Shown: piece by piece, positions 1 through 64,000 of the stretch
Layout of the letters: every line of letters begins with the position of its first letter
Numbering within the stretch: position 1 is the stretch's first letter
Source: Symploca sp. SIO2E9
Lineage (GTDB): Bacteria > Cyanobacteriota > Cyanobacteriia > Cyanobacteriales > Coleofasciculaceae
DNA length: 64,000 bases
NCBI GenBank assembly: GCA_010692645.1
Contig: JAAHGS010000009.1
Location: 29,793 to 93,792 of the forward strand
Direction: 5' to 3'
Notes under the pieces: generated by a model
What the model was told of the DNA's origin: nothing
The model's input: the letters and a program-made list of their open reading frames with translations, nothing else
The model's database searches: none
Position numbers and translations under genes: made by a program

Positions 1-93
1 GCTGCCGAAACGGTATGGACTCGATGGACTATCCAAATCTTATCGTAAGCGTGGTGAAGCGTGTCTTTTAGACCGCGTAACCACATCCGCTTA

Positions 94-127
94 GAATCCA
101 CGTCTTTTTAAAGCGTGGAGACTTCAA
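94..127 (+). mobile_element. IS200/IS605-type right-end hairpin (RE1)
   Basis: A GAATCCACG...CGTGGAG hairpin ending in TCAA, the usual shape of the right end that follows tnpB in cyanobacterial IS200/IS605 elements. The preceding 93 bases look like the 3' end of a tnpB/guide-RNA region whose body lies left of the window. Five similar ends occur elsewhere in the window. Confidence 0.5.
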
Positions 128-200
128 TGCCTAATTGTATGTCAATCTTAGAGAATCAAAGACTGACAAATAATAACTAGCAGAAATCAGCCAACATTTT

Positions 201-1418
201 ATGCAAACTCTTTCGATACCTCAATCTGCGCCCCAACCAGCAGCAATTGATACCACCATCCATCGACGCAAAACTCGTCCCGTAAAAGTTGGTAGTGTCA
301 CTATCGGCGGCAGTAACCCCGTGGTGGTGCAGTCGATGATTAATGAAGACACCTTAGACATAGATGGTTCTGTTGCCGGAATTCGTCGTTTGCATGAGAT
401 TGGCTGTGAGATTGTCCGTGTCACCGTGCCTAGTATGGCTCATGCCAAAGCTCTAGCAAAAATTAAGGATAAATTGAGCGCAATTTATCAAAGCGTACCT
501 CTAGTGGCTGATGTCCACCACAATGGCATGAAAATTGCCCTGGAAGTTGCCAAGCACGTTGATAAGGTGCGGATTAACCCTGGATTGTATGTGTTTGAAA
601 AGCCCAAACCTAATCGCACTGAATACACCGAAGCCGAATTTGATGAAATTGGTATTAAAATCAGGGAAACTCTTGAACCTCTAGTAGTTTCCTTGCGTGA
701 CCAAGGTAAAGCTATGCGTATCGGCGTCAATCACGGTTCTCTGGCAGAACGGATGCTCTTTACCTATGGCGATACCCCAGAAGGAATGGTAGAGTCTGCT
801 TTAGAATTTATCCGCATCTGCGAATCTCTCGACTTCGGCAATATTGTTATCTCCCTCAAAGCCTCGCGAGTGCCAGTGATGATAGCAGCTTATCGCCTGA
901 TGGTGAAGCGCATGGACGAACTGGGAATGGATTATCCTCTACATTTGGGCGTCACAGAAGCTGGTGACGGTGAGTATGGTCGAATTAAGTCTACCGCAGG
1001 GATTGGTACGCTTTTAGCTGAAGGAATTGGCGATACTATTCGCGTCTCGCTGACAGAAGCGCCAGAAAAAGAAATTCCCGTTTGCTATAGTATCCTGCAG
1101 GCTTTGGGACTGCGTAAGACTATGGTGGAGTATGTTGCTTGTCCTTCTTGCGGTCGTACCCTGTTTAACTTGGAGGAAGTGTTGCACCAAGTGCGGGAAG
1201 CCACTAAACACCTCACAGGTTTAGACATAGCAGTTATGGGCTGTATTGTCAATGGCCCAGGGGAAATGGCAGATGCTGACTATGGCTATGTTGGCAAGCA
1301 AGCTGGTTATATCTCGCTTTATCGTGGTCGAGAAGAGATTAAGAAAGTGCCGGAAACTCAAGGGGTTGAGGAACTGATTAATTTAATTAAAGCTGATGGT
1401 CGCTGGGTAGAGCCTTAA
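201..1418 (+). CDS. ispG: 4-hydroxy-3-methylbut-2-enyl diphosphate synthase (ferredoxin/flavodoxin)
   Basis: IspG/GcpE, 405 aa. It reductively opens 2-C-methyl-erythritol 2,4-cyclodiphosphate to HMBPP in the MEP isoprenoid pathway, in cyanobacteria with ferredoxin as electron donor. The TIM-barrel N-terminal part carries RINPG and VADVHHNG. The C-terminal [4Fe-4S] domain shows the three expected cysteines, C314 and C317 (ACPSCGRT) and C348 ([10 protein letters not shown]). Length is normal for the family. The ATG at 201 gives a short non-conserved N-terminal tail before the conserved [10 protein letters not shown]. The gene is monocistronic and followed by a strong terminator-like hairpin. 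It shares isoprenoid supply with the sds gene near 29.8 kb. Confidence 0.97.
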
Positions 1419-1464
1419 TTAGCTCAATATTTTCTCTAGTTACTAGGTTTAGAGGCTTTACAGC

Positions 1465-1511
1465 AAAAACGTTTAATTTCATCTCTCAAAGGAGTGAAAT
1501 TAAACGTTTTT
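1465..1511 (+). terminator. terminator-like hairpin after ispG
   Basis: A perfect 17-bp inverted repeat (AAAAACGTTTAATTTCA and its complement) with a 13-base loop and a T-rich end, 46 bases after the ispG stop. The A-tract/T-tract ends make it compatible with rho-independent termination in both directions. Confidence 0.75.
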
Positions 1512-1615
1512 ATTACTTTTAGGTGTATTCAGATTATATAAATTTTTAATTAGCAACAAATAAATACTACATTCTTGAAAAAAAACAATCTAATGGAAAA
1601 GGAAAGGGGTAAGGT

Positions 1616-1654
1616 TTGACACTCCCCACCCTACTCCGTAGAGGGTGGGGATTC
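1616..1654 (-). mobile_element. IS200/IS605-type right-end relic (RE2)
   Basis: Read on the minus strand: GAATCCCCACCC, a loop, GGGTGGGGAG, then TGTCAA. It has the same plan as the other right ends here. About 130 bases on its upstream side (to about 1780) look like the degenerate 3' end of tnpB with several stops, so only a solo end survives. Apart from this and the terminator, 1419-1961 holds no gene I can support. Confidence 0.5.
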
Positions 1655-1961
1655 TTAGCTCATCCATAGAGCTTACCTCAAGGAGTTTCCCTACCCAGAC
1701 GGAGGCTCCGATGTCCCTAAGTGTTACTTCCCGGATGCCCTGCGGTACGTTGACAACCTCACCGTTACTAAGGGAAATAGAGACTCTTATCCCCTCTCCT
1801 TTAAGAGGGAGATGAACTTAAATTTCTTTGCCGCTCGCCCTTAAACAAGCTTCCATTGCTCTAAAGTCATCAAACCCAGACAAAATAAGCGATGATAATT
1901 GGGGACATAACCCTTAAAATAGTCTGGTCTTCACTTTCACGCCAAGACTGAACAAACAAGT

Positions 1962-4900
1962 ATGCCCCGCCGCGACGATCTCCACAAAATTTTACTCTTA
2001 GGTTCTGGTCCAATCGTTATTGGACAAGCCTGTGAGTTCGACTATTCCGGCACTCAGGCTTGCAAAGCACTCCGGGAAGAAGGGTATTACGTAGTGCTGG
2101 TGAACTCCAATCCAGCCAGCATTATGACCGATCCAGAGACAGCTGATCGTACCTACATTGAGCCGCTGACGCCGGAAATTGTCGAAAAGGTGATCGAGAA
2201 AGAGCGCCCTGACGCCCTACTGCCGACAATGGGGGGTCAAACAGCCCTGAATTTAGCTGTAGACTTATCGAAGAATGGTGTACTTGAAAAGTATGGCGTC
2301 GAATTAATTGGGGCAAAGCTAGAGGCGATCGAAAAGGCTGAAGACCGCCAATTGTTCAAGGTAGCCATGGAGAAAATTGGCTTAGCGGTTTGTCCTTCCG
2401 GAATTGCAAATAACCTCGATGAGGCTAAAGAGACCGCTAAAATAATTGGGCAATACCCCTTGATTATTCGCCCTGCCTTCACCCTCGGCGGCTCAGGGGG
2501 TGGTATTGCCTACAACAAAGAAGAATATGAAGAAATGGTACAGGCAGGTTTGGATGCCTCGCCAGTATCTCAAATTCTAGTTGAGAAATCGCTGCTGGGA
2601 TGGAAAGAATTTGAGTTAGAAGTAATGCGGGATTTGGCAGATAACGTAGTGATTATCTGCTCGATTGAAAATATTGACCCCATGGGGATTCATACTGGAG
2701 ATTCGATTACTGTCGCACCAGCTCAAACTCTAACTGATAAAGAGTATCAGCGTCTGCGGGATGGGGCAATTAAAATTATTCGCGAGATTGGCGTCGAAAC
2801 AGGGGGCTCTAATATTCAGTTTGCCGTCAATCCTCTCAACGGCGATGTAATTGTAATTGAGATGAATCCCCGCGTTTCTCGCAGTTCTGCCCTAGCCTCA
2901 AAAGCAACAGGTTTCCCCATTGCTAAGTTTGCCGCTAAGCTGGCGGTGGGACTGACTCTTGATGAAATTCCCAACGATATCACAAAACAGACACCAGCAT
3001 CCTTTGAACCGACAATTGACTACGTAGTCACGAAAGCGCCCCGATTTGCCTTTGAGAAGTTCCCAGGTTCTAAAGCAGTACTGACTACGCAGATGAAGTC
3101 AGTAGGGGAGGCGATGGCAATTGGGCGAACCTTTGTCGAGTCCTTCCAAAAAGCCCTCAGATCCTTAGAAATTGGTCGCTTCGGTTGGGGTTGTGATCGT
3201 CAAGAAAAACTGCCTTCCCTAGAGCAAGTGCGTTCAGGTTTGAGAACCCCTAATCCAGATCGTATCTTCACTGTGCGCCATGCCCTACAACTGGGGATGA
3301 CGGTGGAAGAAATATACGAGCTGACAGGCATTGATCCCTGGTTTTTGGATAAATTTGAGGAGCTTCTACAAACTGAAAAGCTACTAAAACGCACTACTTT
3401 ACAAAACCTGACTAGAGAGCAATTATGGGATATTAAGCGGCAAGGATTTAGCGATCGCCAAATTGCCTTTGCTACTAAAACTAGTGAAGAGGAAGTTCGC
3501 GCCTACCGCAAGCAGTTACAGGTGGTGCCAGCCTACAAGTTAGTAGATACCTGTGCTGCAGAATTTGAAGCCTTTACACCTTACTACTATTCCACCTACG
3601 AAGAAGAATCGGAGGTTACGCCTTCAGACAAGCGCAAGGTAATGATTTTAGGGGGAGGGCCCAACCGCATTGGGCAGGGGATTGAGTTTGACTATTGCTG
3701 CTGTCATGCCGCCTTTGCCCTGAGTAAAGATGGCTTCGAGACAATTATGGTCAACTCTAACCCCGAAACCGTCTCCACAGACTACGATACTAGCGATCGC
3801 CTTTACTTTGAACCACTCACCAAAGAAGATGTTCTCAACATCATGGAAACAGAACATCCGGAGGGAATTATAATTCAATTTGGTGGTCAGACTCCCCTAA
3901 AATTAGCAGTACCTTTGCAGGAATATCTTGATCAGTTAATCGAGGAACAACAGAATACAGAGGCAACTGATAACAATTCCACCACTCAAATTTGGGGAAC
4001 TTCTCCCGATTCAATTGATATAGCAGAAGACCGAGAGCGATTCGGTACAATTTTACGCGAACTCGAAATCAAGCAACCAGCCAATGGTATTGCCCGCAGC
4101 TATGGAGAGGCTCTGGAAATAGCACAACGCATCAGCTATCCGGTGGTAGTTCGTCCTTCCTACGTACTTGGCGGCAGGGCAATGGAAATTGTTTATTCCG
4201 ACGCTGAGTTGGAACGTTATATGACATTTGCTGTACAGGTAGAACCAGAGCATCCAATTCTAATTGATAAGTTTTTAGAGAATGCTGTCGAGGTAGATGT
4301 GGATGCAATTACCGACTGTACTGGCAGGGTGGTAATTGGCGGCATCATGGAACATATCGAACAAGCAGGAGTTCACTCTGGCGACTCAGCTTGTTCTATA
4401 CCCCACACCTCCCTAGCACCAGCAGCACTAGACACTATTCGTCATTGGACATATCTACTGGCAAAAGCTCTCAAGGTTTCTGGGCTGATGAATATCCAGT
4501 TTGCAGTTCAAGGTGAAACTGTTTATATCCTAGAAGCCAACCCCAGAGCATCGCGTACAATTCCCTATGTTTCCAAGGCAACGGGTGTAGCTCTGGCAGG
4601 AATGGCATCTAGGGTTATGTCAGGTAAAACCCTTGAGGAATTAGGTTTTACCAGTGAACCGATACCTCAACAAGTTTCTGTCAAAGAAGCCGTATTGCCC
4701 TTTGAGAAATTTGCCGGTACAGATACGCTTCTTGGTCCAGAAATGCGCTCCACTGGTGAAGTCATGGGGATTGACACTGACTTTGGTAAAGCTTTTGCCA
4801 AGGCAGAATTAGCTGCCAGGCAGCATCTACCCCTCTGTGGTACTGTCTTTGTCTCGACTAGTAACCGTGATAAGCCTGGTGTTGTTCCAGTCGTACAAGA

Positions 4901-5234
4901 TTTGATTACATTAGGCTTTAATGTGATTGCTACTGAAGGTACCCGTAAGATTCTGCAAGAGTACGGTCTCGATGTTAAGTTAGTACTCAAACTACATCAA
5001 GGTCGCCCCAATGTATTAGATGAAATTAAAAATCAGCACATTCAGTTGATTATTAACACTCCCTCAGGAGAAGATGCTCAAGCTGATGGGAGGTTGATTC
5101 GTCGCACGGCACTGAGTTACAAGATTCCCATCATTACAACAATTGCTGGTGCCAAGGCCACAGCGGCAGCAATTCGATCTTTACAATTGCAGCCATTGGA
5201 TGTTAAAGCTCTGCAAGACTATATTAGAGATTAG
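1962..5234 (+). CDS. carB: carbamoyl-phosphate synthase large subunit
   Basis: CarB, 1090 aa. With CarA it makes carbamoyl phosphate from bicarbonate, glutamine-derived ammonia and two ATP, for arginine and pyrimidine synthesis. The two homologous ATP-grasp halves are visible: [17 protein letters not shown] near the N-terminus and [17 protein letters not shown] near residue 565. A C-terminal MGS-like allosteric domain begins around residue 960 ([11 protein letters not shown]). Length is close to the usual 1070-1090. A Gln/Asn/Thr-rich stretch at about residues 657-675 looks like a lineage-specific insertion in a surface loop before the conserved [10 protein letters not shown]. It is a single gene with no carA nearby. 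Confidence 0.97.
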
Positions 5235-5671
5235 TATAGTGACTATCCTCAGCAAGCAGTACACAGACTGCTAACCAAAGCTAGTGGTCTGTTTGTCGGC
5301 AGGAAAGGAAAGTCAACTGCCGATTCGTTCATTGGAAAAGGAACTTCCTTCGGTGGTGAGGGAGTGAGCGAAAAAAGGTGTGGGGAAATAATTAAGCAGA
5401 CGCTCCAGACGCCCAGACGCTCCAGACGCCGAGAAATCAAATCCCATGCAAAATTTCGTTCACCCGTGGTGAGGTAAAGGCAAAGGCGAAAATTTAATAG
5501 GATAACGATTCGATTAAAATCCCTTTGCTCCCTATCGAGGAGCGAAGCAACACTCTTGTGCCAAGAGGATTTGTTGCCGATTTAACCAAGAGCAGTCAAT
5601 ATGTTTGTTAACGGCTGTTTGGTGCAGGTACTGCTGCCAGGATCTAGTTGCCGAAATTTCCGGAGAGTTTT
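5235..5671. other. intergenic region with short tandem repeats
   Basis: No gene seen. Around 5398-5432 the unit CAGACGCTC/CAGACGCC is repeated four times. The remainder has no recognisable RNA or hairpin. The end of this stretch should carry the metalloprotease promoter, which I cannot pinpoint. Confidence 0.5.
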
Positions 5672-8479
5672 ATGAGAAAACTACCTTTGTGGGTGTTGTT
5701 CCTAGTGGGCTTGTGCTTATGGATAGGAGCTTTCGGAGTCAGGCATGTTTGGTCTTTGCAGATTGGACAGGTGGTTAAGCCTCCAGCTGAGACACCTCAG
5801 CTCTTAGAGTTCCAGCTATCTCAGGCAGAGGAAGAAGATAAAAATGCTCAAGAGTCACAGTTAAAACCCTTTGAAGAGGTGGTCAAAGATACCGAAAAAC
5901 TCGAAGGGCTATTTACCCTTTACCGTAACCAGGACAAGGGCAAAATTTACTTAGAACTTAAACCAGAACAACTCGATAAAAATTACCTTGATATTGTCAC
6001 TCTTTCGGCTGGCATTGGTCAAGGGTTCCTGCTCAGAGGAATGCCCCTTGATTATGTAATGTTTCGCTGGCATCGTGTGCAGGACAACTTGCAATTTGTC
6101 ATTCCTAATGTTAACTTCCGTGCCTCACCTGATAGCCCCTTACAACGATCAATAAACCAATCCTTTAGCGATTCAGTTCTCTCTTCTGTTGCGATCAGAA
6201 GTATTCATCCTACTAGAAAAACGCTGCTGATTGACCTAGGGGATTTGCTCTTGAGGGCAAATGATCTTCCCGGATTAACGCAGGCATTGCCCTTTTTATT
6301 AGGTGGCTCTTATTTTCTAGATACTAATAATTCCTATTTCAGTAAAACTAAAGCTTTTGCTTCCAACGTCGAGATTGAGTTGGTGTACAGTTTTGCCTCT
6401 GGTGATGACACAGTTAATCTGCCTTCGCTGCCTGATAGCCGTGCCTTCAACCTATCTGTCAATTACAGCCTCTCTGAGTTTCCGGCTAACAGCACTTATG
6501 TTCCGCGCCTAGCGGATAATCGCCTTGGCTATTTCGTCACAGCTTACAAAGATTTGTCAAACGATAAGCGCCCAGAGCCATTTGTTCGTTACATTAACCG
6601 TTGGCATTTGGAACCAAAAGACCCAGAGGCACCATTATCACCACCCAAGCAACCAATAGTGTTCTGGATTGAGAACACAGTGCCCTTAGAATACCGTGAG
6701 GCTGTGCGCGAAGGTATCGTAATCTGGAACAAAGCTTTTGAAAAAGCGGGATTCAAAGATGCGATTCAAGTTGAGCAGATGCCAGATGATGCCGACTGGG
6801 ATCCAGCGGACGTGCGCTACAATACAATCCGCTGGTCTAGTTCCTTTGAATCTCCCTTTTTGGGGATTGGACCGTCCAGGGTTAATCCACTTACTGGTCA
6901 AATTTTAGATGCTGACATCATCATTGATGCCAACGTGGTGAGTTTGGTCAAGGGGCAGTATCGCGACTTATTGGAGCCTAATCAGCTAGGAATAAGTAAT
7001 TATTCTCCCCTTACCAATTTCTGTAATGACGAGCTAGGAAACCACAATAATTGGGAATTAGAGGAGAATAACAACAACCAATCAATCCCCAATTCCAGTC
7101 TCCCGCCTTTGTTATCCCAACTCATAGAAAAGCATGACCTCTGTTTCGGTACCGCTGCCAGCCAGCAGTTAAGTCTAGGGGCAATGGCAATTTCACTTTT
7201 GCATAACGGCAGTCCTAATGGTGCCGAAATGCAGAAATATGTGCATCAGTTTCTAGTTTCCCTAATTGGTCATGAAGTGGGGCATACCCTCGGTTTGCGC
7301 CACAATTTCCACGGCAGTACCATGTTAATGCCCCAGGAATTAAATAATACTAGCATTACTCACACCAAAGGTCTTGTCGGTTCAATTATGGACTACGTAG
7401 GCGTCAATCTCGCGCCTGTTGGTATTGAGCAGGGAGATTACTTCCCGGTAGTAGTTGGTCCTTACGATATCTGGGCGATTGAGTACGGTTATAAACCAAG
7501 CGGGGCAATTTCTCCTCAAGCTGAGCGTCGATTCTTAGAGAAAATTGCCCAGAAAGCTCCTGAAGCTGAGCTAGCCTATGGCACAGACGAAGATGCCTTT
7601 GGTTTCCTCGATCCCGATGTCAATCCCTTTGACCTGAGTGGCGACGTATTGCTCTACACTCAATGGCAGATGGACAATGCTCGCCAAATGTGGAGTCGCC
7701 TTAACAAGCGCTACCCAGTGCGGGGAGACAGTTACAGCGAGATACGAGTCAAGTTTAATACGGTATTTATATACTATTTCCGGCAGGCGCTGTTACTATC
7801 TAACTATATTGGCGGACAATCTTTCAACCGCGATCGCCCTGGAGATCCAAATGGACGCCCACCCTTTGAACCAGTGTCATTAGAAAAACAGCGTCAGGCA
7901 TTGACACAAATACAACAATATGTATTTGCAGAAGACGCTTTTAACTTCCCCCCGAAACTACTTAATCAGTTGGCACCTTCGCGCTGGAACCATTGGGGCA
8001 ATCCTGCGCCGCTGTTCTCTCTCGATTATCCAATTCACGATAACATTTTCTCACTGCAAAGAGTAGTCTTGCGTCGGCTGCTTTCTAATAGTCGCTTGAA
8101 TCGTTTGCGCGACTTAGAATTAAAGGCTGGGCAAGGGCAAGGGCAGGCTCTAACCTTACCAGAATTATTTGATACCTTACAAGCTGGCATCTGGAAAGAA
8201 ATACTCACACCAACCTCAGAGCCAATTACAATCTCCAGTATCCGTAGGTCTCTACAACGGGAACATCTCGAAATTATGACCAGCATGTTATTGCGTAGAG
8301 TTGAGGTACCTGAAGATGCGCGCACACTAGCATGGTATCAGTTACGCCAGCTTGCTAGCACTCTCAACAAAATACTGAAAAAGCGCAGTGATCAACTTGA
8401 TATCTATACAAGGGCACACTTAGAAGAAACGCGCGATCGCATTTTCAAAACCCTTGATTCTCAACTACAATCAAGTTGA
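5672..8479 (+). CDS. zinc-dependent metalloprotease with DUF5117/DUF5118-type architecture
   Basis: About 935 aa from the ATG at 5672; a TTG at 5648 would add eight residues, but the ATG sits just after a CCGGAG ribosome site and opens a clean signal sequence (MRKLPLWVLFLVGLCLWIGA). The zinc motif HEVGHTLGLRH starts at residue 534, a metzincin-like HExxHxxGxxH. A downstream Met in GSIMDY fits the Met-turn. The overall pattern matches large bacterial zinc-dependent metalloproteases of the DUF5117 family, presumably periplasmic or outer-membrane facing. A low-complexity Asn-rich insert lies at about residues 455-485. The substrate cannot be inferred. It is flanked by long intergenic regions, so probably transcribed alone. 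Confidence 0.85.
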   Translation: MRKLPLWVLFLVGLCLWIGAFGVRHVWSLQIGQVVKPPAETPQLLEFQLSQAEEEDKNAQESQLKPFEEVVKDTEKLEGLFTLYRNQDKGKIYLELKPEQLDKNYLDIVTLSAGIGQGFLLRGMPLDYVMFRWHRVQDNLQFVIPNVNFRASPDSPLQRSINQSFSDSVLSSVAIRSIHPTRKTLLIDLGDLLLRANDLPGLTQALPFLLGGSYFLDTNNSYFSKTKAFASNVEIELVYSFASGDDTVNLPSLPDSRAFNLSVNYSLSEFPANSTYVPRLADNRLGYFVTAYKDLSNDKRPEPFVRYINRWHLEPKDPEAPLSPPKQPIVFWIENTVPLEYREAVREGIVIWNKAFEKAGFKDAIQVEQMPDDADWDPADVRYNTIRWSSSFESPFLGIGPSRVNPLTGQILDADIIIDANVVSLVKGQYRDLLEPNQLGISNYSPLTNFCNDELGNHNNWELEENNNNQSIPNSSLPPLLSQLIEKHDLCFGTAASQQLSLGAMAISLLHNGSPNGAEMQKYVHQFLVSLIGHEVGHTLGLRHNFHGSTMLMPQELNNTSITHTKGLVGSIMDYVGVNLAPVGIEQGDYFPVVVGPYDIWAIEYGYKPSGAISPQAERRFLEKIAQKAPEAELAYGTDEDAFGFLDPDVNPFDLSGDVLLYTQWQMDNARQMWSRLNKRYPVRGDSYSEIRVKFNTVFIYYFRQALLLSNYIGGQSFNRDRPGDPNGRPPFEPVSLEKQRQALTQIQQYVFAEDAFNFPPKLLNQLAPSRWNHWGNPAPLFSLDYPIHDNIFSLQRVVLRRLLSNSRLNRLRDLELKAGQGQGQALTLPELFDTLQAGIWKEILTPTSEPITISSIRRSLQREHLEIMTSMLLRRVEVPEDARTLAWYQLRQLASTLNKILKKRSDQLDIYTRAHLEETRDRIFKTLDSQLQSS

Positions 8480-8584
8480 GCAAAGAGCGATAAGGTAATC
8501 GAGAAAAGTCAAAAATCCTGTAGGAAAGTTTATTCAAATAGTCTCCAAATCTTCTTTAATTGGAAATATGACCTAAAGAATCTT

Positions 8585-8632
8585 CTCCCCCTCTCCCCCT
8601 CTCCCCCTCTCCCCCTCTCCCCATCTCCTCGA
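8585..8632. repeat. (CTCCCC)n pyrimidine tandem repeat
   Basis: About six units of CTCCCCCT on the plus strand, G-rich on the minus strand, lying immediately downstream of the truncated reading frame at 8645-8905. Similar tracts lie at 11102-11152, 12663-12682 and 41205-41425. Confidence 0.85.
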
Positions 8633-8644
8633 TGGGATATTTTT

Positions 8645-8905
8645 TTATAGGGACTTACATTGCTGAAAATATTTATCTAATGACTTTTTTTCCCAATTCC
8701 ATAAACCTCCAAGATTATATTGTTCATCACAATATTGATTAGTGTTGTCGTAATATAATTGATCCACTAAGTGTAGATGCTCTCTTTTTAAGATTCCCAA
8801 CCAGAAACCGATAAAGCAGGCATTGATTAACAGAACTAATTTCCGCAATAATTTACGAGAAGAAACATAAATCTTTAACTCAAGAGGAAAATTATGGTTA
8901 TTCAT
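8645..8905 (-). pseudogene. truncated gene, possibly the N-terminal part of a SAM-dependent methyltransferase
   Basis: 86 aa, starting at an ATG with a weak ribosome site and ending at QQCKSL next to a (CTCCCC)n tract. The segment RYCDEQYN-like (here QYCDEQYNLGGLWNWEKK) followed by YFQQCKSL resembles, from memory, the region just before the SAM-binding glycine loop of a cyanobacterial class I methyltransferase family; the glycine loop itself is missing. Lying directly downstream of the lasso exporter on the same strand, it could be a former tailoring gene. Family assignment is inference; an uncharacterised small protein is the alternative. Confidence 0.4.
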
Positions 8906-8938
8906 ATATTGTTTATAAAAACAGTGAGAATAGGATCT

Positions 8939-10813
8939 TCAAGTTAAACTGCTTTCAATAGTTGTACTTGAACTTGCTTGCATTTGCGTTTGCCAAGACT
9001 GGGCATAAAGACCATCTTGAGCTAGTAGTTGATCATGATTACCTGATTCGACAATTTGACCAGCACGCATAACGTGAATAATGTCAGCACGCATCGCCAA
9101 CGTGAAGCGATGGGTAATCACAATCGCAGTGCGACCATTAGCTAATTTACGGAATCTCTCCAACCAATCAAACTCAGCCCAGGGATCCATGGCACTAGTG
9201 GGTTCATCCAGAATAATTATCTGGGCACGCCGCAGAAAAGACCTTGCTAAAGCCAGACGCTGCCATTCACCTCCACTGAGATCATTGCCTCCAGGAAACC
9301 ATTTCCCCATCAATGAATCGTAACCTTGAGGTAAGCTAGAGATTTTATCATGGATACCAGAACCTTTAGCAGCCGCCTCAATTTCTACCTGAGTTGGTGT
9401 TACTGATAAATCACCTAATTTGATATTCTCGGCAGCAGTTAAGTGGTAAGGAGCTGGGGATTGAAATAACATCGTAATCTGGCGGCGAAGTTCCTCAACA
9501 GAAAAGTTGCGAAAATCATTTCCGTCGAGTTCAATACTTCCTGATTCTGGGTCATAAAAGCGGCACAGAAGTTTAGTTAGTGTACTCTTGCCAGCACCGT
9601 TATCTCCTACAATTGCCACGATTTTGCCAGCAGGAATAGTAAGATTGAAATTCTCTAAAACTGCCCTTTCACTACCAGGATAACGGAAGGTAACTTCTCG
9701 AAACTCAATTCCCTGTTTTAATCTCGGAGGTATAGGAGTAGGTTGGGGAGGGTCTATAATTTTTGGTTTTAGCTGTAAAAATTCAAATAAGTTACTAATA
9801 AATAAACTATTTTGATAAATTTGTCCTGCGTTTCCTAACAGAGATTTCATTAAGCCTTGCCCTCGATTAAAGGCTTGATAGAAAAGGGCTAAATCGCCCA
9901 AAGTTATTAGTCCTAATAAGACTTGCCTACCCATCCAGACAAGGGCAATACCAGAGATTAACAGCGCTAAAATACCAGCACCAAAACGCCCCAAACTCTG
10001 GTCTCTGATCAACTTTAGATGCTCGGTTCGTATCCGATAGCGCAATTGTTGGTAAGCCGACTGGAAATAAGAGCCGAGATCAAAAAGACGTATTTCGGCA
10101 GCAGTATTGCTGATTGTTATTAACAGTTCATAGTACTGAAGCCGTCGTCTGTCTGTAGTGGTTGTTTGCCACCACTGATGATGGCGTCGATTGAGGCGAA
10201 GGATCACATAAAAAGCAGGTAATGTACTCACCACTAGGATAATTGGCAACCAAGCACCATAGGGGAGTAGTATTGCTGCCATCGCCATCAGGGTAATGCT
10301 ATTTTGTAGTAGGCTACCGCTGCTCTCTAACAGAGAGAGGGAACGATTACTAGCATCGCTGCGCGCCCTATCTAGATGATCATAAAACTCTGATGACTCA
10401 TAAAAAGCTAAATCTACTGCCGTAGATTTCTTGTGAACTAAAGCGCTGATATAATCCTGTGCTAATTCTGTTTGAGCTGTGCGTACCCACTGTAGTAAGT
10501 TGGTCAGCAGTTCTGTTAATAATAATACCCCTACCATTAAGGCAGCTGGAACTAGAATAATCCTAATCGCCTGCCCAGAAATACCAGCGCCGACAACCTC
10601 TACTAAACTATCTACTAATAGCCGAGTTAGGAAAACAGTAGCAGCTGGTAGCAATCCCTGAATAATTAGCAAAACTACCCAAGCTAAAGTCCAGTAGTGG
10701 GATGCAGCCCAGATCAATTTAAAAGTTTGGGGCAAGTAGGATAGCCGAGATAAAGAATTATTGAATTTGCTAATAAGGAGTTGATGTAGCTTACGCCCGT
10801 TTGGTTTAGGCAT
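8939..10813 (-). CDS. lasso-peptide-type ABC exporter (McjD-like, fused TMD-NBD)
   Basis: 624 aa half-transporter. The N-terminal about 320 residues form a six-helix type I exporter membrane domain. The C-terminal nucleotide-binding domain has Walker A GDNGAGKST, signature LSGGEWQRLALAR, Walker B IIILDEPTSAMD and an H-loop in IVITHRF. No peptidase C39 domain precedes the membrane domain, which fits lasso exporters, where the B2 protease removes the leader separately. It is the last intact gene of the minus-strand lasso cluster, 350 bp after the kinase gene, with a repeat element in between. The likely role is export of, and self-protection against, the mature peptide; substrate is inferred from context. 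Confidence 0.85.
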   Translation of the reverse strand: MPKPNGRKLHQLLISKFNNSLSRLSYLPQTFKLIWAASHYWTLAWVVLLIIQGLLPAATVFLTRLLVDSLVEVVGAGISGQAIRIILVPAALMVGVLLLTELLTNLLQWVRTAQTELAQDYISALVHKKSTAVDLAFYESSEFYDHLDRARSDASNRSLSLLESSGSLLQNSITLMAMAAILLPYGAWLPIILVVSTLPAFYVILRLNRRHHQWWQTTTTDRRRLQYYELLITISNTAAEIRLFDLGSYFQSAYQQLRYRIRTEHLKLIRDQSLGRFGAGILALLISGIALVWMGRQVLLGLITLGDLALFYQAFNRGQGLMKSLLGNAGQIYQNSLFISNLFEFLQLKPKIIDPPQPTPIPPRLKQGIEFREVTFRYPGSERAVLENFNLTIPAGKIVAIVGDNGAGKSTLTKLLCRFYDPESGSIELDGNDFRNFSVEELRRQITMLFQSPAPYHLTAAENIKLGDLSVTPTQVEIEAAAKGSGIHDKISSLPQGYDSLMGKWFPGGNDLSGGEWQRLALARSFLRRAQIIILDEPTSAMDPWAEFDWLERFRKLANGRTAIVITHRFTLAMRADIIHVMRAGQIVESGNHDQLLAQDGLYAQSWQTQMQASSSTTIESSLT

Positions 10814-10865
10814 GAAATTTAATTGAGGAATAGGGAGTAGGGAATAGGGAGTAGGGAGTAGGGAG
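10814..10865. repeat. heptamer-type tandem repeat (AATAGGGAGTAGGG)
   Basis: Imperfect GGGAGTA / GGGAATA units directly upstream of the ABC exporter start, the kind of short tandem repeat common in cyanobacteria. It abuts the TAAGCTGTT-bounded repeat at 10866. Confidence 0.6.
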
Positions 10866-10992
10866 TAAGCTGTTGTGCATTAAAAATGCACAACAGCAAG
10901 GCAGGAGGCAGAAGGCAGAAGGCAGGAGGCACAAGAGTTTTAGCCATTAACTAATATCAAATAAATATATGATTTAAATGCCTAACAGCTTA
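10866..10992 (+). repeat. TAAGCTGTT-bounded interspersed repeat, copy A (MITE-like)
   Basis: 127 bp bounded by TAAGCTGTT and its inverted copy AACAGCTTA. Internally there is a TTGTGCAT...ATGCACAA hairpin, a GGCAGGAGGCAGAAGGC purine tract, and ACAAGAGTTTTAGCCATTAA. Copies recur at 44821-44917 and 50548-50660, and a solo end at 11012-11026. No coding capacity; probably non-autonomous. Confidence 0.7.
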
Positions 10993-11164
10993 GTGTTTAA
11001 TTCTTCTTTGATAAGCTGTTGTGCATCTAAATTGCAGTTTCGACTATTTCTAGAAAGGCTCCCGAGGCAGAGGGCAGAGAGCAAAAGTTGATCAAAATTC
11101 TCTCCCCATCTCCCCATCTCCCCATCTCCCCCTCTCCCCCTCCCCCTCTCCATCGCTTTTGAAG

Positions 11165-12076
11165 CTAGACTGTAACCGTGTGAGTATCATGAGCAATGTC
11201 TTCTTCCACTAGCTTGACTAACTCAGGTAACAATGCTAAATTACGTGGTCGTTTGAGGCGATAGAGAGTACATTCCTTAACAAGGTTTACACACTGAAGG
11301 AAGTGTTGTGCGTCTGGTGATTGAAATAAGGTTGCAGGGCGAGAGTGACGCGATAGTTCAACGACAGCTTCCTTAGGTTTCAGGGGTTCAATACCAAACT
11401 CTGAGTCAGAGGAAAGCACATAAATGCGCCGTATTGGTAGTGGCTTTTGAGTAAATTCCTGCCTCTGGCGATAACCCCGTTTTTCCTCCGATGAGTTGAG
11501 TAACAGTAGCGACTCAAAGTCATATCCGAGAGTAGAAGCTACTTCTGGGCCTAGTTTAATTTGGGGAAATCCAGGGGCGATTGTCGCTTGTTCTTTACCT
11601 AAGGTGACAGGGGCAACATCATCAGTAATAATGCTATATCCATGAGCGTGGAAGGCAGCAGCAGTTGAAGACTTGCCCTCACCAGATATTCCCAAGAAAG
11701 CAACAGCACCACCATCAATGTTTACTCCACTGGCATGGAGTACTAATAGCCCTCGCTGATAGAGCAAAATTCCCATGACAGTTCCAACAAGATAGAACCG
11801 AATAAGTTGTTCAGATGCATATGGTGCTGGAACAATGACAATTTTGTTTCCGCCCTTCACCAGAAAAACCCCTGTATCTTTGACATAAACCAGTGCATCT
11901 TTTCGGCTTAGCTTGAGACACCAAGGTTGCCCAACAGCTTCCTGGGGCAGATAGTCAATCGGGTTGTGACTGTTTTCTATCTTCAGGGTGACATCACATC
12001 CTAGTTCTGCTTCGATAAATTCTGGTATAGCTATCTCAGACTGGATCCCTAAACCGTAGGCAAAGTATGAAAACAC
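11165..12076 (-). CDS. HPr-kinase-like kinase of lasso peptide cluster
   Basis: About 303 aa from a GTG at 12076 preceded by GAGGAAAG at good spacing; a TTG at 12100 would add eight residues. The P-loop GISGEGKSS lies in the middle of the protein, followed by the HPrK-like TDDVAPV segment. It lacks the N-terminal regulatory domain of true HPr kinase/phosphorylases. Homologues in lasso clusters (PadeK of paeninodin, PsmK of pseudomycoidin) phosphorylate the hydroxyl of the C-terminal Ser of the precursor. The precursor encoded 270 bp upstream ends in Ser, which supports the same role. It follows the precursor on the same strand after a large inverted repeat. Confidence 0.8.
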   Translation of the reverse strand: MFSYFAYGLGIQSEIAIPEFIEAELGCDVTLKIENSHNPIDYLPQEAVGQPWCLKLSRKDALVYVKDTGVFLVKGGNKIVIVPAPYASEQLIRFYLVGTVMGILLYQRGLLVLHASGVNIDGGAVAFLGISGEGKSSTAAAFHAHGYSIITDDVAPVTLGKEQATIAPGFPQIKLGPEVASTLGYDFESLLLLNSSEEKRGYRQRQEFTQKPLPIRRIYVLSSDSEFGIEPLKPKEAVVELSRHSRPATLFQSPDAQHFLQCVNLVKECTLYRLKRPRNLALLPELVKLVEEDIAHDTHTVTV

Positions 12077-12179
12077 GTTTGGCTTTCCTCGCTCCAGCAA
12101 AGTTTTTCAACAGGCATATTTAGCTTGTGATTACAATGATTAATAATTCGTAATTCGCAGTTGGCACAATAATCTAGTC

Positions 12180-12245
12180 AAAGATAAGCTAGGGAATCTA
12201 TAATAATAGATAGGTACCCTTCTAGTACTTCCCTAGCTTGTCTTT
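12180..12245 (-). terminator. large inverted repeat between lasso precursor and kinase
   Basis: Arms of 17 bases (AAAGATAAGCTAGGGAA and its near-perfect complement, one mismatch) separated by a 32-base loop, about 100 bp downstream of the precursor stop. It could attenuate read-through so that the precursor transcript exceeds the enzyme transcript. There is no clear U-tract, so termination is not certain. Confidence 0.5.
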
Positions 12246-12342
12246 AAAAGTTCAAGCTCGTAGATCTAGTTCCCGACCTTGGAAGTCACCCATCTGTAGC
12301 TGAGTGTAGTCCGTGAGGTAGTTCTAGTCTAAAAAGCTAGCT

Positions 12343-12486
12343 CTAGGAACCAATGGCAACGGGGCTATCTACACCGGGAATGGCCAAGAAAACCCCGTCT
12401 TGTGCTCCAAAGCGTTTGATCTGCTCAGTCAGGTTCTCAACAGCACCGTAGACGGTGACTTCGGGTGTATTCCAAGTTTTCTTCAT
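12343..12486 (-). CDS. lasso peptide precursor (47 aa)
   Basis: Small gene with ATG at 12486 and a strong AAGGAG eight bases upstream. The leader MKKTWNTPEVTVYGAVENLT fits the lasso leader pattern (aromatic)-x2-P-x5-G-x5-T: W5, P8, G14, T20. With T20 at the usual -2 position the core begins at Q22, and D30 is then residue 9, giving a nine-residue macrolactam QIKRFGAQD. The tail is hydrophobic (GVFLAIPGV...) and ends IGS, so the last residue is Ser, matching the kinase next door. Gln at core position 1 is unusual, since Gly, Ala, Ser or Cys are common; the cleavage site is therefore inference. It lies between the cyclase and kinase genes. Confidence 0.85.
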   Translation of the reverse strand: MKKTWNTPEVTVYGAVENLTEQIKRFGAQDGVFLAIPGVDSPVAIGS

Positions 12487-12513
12487 CTTTGATTCTCCTT
12501 GTGGTAAACAATT

Positions 12514-12530
12514 CTTCAGCTAGGCTGAAG
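12514..12530 (-). promoter_or_regulatory. short palindrome in the leader of the lasso precursor mRNA
   Basis: CTTCAGCTAGGCTGAAG, a perfect 7-bp inverted repeat with a 3-base loop between the candidate promoter and the ribosome site. It may be an operator or an mRNA hairpin; nothing in the sequence decides which. Confidence 0.4.
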
Positions 12531-12552
12531 GCACTTCGAAATAAAGCGCTTT

Positions 12553-12580
12553 AATATAGAATTCGTATAAGGTGAGGCAA
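12553..12580 (-). promoter_or_regulatory. candidate promoter of lasso precursor
   Basis: On the minus strand TTGCCT, a 16-base spacer, TATATT, ending 67 bases before the precursor ATG. A separate promoter inside the cluster would fit the need for more precursor than enzyme. Match to the sigma-70 consensus is moderate. Confidence 0.35.
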
Positions 12581-12718
12581 GAAGTAGATACACAACTGAG
12601 TCAAATAAAAACTAAGAAAATAGTGAATTTCGGTTTAATTTAGTTAGTCCAGAAGAATAATTTCTCCCCCTCCCCCCCTCTCCCTTCAACAAGCTGTACC
12701 TAGCTCAATTGAAAAGCG

Positions 12719-14620
12719 CTATAGATGGGAATGATTGAACCAGAGGGCGAGGATGACCCCAGTCATTAAGGTTATGGGTTCATCTTCTATCTCTTGGGGC
12801 TGTGAGGCATAGCGCTCATAAGCTGAACGCAGTACTGGTAAATTCACATAAGGCTCGATAGCTTGCGGTTGATTAATCACCTCCTTTAAGGTTTTTGCTT
12901 CGACTTCTAATAACTTTCGATTAAAGTTATAACCGAGCCTTCCTTTGCTAACTCGCCATTGGACTTCTGGAGGCAGAATCTCAGTCATTGCAAAGCGGAG
13001 AATCGCTCTCGACCAACCTTGGCGAAACTTTTGATTTGAGGGTAGAGCTAGGCAGAATTCCATCACTCGCCGATCAAAAAATGGGTAGCGTCCCTCCAGG
13101 GAAAATCTTGCAGTTGTCTTGTCAGTTATCTCCATTAAATTGGGATACAAACCCGTGGTGAGGCTGAGCCGATGTTGCTCTCTGCTGCTCAGTGCTAGCA
13201 CTGGTATACTACTGTGCAAGGCTTGAGTCTGCTCTACTACTCCAACCTGTTGGGCAAAAGCTGTGTTAATTAGGTTACTGTTGGGTTTGAGAGTTTTAGT
13301 GATTCTGCGTAACCACTGCCCTAGGTAACTGACAGGTTCTAAAACTAAAGGAGCGAGAGCATATCTCTGGAGAATGAGCCGACGGGATAAACGACATCGC
13401 CTTGCTGCAGCGTTCACTTCTTGCATGAGGGTCTGCCAACGACCAGTATAAGCTAGTTCTGTCAGATATGACCAGCCGTGGGAAACTGCGCTGTCACCGT
13501 CAATGCCGTCTAAAAATACCCTTACTCCCTGTTGGTTGGCACACTCATAAAGCCCCTGATGTATATAGAGATTGGGAGCGAGAATTGGTTCTTCATCCTG
13601 CCAAAGAATATCAATCAATGGGTTGAGCTGATCTGCTCGCACATCATGAGGCTGAAATCCTCCCAGTGCTTTAACGGCGTTCATATAGTGACGCTCGTCA
13701 ATCCAACGTAAGTCCTCTTTTGGCAGGCTGGGGAAAATGGCAGAAAACGTATGCAGCCGCTGATTTCCAGACTTAGCCAATATTTGACGGGCAGTACAGG
13801 CAATCGAAGATGAGTCTAGTCCGCCACTTAGGCTTGAGCCGACAGGGAAGGCACTGCGTAGACGACAACTTACTGCTTTAGTGAAGACTTCATTGAAAGC
13901 TTCAATATATTCCTGATTTGATTTTAACCTAATTTCCCGTTTAGGGTCAAGAGACCAATAGGATTTAAGCTGCATTTTCTTGGTAGAACCTACACTCAGA
14001 TAGTGAGCAGCTCTGAGTCTGAAAATGTCCTGGTAGAAGGTTATTTCTTGGTCTTCATAGAACAATTCCAGATAATAGGCGACTTTAAGTTCGTTGAGTC
14101 GCTGTGGCACTTCTGGCAAGCACAGAAGGGCTTTAATCTCTGAGGCAAAGACAAAAATATCCTTGGAGCGATAGTAGTAAAAGGATTTTATTCCCATGGG
14201 GTCCCTAGCGCAGAATAACTGCTGCTTGCGCCCATCCCAGATAGCAAAGGCAAAGTCACCTATGAGCTTATCTGGGCAAGACTCACCCCACTTTTCGTAA
14301 GCAGCTAAAATTATTTGGCTATCTGTGATTTTTTCAGCGGGGCGATCGCTAAAATCCAATGTAGGAATTAGTTCATCGCGGTTATCAATCCTAGCATCAG
14401 CAGTGATTGCCAGATTGCTGTTTTGGCTAACTAAAGGTAGCTTCTCTAGAAGAGATTCTGGTGTAGTCCACAGCATCCGATGCCCTAAACCAACTGAACC
14501 TTCGCTCCAGATATCGGCTCCATCAGGTCCTCGATGGGCAAGGATATCTACCATTTGCCCTAGATTTTCCCGTTCTACTGACTTACCATCAAAGTAGTAA
14601 ATTCCGACAATAGCGCTCAT
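12719..14620 (-). CDS. lasso cyclase (asparagine-synthetase-like, C protein)
   Basis: 633 aa with an N-terminal glutaminase-like domain (RGPDG near residue 31) and a C-terminal asparagine-synthetase ATP-pyrophosphatase domain with PP-loop SLSGGLDSSS around residue 262. Residue 2 is Ser (MSAIVGIYYF) where glutamine-dependent asparagine synthetases have the catalytic Cys, so it should not use glutamine. This fits lasso cyclases, which adenylate an Asp/Glu side chain and let the core amino terminus attack. It sits four bases after the B2 protease stop and upstream of the precursor, so cluster order is B1-B2-C-A-K-D. The ATG at 14620 is the only sensible start. Confidence 0.9.
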   Translation of the reverse strand: MSAIVGIYYFDGKSVERENLGQMVDILAHRGPDGADIWSEGSVGLGHRMLWTTPESLLEKLPLVSQNSNLAITADARIDNRDELIPTLDFSDRPAEKITDSQIILAAYEKWGESCPDKLIGDFAFAIWDGRKQQLFCARDPMGIKSFYYYRSKDIFVFASEIKALLCLPEVPQRLNELKVAYYLELFYEDQEITFYQDIFRLRAAHYLSVGSTKKMQLKSYWSLDPKREIRLKSNQEYIEAFNEVFTKAVSCRLRSAFPVGSSLSGGLDSSSIACTARQILAKSGNQRLHTFSAIFPSLPKEDLRWIDERHYMNAVKALGGFQPHDVRADQLNPLIDILWQDEEPILAPNLYIHQGLYECANQQGVRVFLDGIDGDSAVSHGWSYLTELAYTGRWQTLMQEVNAAARRCRLSRRLILQRYALAPLVLEPVSYLGQWLRRITKTLKPNSNLINTAFAQQVGVVEQTQALHSSIPVLALSSREQHRLSLTTGLYPNLMEITDKTTARFSLEGRYPFFDRRVMEFCLALPSNQKFRQGWSRAILRFAMTEILPPEVQWRVSKGRLGYNFNRKLLEVEAKTLKEVINQPQAIEPYVNLPVLRSAYERYASQPQEIEDEPITLMTGVILALWFNHSHL

Positions 14621-14624
14621 AGTC

Positions 14625-15068
14625 CTATCTTCGTCCCTCCAGAGATGGCAGTGGCATGAAACGCGAAAGATCTACGAGATTGCCTATGACCACTTGCCCT
14701 TGACTTTCAACCCAAGCGTGGGCCTCAAACTGTCCTCCTTCTCCTTTGGCTACGCCAATTCGCAATTCAGGTAAGTGACCATATCGACTCATAAAAACTT
14801 GTGTAGTTAAGGCACGAGCCAAACACTTAACACCACCAGGCATGTAGTAACTGCTTACATTCACAGCCCAGATAATTTTGCCTACAGAAACTGCTTTGAC
14901 TTGCAGCTGCTTGGAGTTGGACTGACTGATTTTTGCTATAGCTTGTCGCAAACTGGGAAATGGCAGCAACCATAGCCCTAATCTGACTAATCCCAACAAG
15001 ACAAAAGTTTTGAATAGAAGTTGGTAATCGCCAGCACTAAGGCGCACTAACTTACGCAACTGCTTCAT
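14625..15068 (-). CDS. lasso leader peptidase (B2, transglutaminase-like)
   Basis: 147 aa from the ATG at 15068, overlapping the end of B1 by 17 bases; a TTG four codons earlier is less likely. A hydrophobic N-terminal part is followed by a Cys protease fold: C82 in GGVKCLARAL and H117 in FEAHAWVE, with D133 or N130 as the third member. The pattern matches the lasso B2 family (PF13471), which cuts the leader after the conserved Thr-x pair. Overlap with B1 implies translational coupling, as expected for partners that form one functional protease. Confidence 0.9.
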   Translation of the reverse strand: MKQLRKLVRLSAGDYQLLFKTFVLLGLVRLGLWLLPFPSLRQAIAKISQSNSKQLQVKAVSVGKIIWAVNVSSYYMPGGVKCLARALTTQVFMSRYGHLPELRIGVAKGEGGQFEAHAWVESQGQVVIGNLVDLSRFMPLPSLEGRR

Positions 15069-15357
15069 TTTTAACCTCAATTAACTCTTTGGCGGCTAAT
15101 TGTTGTAGTAATTCCAAAATCTCCCGCTCGCATTGTTCCGGCTCTACTTCATATTCCTCCAAAATTGCCTCTCGAACCTCACTTACTGTCTTTGGTTCTT
15201 GGATCAAATTCCAGATGCTAGAACCTACAGTATTTAAACCGTAATAAGTTCCAGACTTGAAGTTAAGAATAACTGATTCTCCCTCTAAATCAGAAGAAAC
15301 TTGCTCCTTGACGGCGACAACAGTTGAAGATTTAGAAATTGCTAATTGTAAAGTCAT
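15052..15357 (-). CDS. PqqD-like RiPP recognition protein (lasso B1)
   Basis: 101 aa. The core ESVILNFKSGTYYGLNTVGSSIW is the PqqD/RRE pattern (three strands then helices), used by lasso B1 proteins to bind the leader and present it to B2 and the cyclase. The C-terminal half is helical and acidic (EEYEVEPEQCEREILELLQQL). It is the first gene of the minus-strand lasso transcript and overlaps B2. The N-terminal 20 residues are poorly conserved. Confidence 0.9.
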   Translation of the reverse strand: MTLQLAISKSSTVVAVKEQVSSDLEGESVILNFKSGTYYGLNTVGSSIWNLIQEPKTVSEVREAILEEYEVEPEQCEREILELLQQLAAKELIEVKNEAVA

Positions 15358-16069
15358 GATTTATCTCAATCCTTCTAACTCGTTTAACCAGTATGAATAT
15401 CAATTTATAGCTTGTTGTTATCCACAAAAAGCATTAAGTACTTTCGATTTATTAGTGACAAATTAAGTGGCAATAACTTGAAAAAAATCTGACACTAAAA
15501 TGACTCAAATCTTGACATAGAGATGATTTAACTTCTCATGCTCTAATGAATCCATGATTCAAGGGAGTTTCACCGATTATGGGTAAGGGATAGATGCTTA
15601 GCAATAGGTAATTGTGAACTTACACCCTGAAAATATATTTCTGTATTTTAAGCTAAGCCAAGGATTATAACAGAAGATAGAAGTAGAATGCAACATTCTT
15701 TGATTTTACTGAGTGAATAAAACCTCAAGTTCCACGAGCAAGTTGTAGCAAGTTTGCGAGCAAATCCTATGGTTTTACCGTTCAACTTACTGTTCGATTA
15801 AATATAGCGATTTTTTTTGGCATATGTCAATATTTATTGCTCGCTTTACAAACACTTTATATTTTGATTGCTCCTCTTAAAAATCTCCTCATCTTTCCTT
15901 CTCAGAAGGAATATTTAATTCGATTGACCATTTGACAAAACGTCTAAATTTTGGTTTTACTGAAGATGTTAGAAAGTTTTTTGAAGAATTACACTAACTA
16001 TTTAAAGCTCAGACCGTTATTCTAATCAGTTATCCCTGATCTATCGTCTAATTAATATCAAGCTATTAA
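15358..16069. other. divergent intergenic region of the lasso cluster
   Basis: 712 AT-rich bases between B1 (minus) and the nucleotidyltransferase gene (plus). No ORF with a ribosome site and no clear hairpin is seen. It should contain the promoters of both arms of the cluster. Confidence 0.5.
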
Positions 16070-17170
16070 ATGACTAATTTATCTCATACCCTGCTCTACG
16101 CCTCCCTCACTCAGAAATGCTCTGGCTTGACTACCAATGCGAGGAAACAACTAAGTTGTGCGACTGAGTTGGAATGGAAACGCACTATTGCGACACTGGC
16201 ACTGCATCGATTACTTCCACTAGTGTTTTATTCTCTCCAAGCCTACAATCTTACCGACGCTGTGCCGCATCCCTACTTAGCTCAGATGCAAACTGCATAT
16301 CGCCAGACACGGCAGAAGAATACTATCCTCTTGCTCACTTTAGATGGCATTTTACAGGCGATGGCAAAACACAACCTTCATCCTGTACTCTGGAAAGGCG
16401 TAGTACTTGCTGACAGTTTCTATCCTGATCCTGGAACTAGGCCAATGGGAGATATAGATTTTGCCATTCCAGCTGAGGAGATGGAGGCAGCTACTACAGT
16501 TTTCCATTCCTTGGGATTTAAACTAAGGCCTGAGGCGGAAACTTCAGATGCCGTCTACTTTGCCAACAAAATGGGGGTAATCTGCGATGTCCACCATCGT
16601 GTTCGTCTGTTTGAAGGTAAAGAATCAATCAACTTGATCACTAACCTCAAGCCACAGCATATGAAAGTAGCTACCATGCCATTACTAGAGCCAAATGCCA
16701 TGATAGTTCATCTGATCGTGCATATGGATGGGCATCGCCATGAAACTGGTCTCATGCTATCTTGGATTCTTGATTTAGCCTTCGTCTTGCGCAAGTGGGG
16801 AGCTTTAATTACGCTTGAGTATATTGAGAAACTGATGCCAGCTAAAGAGAATTTAGTCTCTCTGTTTCGCGTGATCCGCTTTCTTGAAAAGGAGTTTGAC
16901 GAACAGCTACCGGCTTGCCTTACCCAAGCAGCCAAGAAGTTTGAACCGTTGACGCTGGCAGAAATTTTCCGGCAGCGAAGGTTAGCGCTATGGGGCTTAC
17001 CTTGTCCAAGCGGTTGGCTGCGATTAGGTGCAAGTCAGTTAGGTTTCCAGTTACGTCATTGTCGCCCTCAACTCCAGGTGGATGATTTATTAATGTTGCC
17101 GGTAGATGCCTTGAACAATTCACGAATCCGTAACCAGTTGATGCCCAAGATGGCTGGCAACCGAGGATGA
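16070..17170 (+). CDS. nucleotidyltransferase family protein (NTP_transf_5, PsmN-like)
   Basis: 366 aa. The signature segment reads LWKGVVLADSFYPDPGTRPMGDIDF around residues 107-130, the K-G...R-P-x-x-D-x-D pattern of the uncharacterised nucleotidyltransferase family PF14907, with D127 and D129 as likely metal ligands. Members recur in RiPP clusters; in the pseudomycoidin lasso cluster such a gene (psmN) accompanies the kinase and is needed for further decoration of the phosphorylated C-terminus. It is divergent from the lasso genes, beginning 712 bp upstream of B1. Function here is inference from that precedent. Confidence 0.75.
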   Translation: MTNLSHTLLYASLTQKCSGLTTNARKQLSCATELEWKRTIATLALHRLLPLVFYSLQAYNLTDAVPHPYLAQMQTAYRQTRQKNTILLLTLDGILQAMAKHNLHPVLWKGVVLADSFYPDPGTRPMGDIDFAIPAEEMEAATTVFHSLGFKLRPEAETSDAVYFANKMGVICDVHHRVRLFEGKESINLITNLKPQHMKVATMPLLEPNAMIVHLIVHMDGHRHETGLMLSWILDLAFVLRKWGALITLEYIEKLMPAKENLVSLFRVIRFLEKEFDEQLPACLTQAAKKFEPLTLAEIFRQRRLALWGLPCPSGWLRLGASQLGFQLRHCRPQLQVDDLLMLPVDALNNSRIRNQLMPKMAGNRG

Positions 17171-17217
17171 TCAGGCAAATGTAAGATATCAATATCAGCA
17201 ACTCAATTGTGTAGATT

Positions 17218-17781
17218 ATGGTCAAGGTAAGTCCAGGAAGAAAATTCACCCTAGAAGAATTTCTGGCACTTCCAGAAGGAGATGTAAACTTTGAGTTTGT
17301 TAATGGTAAAGCAGTCTCTAAAGTGTCTCCTAAATTCTTCCATTCCAGTTTACAGGCAGCTTTATTAGTTTTAATACGCCCATGGTGTAGGGGTAAAGGC
17401 AAGATTTGTCCAGAGTGGGCTATTAGATTGAAGTGTCAAGGAGAAGATTGGGTACCAGTACCAGATTTAACTTATATATCCTATCAACGCCTACCTGCTA
17501 GCTGGAAGCGAAATCAAGCTTGTCCAGCTTTACCTGAATTGGTAATTGAGATTATTTCTCCAGGTCAAACGATGAAAGAATTGGAAGATAAGGCTAAGGA
17601 TTATCTTGAGGCTGGTATTTCCAGAGTATGGGTTGTAGATCCTGAAGCTATAGTAATCAGGGTATTTTTTTTAGATGGATTGAGTCAGGTTTATACGGAT
17701 ACTACACCTATTGTTGATAGGCTACTTCCTAGTTTTGAACTAACAATAAAGCAGGTTCTTGAAGAAGCAGAATTGCTTTGA
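17218..17781 (+). CDS. Uma2 family endonuclease (DUF820)
   Basis: 187 aa. It has the Uma2/DUF820 restriction-endonuclease-like pattern: EEFLALPEGD near the start, a central VPDLTYI, and PELVIEIISPGQTMKELEDKAKDYLEAGISRVWVVDP in which an E and the downstream K of the PD-(D/E)xK-like core can be placed. These genes are highly multiplied in cyanobacteria and their role is unknown. It starts 48 bp after the nucleotidyltransferase on the same strand but is probably unrelated to the lasso pathway. Confidence 0.85.
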   Translation: MVKVSPGRKFTLEEFLALPEGDVNFEFVNGKAVSKVSPKFFHSSLQAALLVLIRPWCRGKGKICPEWAIRLKCQGEDWVPVPDLTYISYQRLPASWKRNQACPALPELVIEIISPGQTMKELEDKAKDYLEAGISRVWVVDPEAIVIRVFFLDGLSQVYTDTTPIVDRLLPSFELTIKQVLEEAELL

Positions 17782-18084
17782 GGTTGTGATTGCTGCCAGA
17801 GAGGATTCGGACTTTTTCTAAACAAGGAAATTTATCTGCCCATAGAATTACCCTTAAACTGGTCATAGGAGAAAAATAGGCAGGCAATTATAAAAGACTC
17901 AATGGGAAAATTACAACTAGACTAGTGGTGACAAATCGATTTTATCAAGGTTTGGCAGAGCGAGATTTTATACTAACAGAAGAAGTGCGATCGCGATCAC
18001 TTAAATTTATTGATTTATTACAAGTGATGAGCTAATTTTCGTAATCTTGCAACTCTATTGCCTTACTTCCCCTGCACCCCTGCA
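17782..18084. other. intergenic region after the Uma2 gene
   Basis: Holds a short open frame at 17928-18035 (GTG start, 35 codons, MTNRFYQGLAERDF at its N-terminus) that looks like a remnant of a larger protein and lacks a ribosome site. Otherwise nothing is recognised. Confidence 0.4.
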
Positions 18085-20085
18085 CTATTTCACCAACCGC
18101 CAAATTTTAATCGTCTTATCGGCACTAGCACTAACTAAAATCTTGCCATCGGGGCTAATCGCAAGGGAATTAATATACCCAGAATGTCCTTTAAGAGTGT
18201 CAATTTCTTTCTTGGTAGTTAAATCCCAAATTCTAATTGTATTTTCTGCACCACCACTAAATAAAGTTTTACTATCAGGGCTAATAACTATGGGTTTAAC
18301 CGAGCTAGAATGACCTTTAAGAGTGGCAATTTCTTCACCAGTAGCAAAATCCCAAATTTTAATGGTCTTATTGGCACTAGCGCTTGCTAACAGCTGATCA
18401 TCATGGCTAATGGTAAGATAATTAACAAAACTAGAATGTCCTTTGAGAGTTTTAATTTCTTTGCCAGTAGTCAAATCCCAGATTTTGATAGTTTTATCAG
18501 CACTGGCACTGGCTAAAAGCTGATTATTGTGACTGATTATAAGGTGATTAACTGCTCCGGAATGACCTTTAAGAGTGTTGATTTCTTTACCAGTAGTCAA
18601 GTCCCAAATCTTGATGGTCTTATCGGCACTACCACTTGCTAAAATCTGGCTATCAAAACTAATAGCAACAGTATTAACAAAGCTAGAATGACCAGTGAGG
18701 GTATCAACTTCTTTACCGGTGTTGAAATCCCAAATCTTAATTGTCTTGTCACCACCGACAGTAGCAATCTTGGTTTGATCACTGCTAATAGCAAAATAGT
18801 CAATATGTTTGGAATGTCTAATCAGAGTTCTAAGGAGTTTACCTGTGGAGAGATTCCAAGTTTTGATTGTTCTATCTGCACTAGAGCTAATTAATATCTC
18901 GCCATCGGGACTAATATTAAGATAATTTACATAACCATCATGACCATCAATAGTATTGACTATAGAGATACTGTCCTGCTTGAATTGATAGAATTGACAA
19001 ATTCCATATACTCCCGAGCTAACAGCTAGAGCAATTGCTCCCCCAATCAACCATGTTTTAACTTTAATAACTCTTTGTCTTTCTCTTATAACCTCTGACA
19101 TTGGTTGAGTTGTAGACCCTTGCAATATCGTAGTTTCGTTATAATTATTCACCAGTTGATATTGAGGCGAACCTGGTGATATCTTGGCTATTTCATTTAA
19201 AATTTCTTGAGTATTCTTAGGTCTAGCGGCTGCAGTAGGAGCCATCATTTTATCAATAAAATCTGCCAGTTGAGTGGAAATATGAGCAGCACAATTCCGC
19301 CAATTTAATTGATCTGTTAATGGCTCATAAATAGCCTGGTCTGTTGCTTGCTTGCTGGTCAATAAATAGACAAAAGTCCGTCCCAAGGCATAGAAATCAG
19401 ACTGCGGTACAGCATGACCTTTTTCTTGCTCAGGTGGCGTGTAACCAGCAGAACTAATCTTGGTGACACTACCTTCGCCACCAACTTCAGCCAGATAAGT
19501 ATAGGTCAATTCCCTAGCCGTGCCAAAGTCAATCAACACCAGTTGCCCAGAAGAGCGGAGCATGATATTTTCTGGTTTAATATCGCGGTGAAAGTAGTTT
19601 TGTTGATGAACCAGATGCAAAATCTCAGCTAGCTGTTGTAACCATTTAAGAGCTTGCTGTTCTGAAATCGGGTGATTGCCCTGTTGCCTCATCCACTGTT
19701 TTAAGTTGGGACCATCAATTTTCTCCATGATTATGCAATGAACTGGCTCAGTGGAATTTCTGGGGAAAAACTGAAAGTATCCATCTGGATCAACTTTTGG
19801 TATGCCAGGATGATTGAGCTTACTCAAGACAGCTGCTTCTTGCTTAAATAGCTTGATAACTCTGAGGTTATTATTGTGCCTTTGCTGAAGAACTTTGAGG
19901 ATTTTTGGTGTTGCTCCGCAATAGGCTTCATAGACTTTACCGAAGCCGCTACGATCACTCAGCAGACGCATTACCTGATAGCGTCCTTTGAGTAATAATT
20001 GGGAGCCACAATGACGACAAATTTGATTTTTGGTGTTGGCCGGATCGTTGGGCTGAGGGCAGCTGGGATTAATACAGTAACTCGT
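18085..20085 (-). CDS. Ser/Thr protein kinase with zinc-ribbon N-terminus and seven WD40 repeats
   Basis: 666 aa if started at the ACG at 20085, 628 aa from the first ATG at 19971. The upstream 38 codons encode SYCINPSCPQPND...ICRHCGSQLLLKGRY, the zinc-ribbon head typical of this cyanobacterial kinase family, and a GGGGGAG ribosome site precedes the ACG, so the longer form is chosen. The kinase domain has HRDIKPEN, IDFGTARE and a CTPPE-like SAGYTPPEQ. The usual glycine loop is weak (DRSGFGKVYEA). One membrane segment (WLIGGAIALAVSSGVYGICQ) separates it from seven WD40 blades, each with GHSxxV and TIKIWD. Sensor-type kinase with an extracytoplasmic propeller; partner unknown. Confidence 0.88.
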   Translation of the reverse strand, partial: TSYCINPSCPQPNDPANTKNQICRHCGSQLLLKGRYQVMRLLSDRSGFGKVYEAYCGATPKILKVLQQRHNNNLRVIKLFKQEAAVLSKLNHPGIPKVDPDGYFQFFPRNSTEPVHCIIMEKIDGPNLKQWMRQQGNHPISEQQALKWLQQLAEILHLVHQQNYFHRDIKPENIMLRSSGQLVLIDFGTARELTYTYLAEVGGEGSVTKISSAGYTPPEQEKGHAVPQSDFYALGRTFVYLLTSKQATDQAIYEPLTDQLNWRNCAAHISTQLADFIDKMMAPTAAARPKNTQEILNEIAKISPGSPQYQLVNNYNETTILQGSTTQPMSEVIRERQRVIKVKTWLIGGAIALAVSSGVYGICQFYQFKQDSISIVNTIDGHDGYVNYLNISPDGEILISSSADRTIKTWNLSTGKLLRTLIRHSKHIDYFAISSDQTKIATVGGDKTIKIWDFNTGKEVDTLTGHSSFVNTVAISFDSQILASGSADKTIKIWDLTTGKEINTLKGHSGAVNHLIISHNNQLLASASADKTIKIWDLTTGKEIKTLKGHSSFVNYLTISHDDQLLASASANKTIKIWDFATGEEIATLKGHSSSVKPIVISPDSKTLFSGGAENTIRIWDLTTKKEIDTLKGHSGYINSLAISPDGKILVSASADKTIKIWRLVK

Positions 20086-20285
20086 GACGTTCTCCCCCGG
20101 TAAATCAAAGACTATAACCCCTTAGGGTTTGGTCACTCCTGCCATCTTGGAATTCTAGATGGCTGCTTACATAATTGCTTTATTCCCAATCATAGAAGCT
20201 AGCGTCTGATAGATTACACCAAAGTTTGTTTGGAACTGTTAGAGTTTAAAAAATATTTCAGAAAAGCCTATCTAAGTAAAGATTT

Positions 20286-21101
20286 ATGACTGGCATTGCT
20301 GCCTTAGAACCACAATCACCTCAGTGTTACCAAGCTCGAAACCAAGCCTCCTACCCTCAACATTTAACCGTCTTCTGCGACTTTGACGGTCCAATAGTCA
20401 ATGTCTCCAATCGTTACTATGCTACTTACAAGCTAAGTCTATCTGCTACCCAAGTATCATACCAAGCCCAAGGAATTAACTTGCCGATCCAGATGCTTAG
20501 TAAAAAGCAGTTCTGGGAAATGAAGCAAAACCGCGTAGCTGATGTAGAAATTGCCATGCGCTCAGGTTTACAAGGAGAACAAATTGATTTCTTTTTGGGA
20601 CGCGTTAGCGAGATTGTTAATCAATCTTTTTTGTTGCAGAAAGACCGGCTGCAACCAGGAGCAAGTAGGGCATTAGCTCTGTTGCATTTTCGGGGTGTAA
20701 AGCTAGTGTTAGTAACTTTGCGCTGTCAGTTACAAGCTGCACAAATTTTGAGAAATCATGGTTTGACTCGCCTATTTGTCGGCATTTATGGAACCGAAAA
20801 TCACAACGCGGCTTACCAAAACTATGCTGGAGTAAAAACAAAATTGCTAAAAAAAGCGCTCGCTGACCAAGCTAAAACCATAGGTTATCCTTTATCTGCC
20901 TGGATGGTGGGGGATACAGAGGCGGATTTGCTCGCGGCACAGGGGCTATCAATTCCTACTGTTGCTCTTACTTGCGGTATTCGTTCTCGGTTTTACCTCC
21001 AGCAATTCCAGCCGACTTGTATCCAAAGCAATTTGCTGGCTGCTGCCCATTACCTATTAGAAAGTAGGATCAACTCAGATCTTGTATCTTGCTCAACTTA
21101 A
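20286..21101 (+). CDS. HAD-superfamily hydrolase
   Basis: 271 aa. HAD motif I is FCDFDGPIVNV (nucleophile D within DFDG), motif II VTLR, and motif III/IV WMVGDTEADLLAA, with an alpha-helical cap between motifs I and II. This is the pattern of small-molecule phosphatases such as phosphoglycolate-phosphatase-like enzymes, but the substrate cannot be read from sequence. The N-terminal 25 residues are not conserved. It converges on mreD, with 13 bases between the two stop codons. Confidence 0.85.
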   Translation: MTGIAALEPQSPQCYQARNQASYPQHLTVFCDFDGPIVNVSNRYYATYKLSLSATQVSYQAQGINLPIQMLSKKQFWEMKQNRVADVEIAMRSGLQGEQIDFFLGRVSEIVNQSFLLQKDRLQPGASRALALLHFRGVKLVLVTLRCQLQAAQILRNHGLTRLFVGIYGTENHNAAYQNYAGVKTKLLKKALADQAKTIGYPLSAWMVGDTEADLLAAQGLSIPTVALTCGIRSRFYLQQFQPTCIQSNLLAAAHYLLESRINSDLVSCST

Positions 21102-21114
21102 GACAGAGGAGACC

Positions 21115-21660
21115 TCACGATTGCTCGATTAGATTTATCCGTTCCCACCAGCGATTGAGTGGATAATATATCACTGGTGCCCAGAGACTGCTTAGAATCG
21201 CAGAGGAAAGGGCAATGCGCTGGTGAGCAGTCCAAATTGTTGTTAGGTTATGATTCCCCATAAAGCTATACTGAATTGCAATTACCGTCTCGCCAACAAC
21301 TGCCATACCAAAGACAATTAATGCCACTGAAATAAAATCTTCTTGAATATACCTCTGCTTTTGCATTCGAGCTGTCAAGATCCCGACAACAACAAGGCTC
21401 AAGACATGAGTAGGCTCAGCTGCTGTCATACCATCTTGAATAAGACCGAGTACTAATCCTGCTAAGGCTCCCTGAAGAACTGTGCGTTTGAGGCTCCAAG
21501 CAACCACCCAAATCAAAAGCCAATTAGGAGCAATTCCTAATAATTCCATCCCCTGTACACGTGCAGGTAAAACCAGTAAACAGAGGAAAACTGAACCAAC
21601 AGTCACTAGCAAATTAATAATTTGGCGAAACCAGAGTGAAGTTTCAAGAAGGGTGAGCAT
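21115..21660 (-). CDS. mreD: rod-shape-determining protein MreD
   Basis: 181 aa integral membrane protein with five to six hydrophobic segments, third in the mreB-mreC-mreD order. In the cell-shape elongasome it links MreC and MreB to the peptidoglycan machinery. Sequence conservation is low in this family, so the assignment rests on size, topology and position. A 450-bp transposon relic now separates it from mreC, which may uncouple its expression from the rest of the operon. Confidence 0.85.
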   Translation of the reverse strand: MLTLLETSLWFRQIINLLVTVGSVFLCLLVLPARVQGMELLGIAPNWLLIWVVAWSLKRTVLQGALAGLVLGLIQDGMTAAEPTHVLSLVVVGILTARMQKQRYIQEDFISVALIVFGMAVVGETVIAIQYSFMGNHNLTTIWTAHQRIALSSAILSSLWAPVIYYPLNRWWERINLIEQS

Positions 21661-21699
21661 TAGTCATTTATTTTTAAAGCTGTTCATCTTTCTTCGCGG

Positions 21700-22113
21700 C
21701 AGGAGACTCTCGCTTGAGGGCGACGAGACGTGCGACATAAACGCCTGGGGAAACCCCAAGCGACGCGCACTCGCCGAATGCCGCGCCTCCACATAGTTAT
21801 ACAATTGAGAAATACCGAAACGCGAAAACACGGCGCAGTAGGTATTAGCACCTTGAAAAACTAGGTTTAGGGGGTTCCGGCTAGAAATGCTTAGCCGGGT
21901 AAAAAGCCTAAGCAACAAGTACCAAGTCTTGTGAGACTCCGTACCGCAGGGCTTGCGGAATCGGGACTCTGCAATGGGTCGAAAGTCTGTCGACATAACG
22001 TAAGACGGGGACATAACTAACGTGAGTTGGTAGTGTACGCAGATGTGGAAGAAGCAGAAACCTAAATCGCGAGGTTTAGGAATCCCGCGCTTTCAGCGCT
22101 GGGAGGATGTCAA
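21700..22113 (+). mobile_element. decayed IS200/IS605-type element between mreC and mreD (RE3)
   Basis: Its right end is clear: a CCTAAATCGC/GCGAGGTTTAGG-like hairpin at 22061-22080, then AATCCCGCGCTTTCAGCGCTGGGAG and terminal TCAA at 22110-22113. The TCA of this end is the mreC stop codon read on the minus strand. Upstream sequence carries a GC-rich palindromic repeat (GCTTGGGGTTTCCCC-type, 21744-21765) and no intact tnpB. The open frame at 21664-22014 on the minus strand is part of this relic, not a gene. Confidence 0.55.
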
Positions 22114-22844
22114 TTAGGCATAACAATTACCCATTCCAGGTGATTGATTGGTGAAGTTAGTTCAATGACTGCCTCCGGAGCAGGACTTTTATCAAGATTT
22201 ACAGACTCTACACGTCCCACAGACAAACCAGCTGGGAAAAGTTGGCTTACTGGCGAAGTTGAAACAGAGTCACCCCGACGGACATCGGGTAGTTTCTCAA
22301 AAAATTCCATGACAGCGCGATTAGACCCTTGTCCCCGAATAAAACCCATACTACGACTGCGACCAATCACAGTACCTACTTGACTAGTAGAGTCAGTTAT
22401 TAATAGAATGCGGCTGCTATTAGGCGTTACACTGATTACCCTACCTACTAAACCGCCAGTTCCCATCGCTACAAAGCCAGTCTCAATGCCATCATTACTG
22501 CCTCGACCTAAAGTTAACTGTTGCCACCAGTTATCAGCACTGCGTCCAATAATTGGAGCAACAATGCCATCAATTTTCTGAGCTTCAACATAACCCAACA
22601 GCTCTTTTAGCTTTTTGTTTTGGTTTTCAAGTTCAACTATCCGCTGTTGAAGTTCGAGAACACGTGCATCGGTAAGGCGTTCCTCTGGTGTGGGAACTGA
22701 TGCCCAGGGACGAGTTATTAGCTGATATACTTGAAAAATTGCTGCTCCCTGAGTATGGCGAACAGACCAGGCGGCACTTAGAGCAAGTCCCCCCAAGACG
22801 ATTGCTAACCAGTGTCGATCCCACCAGCGACGCAGTATATACAT
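22110..22844 (-). CDS. mreC: rod-shape-determining protein MreC
   Basis: 244 aa. One N-terminal membrane anchor (WLAIVLGGLALSAAWSV), a coiled coil (VLELQQRIVELENQNKKLKELL, about residues 62-83), and a periplasmic double beta-barrel with GTGGLVGRV and SVGRVESV. MreC connects cytoplasmic MreB filaments to penicillin-binding proteins. It lies 302 bp after mreB. Its stop codon lies inside the terminus of a transposon relic, so the last residues (VIVMPN) could have been altered by the insertion. Confidence 0.93.
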   Translation of the reverse strand: MYILRRWWDRHWLAIVLGGLALSAAWSVRHTQGAAIFQVYQLITRPWASVPTPEERLTDARVLELQQRIVELENQNKKLKELLGYVEAQKIDGIVAPIIGRSADNWWQQLTLGRGSNDGIETGFVAMGTGGLVGRVISVTPNSSRILLITDSTSQVGTVIGRSRSMGFIRGQGSNRAVMEFFEKLPDVRRGDSVSTSPVSQLFPAGLSVGRVESVNLDKSPAPEAVIELTSPINHLEWVIVMPN

Positions 22845-23146
22845 ATCCTGTATTTTGTCTATTAACAGATAGTCTTTAACCAGGCAAATATTCGTAAAAC
22901 CTAGTATTTACTGTGTATTAGGTGCTATCTAACCTCTCGGTTGCTAATTGCCAGAGACTGTTTTTATATAGATGTTAATGCTTCCGTTGGCATCTCTATC
23001 AAGTTTGTGATTGCAATTAGGATAGCCAGTTTTTGGCTCAAGCTTAAGTGTCAATCACTTTTTTCTTGGATTCACGTGACTATTGATTTCCTGCTGGCAC
23101 AGGTTGATCGCAGGACTGTTCAAGGTTAATTCCTATATCAATGCTA
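22845..23146. other. mreB-mreC intergenic region
   Basis: 302 bases with no supported gene, terminator or repeat. Compared with compact mre operons the gap is long; it may hold a second promoter for mreCD. Confidence 0.4.
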
Positions 23147-24190
23147 CTATAAATTGCGGGAGCGCCCGCTAAAGACCCTCTCCAACTGTTTGAAATTCTC
23201 TAGAACACGACCAGTTCCCAAAACCACACAGCTTAGTGGATCTGCCGCTACATGGGTTACAATGCCTGTCTCATGAGAGATTAGAGTATCAAGCCCTTTG
23301 AGCAAAGCGCCGCCACCAGCAAGCATGATCCCCCTGTCAATAATATCAGCAGCTAGTTCAGGCGGCGTCCGTTCTAAGGTGCGCTTGACAGCATCAACAA
23401 TAACTGACAAGGGTTCAGACATACTTTCCCTAATTTCTGGGGATTTGATGGTAACTGTTCGCGGCAACCCAGAGAGTAGATGTAGACCTCTTACCTCTAA
23501 GGTAGCATCATCGATACCGTCAGTAGGATAGGCTGAGCCAATTTGAATCTTAATTTCTTCAGAGGTGCGCTCCCCAACTACAAGATTATGAACTTTTTTC
23601 ATATACTGAGTGATGGATTCGCTAAGTTCATCTCCGGCAATACGCACAGATTCACTTAGAACTGTCCCCTGTAAACTCAACACTGCAACTTCGGTAGTGC
23701 CTCCACCAATATCAATAATCATGTTACCTGTTGGTTCTGCAACAGGTAAACCAGCACCAATTGCTGCTGCCACAGGCTCGTCAATTAAGTATACATCTCT
23801 GGCACCAGCCTGTGATGCTGCTTCCATTACTGCTCTTCGCTCAACGCCAGTAACACCGCTAGGAATACCAATGACAATCCGAGGTGAAACAAGAGTTCTG
23901 CCTTCATGTACTCGCCGGATAAAATGCTTGAGCATTAGTTCGGCTGTATCAAAATCAGCAATCACACCATCGCGGAGTGGACGCAGGGCAACCACATTAC
24001 CAGGGGTTCTACCCAACATTTTTTTAGCATCCTCACCTACTGCCAACGGGACTTTTAGGTCTTGGTCTATGGCAACAACGGAAGGCTCTTGTAGAACAAT
24101 TCCTTTGCCGGATACATACACTAAAGTGTTAGCAGTACCTAGATCTATACCCATGTCCCGTGATAGGGAAAAGCGACTGAAAAAACCCAC
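23147..24190 (-). CDS. mreB: rod-shape-determining protein MreB
   Basis: 347 aa actin-like filament protein guiding lateral wall growth. Actin-fold signatures are present: phosphate 1 [11 protein letters not shown], connect 1, phosphate 2 [13 protein letters not shown], adenosine motif [15 protein letters not shown]. The start is a GTG at 24190 ([17 protein letters not shown]); starting at the first ATG (residue 13) would remove the membrane-proximal amphipathic N-terminus that is typical of cyanobacterial MreB. It is first in the mreBCD group. Confidence 0.96.
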
Positions 24191-24508
24191 TCGTTTCTAC
24201 GCCCCTAAAGTCAAATGTTGCTGTGTATAACCGAAATGTAACTGAAATGTCACCGTAACCGATGTGGATTCTATTACGTTTTCTATCCTTCGTCTAGTGA
24301 ACTAGAGCAATTAATAATTATTATTCCTCCACAACCAAGCTGAGATCATCATTGGAGGCTACTAATTCCTGCTTGAGGAGGAGCTAAAGTTGAGTGTATT
24401 TATTTCCTACTCAAAGTTTTGGTTGCTTAGCAAGAGTTGGCAGTTGTTGAAGGTTACCTTTAGCCGCTAAAGTAGATTAGCTATATCAGTACAAAAGTAC
24501 TAACAAAT
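24191..24508. other. divergent mreB/ssb intergenic region
   Basis: 318 bases that must carry the promoters for mreB (minus) and ssb (plus). No confident promoter or other structure was identified. Confidence 0.4.
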
Positions 24509-24880
24509 ATGAGTCTTAATGTTGTTAATTTAGTTGGTCGCGTCGGTACAGATCCAGATGTCAGATACTTCGAGTCTGGCGCTGTTAAGTGTAGGTTAAC
24601 ACTGGCAGTAAATCGCCAGACGCGCAACAGTGATCAGCCTGACTGGTTCAACCTCGAAATTTGGGGTAAGACTGCACAAATAGCAGCTAACTATACCCAC
24701 AAAGGAAAACTCATCGGAGTACAAGGCTCTCTAAAGATTGAGCGCTGGAGCGATCGTGCTACAGGAGCAGAACGTTCATCTCCCATAATCGTGGTTAATC
24801 GTCTTGAACTCTTGGGCTCTAGACGAGAAAATGAACCAAGTACAGTCGATAGTTATAGCGACAGTGATGTAGAATTCTGA
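24509..24880 (+). CDS. ssb: single-stranded DNA-binding protein
   Basis: 123 aa OB-fold protein. MSLNVVNLVGRVGTDPDVRYFESG and the DWFNLEIWGK segment are SSB signatures. The C-terminus is acidic (DSYSDSDVEF) but lacks the canonical DDDIPF tip, as in several short cyanobacterial SSBs. It binds single-stranded DNA during replication and repair. It is transcribed away from mreB and followed by a hairpin at 25024-25044. Confidence 0.93.
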   Translation: MSLNVVNLVGRVGTDPDVRYFESGAVKCRLTLAVNRQTRNSDQPDWFNLEIWGKTAQIAANYTHKGKLIGVQGSLKIERWSDRATGAERSSPIIVVNRLELLGSRRENEPSTVDSYSDSDVEF

Positions 24881-25023
24881 AGCTCTAAATTTTCTGCCTC
24901 AAGATTTTGATTCATTCGATAGGTTCTCCTCACTTTAAAATTCGGTAAGAATTTTTATATTAGGTTTATGAGCTAGCAGCCCTTGCCATCTACTCTGTCA
25001 CAGCAGCGCCTTGCCATTTTCAG

Positions 25024-25044
25024 CCGTTACAGTTTTAGTAACGG
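25024..25044 (+). terminator. hairpin after ssb
   Basis: CCGTTAC, a 7-base loop, GTAACGG, nested in a larger CAGCAGC...GCTGCTG repeat. No T-tract follows, so the terminator role is tentative. Confidence 0.35.
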
Positions 25045-25138
25045 GGGCTGCTGCTACCTTTGGTATTGCGTTTAAGAGCAACCATTATGAACCAGAGAAA
25101 GGCTTAATCTTAGTTAAGAAGCTTGTAGAGTAGAAAGA

Positions 25139-26653
25139 ATGATTTCTTCGCAACCAATGGTAGATGCAACTGCCTGGGCGAGTTTCCTCGCCCCTCGCGA
25201 CTGGCTTTGTACTCACCAAGTCCTGTTAAGTGCAGCAGGTGAGGCAACAGAAACCTCATCAGATAATGCTTCACTAGTATTTGCAGGAGTACTGCTGAGT
25301 TTAGTCGCTATTTTCTTCGCTAGCAAACTCGGTGGCGAGATTTGCGCTCGTATTAACCTACCGCCAGTATTAGGTGAACTGGTAGGTGGTGTAGTTATCG
25401 GGGTCTCGGCGCTAAATCTGCTAGTCTTCCCTGAAGGCGGTGCAGATAGTAGCCATTCAATGATTATCAACTGGCTTGAGTCTACTACAGGTCTAGCACC
25501 AGAGGCGGCACAATCGGTATTTGAATCTCAAAGCGAGGTGATTTCTGTCCTGGCAGAACTCGGCGTGGTGATTCTGCTGTTTGAAATTGGATTAGAGTCT
25601 GATCTACAGGAGTTAATCCGGGTTGGACCCCAAGCTGCAATCGTAGCAATTGTGGGAGTCGTGGCACCTTTTGCTGCTGGAACCGCTGGTTTAGTTTATT
25701 TATTTCACCTTGGTGCTGTTCCCGCTATTTTTGCAGGTGCTGCCCTCACAGCCACTAGCATTGGTATTACTGCCAAGGTTTTAGCTGAGATCGGTCGTCT
25801 CAGTTCCAAAGAAGGGCAAATTATCATTGGCGCAGCAGTTCTCGATGATGTTCTCGGTATCATCATCTTGGCGGTGGTGGCAAGTCTGGCAAAGACGGGT
25901 GAAATTGTTATTGCCAATGTCATCTATCTGATTATTAGTGCCGGTGTTTTCCTGGTAGGCTCAATTCTAATAGGTCGTTTCCTCTCTCCCTACTTTGTGG
26001 GCTTGGTTAATGAGATGAAGACTCGTGGTCAGGTTTTACTGACTGCCTTGATTTTTGCCTTGATCCTGTCCTATGTCGCCGCCGCTATTGGTTTAGAAGC
26101 GATTTTGGGAGCATTTGCTGCAGGACTAGTCTTGGCAGAAACCGATAAACGCCGAGAATTGGAAGAGCAGGTGATACCAGTCGCTGATGTGCTGACGCCA
26201 ATTTTCTTTGTAGTTGTGGGAGCTAAGACTGATTTAAGCGTTTTGAATCCGGCGGTTCCCAGCAATCGTGAGGGCTTGATTATTGCGGCTTTCCTAATTG
26301 TGGTGGCAATTGTTGGTAAGGTCATTACTGGCTTTACAGTCTTCGGTCAACCGGGAATTCAACGTCTGGCAATTGGTGTCGGTATGATTCCTAGGGGCGA
26401 GGTAGGCTTAGTTTTTGCTGGTGTGGGTGCAGCTAGTGGTGCTCTGTCAGAAGCTACCCAGGCGGCGATTATCATGATGGTAATTTTAACTACCTTTGTC
26501 GCCCCTCCCTTACTGAGGGTTGTGTTTCAAGAGCCAGAGTCAGAAGCTATTGGCAAGCCGATGCCAGCCTTAGACAGTAACAGCACTGGAGCAGTCACAG
26601 CCGATCCTCAAGGTTTACCTGAGGAAGTTGAAGCAGGTCAAGAACCTAAATAA
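25139..26653 (+). CDS. cation:proton antiporter (CPA2, Kef/NapA-type)
   Basis: 504 aa membrane protein with about 12 helices. The CPA2 core is clear: PPVLGELVGGVVIG in helix 1-2, LAELGVVILLFEIGLE, TATSIGITAKVLAE, and the twin-Asp-type GAAVLDDVLGIIILA ion-binding motif. A later MIPRGEVGLVFAGVG is also typical. No C-terminal NAD-binding domain, so more like Na+/H+ antiporters than KefC. An acidic unstructured tail ends the protein. It should exchange Na+ or K+ for H+ across the plasma or thylakoid membrane. Single gene. Confidence 0.9.
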   Translation: MISSQPMVDATAWASFLAPRDWLCTHQVLLSAAGEATETSSDNASLVFAGVLLSLVAIFFASKLGGEICARINLPPVLGELVGGVVIGVSALNLLVFPEGGADSSHSMIINWLESTTGLAPEAAQSVFESQSEVISVLAELGVVILLFEIGLESDLQELIRVGPQAAIVAIVGVVAPFAAGTAGLVYLFHLGAVPAIFAGAALTATSIGITAKVLAEIGRLSSKEGQIIIGAAVLDDVLGIIILAVVASLAKTGEIVIANVIYLIISAGVFLVGSILIGRFLSPYFVGLVNEMKTRGQVLLTALIFALILSYVAAAIGLEAILGAFAAGLVLAETDKRRELEEQVIPVADVLTPIFFVVVGAKTDLSVLNPAVPSNREGLIIAAFLIVVAIVGKVITGFTVFGQPGIQRLAIGVGMIPRGEVGLVFAGVGAASGALSEATQAAIIMMVILTTFVAPPLLRVVFQEPESEAIGKPMPALDSNSTGAVTADPQGLPEEVEAGQEPK

Positions 26654-26661
26654 AGCAGGTA

Positions 26662-26749
26662 ATACCAAGTTGCAGCATTAGCCTCAATTGAATCTTTATC
26701 TCAGAGATAGAGCAAAAGAGGTCTGAGCTTTAGACTTGCAACTTGGTAT
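26662..26749. repeat. ATACCAAGTTGCA inverted-repeat element
   Basis: Perfect 13-bp arms, ATACCAAGTTGCA and TGCAACTTGGTAT, 62 bases apart, between the antiporter and the AMIN gene. The arrangement resembles small MITE-like elements of cyanobacteria. It could also act as a terminator for the antiporter. Confidence 0.55.
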
Positions 26750-26813
26750 AAAATACCCAATCTACCAAACCGCGTTGCGATGCAGCAGAGGGCTTTCAAC
26801 AGGAGAAATAATC

Positions 26814-27689
26814 ATGAAATTCCGCTGGATACTGCTACTTTCGAGCTTTTTGAGCGTTTTTATGAGTTCCTTGCCCGCCCAGGGGCGTCAACTGCTCTTT
26901 TTCCATTTTGATCGCTCTCAAAACCGACTCGAATTTACTACTGATGTAGGGGTTCAACCTCAGGCAGAACTGATCGCCAATCCAACGCGCGTCGTCATTA
27001 ATTTACCTGGCATTATACTGGGGAGTCGAACCGTAAGACAGCAAGTAGGAGGTGCGATTAGAGAGGTTCGAGTTGGGCAGTTTCAGAACCAAACAACTCG
27101 GATTGTAATTGAATTAGCACCCGGTTATACTCTTAATCCTGAGGAGGTGATATTCCGGGGAATGGCTGCTAATGAGTGGATAGTGCAACTGCCAACGCTC
27201 CAAATCCAAGATTTTTCACCGAGTCAACTGCCGCCAGCAGAAAATGCCCTAGATACTCAAGTGGCAACTGCCAGGCTTCAACTAGATAGCTTTCAAGTGA
27301 CTAAGGATGGATTTTTTATCCGTACCAGTGGCGGACAACCTGAAAGCATTAAGGCGAGGCGAAGCCGTGATCGCCGTCGCATTGAGATTGAAATTTCGGG
27401 TGCTACCCTTTCGCAGCATCTCTGGGAGCAAGAGTTGGAGGTAAATCGCTATGGGGTTGGTCAGATTCGATTTTCTCAAATCCAAGACTGGCCACCTGTT
27501 GTGCGTATAACTTTAAATGTTACCAGGGACTCTCCAGATTGGCAGGCGTCTTTCAATCGCGTCGGAGGCATCGTAGTTTTACCTAAGGGAACTACTTTTT
27601 CTAGTCAGTTGAACCATTTGAAGCAACCAAGTGGAAACCCTCCCCTAATGCACTCCTCTGTACAAAGGGCATTATTTGAACTCCTTTAG
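26814..27689 (+). CDS. AMIN-domain protein (periplasmic), lacking an amidase domain
   Basis: 291 aa from the ATG at 26814, with AGGAG ten bases upstream and a clean signal peptide (MKFRWILLLSSFLSVFMSSLPAQG). Residues about 30-125 form an AMIN domain (LEFTTDVGVQPQAELIANPTRVVINLPGI), which binds peptidoglycan or targets proteins to division sites. A second AMIN-like stretch follows at about 160-250. Cyanobacterial AmiC amidases usually carry AMIN plus a C-terminal Amidase_3 domain; here the frame stops at ALFELL with no amidase sequence before murI. It may be a truncated AmiC or a stand-alone AMIN protein. Confidence 0.8.
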   Translation: MKFRWILLLSSFLSVFMSSLPAQGRQLLFFHFDRSQNRLEFTTDVGVQPQAELIANPTRVVINLPGIILGSRTVRQQVGGAIREVRVGQFQNQTTRIVIELAPGYTLNPEEVIFRGMAANEWIVQLPTLQIQDFSPSQLPPAENALDTQVATARLQLDSFQVTKDGFFIRTSGGQPESIKARRSRDRRRIEIEISGATLSQHLWEQELEVNRYGVGQIRFSQIQDWPPVVRITLNVTRDSPDWQASFNRVGGIVVLPKGTTFSSQLNHLKQPSGNPPLMHSSVQRALFELL

Positions 27690-27913
27690 ACCCTTGATGA
27701 CGGAGATTCGGAGGAATTGCTTTGAGGGTTTCCTCTTGCTTCGACAAACCTTAAAATTAACCATCTCTGACGAGTAATGTTGAAACCTTCCCACTGTAAG
27801 TAAACACATTAGCATCAAACTAAGCGTTAATCTCACAGAAAACATCGGTGTCCAAATTTTCCAGTTTCTACTTGAGCGATGCCCCTGGGCAAAATGCATC
27901 CGACTCCAAGACT

Positions 27914-28795
27914 ATGACAGCCAAGCTAAACTCGAGTTCTCAAACCACCTTTGCCTCTAGGAGAGAACCACAGCGGAGTCGCATTGGTATTTTCGACAGC
28001 GGCGTTGGTGGTCTCACTGTGTTGAGAGAACTCTATCGTCAACTGCCTAACGAATCGGTTCTTTACTTTGCTGATACAGCGCGGCTACCCTACGGCATGC
28101 GCTCTGCAGCTGAAATTCTGCAGTTTGGCTTTGAAATTATCAGCTGGATGGTGCAACAGGATGTCAAAATGGTGGTCATGGCATGCAATACTAGTGATGC
28201 CCTAGCACTGGAAACACTACGTAGTGAGTTTGAGACCCCAATTCTGGGGCTGATTCTACCCAGCGCTCGCGCTGCTGTTGTCCAAGGTCGTCGCCTGGGA
28301 GTAATTGCTACCCCTGCGACTGCCGCTAGTAATGCCTATAAGCGTGCTATATTGGAAAGCTGCCCTAGCGCTAAGGTTTGGCAAGTCGGTTGTCCAGAGT
28401 TTGTGCCGTTAGTTGAGCAAAACCGGTTGCACGAGCCATACACTTCTGAAGTGGCACGTCAGTACCTAGAGCCATTGCTTAAACAGCGAATTGATACCCT
28501 GATTTATGGCTGCACCCATTATCCACATTTGGAACCTGTACTCAAGAAAATCTTGCCAACAAATGTCTCCTGTTTAAATCCGGCTCTACACGTAGTTGCT
28601 GCTGCCGCCCGAGAACTTGATTTAATGGGACTGAAAAATACTTTTGGAGTGCTGCCGACTCGCTTCTGTGTTAGCGGCTGCCCTCAGGAGTTTGAACAAA
28701 CATCGAGGCAGTGGCTAGGATGTACCCCCATAGTGGAAAAAATCAATCTGCCGAAAGTATCTTATCGATCATTACCACTCTCATCAGTAGAATGA
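27914..28795 (+). CDS. murI: glutamate racemase
   Basis: About 293 aa from the ATG at 27914; a GTG at 27848 would add 22 unconserved residues. It interconverts L- and D-glutamate for peptidoglycan. Motifs: IGIFDSGVGGLTV, YFADTARLPYG, the first catalytic Cys in MACNTSDALA, and the second in YGCTHYPHLEP. The neighbour upstream is a cell-wall-targeted AMIN protein, so this is a small wall-related group. It is followed by a 12-bp stem hairpin at 28810-28851. Confidence 0.95.
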   Translation: MTAKLNSSSQTTFASRREPQRSRIGIFDSGVGGLTVLRELYRQLPNESVLYFADTARLPYGMRSAAEILQFGFEIISWMVQQDVKMVVMACNTSDALALETLRSEFETPILGLILPSARAAVVQGRRLGVIATPATAASNAYKRAILESCPSAKVWQVGCPEFVPLVEQNRLHEPYTSEVARQYLEPLLKQRIDTLIYGCTHYPHLEPVLKKILPTNVSCLNPALHVVAAAARELDLMGLKNTFGVLPTRFCVSGCPQEFEQTSRQWLGCTPIVEKINLPKVSYRSLPLSSVE

Positions 28796-28809
28796 GCTCA
28801 AAAAAAAAT

Positions 28810-28851
28810 GGGTTAGAGGTGAGTTTAGGAGAAAAATTGCACCTTTAACCC
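28810..28851. terminator. hairpin between murI and the facing small gene
   Basis: GGGTTAGAGGTG and CACCTTTAACCC form a 12-bp stem (one G-U pair) with an 18-base loop, located between converging genes. An A-tract precedes it, so it could terminate the minus-strand gene as well. Confidence 0.55.
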
Positions 28852-28900
28852 TAATTATTGCCAACTACAAGTTAATTAGCACAATATTCACAATTTTTCA

Positions 28901-29209
28901 TTAATTCACCTTTGAAGGTGTTGAACTTGTGATTTTCGATGCTAATTTCACCTGCATTTGTTGGTCAGGTTCTTTAAAAGCAAGTGAGTGAGAATTTAAC
29001 CCAGATGTAAGCTTGTGGGGCTTATCTACTTCGTCATTAGACCCAACCTGCTCTGTTGTTCCATAGTTAGCGTAAGCATCCCTAAAAGAACTGGTAGCGT
29101 ATCGAGAACCCTTAATCATACGCTGTGCGAGCATCAACAGCAGATAAATTGCTAACAGATAAGCGGTTGCTAGGAGTGGAATAATTACAGCTGTATCTTG
29201 GTAAACCAT
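28901..29209 (-). CDS. small single-span membrane protein of unknown function
   Basis: 102 aa. Residues 5-30 (AVIIPLLATAYLLAIYLLLMLAQ) form one transmembrane helix; the rest is polar and probably disordered. I do not recognise a family. The ATG at 29209 has no strong ribosome site. The long frame, the plausible N-terminal helix and convergence on the murI terminator support a real gene, but it could be spurious. Confidence 0.5.
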   Translation of the reverse strand: MVYQDTAVIIPLLATAYLLAIYLLLMLAQRMIKGSRYATSSFRDAYANYGTTEQVGSNDEVDKPHKLTSGLNSHSLAFKEPDQQMQVKLASKITSSTPSKVN

Positions 29210-29827
29210 AGTGATAATCAGACCCGGATAGACGTAGGATGTGGTGAGAGCATTGGAAACAGTACGCTTAGACCCCTGACGAGCTTGAAAGAAGGCTGAT
29301 GATACTGTTCTTATTAAAAACTCGGGGATACAAGAACTCGCTCCCCATAAACGTCTTATTAAAGATACTCAGCCAGTATGCTGTTGTTCAGCCTGATGAC
29401 CAGAAATAGGCACTCTGCTAGCTGAGAGTTCCTTGTTGTCTGTGTAAAACAGTCCAATCAATTGAGTAAAAACAACGAGGCTCTAGCCCAGTGCTGTAGA
29501 CTATCTCTGCCTACAAGGCAAAATGGACTTTGGGCTATGGCGCAGGTAAGGAGAATAGCCCCTCACCAACAACCCTCGACAGTTAAGTTTTTTAGTTTTT
29601 TAAACCCTCGATTTTAAGAGTAGCACAACAATAGCCGCTTTTTGTCTTCAGTTTTTCAATTTGCTTAATAGCTCGATACAATATGCGAATATGCGGTATC
29701 TCTCCTCACTCTCCAATCCCACAGCCAGTCAAATAAAACTTTTCTGTGGGTTAAGCTCTAGCTTAGATTAGAATTGAAGTAAATAAAATGTAAACTTTCG
29801 TAAACTAAATTCTGAGTCGGCTTACCC
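29210..29827. other. intergenic region upstream of sds
   Basis: 618 bases between divergent genes. No ORF with a ribosome site, no tRNA and no strong hairpin seen. The sds promoter should be near its right end. Confidence 0.4.
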
Positions 29828-30799
29828 ATGACTTCAGTGATATCCCTTTTTGCCCCTGTCGAACCAGACCTGTGTCTACTGAGCGAAAACTTAAAGAATC
29901 TTGTGGGAGCCCGTCATCCCATACTCTATGCCGCAGCCGAACATTTATTCGGGGCACCTGGAAAGCGGGTAAGACCAGCAATTGTGCTTTTAATTGCCAA
30001 GGCAACAAGACCAGATGCTGAAATCACTCCCCGTCACAGACGTCTGGCAGAAATCACAGAGATGATTCACACAGCTTCTTTAGTCCATGATGATGTTGTC
30101 GACGAATCAGAAGTGCGCAGAGCTACTCCAACAGTCAATAGCTTATTTAACAATCGCGTGGCGGTACTGGCGGGAGATTTCTTGTTCGGTCAATCTGCTT
30201 GGCACCTAGCTAATCTCGACAACCTAGAGGTAGTTAAGCTGCTCTCAGAAGTTATCAAGGACATGGCGGAAGGGGAAATTCAACAAGGTCTGAATCGATT
30301 TAACGCCACTACTACCATTGAAGCTTATTTAGAGAAGACCTACAACAAGACGGCGTCGTTAATTGCCAATAGTGCCAAATCAGCTGGAATACTCAGTGGA
30401 GTTTCTGCAGAAGTTGCTGCAGCCTTATATCGATATGGGCGTAATCTGGGCTTAGCATTCCAGATCATAGATGACATTTTGGACTTTACAGCCTCTACAG
30501 AGACCTTAGGCAAGCCTGCTGGCTCTGATTTAATGAGTGGTAATCTTACTGCCCCAGTATTATATGCCCTCGAAGAAAAACCCTATCTAGAGGTGCTAAT
30601 TGAACGGGAGTTTGCCCAAACAGATGATTTGCCCCAGGCACTTACCTTAGTGATGGAAAGTAAGGGCATCGAGCGCTCCCGCCAACTGGCAACAAACCAT
30701 GCCACTGAAGCTTTACAAAATCTTTCGGTTCTACAGCCCTCTGAGTCCTCTAAAGCACTGCTAGATATGGCTGACTACGTCCTCAGCCGAGTTTACTAG
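29828..30799 (+). CDS. sds: solanesyl (all-trans polyprenyl) diphosphate synthase
   Basis: 323 aa trans-isoprenyl diphosphate synthase. The first Asp-rich motif is DDVVDE (residues about 87-92) and the second DDILD, each coordinating Mg2+ and diphosphate. A small residue pair before the first motif (HTASLVH) fits a long-chain enzyme. In cyanobacteria this type makes the C45 side chain of plastoquinone. The order murI-sds-hetZ resembles, from memory, the arrangement in other filamentous cyanobacteria. A hairpin with a T-tract follows. Confidence 0.93.
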   Translation: MTSVISLFAPVEPDLCLLSENLKNLVGARHPILYAAAEHLFGAPGKRVRPAIVLLIAKATRPDAEITPRHRRLAEITEMIHTASLVHDDVVDESEVRRATPTVNSLFNNRVAVLAGDFLFGQSAWHLANLDNLEVVKLLSEVIKDMAEGEIQQGLNRFNATTTIEAYLEKTYNKTASLIANSAKSAGILSGVSAEVAAALYRYGRNLGLAFQIIDDILDFTASTETLGKPAGSDLMSGNLTAPVLYALEEKPYLEVLIEREFAQTDDLPQALTLVMESKGIERSRQLATNHATEALQNLSVLQPSESSKALLDMADYVLSRVY

Positions 30800-30837
30800 A
30801 GCCCCTTGGCTAAGCTAACTCACTATTCGCCAACAGG

Positions 30838-30868
30838 GACAAGGGGCAAGAGTTTTTTGCCCTTTTAG
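30838..30868 (+). terminator. rho-independent-type terminator after sds
   Basis: AAGGGGCAA, a short loop, TTTTGCCCTTTT: a GC-rich stem with a T-rich 3' side, about 40 bases after the sds stop. The remaining bases to 31125 contain nothing recognised. Confidence 0.6.
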
Positions 30869-31125
30869 CTCTAATTCCTTTAACCTTTTCTCTTCCAAGC
30901 TTCAGTTTCCCTTAAAGATTATTTGAACTTTATCGAAGCATATCAAAGTCTAGTTTAGATTGCCTAGACCCTGGGTCAGTTTTACAAGCATAGTCAGGGT
31001 CCTAGTATAGAGAGAGCCTCGATCTTAAGTTAGCCTCTTAATTAAGATTTATTATTTATTGGCAGGAAAATGCAACTTTCGATAGTTCAATTTCTCAATA
31101 ATCGTCAACCGATCCAAGATCATAC

Positions 31126-31611
31126 TCAAGCAAGATCAGGGGGCTGGTTGCTAGGATATGACCGGGGAACTGATCTATTTTCTTGCAGCTGTATTTGAAT
31201 TAAACGCTGTAGGTCGTCTCGACGTACCTCTGTACCAGCTGTTAGATTACTGGGTGTATCAAAAAAAACTGTACTATTGACAGTCTCAAGGGAAAGCATC
31301 TGGAACAAAATGTGAGTAACTGGCACAGGCATTGCCAGGATTTGAGGGTCCGAAACTGACTGAAAATCGACAGCATCTTTGAGAGTGGCAAAAGCATAAA
31401 TCACATTCTTTTCTACCTCAGGTTGAGATCGATTACTCAGGGTCGTCACCACCCAACCCTGATCAAGGGTTTGGAGAATATGATATTCCGAGTGTTGCAG
31501 CTGATTAGCAAAAAGTTTAAGCACCGGTGCAAGCGCCTCAACAAGTTTAGGCGTTGTCCCATCTTGTGGGGCATTGTCAATCAGAAGTTGAATTTGCTGT
31601 TCTAAATCCAT
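31126..31611 (-). CDS. conserved cyanobacterial hypothetical protein
   Basis: 161 aa soluble protein, no signal or membrane segment. It begins MDLEQQIQLLIDNAPQDGTTP and looks helical at the N-terminus, with a central beta-rich part and a Pro-rich tail. I do not recognise a characterised family. It is divergent from hetZ, with 105 bp between them, so the two may share a regulatory region. Confidence 0.75.
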   Translation of the reverse strand: MDLEQQIQLLIDNAPQDGTTPKLVEALAPVLKLFANQLQHSEYHILQTLDQGWVVTTLSNRSQPEVEKNVIYAFATLKDAVDFQSVSDPQILAMPVPVTHILFQMLSLETVNSTVFFDTPSNLTAGTEVRRDDLQRLIQIQLQENRSVPRSYPSNQPPDLA

Positions 31612-31716
31612 GGGAGCTATGGGGGGTGAGATTTTGAGTATAAACCCAGAGCAAAGTGAGTATAAATCCAGATCAAATAGGTATTTTGGCTTGTCTGTTA
31701 GGGCTTTGGTTAAAGA

Positions 31717-32889
31717 ATGAGAATCATGAGGGAAGTCTGCCAGGACGTGGAGACAATTTCTACACTGCTATTTGATGAATTCCGGCAGGGGACACGCGCT
31801 CCTGAGCGCAGCTGTCGGAATGTAGCAGCACGTCTGGCAGATGAAGTTACAAGAATTTGCAATGAGAGCCGTCGGATTCAAAGCTCTGGAGAGGTAGACG
31901 ACTGGGCAAAGACACTAGCGAATCATCGTCTGAAACAATGTCTACGCTACTATAAACTTGGTTCCCATGGCGGAAGAGTAGAGCTGCAAAGTACCTTATC
32001 AGCAATCGTCTACCGCTATATTACGCCCTCTCAAACACTAGCGAGTTACCAAGCGCGGCTGACTCTAATCGAAGATTTCTTACAGGGATTCTATGTAGAA
32101 GCCTTAAATGCTTTTCGCAGGGAAAACTCGATTGCTGGTGATTATCGCCCACGCTCCCTGTTGGAGCTGGCGGAATACATGGCTTTCACTGAACGTTATG
32201 GCAAGCGGCGCATTCCCCTGCCTGGTCGTCGCTCTCAGCAACTAATTATCCTCAGGGCACAGACTTTTTCCCAACAGCAACCACCAGAAACCTCTGTGGA
32301 TATGGACACCGCTGCTGAGGGAGGATCGCCAGAGTCAGAATTTACTTGGAATGATGCTGCCATACAGCAGGTACGGGAGGTAATGGTTGCATCTGAACCC
32401 GAACCCTTAGAGTCAAACCTCCGGGAAAGAGTCGTTGAAGAATTACTTACTTATCTCGAAGAGCGTCAGCAAAGTGATTGCGCTGATTACTTGACTCTAC
32501 GCCTAAAGGACCTCCCTACTAGCGAAATTGAGGAGATTTTGGGGATAACTCCCAGACAAAGGGACTATTTGCAACAGCGTTTTAAATATCATCTGATCAG
32601 ATTTGCGCTCTCCCATCGCTGGGAACTAGTTCATCAGTGGCTAGGAGCAGATTTAGATCGTAATCTGGGGATGACACCTATCGAATGGGCAGAATTTCAG
32701 AACACAGTTGATGTTGAGCAGGTAAAATTACTCAAACTTAAACAAAAAGGCAGCTCAGTTCCTGAAATTGCTCAGGAATTAGGTTGTACCGTCACTCAAG
32801 TTGAGAAGCGATGGTTTAAGTTACTAGAGAAGGCCTGGTATATTCGCAATCGTTCAGTATCCGGATCAATCACATCCCAAGATGAATAG
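31717..32889 (+). CDS. hetZ: HetZ-related protein
   Basis: 390 aa, matching the length and N-terminal features of HetZ (EVCQDVETISTLLFDEFRQGTR). HetZ is a transcription regulator of early heterocyst differentiation in Anabaena; homologues exist also in non-heterocystous filamentous species, where the role is unclear. The C-terminal third holds two sigma-like helix-turn-helix segments: LPTSEIEEILGITPRQRDYL and GSSVPEIAQELGCTVTQVEKR. The stop overlaps the start of patU by eight bases, so the pair is translationally coupled. A second in-frame Met lies at codon 4. Confidence 0.85.
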   Translation: MRIMREVCQDVETISTLLFDEFRQGTRAPERSCRNVAARLADEVTRICNESRRIQSSGEVDDWAKTLANHRLKQCLRYYKLGSHGGRVELQSTLSAIVYRYITPSQTLASYQARLTLIEDFLQGFYVEALNAFRRENSIAGDYRPRSLLELAEYMAFTERYGKRRIPLPGRRSQQLIILRAQTFSQQQPPETSVDMDTAAEGGSPESEFTWNDAAIQQVREVMVASEPEPLESNLRERVVEELLTYLEERQQSDCADYLTLRLKDLPTSEIEEILGITPRQRDYLQQRFKYHLIRFALSHRWELVHQWLGADLDRNLGMTPIEWAEFQNTVDVEQVKLLKLKQKGSSVPEIAQELGCTVTQVEKRWFKLLEKAWYIRNRSVSGSITSQDE

Positions 32890-33994
32890 TGAGATAGATA
32901 ATAACTCGGACGATCTATATAGCCTCCTGATGGAGTTGCTATTAAAAGAGTCCGTGACCGCTGCCCCGCTACCTGCTCCCCAGCAGGAACAAGGCACTGT
33001 TACTACAGGTCAAGCAACGGCAGCGGATTTTGAATTGGAGCAGTTAGACCCACTCGATTTAGAAGAAGTGAACATTTCACCCTATAACACTAGTTTTTCG
33101 GCTCAGGATGTAACACGGGCTGGTTCAGCGGATATACTTGCTCGTGAGGCAACACAACAGACTAGAGACCATAACTCTTACCAATTGGGAGAAATGCCGA
33201 CCGTGCAAGACCGTTTCCAGGCGCTAATCAAACGCAGACTGCAAGTCGAAATTGAACGCCATCCCCCTCTTTTCCCTTGGGAAACTGAAATTTCTAGCTA
33301 TGAGCCTGATTTTGCAGACGTTGCCGAGGATGGTTGGGTTCCTCGTAGTCGTACCTGGATGCCAGAACTCAAAAAGTTTGCTTTGCCTGCCCCCATCCCA
33401 GAAAATGTTTTATCACAACTGCTAGATGCCTGTTCTGATGCCGCTTCTTCCTCGCTGAAGCTAGGGGCAAAAATGGTTAATGCGGTAGAAAGCTTATTCC
33501 CAGAAGAATCGGGACCGCTCAATCAGTTGGCAGGGGTGGTGCTGATGTCACCTCCGAGGTATTCACAGGCTTCAGCTCAAAGGCTGCAATCAATAGGAAT
33601 TAGCTATGAAGAGGCTGCTACTGAGCAAAAGATGACTCTAGCGCTCTTGGCAGCTAAAGAGATTATTAACTCCTTGAGTTGGTCAATTTTACCAACTCAA
33701 ATTCCTAGAGAGCGGCAGTGGCAGACTACAGCAGGAGTTTTGAGAGTTACAGCACACTATCAACTGCAAGCACCAGTTCCTTCGCTGCGCTTAGTTGCTG
33801 ATTTACCTCAAGGCGGCAGTTTGACCCTGCGTGCGCCAGAGACCTCAACAGTATCACAACGCAGCGAACCGGGTCAGTTGAGTGTTGAAGCTTTTGATGT
33901 TGAACCTAACCAGAGCTATTCTTTGGAAATCCAATTCCATGACTCGGAACAGAAACCGTTGACTTTTGCAATCTTCCCGCAAGTGAAATCATAA
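32882..33994 (+). CDS. patU: PatU-like protein
   Basis: 370 aa acidic protein. The N-terminal third is low-complexity and Gln/Asp-rich. The middle has the conserved RFQALIKRRLQVEIERHPPLFPWETE and the C-terminus a beta-sandwich-like region. Position directly after hetZ with an eight-base overlap is the hallmark of patU/patU3, in which PatU3 interacts with HetZ to control cell-type pattern. In Anabaena patU is split into patU5 and patU3; here both parts appear to be in one frame. Confidence 0.8.
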   Translation: MNSEIDNNSDDLYSLLMELLLKESVTAAPLPAPQQEQGTVTTGQATAADFELEQLDPLDLEEVNISPYNTSFSAQDVTRAGSADILAREATQQTRDHNSYQLGEMPTVQDRFQALIKRRLQVEIERHPPLFPWETEISSYEPDFADVAEDGWVPRSRTWMPELKKFALPAPIPENVLSQLLDACSDAASSSLKLGAKMVNAVESLFPEESGPLNQLAGVVLMSPPRYSQASAQRLQSIGISYEEAATEQKMTLALLAAKEIINSLSWSILPTQIPRERQWQTTAGVLRVTAHYQLQAPVPSLRLVADLPQGGSLTLRAPETSTVSQRSEPGQLSVEAFDVEPNQSYSLEIQFHDSEQKPLTFAIFPQVKS

Positions 33995-34062
33995 GGACAT
34001 TAGTTTGTCATTATCTAGTTAAGAGGGTGAAAAACAGGAAATTACCATAAAGAGTGACCTGG

Positions 34063-34107
34063 GAATCCACCTTCATAAATCTTTGATTTAAGGGTGGAGG
34101 ATGTCAA
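34063..34107 (+). mobile_element. IS200/IS605-type right-end relic at a gene start (RE4)
   Basis: GAATCCACC, a loop, GGGTGGAGG, ATGTCAA: the same plan as the other right ends. Its GGAGG serves as ribosome site and its ATG as the start codon of the downstream transglutaminase gene. No tnpB remains. The similarity could be coincidental. Confidence 0.4.
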
Positions 34108-36383
34108 CAGTTTTAGGTCAGTTATGGCAGTCCTTTGAAGGAACAAAACCTGCTCAAACCGAAAACTCTATTTGGCTAAGGGTATTGGTGCAGGGACTGG
34201 TAGTTGTGGGAATTGTTGCCACAGATGTCGCTGCAGGAACTCAGATCAGCTTCTGGGCAGTGCCATTGAGTATTGTGGGGGCAACCTGGAGTTGGTATCG
34301 TCGTCGCAGTCGCAATATCGCCGTCAAATTCTTACTGGCAATAGGAATGTTGCTAGCACTAGGAGCATTCTTTAGTAATTTGTTGACTCAGGTCCACGAT
34401 ACCCGCTTGGTTTTAGCAGAGTTATTAATTTGGGTACAAATCCTCCACAGCTTTGATATGCCGCGACGCCAGGATTTGGGTTATTCGATGGTGATTGGGC
34501 TAATTCTGTTGGGAGTTGCTGGCACCATTAGTCAGACCCTAGTTTTTGCCCCACTATTGTTGATATTTCTAGCGCTTGCCCTGCCTGTTCTCGTACTCGA
34601 TTACAGTTCACGTCTAGGTATATTTGTCAAGTCAAAGCGCAAAAAAAAATTGCCTCTGGCTACTCAGACTTCCTTGCTTTCCCTAAGAAGTTTCAGTATA
34701 TTCCTGTTGGCAATTTTAGGGCTGGGACTGGCTATTTTTGCTCTGATGCCTAGACTTCCAGGCTACCAACTACAGACATTCCCAGTCAGCGCTCCAGTGG
34801 ATCTTGGCAACAGCAACTTTAATTCAAGTAATCCTGGAATTGTCAATCCTGGCTATGTTCGTCCAGGAAACTCCGACAGTGGTGCTGGCGGTAGTTACCA
34901 AAATTTAGCTACAGGTCCTGGTAAAATGGACGAGGGTTTTTACTATGGCTTTGGTGACAGGATTAATCAGAATCTGCGGGGAGAACTTAAGCCTAAGGTG
35001 GTTCTGCGGGTACGCTCCCAAGCACCAGGATTTTGGCGGGTACTTTCCTTTGAAAACTATACAGGACAGGGATGGGAAATCTCTCGCCCAGAGGAAGTAC
35101 TGAAGGTAAATCGACCACCATGGTCTTATCAGTTTATCCTCGGTACGCCACCTATAGGTGGTGAAAGTAAAGAGGTAATTCAAAGTTACACAGTGGTATC
35201 GGAACTGCCAAATATTATTCCTGCCTTGGCCTATCCTCAGCGACTTTACTTTCCTACACGAGAAGTAGCCCTCGATCCCAATGGTAGTTTACGATCGCCT
35301 CTGGGTTTATTAGAAGGCCTCACTTACACTGTAATCTCCCGCGTACCTTTACGCGATCGCACTCAGCTCCAACTCTCAAGTCAGGAGTACCCTGAGAAAA
35401 TAAAACAATACTATCTAAAGGTTCCGCCTAAAATTGTAGATCAAGTCAGGGAGCGTACCGAAGAACTCCTAGCGACTTCCCCAAAACCCATCACCTCATC
35501 CTATGAGAAAGCTCTATTCTTAGCTCAAGCTCTTAAACAGAACTACACAATTCCTGAAAATCCTTTGGGATTGCCCTTTTTAGCTGAAAATGAAGATTTG
35601 GTAGAGGCTTTTCTCTTCAAGAATAAAGGAGGATATCCGGATCATTTCTCCAGTGCACTGACAATCATGCTGCGCTCAATTGGCATTCCAGCACGACTAG
35701 TAGTAGGCTTTGGTAGTGGCAAGTTTAATCCCTTCACTGGTTTATATGTTGTCAAAAATACTGATGCTTATGCCATGAGTGAGGTGTATTTTCCAGAATA
35801 CGGCTGGTTTGCCTTTGATCCAATTCCTGGTCATGAATTGTTTCCTCCTTCAGTGGAAGAGTCTCAAACCTTTAGCGTCTGGCGACAGTTTTGGCAATGG
35901 GTGGCTGGTTGGTTACCCTCACCACTAAGCAGTTGGCTAGCAGAGGTATGGAATTTAGTTGTGGGTTTGCTCCTAAGAGGGTTTATCTGGTTATGGAGGT
36001 TACTCTCTAATGGTTGGCTAGGCTTATTTACTGGTTTAATTTTAGCGGTCTTTGTTGGTTTTTTGGGCTGGTTGGGTTGGCAGCAGTGGAGAAACTGGCG
36101 CTACTATCGTTGGTTGGCTTCACTGCCGCCGATGGAAAGCCTCTACCAGAAAATGCTGAAAGTTTTAGGGAAGAAAGGATACATCAAGCACCCAGCACAG
36201 ACGCCTCTGGAATATGCCAGGAGTATGCGCCAACACCAACCCTCGGTTGCTGCTGAGGTAATTGAGGAGATTTCTCAGGCTTATGTTAGCTGGCGTTATG
36301 GTGCTATTAAACCTAATCTTAAGCAGTTACAACGGCGGTTGCGGGAATTGGGCAAAAGGGATTATGTCAAGTCAGGGCAATGA
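34101..36383 (+). CDS. transglutaminase-like membrane protein (TgpA family)
   Basis: 760 aa. The N-terminal about 230 residues contain five to six membrane helices (DUF3488-type), then a periplasmic part with the transglutaminase core. The catalytic position expected in the [27 protein letters not shown] segment has S where active enzymes have C; the downstream His and Asp are harder to place ([17 protein letters not shown]). Loss of the Cys suggests a structural or ligand-binding role. A final helix and a cytoplasmic DUF4129-like tail follow. The start ATG is preceded by GGAGG from a hairpin resembling a transposon end. Confidence 0.85.
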
Positions 36384-37519
36384 ACCATGTAGCTTAATCC
36401 CAACCTCTGGTTAACTAATTCTATTGCCAACTCAATAGCAGCTTTCATACTAGTAGGATTAGCAATACCTTGACCTGCAATATCGAAAGCTGTGCCATGA
36501 TCAGGGGAAGTGCGCACAAAAGGTAAACCAATAGTAGTGTTAATTGCTCGGTCAAAAGCCATTAATTTGACTGGGATTAAGCCTTGGTCATGGTACAGTG
36601 CTAGGTAGGCATCAGGGAGATTGGCGATTTTAGGCTTTGGATTTTGGATTGAGGTGTTGGTTTTTTCTCTAATATTTCCACTCTCTCCATACCAGGCTTG
36701 AGCTGGTTTTACCCAGAGAGTATCCGGTGGTACTGGTCCATCTAATTGGATTCTAGGACGCTGACGGCGCTCTTGTTCTAGCCACTGAATCAACCACTCT
36801 TGTTCCTCACTGCCCAACTGCCCTTGCTCCCCACTATGAGGATTTAACCCAGAAATTGCAATCCGGGGTGTCTCCAGCCCAAAGTCAAACCGCAAGCAAT
36901 CTACCAGTAGGTCAAGTTTGGCTCTCATCAGTTCAGGTGTGAGAGTATCTGCTACTTGACGTAGGGGAATATGTGTGGTAGCAAGTAGAGTGCGCAATAA
37001 ATAGCCAGTGTGAGGCGATCGCGCCACAAATAACATACCAAACTTCTTGACACCAGAGTACTGAGCTAATACTTCAGTTTGACCAGGGTACTCGTGTCCA
37101 GCAGCTTTCCATAAAGATTTAGCAATCGGCGCGGTCACAATACCATCGAACTCCCCTGCCAGGGTACGTGCGATCGCAGCTTCCAGATAGGCAAAACTAG
37201 CCATACCACTAGCAGCATTACCTATACCTGTAGTAATTTTACCCTCAGTTGATCTCTCTAACTCAAGATCGATAATTGATAATTGCTCTGGAGTTGCCAC
37301 CTCAAGATTCTGCTGCTGTAGCTTGGTGTAGGCTGCTTGTAACAGTGAACGACTGCCAATCACGGTAACTTCACAATTGGCAGTAACTTCTGAATCTGCT
37401 AGTGCCTTGAGTATTACTTCTGGTCCAATCCCAGATGGATCCCCTAAGGTGATGGCTAAGCGAGGGTGTTTCAACTGCGAACTGAGTTGATTTGTAAAGA
37501 AAGTTTTCCCAGTTTTCAT
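36362..37519 (-). CDS. pdxA: 4-hydroxythreonine-4-phosphate dehydrogenase
   Basis: 385 aa. PdxA oxidises 4-phosphohydroxy-L-threonine in the DXP-dependent pyridoxal phosphate pathway. The family's metal-binding His and the motifs [34 protein letters not shown] and [12 protein letters not shown] are all present. The protein is longer than the usual 330-350 aa because of an insert at about residues 278-298 encoded partly by an AAAATCC-type heptamer repeat. The insert is just before the conserved [13 protein letters not shown]. It overlaps the 3' end of the facing transglutaminase gene by 22 bases. Confidence 0.93.
36622..36653 (-). repeat. heptamer repeat inside pdxA
   Basis: On the minus strand CCAAAATCCAAAGCCTAAAAT, four to five degenerate copies of a 7-base unit (AAAATCC). 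Such repeats are normally intergenic in cyanobacteria; here it is in frame and encodes [11 protein letters not shown]. Confidence 0.7.
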
Positions 37520-37540
37520 GTTTAGAGTAAATCTAATTAT

Positions 37541-37577
37541 GTTTGAGCCACTCCCACGAATTCAATTCGTGGGATTC
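37541..37577 (-). mobile_element. right end of the tnpB element (RE5)
   Basis: On the minus strand GAATCCCACGAATTGAATTC..., a perfect stem of CCCACGAATT, then GTGGCTCAAAC. It follows the tnpB stop, where the guide (omega/re) RNA of IS200/IS605 elements normally ends. Confidence 0.65.
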
Positions 37578-37582
37578 AGGCA

Positions 37583-38707
37583 TCAGGCAGAGATTGCAGG
37601 CACAGCCTGTCTGACATCTCCTACGCCTAGGGTTGAACTCCCAACCCTTTTAATATTTAGTGCGGCATTCCCATCTCGCTCATTTTCAAGGTGACAAGAT
37701 GGGCAGCGCCAACGGCGAACCTCTAAGTCTAGAGACTCTAAAACATGTCCGCAGTGGTAGCAGGTTTTACTCGACGGATACCATTGGTCAATATAGACGA
37801 CCAATTTACCTTTTTTGAGAGCAACCCACTCTAAAATCTGCAAAAACTCTCCAAAAGCATACTCAGAAACTTTTCGTCCCCAAAGACGTTGCATTCCTTT
37901 AAGGTTTAAGGTCTCAAAACACAGAACATCAAACCTGTTAGTGAGTTGGTGTGCTAGCTTCCAGAACCAATCGCGACGACAATTGAACACTTTTTCGTAT
38001 TGCCTAACCAGATGTAATCTGGCTTTTTCTCTACCTTTAGAACCTTTGACTTTTTGGGACAACTTTTTGGTAGCATTACGAACTTTAGAGAGTGATTGCT
38101 TCAAGAATTGAGGTGATTCAATTTTGAACCCTTCCGAACAAGTCAGGAACGTTTTGAGACCAAAATCAAAGCCAGCGATTCTACTCGTCTCAACTTTAAT
38201 TGTCGGTTCGGTTTTGTTGTCAACCACCACGGTCACAAATAGCTCTCCTAAAGCAGTTCGTTTGACAGTCACGGTTTTAACAATTCCTTCAATTGGTCGG
38301 GAGTTCCAGAACTGATAAACACGCTTTCCTATCTTGAGGCGGTTCTCTCCCAAGAATTTATAACCAGCTTGTTTAAGAGTGAACGATTTATATTTTTTAA
38401 CTTTCTTAAAACTTGGCGGTCTTGCCCCCTTTTTGTGATTTTTGAAAAATAACTGATACCCTTTCTCGATTCGCTGGCAAATGTCTTGCACAGCTTGAGA
38501 ACCTACTAGTTGCCAAAATTGATTACGCTTTCGGAGTTTGGCAAGATGTTTTTGAAGCTTGGTGCAGCTCAAGTGTTGACCCCAGATTCGGTAGTACCGC
38601 TTGTGGAGGGCAATCGCGTAATTGTAGATAACTCCAGCAGCATGGAGGCACCGCTTGAGATATCGATTGCGCTTGTGAGCGTATAGCTTGAACTTCAAAG
38701 CCTTCAT
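37583..38707 (-). CDS. tnpB: TnpB RNA-guided nuclease (IS1341/IS605 OrfB type)
   Basis: 374 aa from the ATG at 38707; a TTG at 38743 is in frame but less likely. The helix-turn-helix head starts MKALKFKLYAHKRNRYLKR. RuvC residues are intact: D in IAGFDFGLKTF, E in VLCFETLNLKGM, and the last D in NERDGNAALN. The zinc finger is CYHCGH...CPSC. TnpB cuts DNA guided by an RNA from the element's right end and favours element retention. No tnpA is present, so it moves only in trans or is domesticated. The left-end hairpin is at 38781-38805. Confidence 0.93.
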   Translation of the reverse strand: MKALKFKLYAHKRNRYLKRCLHAAGVIYNYAIALHKRYYRIWGQHLSCTKLQKHLAKLRKRNQFWQLVGSQAVQDICQRIEKGYQLFFKNHKKGARPPSFKKVKKYKSFTLKQAGYKFLGENRLKIGKRVYQFWNSRPIEGIVKTVTVKRTALGELFVTVVVDNKTEPTIKVETSRIAGFDFGLKTFLTCSEGFKIESPQFLKQSLSKVRNATKKLSQKVKGSKGREKARLHLVRQYEKVFNCRRDWFWKLAHQLTNRFDVLCFETLNLKGMQRLWGRKVSEYAFGEFLQILEWVALKKGKLVVYIDQWYPSSKTCYHCGHVLESLDLEVRRWRCPSCHLENERDGNAALNIKRVGSSTLGVGDVRQAVPAISA

Positions 38708-38780
38708 GCTGTTTATGATAGTATGTCCACAATCGAGGATCAACCAAACAGCTAACGCGGCTTGAAAGCCTTAACGCTAT

Positions 38781-38805
38781 ATCCCACGCTTAAAAGACGT
38801 GGGAT
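38781..38805 (-). mobile_element. left-end hairpin of the tnpB element
   Basis: ATCCCACG, a 9-base loop, CGTGGGAT: a perfect stem upstream of tnpB, as expected for the left end of a single-strand transposing IS200/IS605 element. The whole unit is about 37541-38810. Confidence 0.6.
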
Positions 38806-38905
38806 GCAGCTTACTTCTTTGTAAATACCACCGCAGGTAAGCCTTCTTGAGGTAAATTTGAACTTTAGTGTTCTCATTTTTTATCAAGCTAGGAGATTAA
38901 AAACA

Positions 38906-39016
38906 ATGGACGGTGAAATGTTAAACGCAGCAGTATTGTCCTTTACCCTAATTCTTGTGGGCTTGGGATTGGGCTTTTTATTGCTCAAAATCCAAGGTGG
39001 AGAAGAAGAAGCTTAA
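38906..39016 (+). CDS. petM: cytochrome b6f complex subunit PetM
   Basis: 36 aa subunit VII. It begins [19 protein letters not shown], a single transmembrane helix, and ends [12 protein letters not shown], which matches PetM of other cyanobacteria almost residue for residue. It stabilises the b6f dimer in the thylakoid membrane. The ATG at 38906 has AGGAG 11 bases upstream. It lies upstream of ycf39 on the same strand. A tnpB element has landed about 100 bp upstream, close to where its promoter should be. Confidence 0.95.
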
Positions 39017-39194
39017 GGAGACTTTAACCAGAGTTATAGCCCAATTATCCATAGTTCGCGGTTCATTGCCTCTCCACCTGAGAATCCATGAGCCATGAAC
39101 TATGAACCATAAACAGTGAAGCAATAGTGGAAGAGAGTCAATCTATCTGATAGAATCTTATAGAAAGTTTAAGAATAGTCACAAAAAATTCTGA

Positions 39195-40175
39195 ATGAAT
39201 TTGTTGGTCGTGGGTGCAACAGGCACCTTGGGAAGACAGGTAGTTCGTCGTGCACTCGACGAAGACCATCAGGTGCGCTGCTTAGTACGTAGCCCACGCA
39301 AGGCAACCTTTCTCAAAGAATGGGGAGCCGAAATAATACAGGGCAACCTCTGTGTCCCTGAAACTCTGCCAAAAGCCTTGGAAGGTATTGATGCTGTCAT
39401 TGATGTGGCAACATCTCGACCTACAGATTCCCTCTCAATTAAACAAGTAGACTGGGAGGGAAAAGTCTCACTAATTCAGGCTACTGCTGCTGCTGGGATT
39501 GAAAGGTTCATTTTCTTTTCGATTCTCGATGCTGAGAAATTTCCCAAGGTGCCACTGATGGAAATCAAGCGCTGTACGGAACTTTTTCTAGCAGAATCCG
39601 GATTGAAGTATACAATTTTGAAGCCTTGTGGCTTTATGCAAGGGCTAATTGGGCAGTATGCGATTCCGATTTTGGATCGACAAGCGGTGTGGATTACGGG
39701 AAATGCTTCTCCCATCGCTTACATGGATACTCTCGATATTGCCAAATTTGCGGTTCGCGCCCTGGAAGTTCCAGAAACAGAGAACAAAGCTTTTCCTTTA
39801 GTAGGGACTCGCGCTTGGAGTTCTGAGGAAATTATTAGCTTATGCGAACGGATATCAGGAAAAGAGGCTAAAATTGCCAGACTACCACTGGGCTTGCTAC
39901 GAGCTATGCGCCAAATTGTCAGATTTTTTCAGTGGGGCTGGAATATTGCTGACCGACTGACATTTGCTGAGGTATTGGCAAGTGGGAAACCTCTTAATGC
40001 CCAGATGGAGGAAGTATATCAAGTATTTGGTCTGGAGCCTAGGGAAACCACAACCTTAGAAGCCTACATGCAAGAATACTTTAGCCGCATCATGAAGAAA
40101 CTCAAGGAAATCGACTACGAGAAAAATAAAGCTAAAAAGAAGAAAAAGACTCCTTTCAAATCCAGCTCCCAGTAA
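39195..40175 (+). CDS. ycf39: NmrA-like NAD(P)-binding protein Ycf39
   Basis: 326 aa atypical short-chain dehydrogenase. The Rossmann motif is GATGTLGRQVVRRAL at residues 7-21. No catalytic Tyr-x3-Lys is apparent. Ycf39 with high-light-inducible proteins helps deliver chlorophyll to the D1 protein during photosystem II assembly. The length matches known Ycf39. The C-terminal tail is strongly basic (KAKKKKKT). The upstream gap from petM contains GTTCATGG-type heptamer repeats. Confidence 0.9.
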   Translation: MNLLVVGATGTLGRQVVRRALDEDHQVRCLVRSPRKATFLKEWGAEIIQGNLCVPETLPKALEGIDAVIDVATSRPTDSLSIKQVDWEGKVSLIQATAAAGIERFIFFSILDAEKFPKVPLMEIKRCTELFLAESGLKYTILKPCGFMQGLIGQYAIPILDRQAVWITGNASPIAYMDTLDIAKFAVRALEVPETENKAFPLVGTRAWSSEEIISLCERISGKEAKIARLPLGLLRAMRQIVRFFQWGWNIADRLTFAEVLASGKPLNAQMEEVYQVFGLEPRETTTLEAYMQEYFSRIMKKLKEIDYEKNKAKKKKKTPFKSSSQ

Positions 40176-40278
40176 GGATTAGCTCTGAAATTGGGGATCA
40201 TTCAATAAGTTATTGTAATATTGTCTAATTAAGGAAGATACAGGACATCTCAATTAGGTTTGACCATAAAGCGGACTG

Positions 40279-41202
40279 GTGAGTGTGCGCAAAGTAGGGA
40301 TCATCTACAATGACATCAAACCTGTGGCCTGTCGCGTTGCCACAGAGTTGAAAGACAAATTGAGTGCCTTGGGTTGGGATGTCTGCATGGCTACTGGCGT
40401 CGGCGGTATTCTCGGCTATTCACGTCCTAACTCTCCCATTTGTCATACACCCATAGATAAACTGGCTCCTGCTGGTTTTGATGAGGAGATGGCTTTGGCG
40501 ATTGTGCTGGGAGGAGATGGTACAGTTCTAGCAGCTTTTCGCCAAGTTGCTCCCTATGGTATCCCTTTACTGACAGTGAATACTGGTCATATGGGTTTCC
40601 TGACGGAAACTTATGTTAACCAAGTGTACTCTGCTTTGGAAAAGGTAATAGCAGGGGAATATAAAATTGAAGAACGGGCGATGTTGTTAGTGCAGGTACT
40701 TCGAGATAACCAGATTTGGTGGGAGGCGCTGTGCTTGAATGAAATGGTGCTACACCGAGAGCCTTTGACTTGCATGTGCCATTTTGAGGTGGAGATTGGG
40801 CATCATGCACCTGTAGATATTGCTGCTGATGGTGTAATTATCTCTACTCCGACTGGTTCAACTGCTTATTCTATGAGTGCCGGGGGAGCAGTGGTAACAC
40901 CTGACGTACCAGTGCTGCAATTGATGCCTATTTGCCCCCATTCTTTAGCTAGTCGGGCGCTGGTATTTGCTGATAGCGAAGAGGTAAAGATTATTCCAGC
41001 GACTCCCAATCAGTTAGTAATGGTAGTTGATGGTAATGCAGGATGTTATGTACTGCCAGAAGATTTGGTGCAAGTACAGAAATCGCCCTATAATGCCAAA
41101 TTTATTCGCTTACAACCACCAGAGTTTTTCCGACTTTTGCGAGAAAAGTTAGGTTGGGGTTTACCCCATATTGCCAAGCCTACTTCTGTGGAGTTGCCTT
41201 AG
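40279..41202 (+). CDS. nadK: NAD kinase
   Basis: 307 aa. It phosphorylates NAD to NADP. Motifs are GGDGTVLAA (ATP/NAD site), NTGHMGFL, and [14 protein letters not shown]. The start is GTG at 40279 ([11 protein letters not shown]); no better ATG exists upstream. Cyanobacteria carry two NAD kinases; this looks like the form with the [13 protein letters not shown] insert. Directly downstream is a 200-bp G-rich tract. Confidence 0.93.
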
Positions 41203-41204
41203 GG

Positions 41205-41425
41205 GAAGCAGGAGAGGGGGGGATGGGGAGATGGGGGGATGGGGAGACGGGGAGAGGGGGAGATGGGGAGACGGGGAGATGGGGAGATGGGGAGACACGG
41301 AGATGCGGAGACACGGAGACACGGAGATGGGGAGACACGGAGATGGGGAGAAGATTTTTATGAAGTTTCTGCCTCCTGCCTCCTGCCTTCTATGGGGGAT
41401 GGGGAGACACGGAGATGGGGATATG
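41205..41425 (+). repeat. (GGGGAGAT/C)n purine tandem repeat
   Basis: About 20 imperfect copies of GGGGAGAYG/GGAGACAC, interrupted near 41355-41395. It is open in several frames only because it lacks stops, so frames here are not genes. The runs of four or more G could form quadruplexes. Confidence 0.9.
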
Positions 41426-41437
41426 AACTATGAACCC

Positions 41438-42748
41438 TCAAAAGATAAAAACTAATTGCAGCTGCCATTCTTGCTCTTGACGGGTTATTTCAATTTGGCG
41501 GATGAATTCTCGGAAGTAAAATCGACGCTCTGATTCAGATAAATCTGACCAGAATTGGTAAATAGAGACGGTTTGGGCAAGGGCTTGTAAATTAACTGGC
41601 GGTAGTGCTGCTTGCTGCTCTTGCAGTTGGGAAATTTCTGTACGCAGTTTGTAAGCTCGCAAATCGGCAGTTTCTGAGTCGAGTACGCCGCGACTTGTTA
41701 AGGATTTGAGCTCAGTTAATATCTCTTGCCTGTTAGCAATTTGACTGCTAAGGGACTGTTTAATACCATCCAAGCTAGGGGCATGCATCAGGGCAACGGC
41801 ACGGGGCAATTCTTGGCAGATACTTTGAATTGTCTGCTCTAATATTTTTCCATAGGCAATAGCTCGACACTTCGGAAGTTTGGGACAGCTGAGGGGACGC
41901 AAATAGAGGTATTCTTTATCTTTGGAGTATTTGGTGACGCTGACTACACTCAGAGAAGACTGGCACTCTCTACAGACTACTAAACCAGCTAAAGAGCGGG
42001 GAGCACTGGCGGTGCGGGGTGGTAGTCGCCGATTCCGGCGCAGCAGGCGGTCAATCTGTGCTGCCTCTTCTCGGTTTAAGATGGGAATATGAGTATCTGA
42101 GATTACTTCGCCGTTGTGATAGCCAAGATTACCGCGATATACAGGGTTGGTGAGCCAACGACGCCCAGTAGAAACGGAGATTTTCTTGCTATACTTTTTT
42201 TCCAGATATCTAACAGCTCTGCGCAAGGAACCATAAAGTAGAAATTGTTCAAAAAAATCCTTGACCACTGGTGCTGTAGAGCGATCAATAATAAAGCGTT
42301 CTTTGCCTCGGCGGTAGCCGTAGGGCGGTTTTCCTGGTGGTGGTAGAGCTTTGATGCGGTTGCGGGCGTGCCCTTGACGGATAAGGCGGCTGCGCTGGCT
42401 ATTGTAGATTTCTTGGATGAGTTTAAATAAATTTGCCCTAATTTCGGTGGCGCTAGCATCTGTTAATTGGCAAGAAGTATAGGGTTGCTCTGTGGCAATG
42501 ACAATCATGCCCATAGCTTCGATTTGGCTAAGGCGATTGTTCACTTCTTCCACTGAGTCGCCTAATTCCTCCAGACGCTGAATTAGCAAGTAATCAGCTG
42601 CCTGAGTCTGACAATCAGTTAACAGTTGCTGTAATTGCTGCCGCCCTCCTAAGTCTTGATAAACTTGATCCACCTCTGCCCCCCACAAATCTTGCTCTGG
42701 TGGGGATTCAAGTAAAGGGTCACTATATAAGTAGGCAATGATTTTCAT
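41438..42748 (-). CDS. serine recombinase, XisF-like
   Basis: 436 aa. An N-terminal resolvase-like domain (IIAYLYSDPLLESPP, with a Ser where the catalytic residue of resolvases sits), a central Recombinase domain (GKPPYGYRRGKERF...YRGNLGYH), a Zn-ribbon-like CREC...CPKLPKC and a C-terminal coiled coil. XisF of Anabaena excises the fdxN element during heterocyst development. The arginine-rich DRLxR motif is weak (LIQRLEELGDS). It starts 11 bp after a glyoxalase-like gene. No attachment sites or rearranged gene are visible nearby. ATG at 42748 is preferred over the GTG at 42751. Confidence 0.75.
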   Translation of the reverse strand: MKIIAYLYSDPLLESPPEQDLWGAEVDQVYQDLGGRQQLQQLLTDCQTQAADYLLIQRLEELGDSVEEVNNRLSQIEAMGMIVIATEQPYTSCQLTDASATEIRANLFKLIQEIYNSQRSRLIRQGHARNRIKALPPPGKPPYGYRRGKERFIIDRSTAPVVKDFFEQFLLYGSLRRAVRYLEKKYSKKISVSTGRRWLTNPVYRGNLGYHNGEVISDTHIPILNREEAAQIDRLLRRNRRLPPRTASAPRSLAGLVVCRECQSSLSVVSVTKYSKDKEYLYLRPLSCPKLPKCRAIAYGKILEQTIQSICQELPRAVALMHAPSLDGIKQSLSSQIANRQEILTELKSLTSRGVLDSETADLRAYKLRTEISQLQEQQAALPPVNLQALAQTVSIYQFWSDLSESERRFYFREFIRQIEITRQEQEWQLQLVFIF

Positions 42749-42759
42749 CACCTTTAAAT

Positions 42760-43122
42760 CTAAGTCTGACTAATCTCAATCACGTTACCGTCTGGGTCTT
42801 GGGTAAACAAAGCAGCACGACCAGATGCACTTAATTGTACAGAGTATCCGTGAGCTTGCAAACTTTCTGATGCTTCCTTGAGGTTGGCTACACCCAAGGC
42901 AATGTGCGGATTACGCCCCCATTTTTCAGGGTTTTGTAACTCTGTTACTTTCTTGGAGGCAACTATCAGGTGCAGTTGGTACTCGCCCACCTGATACCAA
43001 GCACCAGAATATTTAAGCGATCGCTCTACTTTAGATAATCCTAGTACATTTCCATAGAAATTTTCTGCCTTTTCCAGGTCAGAAACTAGAACCGCTGTAT
43101 GAAGATATTGAGTAATCTGCAT
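42760..43122 (-). CDS. glyoxalase/bleomycin-resistance (VOC) family protein
   Basis: 120 aa, two beta-alpha-beta-beta-beta modules. It begins MQITQYLHTAVLVSDLEKAENFYGNVLGL and ends DPDGNVIEISQ, both characteristic. Metal-binding His near the start and Glu near the end (IEI) can be placed. The substrate is unknown; the class includes lyases and dioxygenases. It lies just upstream of the recombinase, probably in one transcript. Confidence 0.85.
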   Translation of the reverse strand: MQITQYLHTAVLVSDLEKAENFYGNVLGLSKVERSLKYSGAWYQVGEYQLHLIVASKKVTELQNPEKWGRNPHIALGVANLKEASESLQAHGYSVQLSASGRAALFTQDPDGNVIEISQT

Positions 43123-43647
43123 TTTTATCTTACTAGCACCGTGGTGTTGGGTAGGAGCAAGGCATACCTTGCACCTAATTTTATTGTGACTTGGAACTTG
43201 CTCACTCTGATGAGGGTCTTAAGCAAGTAGTAGCACAATGCTGTGTAGTTAGGGAAATGGAGACTCAGAAATAGTTACTTAAACTTTAAACCCTAATCAG
43301 GATGAATAACTAAGAAATATTAAATACATCATTAAGAAATATAGCAGAAATCCGTTTCTGCTACTTTGGTAAGATCCATATCGGTAAAATTGCATTCATC
43401 ATAGGTTATAAAGGCTGTTAATTTTTTTAACTATCCAGCGGCTCTTGAGTACTGATGAGGAATGCTCAGCGCAGGAATTAGTTCACAAAAGGCAGCTTTG
43501 TTAATAGTTCATGGTCCAATGAACTATTAACAACGAACAATGAACTGTTAACCATGAATCTGATTGAGAAATTTCAAACAGATTGTTCTGTAATGGTGCT
43601 TTTACCAATGATGCTTAAAATCAAACATGGCAAGGGTTTAGTAAGAT
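43123..43647. other. intergenic region with palindromes
   Basis: 525 AT-rich bases between divergent genes. It contains a perfect 13-bp inverted repeat GTTAATAGTTCAT...ATGAACTATTAAC at 43499-43530, followed by related AACAATGAACTGTTAACCATGAA units; these are the heptamer family also seen at 39050-39120 and 49160-49200. No gene recognised. Confidence 0.55.
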
Positions 43648-44889
43648 ATGTCTACCGAAAAGTTTTACTCAGAATTACCTGTTTTAGATAATTTTTTTGA
43701 GGTTACTGATTATCAAAATTTTGCCTGGGCTCCTAGGGACTGGTATATCCTGATTACCGATGTAGTTGACTCGACCAAAGCAATTGAAGCTGGACTCTAC
43801 AAAGAAGTCAACTTACTAGGTGCTTGCTCTATAGGTGCTGTGGTAAATATTGCCGGGAATGTTGAAATTCCTTTTATCTTCGGTGGGGATGGCGCTTCAA
43901 TTTTAATTCCTCCTTCTCTACTATCAGCAGCTAAGCAGGCTTTACTGGCTACAAAAAATTTGGCAAAGCAAAATTTTGACTTAGATTTACGTGTGGGAGT
44001 TGTACCGATAGCAGCTGTCAATGAAGCTGGGTATCAGGTTCAAGTGGCGAAGTTTAAGGTATTAGATCAATATCGGCAAGCTGTTTTTAGCGGTGGTGGG
44101 ATCAATTATGCGACGGCTTTGATAAAAAATCCTGATTATACTAATATTTATTGTCTTAATAATTTAGAAACTTCTCCAAAAGCTGCCAATTTTATTGGTG
44201 TTTGTTGTCCCTGGCAGGATATTCAGAGTCTATATGGGGAAATCAACAGTCTGATTGTGACGGCGATGGTGGAAGATTGCGAACAAGAGGCTTTGATTTA
44301 TCAAGAGGTTTTAGCTGAAATTCAGAATATATATGGAATAGAAGAAGGCTCTAGTCCCTTTTATGCTGGTAATCTTAAATTGACTTTTCAAGATAAAGAT
44401 TTGAATGCTCTATTAAAAGTCAAGTCTGCTGCCAAGAATTTACTGTGGCATAAAACTTTGCTTTTGCAGCTTAAGGCACAAAACTTACTGGCACTGGCTT
44501 TTGATAAATTAAAAATTGAATGTAAAGTTTTAAAATGCATAGAAAATAAGCAGGAAGTAGTTAAGGCAACTGATTATCAAAAGTTTAGTGATACGCTGAA
44601 TATGATTATTTCAGGTACTCCTGCACAAAGAAAGAAATTAGTAACTTTTCTAGAACAGAAGCATAAGCAAGGAAAATTAGTCTATGGCTTACATACTTCT
44701 GACAGGGCTTTAATAACTTGTTATGTTAATGATCCCAATGGTTGCCATGTCCATTTTGTAGATGGTGCTGATGGAGGATATACTTTAGCTGCTAAGGCAA
44801 TGAAGAAGGCGGCTCAGGCAATGCACAACAGCAAGGCAGAAGGCAGGAGGCAGGAAGCAGAAGGAACAAGAGTTTTAGCCATTAATTAA
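43648..44889 (+). CDS. DUF3095 protein (class III cyclase-like), C-terminus derived from a repeat element
   Basis: 413 aa. The N-terminal half resembles class III nucleotidyl-cyclase folds: WYILITDVVDSTKAIEAG with a metal-binding Asp pattern, FGGDGASILIP, then DLRVGVVPIAAV. The family is named DUF3095; activity unknown. The last about 22 residues (from MHNSKAEG) are encoded by a TAAGCTGTT-family repeat that also supplies the stop codon, so the native C-terminus has been replaced. It is 38 bp upstream of the SOUL gene. Confidence 0.85.
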   Translation: MSTEKFYSELPVLDNFFEVTDYQNFAWAPRDWYILITDVVDSTKAIEAGLYKEVNLLGACSIGAVVNIAGNVEIPFIFGGDGASILIPPSLLSAAKQALLATKNLAKQNFDLDLRVGVVPIAAVNEAGYQVQVAKFKVLDQYRQAVFSGGGINYATALIKNPDYTNIYCLNNLETSPKAANFIGVCCPWQDIQSLYGEINSLIVTAMVEDCEQEALIYQEVLAEIQNIYGIEEGSSPFYAGNLKLTFQDKDLNALLKVKSAAKNLLWHKTLLLQLKAQNLLALAFDKLKIECKVLKCIENKQEVVKATDYQKFSDTLNMIISGTPAQRKKLVTFLEQKHKQGKLVYGLHTSDRALITCYVNDPNGCHVHFVDGADGGYTLAAKAMKKAAQAMHNSKAEGRRQEAEGTRVLAIN

Positions 44890-44917
44890 ATATATGATTT
44901 AAATGGGTAACAGCTTA
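44821..44917 (+). repeat. TAAGCTGTT-bounded repeat, copy B (5' truncated)
   Basis: Begins at ATGCACAACAGCAAGGCAG and ends AACAGCTTA. The first 20-odd bases of copy A are missing. It overlaps the DUF3095 gene end and lies just before the SOUL gene. Confidence 0.7.
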
Positions 44918-44927
44918 TGGCTTTATT

Positions 44928-45548
44928 ATGAAATTAGAGAAATTACTTTTACCATTGGGAATAATCGGTTTAGTTGCACTCGGCTTCTTTGCCTACAGTT
45001 CTATAGCTGCGCCTTTACCGGTAGGATTTCCCTCACCGACGGCAGAGGGAGAAATCGAAGTTAAGCAATATCCTGCCTATCGTGCAGCTACAGTCCGTTA
45101 TTCGGGAGAACTTTCTCAGGCAGCGAATAGTTCTTTCAATCCTCTTTACCGCCATATCAGTTCTAATGATATCTCGATGACTGCTCCTGTAGAGACTCGT
45201 TACCCAGCTAGTACTTTAGAAGTTGGTGAAATTGGTTCAGGGGATCAACAAGGAGAAGCCTATGTCTCATTTTTATACCGCAATACTGAAGTTTACCCTG
45301 AGCAAGTTAGTCAAAATATCCAGGTAGAAGATATTGAACCAATGACGGTTGTTAGTCTCGGACTTAAGGGTAGTTATAGTTATTCAAGTTATCAACAGAA
45401 TATCAAGCGATTACAAAACTGGCTAGCCCAACATCCAGAGTATCAGGTTGTTGGTTTACCACGTCGTTTCTTTTATGATGCGCCTTTTGTGCCTGAAGCT
45501 CTTAAGCGTAGTGAAATTCAAATTCCTATTCGTCTTCAAGATAACTAA
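44928..45548 (+). CDS. SOUL-family heme-binding protein
   Basis: 206 aa. One N-terminal membrane helix or signal anchor (LLLPLGIIGLVALGFFAY), then a SOUL domain: IEVKQYPAYRAATVRYSG, MTAPVETRYP and a terminal LPRRFFYDAPFVPE. SOUL proteins bind heme or tetrapyrroles. It follows the DUF3095 gene. The CRISPR leader begins shortly after its stop. Confidence 0.85.
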   Translation: MKLEKLLLPLGIIGLVALGFFAYSSIAAPLPVGFPSPTAEGEIEVKQYPAYRAATVRYSGELSQAANSSFNPLYRHISSNDISMTAPVETRYPASTLEVGEIGSGDQQGEAYVSFLYRNTEVYPEQVSQNIQVEDIEPMTVVSLGLKGSYSYSSYQQNIKRLQNWLAQHPEYQVVGLPRRFFYDAPFVPEALKRSEIQIPIRLQDN

Positions 45549-45559
45549 TTTTGATTATT

Positions 45560-45803
45560 GGGAGGGTAGACACCCCCAAAGTATGATTATATCTGGGTTT
45601 GAGGGCAATTTTTATATGTTCATCGACACCACTCGCCAAATCGCCGAAACCCTATATTTTTCGTTGAATGGTGTCGATGCCTTACGGGGAGAGGATTTGA
45701 GGTATGTGTTTGCTCGGATTTTGGGGAGGATATGTTATGATCATTTCAGTGGTGTCGATTTGGCGGCTGAAACCTTTACTGGGTAAGGGCTGCTAGACGA
45801 ACT
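45560..45803 (+). promoter_or_regulatory. CRISPR leader
   Basis: Sequence upstream of the first intact repeat. It contains GGTGTCGAT at 45670-45678 and 45751-45759 and its complement ATCGACACC at 45622-45630, each near CGCCGAAACC- or GGCTGAAACC-like words. A possible TATGAT box lies at 45735-45740. The array's degenerate repeat is at the opposite end, which places the leader here. An open frame to 45786 is not convincing as a gene. Confidence 0.6.
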
Positions 45804-46629
45804 CCCTACCGATTGGGTTAAATCGGATTAGTTGGAAACCTGGTTTTCGAAGAAAGGCATGGCAACCTTAGCTGCCTCTCCCCTACCGATTGGGTTAAAT
45901 CGGATTAGTTGGAAACCACCAGTACTATTTAGTAGTGTTGCACGAGGTGCAATCCTCACCCTACCGATTGGGTTAAATCGGATTAGTTGGAAACCTGGAT
46001 AATGTTACCAGACCGCATAACGCTAACACCCTACCGATTGGGTTAAATCGGATTAGTTGGAAACATTTTTACCGGTGCACATTAGCTTTTCTTATCCTAC
46101 CCCTACCGATTGGGTTAAATCGGATTAGTTGGAAACGTTACATTCTGCACACTCTGTTACAATTTTTCCTCCCCCTACCGATTGGGTTAAATCGGATTAG
46201 TTGGAAACAAGGGCTAAGGAGTGTAGGGTTGAGAACCCTACTTCACCCTACCGATTGGGTTAAATCGGATTAGTTGGAAACATTGTTGTTGCCCATGATA
46301 AGATACAGTAATGTACATCCCTACCGATTGGGTTAAATCGGATTAGTTGGAAACCTGGATTAGTCTTCTATGAGAACCGCCATATCCCCTACCGATTGGG
46401 TTAAATCGGATTAGTTGGAAACAATTCTGGTAATTTCATGGAGAACAATCCGTGGCCCTACCGATTGGGTTAAATCGGATTAGTTGGAAACTCCTTCGCT
46501 ATGCATCTCGCCGACTGTAAACCGTTTTTTCGCCCCTACCGATTGGGTTAAATCGGATTATTTGGAAACATGAGTACTCTGTGAGCACCAAGCGGTGTCT
46601 CCCAACCCCCTACCGATTGGGTTAAATCG
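45804..46629 (+). CRISPR. CRISPR array, 12 repeats and 11 spacers
   Basis: The 36-base repeat begins CCCTACCGATTGGGTTAAAT and ends GGATTAGTTGGAAAC. Repeats start at 45804, 45881, 45959, 46029, 46101, 46173, 46246, 46319, 46387, 46456, 46534 and 46608. Spacers are 41, 42, 34, 36, 36, 37, 37, 32, 33, 42 and 38 bases. Repeat 11 has one change (ATTTGG for AGTTGG) and repeat 12 diverges after 22 bases, marking the old end. The GAAAC 3' end fits a crRNA 5' tag of type I or III systems. No cas gene is in this window. Confidence 0.98.
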
Positions 46630-46695
46630 TGATTTTTGATCTATAAAATTATTTTTGACTTTGGATTTCTCCCTTTTGACTTGGAGTGAAGTGAC

Positions 46696-48774
46696 TCAAT
46701 AGCCACAATCTCCTAACTTTTTACCTAGTTGTACACTTCTAGGCGTCAGGGTTGGAAAAGCATAAGGTACTAAATACTCTCCTTGAGGAATCTGAGAATT
46801 AGTATTGTGGTTTCTAACTTCATAACCCATCCCACGTAAAGACTGTAGGTGAGAAAATATCTCATCGGCTTCAACTCCCCATAGCAGCGCCAGACTTTGA
46901 GCAGAGAGCTGTTGTGCAACTCCTATACCTCCAACCACAGCTTGAATAACACGCCAAAACGACTCAACCTTTAATCTGGGATCAAAAGTCAGGATAGTAG
47001 TAATCTGTGGTTTGTACTGATAATAACCTGAAAGCTGAACTAAATCAGCCTTATGAGTAAACTCAACAAGTTTCTCCTCAAAGGCTTTCCACAAAGCTGT
47101 AAATACTTGTGGGTCTAACTCTTGAGCTTCTAGTTTAACCCTCTTTGTGTTTAAACCCCAATCTTCATACCCTGTAGATGGGCATAAATCAATCACGTAT
47201 TGATTTTTATTCTGATTTTGAATAGGGAGCGAGTTTTTAAAATCCCTATCCCAGTTTTGGGAGAGGGATTTAGGGTGAGGGTGAACAAAAGTGAAATGCT
47301 CTCTGTGAATACTAGTAGATACTGCTATCCTCCAGCAATCAGGTTTCAAATCATACTTAACCTGAATCTTAGTACTATTAGAAACTTCCTGCTCAGTCCA
47401 AGCAAAATTAGTAGATAAGAAACGCACTACTTGCCCTTTAGTCACACTATCAGTTTTAGTCGTAGCAGTGAGCTTACCGCTATCCTTCAAAAGTGCGATC
47501 GCTTCTTTGGCTTTTTGAGTATATCTTGGTGTTAACTGGCGCTTGCGTCGTCTAAATCCCAGTTTCTTCTCTGACGGCAAATAATGCATAACAAAGGGCA
47601 ACTCAACCCCCATCACTTGCTCCAAGATACTCAGCGCTAAGATTCTACCAAGTTGTGGTGGTACTGAATTACCAATCTGTTCAATACAAACTGAGCGATT
47701 ACCCACTAATTCATAAGCATCAGGAATCGTTTGTAATCGCTTCAATTCTGCCACCGAAAACCTGCGATTTTCCCAACTGAAAGGTCCAGTATATTGCCCT
47801 CCTTTGGCTTTAATGGTTCTTACTGGCATTTCGGGATCGGCTTTATAGAGAAAATCAGAAAACTTTGAACGCCAGCTAAACACAGGTTGAGGATATCCCA
47901 TTTCTTTAGTATAAAAACTGTAATTTAGCCCATGCGGGATATCTGTAAGTAAGTAGCCATATTTTCCACCAATTCCTAGCTCTATATCCTTGCTATCAGT
48001 ACCAACAATAGCTGCTCCTGCTGTATAAAAAGGCTCTTCTCCTGGTGAATCAGGGCCATGAGTTGGATAGGGAAATAAATAATTACCTGTCTTTAGTCCC
48101 ACAATAAATAAACGTTCTCGATGTTGTGGCACTCCGTAATCAGCAGCATCGAGAATCCGAAAATAAATTGTGTAGCCAGCATCTTTAAAGCCTGCTTGAA
48201 TCTGCTGCCAAGCTTCACCTTGTTGCGCTCCCGTAATGCCATAAACATTTTCAAATAAGAATCCTTGGGGCTGAAGGATTTTTAGTAAACGTATATATTC
48301 CTTAAATAGATTACCTCTGGCATCACTAGTTCCAGCAACACCTGCTGCTCTGCGCCCTGCCGCCGAGAAAGTTTGGCAGGGTGGGCCACCAATAATAAAG
48401 TCTATTTTTAACTGGGAAGAAGGAACAAAATTTCTAATATCAATGCAAATTGGTTGAGAGTTCTCTAGCCATTTTCCTGACTGCGAGTTTTTCTGGAGCG
48501 TTTGCACATATTTGGCTTCTATTTCAACCATTTGCACTATCTCAAAACCGCAGTCATGAAAAGCAATATCTAAGCCACCTCCACCAGAAAATAAGCTCAA
48601 GGTTTTGAGGGGAGAATGATTATGATCTCTCAGCCAATTATGTAGAGATGAACCCAATTGATCCTGCCACATTGGGGTTCGACTGATACCAAGAGATGCC
48701 AAGATTTCTTGGAACCAAGTAGTTGTTTTCGATTCTAAGCTAGGCAAATTTAAAGAGAGAGAAAGTTGTTTCAT
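46696..48774 (-). CDS. DNA (cytosine-5-)-methyltransferase with long C-terminal extension
   Basis: 692 aa from the ATG at 48774. Motif I is LSLFSGGGGLDIAFHDCG, motif IV GGPPCQTFSAAG with catalytic C133, motif VI ENVYG, motif VIII QHRERLFIVG and motif X GNSVPPQLGRILA near residue 380. After the enzyme core come about 300 residues with no domain I recognise, including a long helical region and a terminal GMGYEV segment. No restriction endonuclease gene lies beside it, so it may be solitary or have a fused specificity or effector domain. It is convergent with the CRISPR array. Confidence 0.9.
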   Translation of the reverse strand: MKQLSLSLNLPSLESKTTTWFQEILASLGISRTPMWQDQLGSSLHNWLRDHNHSPLKTLSLFSGGGGLDIAFHDCGFEIVQMVEIEAKYVQTLQKNSQSGKWLENSQPICIDIRNFVPSSQLKIDFIIGGPPCQTFSAAGRRAAGVAGTSDARGNLFKEYIRLLKILQPQGFLFENVYGITGAQQGEAWQQIQAGFKDAGYTIYFRILDAADYGVPQHRERLFIVGLKTGNYLFPYPTHGPDSPGEEPFYTAGAAIVGTDSKDIELGIGGKYGYLLTDIPHGLNYSFYTKEMGYPQPVFSWRSKFSDFLYKADPEMPVRTIKAKGGQYTGPFSWENRRFSVAELKRLQTIPDAYELVGNRSVCIEQIGNSVPPQLGRILALSILEQVMGVELPFVMHYLPSEKKLGFRRRKRQLTPRYTQKAKEAIALLKDSGKLTATTKTDSVTKGQVVRFLSTNFAWTEQEVSNSTKIQVKYDLKPDCWRIAVSTSIHREHFTFVHPHPKSLSQNWDRDFKNSLPIQNQNKNQYVIDLCPSTGYEDWGLNTKRVKLEAQELDPQVFTALWKAFEEKLVEFTHKADLVQLSGYYQYKPQITTILTFDPRLKVESFWRVIQAVVGGIGVAQQLSAQSLALLWGVEADEIFSHLQSLRGMGYEVRNHNTNSQIPQGEYLVPYAFPTLTPRSVQLGKKLGDCGY

Positions 48775-48950
48775 TGTGTAAAGAAGCAAGACTCACAAAT
48801 ATTAATTTTATTCTCAAAAAACTTGTGCCAACAAATTTAATGTAGGAAGTTAATATTGTTGCAATCGCAACCAGTAAAAAAGCCAGCCTGGAACTGTCAA
48901 GGGTAGCAGGCTCGCTATAGCTCCACTACAGTGAAGGAGACAACTAAATT

Positions 48951-49145
48951 ATGGCGTATCGAGATAAACTCAGACCATGGACTGTAGCACGTCTATTGCC
49001 CAACAATTTGCAATGGTTAAGAATTGGTCGTTACCGCACCAAATCAGATGCCGAAGGACATCTCCAGTGGTGGCGTTGGAATGTTCCAGATACCAAATTT
49101 GAACTTATCTGGGATTTACCTAATCCTACTGATAGTGAAAGCTAA
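48951..49145 (+). CDS. small conserved cyanobacterial protein
   Basis: 64 aa, Trp-rich (LRPWTVARLLPNNLQWLRIGRYRTKSDAEGHLQWWRW). ATG at 48951 is preceded by GAAGGAGA. The pattern of Trp and an RIGRY-RT-SDAE core looks like a small, conserved, uncharacterised family. Function unknown. Confidence 0.7.
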   Translation: MAYRDKLRPWTVARLLPNNLQWLRIGRYRTKSDAEGHLQWWRWNVPDTKFELIWDLPNPTDSES

Positions 49146-49284
49146 AGTTGAGGCTTGATAATTGATGGTTCATTGCTCATGGCGATGAACTATCAACTGA
49201 GCTGTAAGATTAGAAATTTTGCCAAGATTGCTGTGGAATCTGATATCATAACAATTTCAGTTTATACTCAGATCTTGCACCAAT

Positions 49285-49350
49285 GTATTAAACCGTCTGG
49301 GGTTCAAACCCCAGCGTCATAGCTTAAGTCCACTTTTAGAGGACTTAACG
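49285..49350. repeat. tandem hairpins upstream of urtC
   Basis: CTGGGGTTCAAACCCCAG (49290-49307) followed by AAGTCC...GGACTT. The first resembles a tRNA T arm but no tRNA is built around it. It may be the end of a small mobile element or a terminator. Confidence 0.4.
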
Positions 49351-49401
49351 CTGGTTAAACATCGATTTGAGTTATACCAATTTGTTTTAAGGTTGGTAGA
49401 A

Positions 49402-50550
49402 ATGAGAGATAGAATCTGGAAAAAGCAGCAAAAAGCCCTATTATTAGAAATATTAATAGTGGTAGCGATCGCTATATTTTTGGCTGTACTGATGCCAGCA
49501 GTACTGCCAGAGTTTCGCCTCAAATTACTAGGGCGATTTTTGTCTTTGGCAATTGCCGCCCTAGGTATTGATTTAATTTGGGGTTATACGGGGCTATTAA
49601 GTTTAGGACATGGCATATTTTTTGCCCTCGGTGGCTATGCCTTAGCAATGCACTTGAAGTTACAACTTCCTCAAGGACAGTTACCGGAATTCTTCACTCT
49701 CTATGGAGTTGAGCGACTACCTTGGTTTTGGAAGCCTTTCTATTCTTTTTCTTTTACCCTCGCCGCCATTATCTTAATACCCAGTATCGTTGCAGGATTG
49801 TTAGGTTATCTGGTGTTTCGCAATCGGATTAAAGGAGTTTACTTCTCAATTTTAACCCAAGCAGCATTATTAGTTTTCTTCAATTTCTTTAACGGTCAGC
49901 AAGAGCTAATTAATGGTACTAATGGTCTAAAAACAAACACAGACAAGCTTTTCGGATTGTTGGCTGGTTCCTCAACAGCGCAGTTAGCTTTCTATGAATT
50001 TACTATAGTATTGTTGATAGCTGTTTATGCACTATGCCGATGGGTGACTAGTGGTCGTTTTGGTCGTTTGTTAATGGCGATTCGGGATGATGAGAGCAGA
50101 GTACGTTTTTCTGGTTATAATCCTACTACCTTTAAGGTACTCGTCTTTGCCATTTCTGGAGGTATAGCTGGGATAGCTGGAGCACTTTATAGTGTCCAAA
50201 CAGGAATTATTACTCCTAAGGCAATGGATGTGGCATTCTCGATTGAGATGGTAATTTGGGTGGCAGTGGGAGGTAGAGCCAGCTTAGTAGGAGCAATTTT
50301 AGGAACTTTGATAGTAAGATATGGTAGAACTATTTTAAGTGAGCAGTTTCCAGAAGTTTGGTTATTTTTTCAAGGAACACTACTGCTGTTAGTTGTAACT
50401 GTACTTCCGGATGGTATTGTGGGATGGTTACGTTTTCAGGCACTGCAGCAAGTGCGATCGCTTTTAGGACTTCGCCAACAGGTTATTACCTATCCTAGTT
50501 TAGAGGAAGATCCAGAAATACAGCGAGAACGGGAAGAAATTGGTCATTAA
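49402..50550 (+). CDS. urtC: urea ABC transporter permease UrtC
   Basis: About 382 aa from the ATG at 49402 (a TTG at 49393 is also possible). A LivM-type permease with eight to ten helices; GYTGLLSLGHGIFFALGGYA and FSGYNPTTFKVLVFAISGGIAG are typical. The VERLPWFWKPFYSF segment is characteristic of UrtC rather than of amino-acid permeases. With UrtB it forms the urea channel. urtA and urtB are not upstream. The stop TAA is the first three bases of a TAAGCTGTT repeat. Confidence 0.9.
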   Translation: MRDRIWKKQQKALLLEILIVVAIAIFLAVLMPAVLPEFRLKLLGRFLSLAIAALGIDLIWGYTGLLSLGHGIFFALGGYALAMHLKLQLPQGQLPEFFTLYGVERLPWFWKPFYSFSFTLAAIILIPSIVAGLLGYLVFRNRIKGVYFSILTQAALLVFFNFFNGQQELINGTNGLKTNTDKLFGLLAGSSTAQLAFYEFTIVLLIAVYALCRWVTSGRFGRLLMAIRDDESRVRFSGYNPTTFKVLVFAISGGIAGIAGALYSVQTGIITPKAMDVAFSIEMVIWVAVGGRASLVGAILGTLIVRYGRTILSEQFPEVWLFFQGTLLLLVVTVLPDGIVGWLRFQALQQVRSLLGLRQQVITYPSLEEDPEIQREREEIGH

Positions 50551-50660
50551 GCTGTTGTCCATTAAAAATGCACAACAACAAGGCAGAAAGCAGAAGAGAC
50601 AAGAGTTTTGGGCATTAATTAATATCAAATAAATATATGATTTAAATGCGTAACAGCTTA
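50548..50660 (+). repeat. TAAGCTGTT-bounded repeat, copy C
   Basis: 113 bp from TAAGCTGTT to AACAGCTTA, colinear with copy A but with a shorter purine tract. It lies between urtC and urtD and provides the urtC stop codon. Confidence 0.7.
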
Positions 50661-50818
50661 GTTATGGTTCATGCTTCATTTGGTTGGTATTCGACAGTTG
50701 CGAAATACTTTACTAATGAACAATCAACAAGGTTTGTGCAGTATGGGCGCAGCACCTACTATAAACAATCAGTGACAGTGATTGAACAAATTTCCAATAT
50801 GAGAAAAACAAATAAACA

Positions 50819-51610
50819 ATGAAAATTCTGGAAATTGAGAACCTGACTATCAGTTTTGATGGCTTCAAAGCCATTAACCAGTTAAATCTAAGTTTAGAGA
50901 CTGGCGAGTTGCGGGTAATTATTGGTCCTAATGGTGCTGGCAAAACTACTTTTCTAGATGCGATTACTGGGAAAGTACAGTCAATAGAAGGGCAGATTTT
51001 ATTTAAAGGACGATCCTTACAAGGATTATCAGAATACCAGATATCTCGTCTGGGAATTGGTCGTAAGTTCCAAACGCCGCGAGTATATCTTAATCTCACA
51101 GTCAGCGATAACTTAGATTTAGCTCACAATCGTAATAAAAACGTTTTCTCCACTCTATTTGGGCGTGTTTCTGTTTCTGACAAGCGTACTGTGGCAGGTT
51201 TATTGGAAACTATTGGTTTAGTTACTAAAGCAAAATTACCTGCCCAATTACTTTCCCATGGGGAAAAGCAACGTTTAGAGATTGGGATGTTAGTTGCCCA
51301 GTCACCGGATTTATTGTTAGTGGATGAACCTGTAGCTGGCTTAACGGATGAAGAGACTAAAAATGTAAGTGAACTGCTCTTAGCTTTGTCAGAGAGTCAT
51401 TCGATTATAGTGATTGAACATGATATGGAGTTTGTGCGACAAATTGCCCGTCAAGTAACAGTCTTGCACCAAGGTTCAGTTCTATGTGAAGGTAGTATGG
51501 AACAAATTCAAAATGACCCTCGTGTAATTGAAGTTTATTTAGGGCAAGAACCATCTATTCCAGTTAAAGATGCGGGGACAGATCGACAGAGAGACAGGCC
51601 GCCAAATTAG
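50819..51610 (+). CDS. urtD: urea ABC transporter ATP-binding protein UrtD
   Basis: 263 aa LivG-like ATPase. Walker A GPNGAGKTT, signature LSHGEKQRLEIG, Walker B LLLVDEPVAGLTDEE. The start MKILEIENLTISFDGFKAINQL matches UrtD. The C-terminus carries a non-conserved charged tail (DAGTDRQRDRPPN). It pairs with UrtE to power urea uptake, usually under NtcA control; no NtcA site was located. Confidence 0.93.
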   Translation: MKILEIENLTISFDGFKAINQLNLSLETGELRVIIGPNGAGKTTFLDAITGKVQSIEGQILFKGRSLQGLSEYQISRLGIGRKFQTPRVYLNLTVSDNLDLAHNRNKNVFSTLFGRVSVSDKRTVAGLLETIGLVTKAKLPAQLLSHGEKQRLEIGMLVAQSPDLLLVDEPVAGLTDEETKNVSELLLALSESHSIIVIEHDMEFVRQIARQVTVLHQGSVLCEGSMEQIQNDPRVIEVYLGQEPSIPVKDAGTDRQRDRPPN

Positions 51611-51727
51611 ATGTAAAGTTGACAAAAAAAATTACTTATTACTTATTACTTAAAAAACATTTGTAGTCAACATTTATGTAATCGAAATAACACCTAAACA
51701 AGTATCTACTATCAATTGGAATAACAA

Positions 51728-52429
51728 ATGTTGAAAATTTCAGAAATAAACGTTTACTACGGAGAAAGTCATATTCTCCGGGATGTAGATTTAACTGTGC
51801 CAAAAGGACAGATGGTTTGCTTAATTGGACGCAATGGTGTGGGCAAAACTACTCTGTTAAAAACAATTATGGGATTGCTGAAACCCCGCAGTGGACAAAT
51901 TACTTTTTTAGGTAAACAGATAACAGACAAGTCAACTGATCAACGGGCAAGATTCGGTATTGGCTATGTCCCCCAAGGACGAGAAATTATTCCTCGCTTG
52001 AGTGTAAAAGAAAATTTATTGCTAGGTTTAGAAGCACGTCCAGGAGGAAGAAAAAACCAACAAGAAATTCCGGAAGATATTTTTAATCTCTTTCCCATTT
52101 TAAAATCTATGCTCTCGCGAATGGGTGGCGATTTAAGTGGTGGACAACAACAACAGTTGGCAATTGCACGGGCTTTAATGGGACGTCCTCAGTTATTAGT
52201 TTTAGATGAACCTACAGAAGGAATTCAACCTTCCATTATTTGGGAAATTGAAGCAGCTGTGCGACGAATTATTGAAACTAAAGGGGTTTCGGTACTCTTA
52301 GTAGAGCAACATCTACATTTTGTTCGGCAAGCCGATAGATACTATGCTATGCAAAAGGGGGGTATTGTCGCATCGGGAGTAACCGGTGAACTTACTCAGG
52401 ATGTGATTCAAAGGTTTTTGGCAGTTTAA
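51728..52429 (+). CDS. urtE: urea ABC transporter ATP-binding protein UrtE
   Basis: 233 aa LivF-like ATPase. Walker A GRNGVGKTT, signature LSGGQQQQLAIAR, Walker B LLVLDEPTEGIQPSII; EGIQPSI is typical of UrtE. It follows urtD by 117 bp. Last gene of the urt group. Confidence 0.93.
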   Translation: MLKISEINVYYGESHILRDVDLTVPKGQMVCLIGRNGVGKTTLLKTIMGLLKPRSGQITFLGKQITDKSTDQRARFGIGYVPQGREIIPRLSVKENLLLGLEARPGGRKNQQEIPEDIFNLFPILKSMLSRMGGDLSGGQQQQLAIARALMGRPQLLVLDEPTEGIQPSIIWEIEAAVRRIIETKGVSVLLVEQHLHFVRQADRYYAMQKGGIVASGVTGELTQDVIQRFLAV

Positions 52430-52972
52430 TGGTTCATGGTTCATTGCAATCAATAATGAGAATCTGCCCACTTATCGGTTTTGAGTACATCCACCTCATC
52501 CGTTGCTAAATCCTTATGTGGTGTAGCTGCGTAAGTTCTGTATTAGTTATGCAAATCTTCCGGATGCAGAGACAAAGAAGCAGTATTTAGAAGTGGTAGA
52601 TGCACCCTGATTCTCTTCCTCAGCTACGCCCGGAGTTTATACTCTGCCAGCGTACTGGGGACTTTTTTTATGAGTTCCCTAGCGCGTAGCGCTATACCAT
52701 TTTAGATTAGAGCATTGCCAATCTGCACAACCTCAATTGCTTTGATTGGCTCTCTCTGATTCCGACCAATCGATTATGATAGAGTGCTTCCAACCTGTTA
52801 GGCTAAGAAAAGAAACAAAAGTTCTTAGTGTTAACTAGTGGGGGGTCTAGGGAGCTAGCTTGTCCCACACTGAACCTGAAAGGTCAGAGTGTGGAAAATG
52901 TTACCTTTGGCGAAACTTATGCTTGAGAGTACTCAGTACCAATACTAAACTGACTGCATACAACCGTTCTGA
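52430..52972. other. intergenic region upstream of the HPt gene, with a hairpin
   Basis: 543 bases without a protein gene. A hairpin CCACACT...AGTGTGG with an inner ACC-TGAAA-GGT lies at 52864-52894, preceded by GTGGGGGGTC. The region could be a 5' leader or small RNA, but I cannot match it to a known family. Confidence 0.35.
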
Positions 52973-53947
52973 TTGAGGAAACCTGCCTTGGATTCGGAGA
53001 ATCAGCAAAGGATTTTTGGCTACTTTATTGAAGAGGCGAAAGAACACCTCGATACCCTCCAACAGGGGATATTAAATCTGTCGTCGGTTGTCCAAGAGCC
53101 GGAGACTCTCAATGAAATGTTTCGCGCTGCTCATTCCGTCAAAGGTGGTGCGGCAATGCTTGGTCTTGGTAGTATTCAAAAGACATCCCACCAGTTAGAG
53201 GATGCTTTCAAGTTTCTCCAAGACAATGACATTAAGGTTGACCAAAAGCTAGAGACTCTGTTTTTACAAGCTTACGATACCCTAGAAGACCTGATTAAAA
53301 AATTACAAGGACCATTTGGTCTTCAGGAAGAAGATGCCCAAAAAACTATGCAAGCGGCGGAGCCTAATTTTGCTAAATTGCAAAGTTATCTCAGCCGCTT
53401 GGCTAGTAGCGATAAAAAATTACCAAAGGCGGAACCTATCTCTCCCAAAGCCAACCAAGTCAAAGCTGCCAGCAAATTGCCTCCCAACTTTAGCTCTCAG
53501 GTACTCGAAATCCTCAAGCGCATGCTACAGCTATTTAAACAACAAGATACACCCACCAATCGCCAAAATCTTCAAAAGCTCTGCAAGCGTCTAGCCCAAC
53601 TAGGGGTAGGGATTAAAACTTGGAAAAGGTTAGTAACATTCACCTATAAGGCGATCGCTAATTCCCATAACCCCTATCCAACTTTAGCACCAGTGGTGAT
53701 TAAAGAACTCAAGCAAGCTAGTGACCAACTGCAGGAAAATGCAGACATTGTCATTACTCCCTCTCGAGAATTGCAGAAACTCGCTGCTGTCAAACCAACT
53801 AGCAATAGTGCCCCTGAGCAGATAACTATTAAGTTAGAGCCAAGGGCAGCAGCTAAAGCCCTAATTCAAGCTTTTGATAAAAAGCAACTGTCGCAATTGG
53901 TCAAGCTACTTGTCAAAGCAACTAGCAAATCCTCGCTATTGACCTAG
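52973..53947 (+). CDS. HPt-domain protein (histidine phosphotransfer)
   Basis: 324 aa. Residues about 10-115 are an Hpt domain with phospho-acceptor H54 in RAAHSVKGGAAMLGL. The rest is a Pro/Lys-rich linker and a helical region with no CheA kinase core, so it is a phosphotransfer protein rather than a kinase. Similar proteins sit in cyanobacterial motility or signalling relays. The start is TTG at 52973 (codons RKPALDSENQ); another TTG lies five codons later. It runs 12 bases into the facing EF-hand gene. Confidence 0.8.
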   Translation: MRKPALDSENQQRIFGYFIEEAKEHLDTLQQGILNLSSVVQEPETLNEMFRAAHSVKGGAAMLGLGSIQKTSHQLEDAFKFLQDNDIKVDQKLETLFLQAYDTLEDLIKKLQGPFGLQEEDAQKTMQAAEPNFAKLQSYLSRLASSDKKLPKAEPISPKANQVKAASKLPPNFSSQVLEILKRMLQLFKQQDTPTNRQNLQKLCKRLAQLGVGIKTWKRLVTFTYKAIANSHNPYPTLAPVVIKELKQASDQLQENADIVITPSRELQKLAAVKPTSNSAPEQITIKLEPRAAAKALIQAFDKKQLSQLVKLLVKATSKSSLLT

Positions 53948-54457
53948 ATAACGCCCTGCCATTTTCATGGCGTCAGCAATATCGACGTCACCATCACCAT
54001 CAGCGTCTAAGAAGGCATTGAGAACAGGGTTTGCACCTTGGACATTGTCGGTACTGGCACCAGTTTGGAGAAGATTCAATACCAGGGGAACTAGGGTAGG
54101 CAACATATTTTGAATCAGACTAGCATCGATTCGGGTCCTTTGTTCGGCTTCCTGCACAAGTTGCTGTATCTGAGGAACACCTAAGAGTAACTCAACAGCT
54201 TGATTGCTAGGATTAAAGCCTCCGTATTGATTAATAAATGCTTGAGCCTGTTGCTCACCTTCAGCCTCTCGCTTTTGTTGCAGGGCAGGGCGGACATATT
54301 TGCCAACAATTGACATTACCCCTTGAACTGTTGAAGGATCAGCGTTGGCATTACTGCTCAACTTCCCAACTGTGTTGAGAATAGTACTCAATTGACCAGA
54401 ACTCGCTTGTTGAGTAGGATTATCTATGGCACTAAGGATGTGGTTAAACAAGTTCAT
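53936..54457 (-). CDS. hypothetical protein with C-terminal EF-hand-like loop
   Basis: 173 aa, no signal peptide. Mostly helical (MNLFNHILSAIDNPTQQAS...), a DUF937-like appearance. It ends with DADGDGDVDIADAMKMAG, a calcium-binding loop of the EF-hand/dockerin type with D, D, D and D at positions 1, 3, 5 and 9. Function unknown; possible Ca2+-dependent assembly. It overlaps the HPt gene end by 12 bases. Confidence 0.75.
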   Translation of the reverse strand: MNLFNHILSAIDNPTQQASSGQLSTILNTVGKLSSNANADPSTVQGVMSIVGKYVRPALQQKREAEGEQQAQAFINQYGGFNPSNQAVELLLGVPQIQQLVQEAEQRTRIDASLIQNMLPTLVPLVLNLLQTGASTDNVQGANPVLNAFLDADGDGDVDIADAMKMAGRYLGQ

Positions 54458-54618
54458 TAAGAGCTACCCCTAACTTTTATAATTTTTGTGCCTTAACCTA
54501 TGCCATCATAAACCCATGAAGCATCTTAGAGATGCTAGTCTTCTCATCGTCGCTAGCTTCGATCGCAAGACCGGAGACTTTAAGGTTCGTAAACACCATA
54601 TCATGGGGACATAAAGCT

Positions 54619-55149
54619 ATGCGACCTGATGTGCAATGCTTGGTGATTACAGAGGAATATCTAACCAATTTGATTGGCCTGAATCCAGATCGAGTCAGAT
54701 ATTTCTTCCAAGGGGAGAAACCCAAAGCACTAGGAGATTTCTTAATCAAACTGGTTAAGGCTATTATTATATGGTTAAAATTTAAATCTGTCAGACGCTT
54801 AGTTAAGGAAGTTGACAGCTACAATGCTGTAATCAAAGCTGTAGATATCAACGATCAACTCGAAGAAGCTGGTAACAAAGGTGTTGGTTTGAGCAATCGA
54901 GAGAGGGTAATTCAGGCACTCGGGGTGATGAAGGTTGATTTAGTGCGAGCGCTAAAGACAGAAAGAATCCTCAGAGAGAACAAGATGTTTATTACTAAGC
55001 ATCCCCAGCTGTTTACAACTAATTTAACTGCTTTGACAGCACTGCAAGTCAGTGATCAGGCTTGTGAATATGGTAGAGTACTTGACCAAGCCTTGCAGGT
55101 GGCAGTAGGCGTACAAGAGGAAATGAGAAGGTTGCAAAATCGCAGTTAG
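54619..55149 (+). CDS. unknown protein, paralogue 1
   Basis: 176 aa from the ATG at 54619, chosen because its N-terminus MRPDVQCLVITEEYL aligns with that of the next gene; an upstream in-frame ATG at 54532 adds unrelated residues. One hydrophobic stretch (FLIKLVKAIIIWLKF), then a conserved block VDSYNAVIKAVDINDQLEEAGN and DLVRALKTERILREN. Family not recognised. It is tandem with the paralogue at 55307. Confidence 0.75.
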   Translation: MRPDVQCLVITEEYLTNLIGLNPDRVRYFFQGEKPKALGDFLIKLVKAIIIWLKFKSVRRLVKEVDSYNAVIKAVDINDQLEEAGNKGVGLSNRERVIQALGVMKVDLVRALKTERILRENKMFITKHPQLFTTNLTALTALQVSDQACEYGRVLDQALQVAVGVQEEMRRLQNRS

Positions 55150-55306
55150 TAATAATTTTTGCTACGGCTCGTTGACTACTATAGCAACCGACATGTCCAT
55201 TGCTATAAATGTGTGACAGCTTATCCGCCAGCAGCGATATGGTCACTTCTCGGGCAGAGGAGTCATACTAGGTCAAGAAGCAACTGAGTTCTACAAGTGT
55301 AGTGCA

Positions 55307-55954
55307 ATGCAACCTGACTTACAGGGCCTAGAAATCACCAAAGGGGAACTAAAGCACTGTAGCGGCATCAGTGTTGATTCTATTTATAGGCCGCCTACTC
55401 TGGGCAAGTTTTTGTCTGAGATTACTAAAACTTTACTAATAATTATCTTAATTTGCTTTAGTTGTTTTATTTTTGCGCAGATATTTCTCGAACAGCTTCC
55501 TTCTTTGGTTGCCCTCCATACCGTCGCTGCTGTTGGCTTATTATTAAATGATTTGCTCAAAATTTACTTCACTAAAAAATACCGCAATCTTGTCAGATTA
55601 TTTCAAGATGCCAAACGATATAATTCAGTACTCAAGGCTATCGACATCAATGACCAAATAGAAGCTGTAGGGAATTCAGAAGTAGGCTTAAGAAACCGAG
55701 GGCGGGTTATTGAAGCCCTAAAACTGACTAGAGAAGATATAATCCGGGCTTTGAAAACCGAGCGAATTCTCCGAGAAAACGAGAATTTTATCAAATTTAA
55801 TTCTGATCTATTTGATAGCAATCTGATGGCTTTGACGGCTTTACAAGTAAATGACGAAGCCAGTGAGCATGGACGATTACTCAATGAAGCCTTGCAAATT
55901 GTCGTAGATGTACAAGAGGAAATGAAACAGTTACAAAGCCAGCGCATGTCATAA
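55307..55954 (+). CDS. unknown membrane protein, paralogue 2
   Basis: 215 aa. MQPDLQGLEITKGEL, then two membrane helices (LLIIILICFSCFIFAQIFL and a second at about residues 66-82) in place of the single hydrophobic segment of paralogue 1. The shared block is YNSVLKAIDINDQIEAVGN and DIIRALKTERILREN, ending in LQIVVDVQEEMKQLQ. Cytoplasmic coiled-coil-like tail. Function unknown; the pair probably arose by duplication. Confidence 0.75.
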   Translation: MQPDLQGLEITKGELKHCSGISVDSIYRPPTLGKFLSEITKTLLIIILICFSCFIFAQIFLEQLPSLVALHTVAAVGLLLNDLLKIYFTKKYRNLVRLFQDAKRYNSVLKAIDINDQIEAVGNSEVGLRNRGRVIEALKLTREDIIRALKTERILRENENFIKFNSDLFDSNLMALTALQVNDEASEHGRLLNEALQIVVDVQEEMKQLQSQRMS

Positions 55955-56441
55955 CCTCAGGACTTACACAGTTGAGTCAATTTCGCCCCCCTAGCTCACC
56001 AAAGCTGGGGGTAAAAATGGTTTAAGTCCCCCAAAATACCGACAATTTTAAAGTTTTGATAAATTAATGGAAAAACTATTGCATTTACAAAAAAATGAGC
56101 TTAAATTTATATACCAAGAGACAAGGTTATTGATTGTTATTTCTTTATAGCGTTTCTCATAGCTATGAAGTACACAGGATTTTTTACAACTTCCAACTTC
56201 CAACTTGCCTGCTCCCTGCTCCCTGCTCCCTGCTCCCTCTTCCCTGCTCCCTCTTCCCTGCTCCCTGCTCCCTGCTCCCTGCTCCCTGCTCCCTAAAACC
56301 CAGGAATTTGTACCTCATGAGTATGAGAAATGCTATATATAAAGATTTATCGATAAGCCATTTTCACGTTGTAAAATCATAGCCTAACAACAGGCTGATA
56401 GATTAACATCAAAATAGCACCAATTAAAGGAATCTAACCAA
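55955..56441. other. intergenic region with a (CCCTGCT)n repeat
   Basis: 487 bases with no gene. At 56208-56294 there are about 12 copies of the 7-base unit TCCCTGC, some with CT-rich variants. The open frame across it is an artefact of the repeat. Confidence 0.7.
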
Positions 56442-57581
56442 GTGTATATTGATCAAATTCTTGATATTAACATTGAATTTTCCAGGGTTTTAATGAGCCC
56501 TACTCAAGTAAAAAAGCAGTTACCCTTAACTGAGTCTGCTGCCAAAACCGTCTTGGAAGGAAGAAAGTGTATACAGAATATACTTGATGGCAAAGATTCC
56601 AGGAAATTTATTGTTGTTGGCCCCTGTTCTATTCACGATATCGAAGCAGCTGAAGAATACGCATTAAAACTTAAAGAACTTGCTGATAAAGTTAGAGATA
56701 AACTGCTGATTATAATGAGAGCTTACTTTGAAAAACCCAGAACAATTATGGGATGGAAAGGATTAATTAATGATCCTGATTTAGATGGCTCTTTTAATAT
56801 GCAGAAAGGTTTATTAACGGCGCGTAGCCTACTGATAAAAATTTCTGAGCTAGGATTACCTGCCGCCACTGAAGCTCTAGATCCTGTAACTCCTCAGTAC
56901 CTATCTGATCTAATTTCTTGGTCTGCTATTGGAGCTCGCACAATTGAATCACAAACTCACCGCGAAATGACCAGCGGAATGTCTATGCCAGTGGGTTTTA
57001 AAAACAGCACTGATGGTAATATTCAAGTAGCTTTAAATGCTATTCAATCATCCAGAGTTCCTCATCATTTTCTAGGGGTTAACCAAAGAGGGCAAATCAG
57101 TAATTTTAAAACTAGAGGTAATCCTTACGGGCATATTATCTTGCGAGGCGGTGGTGGTCAACCTAATTTTGATGCTGCAACAGTAACCCAGGTGGAGGAA
57201 CAATTAAATCAATTAAATTTACCTCAAAAAATTGTCATTGATTGTAGTCACGGAAACTCCTGTAAAAACCACAAATTACAGGCTTCTGTACTGGAAAATA
57301 TTCTTCAACAAATTACAGATGGCAATCAATCTATCATTGGTATGATGCTGGAATCTAATTTGAATGAAGGAAATCAAAAGATTACTGACGACTTAAAGCA
57401 ATTAAAATATGGTGTTTCTGTGACAGACAAATGTATAGGTTGGAAAGAGACAGAAAAAATTATTTTGTCTGTTTATGAACAACTCAGCGCAGATATAAAC
57501 ACCATATTTGACGAACCCAATATCCAAGTACTGACTAAAAAACTGAATGCTTGCTTAGAACAAGCACAGAATCAGAGCTAG
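56442..57581 (+). CDS. 3-deoxy-7-phosphoheptulonate (DAHP) synthase, class I
   Basis: 379 aa AroF/G/H-type enzyme, first step of the shikimate pathway (phosphoenolpyruvate plus erythrose 4-phosphate). Signatures: VVGPCSIHD, RAYFEKPRTIMGWKGLINDP, SQTHREMTSGMSMPVGFKN, and a metal-binding Cys/His in IVIDCSHGNS. Start GTG at 56442 after AAAGGA. The last 25-30 residues extend beyond the usual length. The gene is AT-rich and lies next to an IS630-like remnant and the microviridin cluster, suggesting it may be acquired. Confidence 0.93.
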   Translation: MYIDQILDINIEFSRVLMSPTQVKKQLPLTESAAKTVLEGRKCIQNILDGKDSRKFIVVGPCSIHDIEAAEEYALKLKELADKVRDKLLIIMRAYFEKPRTIMGWKGLINDPDLDGSFNMQKGLLTARSLLIKISELGLPAATEALDPVTPQYLSDLISWSAIGARTIESQTHREMTSGMSMPVGFKNSTDGNIQVALNAIQSSRVPHHFLGVNQRGQISNFKTRGNPYGHIILRGGGGQPNFDAATVTQVEEQLNQLNLPQKIVIDCSHGNSCKNHKLQASVLENILQQITDGNQSIIGMMLESNLNEGNQKITDDLKQLKYGVSVTDKCIGWKETEKIILSVYEQLSADINTIFDEPNIQVLTKKLNACLEQAQNQS

Positions 57582-57617
57582 GGATTAATCCATACTTGAT
57601 ATTCATTGATTAAACAG

Positions 57618-57712
57618 GGGTAGATCTGGCTTTGACTCGCTTATATGCCCGTTCTACTAGAGGTCACAGAGTACATGGTAAACGTTCGAGTAAACGAGGT
57701 AAACGTAGAAAA
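57618..57712 (+). pseudogene. IS630-type transposase remnant
   Basis: The frame reads VDLALTRLYARSTRGHRVHG, then a Lys/Arg-rich stretch, resembling the region after the catalytic DE of IS630 transposases (NLALTRLYAR...GQRAYG). Both flanks are lost. Family assignment is from memory of that motif. Confidence 0.55.
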
Positions 57713-57714
57713 CG

Positions 57715-58278
57715 CTATATAAGCATCTCAAGGGGCTTGTCACCCCTTGATTTATTCTTGTCTAATTTCCAAACTAATACATTACCTCGTGTTTCTATCT
57801 GTTGCATACCGATTTTTTCTAGTATCCGCTTTGAAGCAATATTATCGGTATCGCATCCAGCGGTTAATGTTTGCACACTTGGTTGAGAAAATGCCCAATT
57901 CACCATTGCTTTAGATGCTTCAGTGCAGTATCCCTGTCGTCGATAGGATGAGACGATAATATAGCCAAATTCTAAGGAACCTGTGGGTGAACCTTGATCA
58001 TCTGGGATGATTTTGAGTGTAATGTGGCCAATTAGGGTGTTATCTCCCTTATGAATTACTAAATGACCCCATCCCCATTCTTTTTGTAACGGATATTTAT
58101 AGAGGATATTTACAATTCCTGGCAATACTTGAATAAGATCAATATCTTCACCAAGCCAATTGGGGGGAACTTTCACTCCCAGAATTCTTGCTAATTCATC
58201 ATTTCCCACAATTGCAGCTTGGACAATTTCTAGCTTAAAGGGAACTAATTCTAATCGTGGTGCAACAACTTTTTCCAT
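57715..58278 (-). CDS. mdnD: GNAT N-acetyltransferase of the microviridin cluster
   Basis: 187 aa Gcn5-related acetyltransferase. The acetyl-CoA motif is SSYRRQGYCTEASKAMVNWAF and the last strand GMQQIETRGNVLVWK. In microviridin pathways MdnD/MvdB acetylates the N-terminus of the released core. It is the last gene of the minus-strand cluster, 62 bp after the ABC transporter. Without the cluster it would be an ordinary RimJ/RimL-type protein. Confidence 0.85.
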   Translation of the reverse strand: MEKVVAPRLELVPFKLEIVQAAIVGNDELARILGVKVPPNWLGEDIDLIQVLPGIVNILYKYPLQKEWGWGHLVIHKGDNTLIGHITLKIIPDDQGSPTGSLEFGYIIVSSYRRQGYCTEASKAMVNWAFSQPSVQTLTAGCDTDNIASKRILEKIGMQQIETRGNVLVWKLDKNKSRGDKPLEMLI

Positions 58279-58340
58279 TTTTTTGTGTGAAGTATTTCAA
58301 CAAGTAAACCAAGGAGAATTTTGGCAATTATTAAGAAACC

Positions 58341-60524
58341 CTAATCTCTGACCCATTTCCGCACCTTTGGATCTTTATCATAGCGATAGGTATAACCATC
58401 TTTGGTCGTGATAGATTGCCCTTGTCTGCCTTTGTTTCTAATGGTTCCTAGGGCATATTCACATAAGGCTTTTATTTGGTAATGAGAAAGGGCTTGAATC
58501 GGCGTTTCTTCTACAGATTCATTCTCTATAGAAGTTTCTCTGGGGGTGGAATTTTCTGGTGGAGATTCATCTGATTGGTTTTCTGGTTCTTTCTCTACAG
58601 AAATATTGATTGCATTTGGCTCTGAATTAGGTTTAGTAGCTGTTTTAATTGGAGTTTTTACTATTAAGTTATTTAACTGAGTTGATGATTGATTCTCCCC
58701 TGAAGTCTCTCTTTTAAGTTCGTTATTTTGATGATTATTAATTTTAATTTGGTCATTTTTTTGTTTTTGATACGCTTCTATCGGAACCAGTTGCCAACGG
58801 TAATCTTCTAAAAGTTCTAGAACCAATTGATGATAATTAAACAAGCTTTCTCGATGCCCAACACTAATAAAAGTTGTTTGAGTTTTCTGTAATTGTTGAT
58901 ATAAATTTTCTTCATTTATTAAATCTAAAGCACTGGTAGCTTCATCTAATATGGTAAAGCTAGGACAGGTTACTAAAATTCGAGCAAAAGCTAAGCGTTG
59001 TTGTTCTCCTAATGATAATACATTCTCCCATGGCAATTCTACATCAAAGTTATCAATCCGGTTTAATAAGTGTTGCAGGTTCACTTGTCGCAAGATTATT
59101 TCAAGTTCTTGATTACTTATTGGATGATTTGTTTGAGGATAAATTAATTGCTCTCGCAACGTTCCTAAAATGATATAAGGACGTTGGGGTAAAAATAACA
59201 TTTTTTCTAAAGAAGGACGTATCAAACGACCTGTTCCTGCATCCCATAACCCAGCAATAGCCCTGAGTAAAGAACTTTTTCCGCGACCACTTGGACCAAC
59301 GATTAATAATCCTTGTCCTGGTTGGACAGATAGGGATAAGTTTTCAACAATAATTTTGTCATAATTAGGGGTTTTTAACGTAACCTTTTCAAAGGACAAA
59401 CGGTTATCTTGTATAGTAGTAATGGTACTCAATTCTTCCGGTTGTTTGATAACTGATTTCAAGGTATCTGAAAACTTAGCTAGACGTTCAATGTAACTGG
59501 ATAATTTTCCTGATGTTCCCCATTCACTGATCAATATTCCCACAGCATTAGAAAACATTAAACAAGCCATACTTGCTTGACTAATCTCTCCATAGTCTAT
59601 TTTATCTTGGATGAATAAAGGAGTCAGAATAAACATCGAAAATATACTGATAGCTGACTGATAAGCTCGATTAAAAATATCTTGCCCTCTTTCCCAATCA
59701 ACTTTGAGTTCGGCATTATCTAAAACCTTATTAAATCTTCGTTCAATTATTTTTAATTCTTGGTCTTCTCCCTGAAAAAAAGCAATAGATTCAGAATGAT
59801 TACGAACATGAGTTAAACAATAATTGTAATCAGCCTTAAACTGTAGTTCTTCGTTATTAATCTTATTTAATTCTTGCGTTAAATAAATAGCAATTAAGTT
59901 ACCAACAATGGTGTAAACAATTAAGTAAATCGCAATTTGTTGGGAAATTGTTGAAAGAATTAGAATAAAAGTAGTCATTTCTAAGACTTTTTCCAGTAAG
60001 GTTGCTAAAAATCTGAGCCCACCACTGGTAATAGGTTGAATTTCTTGGGCTAAACGCTGATCTGGATTATCAAAATCAGATTTAAAGTTAAGTTTATAAT
60101 AGGCACGATTGCTTAAATATTGTTTTAAAATATAATTACTTAGCCATTTATACCAATCTAGGGCAATCCGTTTTCTAACAAATTTAGAAAATCCTACTAA
60201 GAGGGTAAGGCTAACAATAAAAAGGCAAGAAACCAAGAGAGTGTCATAATATTTGTAAAGGTCTCTTTCTTCAATAATAATATCCAGGACATAGCGATTC
60301 CAGAAGCTACCTAAGCCATCTACAGCAACAAAGGCAACAATTAATAATATTAGAAGTAATAACATTCCCCAGGAACGAATTACTTCTGAAAACGCCCTTC
60401 CTCCTGATTCTGTGGGATACCAGTAAGGTTGAGTGACTACTTTGAAATTTTCCCAAAATTGAGACAGAGAAATCGTCGGATCAGTTATGGTTTGATTACT
60501 TTCACTAATGGTTTTATCAGGCAT
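58341..60524 (-). CDS. mdnE: ABC transporter of the microviridin cluster (YddA/SbmA-type, fused)
   Basis: 727 aa. The membrane domain is the ABC_membrane_2 type (VDGLGSFWNRYVLDIIIEERDLYKYY). Walker A is GPSGRGKSS, signature LSLGEQQRLAFAR, Walker B FTILDEATSALD. In other microviridin clusters the transporter MdnE/MvdA is needed for correct maturation and likely scaffolds the enzymes at the membrane. About 130 C-terminal residues form a low-complexity Glu/Asn/Ser linker and a short basic module (ALCEYALGTIRNKG...YRYDKDPKVRKWVRD) that I do not recognise and that is not part of the ABC fold. Confidence 0.85.
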   Translation of the reverse strand: MPDKTISESNQTITDPTISLSQFWENFKVVTQPYWYPTESGGRAFSEVIRSWGMLLLLILLIVAFVAVDGLGSFWNRYVLDIIIEERDLYKYYDTLLVSCLFIVSLTLLVGFSKFVRKRIALDWYKWLSNYILKQYLSNRAYYKLNFKSDFDNPDQRLAQEIQPITSGGLRFLATLLEKVLEMTTFILILSTISQQIAIYLIVYTIVGNLIAIYLTQELNKINNEELQFKADYNYCLTHVRNHSESIAFFQGEDQELKIIERRFNKVLDNAELKVDWERGQDIFNRAYQSAISIFSMFILTPLFIQDKIDYGEISQASMACLMFSNAVGILISEWGTSGKLSSYIERLAKFSDTLKSVIKQPEELSTITTIQDNRLSFEKVTLKTPNYDKIIVENLSLSVQPGQGLLIVGPSGRGKSSLLRAIAGLWDAGTGRLIRPSLEKMLFLPQRPYIILGTLREQLIYPQTNHPISNQELEIILRQVNLQHLLNRIDNFDVELPWENVLSLGEQQRLAFARILVTCPSFTILDEATSALDLINEENLYQQLQKTQTTFISVGHRESLFNYHQLVLELLEDYRWQLVPIEAYQKQKNDQIKINNHQNNELKRETSGENQSSTQLNNLIVKTPIKTATKPNSEPNAINISVEKEPENQSDESPPENSTPRETSIENESVEETPIQALSHYQIKALCEYALGTIRNKGRQGQSITTKDGYTYRYDKDPKVRKWVRD

Positions 60525-60649
60525 ATTCTGGCAATTTTTAAGAGATATTTTCGGGGATTATTAAGAAACTAGATAAAGCGTTATAACTTTACCACAAATT
60601 TAAAATATTATCCAAATCCTATGAAAATACCAGAAAACTTGATGTGGTT

Positions 60650-60739
60650 TTATTCTTCGATAATTTCAACGACTCTCGGTTCTGTAGGAGCCTCAGACTC
60701 AGGTTGATTTTCTGGGTTTAGGTATTTTTTCAGTTTCAA
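60650..60739 (-). CDS. candidate small ORF between the ligase and ABC transporter genes
   Basis: 29 aa from a TTG at 60739 (KLKKYLNPENQPESEAPTEP at residues 2-21), acidic at the C-terminus and rich in Pro/Glu. A strong TAAGGAGGA lies 13 bases upstream, longer than ideal spacing. It falls in the 230-bp gap after the 60758-61738 ligase on the same strand. It is not a microviridin precursor (no PFFARFLE leader, no core motif). It could be a regulatory peptide or noise. Confidence 0.35.
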   Translation of the reverse strand: MKLKKYLNPENQPESEAPTEPRVVEIIEE

Positions 60740-60757
60740 TTTTAAGGGAAATCCTCC

Positions 60758-61738
60758 TTAATTGTTCCCCGTGAGCAATATTTTAGCAATGGCTTGGGAA
60801 ATAGGAAAATGAGGTGAAAATATCTCCATCCAGAAAAACTCGCCGACGGGGTTAACCTCAAGAAAAACATGGCGACCATCGGGAGTAACAATAATATCAA
60901 TCGCTCCATAATTTAAGCCAAAATAAGCCATTAATTGTAACAATTTTTTCTCCACATCTTCTGGTAAGTTGTAGGGTTGCCAATCTTTAACCAATGCTCT
61001 ACCTTCTTTACGCCAATCAATGGCTGAACCTTCCATTTTTTGGGAGTCAACTGCTGCGGTAAACACCTGATGTCCGACAATGGTTATGCGTAATTCTAAG
61101 GCCTTGGGGACGTTTTCTTGAAAGGTCATGGGACAAAAACACAGTCCTTCAAGATTTTCTAGGTCATCCTTAGTCACTGGATTAGTGAAAACAACATTTT
61201 CCTCTCCTTTTTCTCCATAAATGGCAAAAGAAGAAAGCATTTTAGTAATTATCCCCTGTTCTTGGCATTCTTTGGCAAATTGCTTCACCGCTTGAGGATT
61301 ATTAGAGGTTAAAGTCCGTGGAGTAACAAGACCGACTTCCTGTGCTACTTTTAATTGGAGTTGTTTATTATTAGCCACATCAACCTTGACCATTTTGTCA
61401 AAGTGGAACCCCCCAAGACTAGAAATCATTCCCCTAACGGTGGTGCGACATTCTCTAATGGATGCTTCTTTATATTGTTGATCCATACTATCAGGCAATT
61501 TTTGTCCGAACCTCATCCGTCGATACCATACAGAAGATACGTCTGTTAAATCTATCTGTTTGTCCCCATCGGTAATCATTCCTCCCTCAGATTTGCCAGA
61601 ATAAAGATCTAATTGTACTTCAGTGGGATATCTATCTGTGTCAAACCGAAAGACTTTTGCTCCTTTTGCTTCAATAGCTTCGGTTACTAGAGGAATACTT
61701 TCGTTATCTTGGCTAAAGGTAATAATTAATACTGTCAT
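60758..61738 (-). CDS. mdnC: ATP-grasp ligase, MdnC/MvdD type (microviridin lactone formation)
   Basis: 326 aa. It begins MTVLIITFSQDNESIPLV, which matches my memory of the MvdD/MdnC branch. ATP-grasp features: VANNKQLQLKVAQEVGL, KMLSSFAIYG, FQENVPKALELRITIVG and the Mg-binding FLEVNPVGEFFW. MdnC forms the two omega-ester rings (Thr-Asp and Ser-Glu) and is activated by the leader helix PFFARFL. The tetramer of ATP-grasp genes elsewhere is reduced to the usual two here. Branch assignment against 62082-63062 is about 75 per cent certain. Confidence 0.9.
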   Translation of the reverse strand: MTVLIITFSQDNESIPLVTEAIEAKGAKVFRFDTDRYPTEVQLDLYSGKSEGGMITDGDKQIDLTDVSSVWYRRMRFGQKLPDSMDQQYKEASIRECRTTVRGMISSLGGFHFDKMVKVDVANNKQLQLKVAQEVGLVTPRTLTSNNPQAVKQFAKECQEQGIITKMLSSFAIYGEKGEENVVFTNPVTKDDLENLEGLCFCPMTFQENVPKALELRITIVGHQVFTAAVDSQKMEGSAIDWRKEGRALVKDWQPYNLPEDVEKKLLQLMAYFGLNYGAIDIIVTPDGRHVFLEVNPVGEFFWMEIFSPHFPISQAIAKILLTGNN

Positions 61739-61778
61739 GGGAAATAGTTGATAGTTAATCGTTAATTTTCTGTAGCGG

Positions 61779-61810
61779 TTTGAAACTCCCGCCGATAAAT
61801 CGAGGGATTC
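61779..61810 (-). mobile_element. IS200/IS605-type right-end relic (RE6)
   Basis: On the minus strand GAATCCC, a loop, CGGGAGTTTCAAA, the same plan as the others. The adjacent 61811-61880 carries degenerate tnpB 3'-end-like sequence with stops. It lies in the 343-bp gap between the two ligase genes, which holds no gene. Confidence 0.45.
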
Positions 61811-62081
61811 TTAGTTCACAGACTCGCCATCACCTACAGCAATGCTCATACTGGTGAGGTACAGAGTTTTTAGTTTTGAGGAAGGAGGCAGGAGTTAGGT
61901 TTTAGGTGTACCTAATGAGTCCGAGAAACGCTATAGCAGGATTTCTCCAAATAAGCTACAGAGCAAATCTCCCCAAGCTTTAGATCCGGTATGCCCTACC
62001 GTACTTAATCCTTTTTTATGGTTTTTGACCCTTGTTAAACTTCTTAGATTTGCGCCTATTAAGACGGTTTATTGGAGATGT

Positions 62082-63062
62082 CTACTGAGTAATCAGGGTA
62101 TCTGCGATCGCATTCGCAATGGGTAGATCTAATTCTTTCTCTAGCATTCCCCACTCTCCTTGGGGATTAATTTCTAAAAAGACATACTCTCCATCAGGGG
62201 TGAGAATAAAGTCAAATGCGCCACACACTAGCCCAAATTTCCCCATAAAGGCTTTAAGTCGACTTACTAAGTATTCTGGAAGCTGATGATGTTTCCAGGA
62301 ACCCACATTAACCCCAGGTCGTCGCCAATCAACGGTATAATCTTCGTAAACTGAGGCATTTAACGCCCCGACAAAGGTATGACCATTGACGTACATCACC
62401 CGTAATTCTTGCTGTTTGGGGATTTTTTCTTGGAACACCATGGGACAGTAGCGCAATGACTCTGCATCTTCTAAGTCTTCTGCTTTGACGGTGTTGGTAT
62501 AAAGAAAGAAGGATGAATACTCCATACCGTAGTAAAGGGCTGTTAGTAGCTTACTAACCATTTTCCCTTCCACTTGTTGGAAAAATTCCCGCGCTGACTC
62601 TGCTTTATTGGTAATTAGGGTTCGGGGAATAATCAACCCGACTTCTGAGGCAACTCGAAGTTGATGCAGCTTATTGTTTGCTACATTGACGCACTCTAAA
62701 TCATTGACCCAACTGACTTTGGCTAGACTATCCCAAAACCCTGCCAATGTGGCCTTAGATTCTTTGGCGCAAGCTTCTTGGTATTTGGGATCTAATTTTT
62801 GATTAAATTGGGGTTCCCAAACCCGCCGCATCCACACAGCTTTGACTTGCTCTGTACTAATAGTCTGTCCTTTATACTCAAGAGTATGGTAACTTTTAGA
62901 TTGGTCAAACTGGACGGTTAATCCTACATTTAAGGGAAATTGATCGGTGTCAAAACGAAAGGGTTGCGCCCCTTTTTTAGACAGTGCTTCTGCTACCCTA
63001 TCTATTGTGAAAAAATCATCGCTGTGAGTAATTAACAAAATAATATCTTGTGACGGAGCCAT
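62082..63062 (-). CDS. mdnB: ATP-grasp ligase, MdnB/MvdC type (microviridin lactam formation)
   Basis: 326 aa. It begins with DIILLITHSDDFFTIDRVAE, the head of the MvdC/MdnB branch as I recall it. ATP-grasp motifs: NVANNKLHQLRVASEVGLI, KLLTALYYGMEY, FQEKIPKQQELRVMYV and FLEINPQGEWGML. MdnB joins Lys to the second acidic residue of the core by an omega-amide after the esters are made. A GGAGG ribosome site lies nine bases before ATG 63062. It follows the precursors by 303 bp, which include a hairpin. Confidence 0.9.
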   Translation of the reverse strand: MAPSQDIILLITHSDDFFTIDRVAEALSKKGAQPFRFDTDQFPLNVGLTVQFDQSKSYHTLEYKGQTISTEQVKAVWMRRVWEPQFNQKLDPKYQEACAKESKATLAGFWDSLAKVSWVNDLECVNVANNKLHQLRVASEVGLIIPRTLITNKAESAREFFQQVEGKMVSKLLTALYYGMEYSSFFLYTNTVKAEDLEDAESLRYCPMVFQEKIPKQQELRVMYVNGHTFVGALNASVYEDYTVDWRRPGVNVGSWKHHQLPEYLVSRLKAFMGKFGLVCGAFDFILTPDGEYVFLEINPQGEWGMLEKELDLPIANAIADTLITQ

Positions 63063-63301
63063 AAAGGATTTCCTCCCTCAATCAATAATATTAACCGCTT
63101 CGCTTAAAGTGGAAGTCGATTTTTTTTTACAGAATAACTATAGAAAATAAACTTTCTATTTCCTTGCAGTCGCGCCGCAGCGTAGCGAGTAACTTTTTTG
63201 GGTTCCGTGTCCCTAGCTAAAATTATATTTAGCTGCCTATCGTTAGTTAGTGGTAACAATCCCCAACTAAAAAATCACTTCCGGCTTCTGACTTTTTTAA
63301 G

Positions 63302-63337
63302 GTTGGTTGGGTTAAATAATTAGCTAACCCAACCAAC
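63302..63337 (-). promoter_or_regulatory. hairpin after precursor copy 1
   Basis: GTTGGTTGGGTTA and its exact complement with a 10-base loop, 29 bases after the copy 1 stop. The same hairpin follows copy 2 (63538-63573). It may stabilise precursor mRNA or reduce read-through into the ligase genes. Confidence 0.6.
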
Positions 63338-63365
63338 TTTAATTGATGAAGATTACTCTTCCTTT

Positions 63366-63506
63366 CTACCAACCGCCGCCGTCTTCACAATCAGAAGGAT
63401 ACTTTAGAGTTGTCATAGGAGCTTGATCTTGTTGTGCAGTTTGCTCTTCTAAGAAACGAGCAAAGAAAGGAACCGCTTTAATTTCTTTGGTTGTGTTTTT
63501 CGACAT
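63366..63506 (-). CDS. mdnA: microviridin precursor, copy 1 (Cys-containing core)
   Basis: 46 aa from ATG 63506 (AAGAGG ribosome site). The leader is MSKNTTKEIKAVPFFARFLE, with the PFFARFL helix used by both ligases. The core carries TLKYPSDCEDGGGW: T, K, S, D, E and D at the ring-forming positions, but Cys where nearly all microviridins have an aromatic residue, and Trp at the end. The 236-bp unit is a duplicate of copy 2. A longer upstream ATG exists but is not used because copy 3 lacks it. Confidence 0.95.
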   Translation of the reverse strand: MSKNTTKEIKAVPFFARFLEEQTAQQDQAPMTTLKYPSDCEDGGGW

Positions 63507-63537
63507 GATCTTGCCTCTTGAAATTAGTTGATTTCTG

Positions 63538-63573
63538 GTTGGTTGGGTTAAATAATTAGCCAACCCAACCAAC
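63538..63573 (-). promoter_or_regulatory. hairpin after precursor copy 2
   Basis: Twelve-bp stem GTTGGTTGGGTT/AACCCAACCAAC. The element following copy 3 (about 63775-63830) is a decayed version with GTTGTTTGGGTT and broken partners. Confidence 0.6.
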
Positions 63574-63601
63574 TTTAATTGATGAAGATTGCTCTTCGTT
63601 T

Positions 63602-63742
63602 CTAGCAACCGCTGCCGTCTTCCCAATCAGAAGGATACTTTAGAGTTGACATAGGAGCTTGATCTTGTTGTGCAGTTTGCTCTTCTAAGAAACGAGCAAA
63701 GAAAGGAACCGCTTTAATTTCTTTGGTTGTGTTTTTCGACAT
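63602..63742 (-). CDS. mdnA: microviridin precursor, copy 2
   Basis: 46 aa. Leader identical to copy 1 through the PFFARFLEEQ segment. Core TLKYPSDWEDGSGC: canonical Trp after the PSD, ED as the two acidic acceptors, and Cys as the last residue. All ring-forming residues are present, with Asp rather than Glu at the lactam position. Confidence 0.95.
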   Translation of the reverse strand: MSKNTTKEIKAVPFFARFLEEQTAQQDQAPMSTLKYPSDWEDGSGC

Positions 63743-63857
63743 GATCTTGCCTCTTGAAATTAGTTGATTTCTGGTTGTTTGGGTTAAATAATTAGCCAAT
63801 CAAAAATTAGCCAATCAAACCGACTTTAAATTGATGAAGATTGCTCTTCGTTTCTAA

Positions 63858-63986
63858 TTATCCTTCCCAATCAGAAGGATACTTTAGAGTCATTGGAAAA
63901 GGTTCATTTTGTTGTGCAGTTTGCTTTTCTAAGAAACGAGCAAAGAAAGGAACCGCTTTAATTTCTTTGGTTGTGTTTTTCGACAT
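63858..63986 (-). CDS. mdnA: microviridin precursor, copy 3 (shortened core)
   Basis: 42 aa, ATG 63986, too short for ordinary gene calling. Leader identical to residue 20, then FLEKQTAQQNEPFPM. The core is TLKYPSDWEG and stops, so the residue after the first Glu is Gly rather than Asp or Glu. That removes the usual acceptor for the Lys omega-amide, while both esters remain possible. The precursor nearest the window edge; further copies may lie beyond 64000. Confidence 0.9.
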   Translation of the reverse strand: MSKNTTKEIKAVPFFARFLEKQTAQQNEPFPMTLKYPSDWEG

Positions 63987-64000
63987 AATCTTGCCTCTTG

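Follow-up and report, generated by a model that had tools for sequence, protein, structure and literature searches.

A lasso-peptide gene cluster with a predicted tail-serine kinase and a nucleotidyltransferase in Symploca sp. SIO2E9, and a Lys-to-Asp motif in the cores of its cyclase clade

In the window, by which we mean the whole stretch of 64,000 nucleotides that was analysed, a lasso gene set spans positions 8939-17170 and encodes B1, B2, a cyclase, a precursor, an HPr-kinase-like enzyme, an ABC exporter and a PF14907 nucleotidyltransferase (Table 1). The first-pass annotation had placed the complete set at 11165-17170; all the genes that it named exist, but the exporter lies outside those coordinates. 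The proposed identities of B1, B2, the cyclase and the PF14907 enzyme were confirmed, each scoring above its curated cut-off, so that the three genes that define a lasso cluster are present, and the SGGLDSS loop of the cyclase is intact. The kinase most likely begins at GTG 12076, where its relatives begin, and not at TTG 12100 of the ORF listing; for B2, ATG 15068 is the most likely start rather than the listed TTG 15080. All seven genes have intact open frames, and comparison with a same-genus relative (one pairwise estimate for each gene) gave dN/dS values of 0.10-0.36, consistent with purifying selection; the exporter has a dN/dS of 0.10 and is 93% identical to that of the relative. The genome contains a single kinase match, a single PF14907 gene and a single B2, each at the cluster. 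A scan for promoters (18 sites, 15.9 expected) and terminators (11, 7.4 expected) was of no use.

Table 1. Features of the lasso gene set, with positions in the window
Feature	Position	Strand	Remarks
ABC exporter, MsbA-like, last of the minus-strand run	8939..10813	-	PF00005, 112.3 bits
Peptide kinase of HPr-kinase/PEPCK fold	11165..12076	-	GTG start; placed by profile, fold and catalytic residues
Precursor	12343..12486	-	NF033528, 26.6 bits (cut-off 33 not reached)
Codon of core Ser26, putative phosphorylation site	12346..12348	-	last or second-last Ser kept in the close clade
Codons of core K3-D9, K-x-x-G-x-x-D motif	12397..12417	-	
Lasso cyclase, asparagine-synthetase type	12719..14620	-	NF033535, 834 bits (cut-off 525)
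B2 leader peptidase	14625..15068	-	NF033537, 116 bits (cut-off 33)
B1 RRE, PqqD family	15052..15357	-	NF033536, 87.8 bits (cut-off 80); PF05402, 75.9 bits
PF14907 nucleotidyltransferase	16070..17170	+	148.9 bits (cut-off 31.2); divergent from the operon

The precursor consists of a leader, MKKTWNTPEVTVYGAVENLTE, and a core, QIKRFGAQDGVFLAIPGVDSPVAIGS, with the border predicted by the rule that puts Thr at position -2. Both features of a lasso leader, the YxxP/WxxP motif (here WNTP) and Thr at -2 (in LTE), are present, and the precursors of relatives carry the same leader. The score with the lasso_cyano model NF033528 was below the >33 bits that define its members. Counted from Thr(-2), Asp occupies core position 9, inside the 7-9 range of acceptor Asp/Glu residues, and the precursor terminates in ...AIGS, which bears out the earlier statement that it ends in Ser and agrees with the C-terminal Ser of phosphorylated lasso peptides. 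Removal of 7 near-copies from 91 cores left 84 collapsed cores. D/E was found at core position 9 in 56 of them and at position 8 in 21 (about 8.6 in shuffles). Ser is the last residue in 21 of the 84, as compared to 8.2 in shuffles (0/2000 as high), whereas a second-last Ser is not commoner than chance (7 versus 8.2); the argument from a second-last Ser therefore has to be drawn from the close clade.

The kinase did not reach the curated cut-off of any of the HPr-kinase models in which it was listed (TIGR04352, 33.5 versus 200; TIGR04355, 31.1 versus 200; TIGR00679, 17.6 versus 240; PF07475, 20.8 versus 33.3), and its placement was therefore based on profile match, fold and catalytic residues. 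A profile of 18 kinases matched an HPr kinase in the PDB (E 2.4e-8), the structural model (pLDDT 91.4) matched PEPCK 1ii2_A (Z 17.5, rmsd 4.4, 265 residues), and H114, K135, D152 and D153 are invariant in both the 18-row and the 28-row alignments. These residues make up the His-Lys-Asp-Asp set found in the kinases of phosphorylated lasso peptides, which is listed as the lasso kinase catalytic set in the accessible text of a review (PMC9266682). On these grounds the HPr-kinase-like identity given by the first-pass annotation holds.

In the nucleotidyltransferase, K109, G110, R124, D128 and D130 are invariant across 26 rows. Its model (pLDDT 81.4) gave MenT1 (Z 13.4) and ANT(2'')-Ia (Z 12.9) as best fold matches, and no solved relatives were found by sequence up to E 1. 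Identity to 22 of the 25 other aligned cluster nucleotidyltransferases is 17-22%. The suggested link of this enzyme with lasso clusters was borne out among 386 cyanobacterial genomes, 28 of which contain both kinase and nucleotidyltransferase homologues (39 and 38 genomes, respectively, when counted singly; Fisher p 1.8e-25).

The combination of kinase and nucleotidyltransferase had been presented as notable, but this gene architecture is ordinary for the cyclase family. Contigs were scanned for relatives with a cyclase alignment from kinase-bearing clusters, and after removal of 8 duplicates from 109 clusters we obtained 101 distinct related clusters, a sample that includes the best 80 of 560 relatives; a kinase is present in 95 of these and a nucleotidyltransferase <=9 kb away in 62. 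Both the cyclase alignment and the selection of the best 80 of 560 could bias this near-universal presence of the kinase. This worry is countered by NF033535, which was built without reference to the kinase: 17 genomes exceed its cut-off, and 17/17 have a kinase match, as compared to 39/386 overall. Three further genomes match below the cut-off, among them one (G004) without kinase and nucleotidyltransferase. In clusters with >3.5 kb of downstream sequence (the sample again including the best 80 of 560 relatives), the kinase was found there in 87 of 90; of the remaining three, two (L119 and the locus of L097's second cyclase) have it across the cyclase from there, and L159 has none. Kinase-free cyanobacterial clusters were tried as a control for Ser position and failed because of too few cases, L159 standing alone among the 90.

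Several known systems resemble the window. Pseudomycoidin is modified at its C-terminal Ser and comes from a cluster in which K, an HPr-kinase-like enzyme, is accompanied by N, a nucleotidyltransferase, according to the accessible parts of PMC9266682 and PMC8498205. This psm cluster of Bacillus pseudomycoides, likened here by its description in those parts, shares with the window the lasso genes, K and N (the PF14907 gene), whereas the window belongs to another phylum, has a divergent N gene and encodes a K..G..D-type core. The paeninodin type shares the His-Lys-Asp-Asp kinase, the WxxP leader and the terminal Ser; however, paeninodins are described as restricted to Bacillota (PMC13381572), and in the close clade of the window the Ser may be second last. 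The Bsf cluster of Bradymonas sediminis, as far as the available portion of PMC10368454 describes it, has the same A, B1, B2, C, D, K and N, but BsfK acts on ring Ser3; instead of the Ser/Thr of the Bsf type, the window core has Lys at position 3, and its ring is without Ser/Thr. Linear polyphosphorylated peptides (LPP) likewise come with an RRE, an HprK-like kinase, an NTP transferase and an MsbA-like exporter, but they involve a signal-peptidase-like enzyme and no macrolactam cyclase, whereas the window has B2 and a cyclase. Cyanobacterial lasso clusters (NF033535/NF033528; Cyanocohniella LLY, PMC9332814) share the cyclase family of the window; in its accessible text, the Cyanocohniella LLY report names precursor, C, B2 and B1, and its mention of 'kinase' concerns scytonemin genes.

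It can be read directly from the sequences that the genes are there with catalytic residues intact, and that they are conserved and stay linked in relatives. They constitute a complete lasso-type RiPP cluster, and we consider it fairly probable that its product is phosphorylated at Ser26, closed at Asp9, extended at its tail by the nucleotidyltransferase and exported. In such a pathway, B1 would bind the WxxP leader and present the precursor, and the HPr-kinase-like enzyme would phosphorylate the last residue, Ser26, while the precursor is still linear. B2 would then cut off the leader, the cyclase would activate Asp9 to form the lactam ring, the PF14907 enzyme would put a further group (nucleotide or hexose, cf. 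pseudomycoidin) on the phosphoserine, and the ABC protein would export the product. The tail thus conceived probably bears a phosphate cap and perhaps a further group. Calculated masses for the window core less water are 2623.412 Da when cleaved after Glu(-1) and 2382.270 Da when cleaved before Lys3; a phosphate would raise the former to 2703.379 Da, and a hexose on the phosphopeptide to 2865.431 Da.

Which amine closes the ring is open to more doubt than is normal for a lasso peptide, since in this cyclase clade the acceptor Asp stands at a constant distance from a Lys and not from the leader Thr. A Lys-x-x-Gly-x-x-Asp motif, a feature absent from the first-pass annotation, is common to 28 distinct cores, the motif group of the window (L098 and L113 each have a first precursor that narrowly misses the motif and was not counted, and the upstream precursor of L119 matches but is outside the counted set). 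Lasso rings comprise 7-9 residues. Counted from Thr(-2), the motif Asp varies in place between core positions 8 and 16 and falls outside 7-9 in 20 of the 28 distinct cores, and an alternative D/E at 7-9 is available in 1 of the 28 (L152, Asp8). In a quick cyclase tree of 95 rows, a single branch (support 93) divides the 19 motif clusters from all the others, so that the motif requires 1 change, as compared to a mean of 17.6 in shuffles. Among 17 fresh loci, 7 of which yielded no precursor, the motif was present in 6/6 inside the cyclase clade and 0/4 outside. The clade spans Cyanobacteria, Chloroflexi, Acidobacteria, Rokubacteria, one Deltaproteobacterium and Sumerlaeota.

Such cores would imply either rings beyond the known sizes, or unusual trimming, or a ring defined by the Lys. 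We tentatively entertain, as an unlikely reading, that the conserved Lys at position -6 relative to the acceptor Asp, rather than the N-terminus at Thr+2, sets the ring in this clade; the products would then have 7-residue Lys-Asp rings, and the kinase would tolerate 1-2 residues beyond the tail Ser. In the window, trimming to Lys3 (by B2 or a second cut) would lead to a 7-residue Lys3-Asp9 ring closed by the alpha-amine; alternatively, the side chain of the Lys would attack the Asp, with the N-terminal extension left in place. The constant spacing, the distribution of the motif on the cyclase tree and in the fresh loci, and the existence of seven-residue rings (PMC13352647, and the title of the xanthomonin reference) argue for this possibility. 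On the other hand, conservation of the leader Thr, spacing included, favours the usual cut, and conservation of the Lys could serve cyclase recognition. In an enlarged cyclase tree, the motif branch also took in 2 to 3 of the earlier clusters that lack the motif, no cyclase residues explaining the motif were found (one column, R517 versus K, separates the groups at 85%), and the accessible lasso literature gave no example of Lys closure by a lasso cyclase. Asp9 of the window requires nothing special and is compatible equally with the classical and the Lys readings; the classical Gln1-Asp9 ring is the simplest.

The nucleotidyltransferase could also be a neighbour with a different job, e.g. a toxin-like or self-standing enzyme. 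Its location on the opposite strand, about 700 bases from B1, would fit this, as would its two best fold matches. We regard it as improbable, since this is the only PF14907 gene of the genome, the same-genus relative has it in the same divergent place, L094, L095 and L096 have it elsewhere inside the cluster, and of the 38 genomes in which the enzyme has a homologue, 28 carry the kinase as well. For its part in tail extension, we infer the step from linkage, fold and pseudomycoidin. The first-pass annotation described the two enzymes as acting in series in pseudomycoidin; this is the sole characterised case, and deletion of the homologue LppN in a heterologous host had no visible effect (PMC13381572). 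The gene accompanies 17/21 cores with a terminal Ser, 5/6 with a second-last Ser, 26/41 with the internal pattern and 6/16 others, and is thus not tied to end-Ser cores only.

Ser20 and Ser26 are the sole Ser/Thr residues of the window core. Phosphorylation of Ser20 (in D-S-P) instead of the tail Ser, to which its conservation in the same-genus relative and the preceding Asp might point, is quite improbable: L094, L096 and L097 have Thr at this place and retain the last or second-last Ser. With its catalytic residues intact and its clade characterised by Ser or Ser-x ends, the kinase has the tail Ser as its very probable target. Its place in the kinase trees is within starred sets of 8 rows (3 of 91 kinases, of <230 residues, removed) and 7 rows (long branches L129 and L161 removed before tree building), in both of which every precursor carries Ser at the last or second-last place. 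A second kinase clade of 50 rows has an internal [GDN]-S-x-[DN] pattern (Gly-Ser-x-Asp type) in 39. Since kinase and precursor share descent, matching clades are no proof of kinase action. The proposal that a C-terminal Ser occurs wherever a kinase is present was rejected, as Ser ends 21/84 cores and the 50-row clade has mostly the internal pattern. In 16/84 collapsed cores there is neither an end Ser nor the internal pattern. The earlier expectation of a tail-modified lasso peptide is supported as to probable phosphorylation of the tail Ser, but this Ser is not strictly C-terminal even within the genus: the precursor of the same-genus relative ends in ...GSI, with Ser second last before Ile. 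PadeK-type kinases are reported, in the accessible part of PMC8498205, to recognise a C-terminal Ser, and beside this the Ser-Ile end counts against the proposed tail phosphorylation. That the cluster is silent or decayed is very improbable given its open frames and dN/dS values, although native pba and lpp products were likewise unseen in their own host (PMC13381572).

The two kinase clades, with Ser at the end or in an internal Gly-Ser-x-Asp, make the kinase's choice of site directly testable. Lasso genome mining locates cores by count, with Thr at -2 and the acceptor at 7-9. A clade of several phyla with 20/28 cores off this count and a fixed Lys-Asp spacing suggests that the count may not rule every lasso cyclase. 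Judging from the accessible lasso literature, rings of >9 residues, extra trimming or Lys closure would each be new, and a ring set by the Lys, if true, would represent a new ring-closure rule for lasso cyclases.

Six of the lasso genes in the window run consecutively on one strand: B1 (RRE), B2 (leader peptidase), the cyclase C, the precursor A, the HPr-kinase-like K and the ABC exporter. The PF14907 nucleotidyltransferase N is transcribed divergently. The flanking genes look unrelated to the cluster: one flank encodes a metalloprotease-like protein, carbamoyl-phosphate synthase and GcpE, and the opposite flank Uma2, a WD40-repeat protein kinase, a HAD hydrolase and MreD/C/B. K, B2 and PF14907 each gave a single match in the window's own genome, and all three lie within this cluster. 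The same precursor occurs in a genome of the same genus (G386, probably Symploca sp. SIO3C6; cluster L093), and dN/dS between the two clusters was 0.10 to 0.36 across seven genes. Immediately 5' of the precursor, and on the same strand, lies a small hairpin (12514-12530), the number of such sites being close to chance, and a run of GGGGAGATGGGGAG-like repeats follows the kinase gene (11100-11160).

Lasso cluster genes of the window
Gene	Coordinates	Strand
B1	15052-15357	minus
B2	14625-15068	minus
Cyclase C	12719-14620	minus
Precursor A	12343-12486	minus
Kinase K	11165-12076	minus
ABC exporter	8939-10813	minus
PF14907 nucleotidyltransferase N	16070-17170	divergent from the minus-strand run

Among 386 cyanobacterial genomes, the cyclase model NF033535 matched 20 at E 1e-100, 17 of which exceed its cut-off, and K was present in all 17. 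K was matched in 39 genomes and N, in most cases weakly, in 38; 28 carried both (Fisher 1.8e-25; n=386). N of the window's own type (E under 1e-30) was found at five places in three genomes: besides the window, it stands beside K in the lasso clusters L044 and L045, about 7 kb from B1 and interrupted by a stop in G296 (L171), and at a contig start with an exporter as sole neighbour (L170). A cyclase scan of named genomes, drawn from the best 80 of 560 relatives, gave 77 loci; together with unnamed ones these made 101 distinct clusters among the matches listed, with K in 95, N within 9 kb in 62 and a precursor in 95. Therefore, the gene set bearing K and N is what this cyclase family ordinarily comes with, among Cyanobacteria as well as in some other phyla. 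Kinases and nucleotidyltransferases also adjoin lasso genes in ruminal Firmicutes (PMC7533575).

Several loci depart from this layout. L055, L056, L059 and L062 contain B1, B2, a distant K, an ABC gene and a nucleotidyltransferase, with no cyclase match within 18.5-19 kb; their precursors read QQVGGSGGF or similar, with EAVGGS in L062, and they are possibly another RiPP type. In L159 a cyclase is accompanied by two nucleotidyltransferase genes and an exporter, and its 16.8 kb gave no match to a kinase, B1 or B2. A second kinase lies beyond the exporter in three clusters (L034:11901-12956, L085:16597-17730 and L088:2268-3305), nearer to the window's K (60% in G360) than the cluster's own kinase is, and no more lasso genes were matched past it.

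According to two reviews (PMC9266682, PMC8498205), PadeK, ThcoK, SyanK and PsmK target a C-terminal Ser, and one of the two names a His-Lys-Asp-Asp motif common to these lasso kinases. In contrast, BsfK targets ring Ser3 (PMC10368454) and LppK targets Ser3 of a linear peptide (PMC13381572), so the kinase site needs testing clade by clade. With the core counted from the conserved leader Thr(-2), Ser20 and Ser26, the last residue, are the only Ser/Thr in the window's core. A terminal Ser was found in 21 of 84 collapsed cores versus 8.2 in shuffles, and an internal [GDN]-S-x-[DN] in 43 versus 9.9 (0/2000 as high in both cases); a second-last Ser (7/84) was at chance level, and 16/84 showed none of these three features. 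In the kinase tree, a 50-row set (SH-aLRT 98) comprised 39 internal, 9 other and 2 terminal cores, and the remaining 38 rows 21 terminal, 7 second-last, 9 other and 1 internal; end versus internal Ser required four changes both in this tree and in the careful one. Given common descent, this match between kinase clade and Ser position is no proof of action.

The window's K falls in starred sets of 8 and 7 rows in the two trees, with Ser last or second-last throughout, and among L093 to L097, the closest relatives, the core tails are GSI, GSI, GS, GVS or DSL, and GSV. These neighbours make Ser26, the closing Ser at which the first-pass annotation suggested a tail modification, the best candidate site, and suggest that K probably copes with one further residue behind the tail Ser. 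Precursors with an internal Gly-Ser-x-Asp and a further stretch behind it (L036, L037, L040, L041, L044, L046, L048 and others) pair with the 50-row clade, whose named rows seen are all cyanobacterial; that Ser is a candidate internal phosphorylation site. In L107 and L134 it is replaced by Thr.

In N, K109-G110, R124, D128 and D130 are invariant in 26 cluster members. Identity to the window's N was 82% in L093, 63% in L094 and 55% in L146, and 17-22% in the other 22. The N model (pLDDT 81.4) aligns with MenT1 at Z 13.4 (rmsd 2.8 over 172 residues) and with ANT(2'')-Ia at Z 12.9 (rmsd 3.6 over 168 residues), a common fold that gives neither donor nor acceptor. The N of pseudomycoidin attaches one or two hexoses to phosphoserine, possibly via a nucleotide (PMC9266682, PMC8498205); by analogy, the chances that the window's N would likewise place a group on phosphoserine seem about even. 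N does not track Ser class sharply, being present with 17/21 terminal, 5/6 second-last, 26/41 internal and 6/16 other cores. In L095 (9696-10660) N is split in two reading frames, perhaps by decay or sequencing error.

To our knowledge, 7 to 9 residues are the only lasso ring sizes known. The ring joins the alpha-amine to Asp/Glu at 7-9 (PMC9266682), and a one-residue change of ring size significantly reduces production (PMC13352647). Of the 118 precursors without the motif K-x-x-G-x-x-D, 113 have D/E at core 8 or 9. The motif itself occurs within the first 20 core residues of 23/141 precursors (22 distinct) versus 1.4 in shuffles (maximum 6 in any of 500), its Asp lying anywhere from 8 to 15; since the definition fixes the Lys-Asp spacing, the actual findings are motif frequency and Asp placement. 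In a quick 95-row cyclase tree the 19 motif clusters form one side of one branch (support 93; 1 change versus 17.6 shuffled). Our literature search, from which subscription journals were mostly absent, found no description of this motif or, for cyanobacterial lasso clusters, of the site at which the kinase acts.

Because the motif was spotted after the fact, fresh genomes were drawn: 396 from L137's phylum, of which 12 matched, L137's own genome (G410) included, and 390 from L098's phylum, of which 5 matched, L098's own genome (G411) included. A precursor was found at 10 of 17 fresh loci. After the tree was enlarged, the narrowest branch taking in all 19 motif rows had 26 rows, including 2 earlier non-motif and 5 fresh ones (support 76); the next well-supported branch had 28, including 3 earlier non-motif and 6 fresh (support 98). 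All six fresh rows of the latter carried the motif, with Asp at 11, 11, 13, 14, 14 and 16, versus none of the four precursor-bearing fresh loci outside it; L178 and L179 are near-copies. Across 28 distinct motif cores, Asp stood at 8 (2 cores), 9 (6), 10 (4), 11 (7), 12 (2), 13 (2), 14 (3), 15 (1) and 16 (1), and an additional D/E at 7-9 was seen once (L152, motif Asp at 8). WxxP was found in 26 of their precursors, and the final Ser was among the last three residues in 22.

For the motif clade, either the rings have 8 to 16 residues, or the precursor is cut elsewhere, or Lys is used. The window's cyclase lies inside this clade, although its Asp9 is at the classical position. Lys is favoured as the fixed point because the Lys-Asp spacing and the leader are constant and the linker is variable; that Lys would define the ring is a tentative idea, which we consider rather unlikely. 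In the mosaic cluster L143, a kinase within the window's 8-row set and a tail ending in SSL are paired with a cyclase outside the motif branch and a core without the motif, which suggests that the ring and tail features of these lasso peptides are separable.
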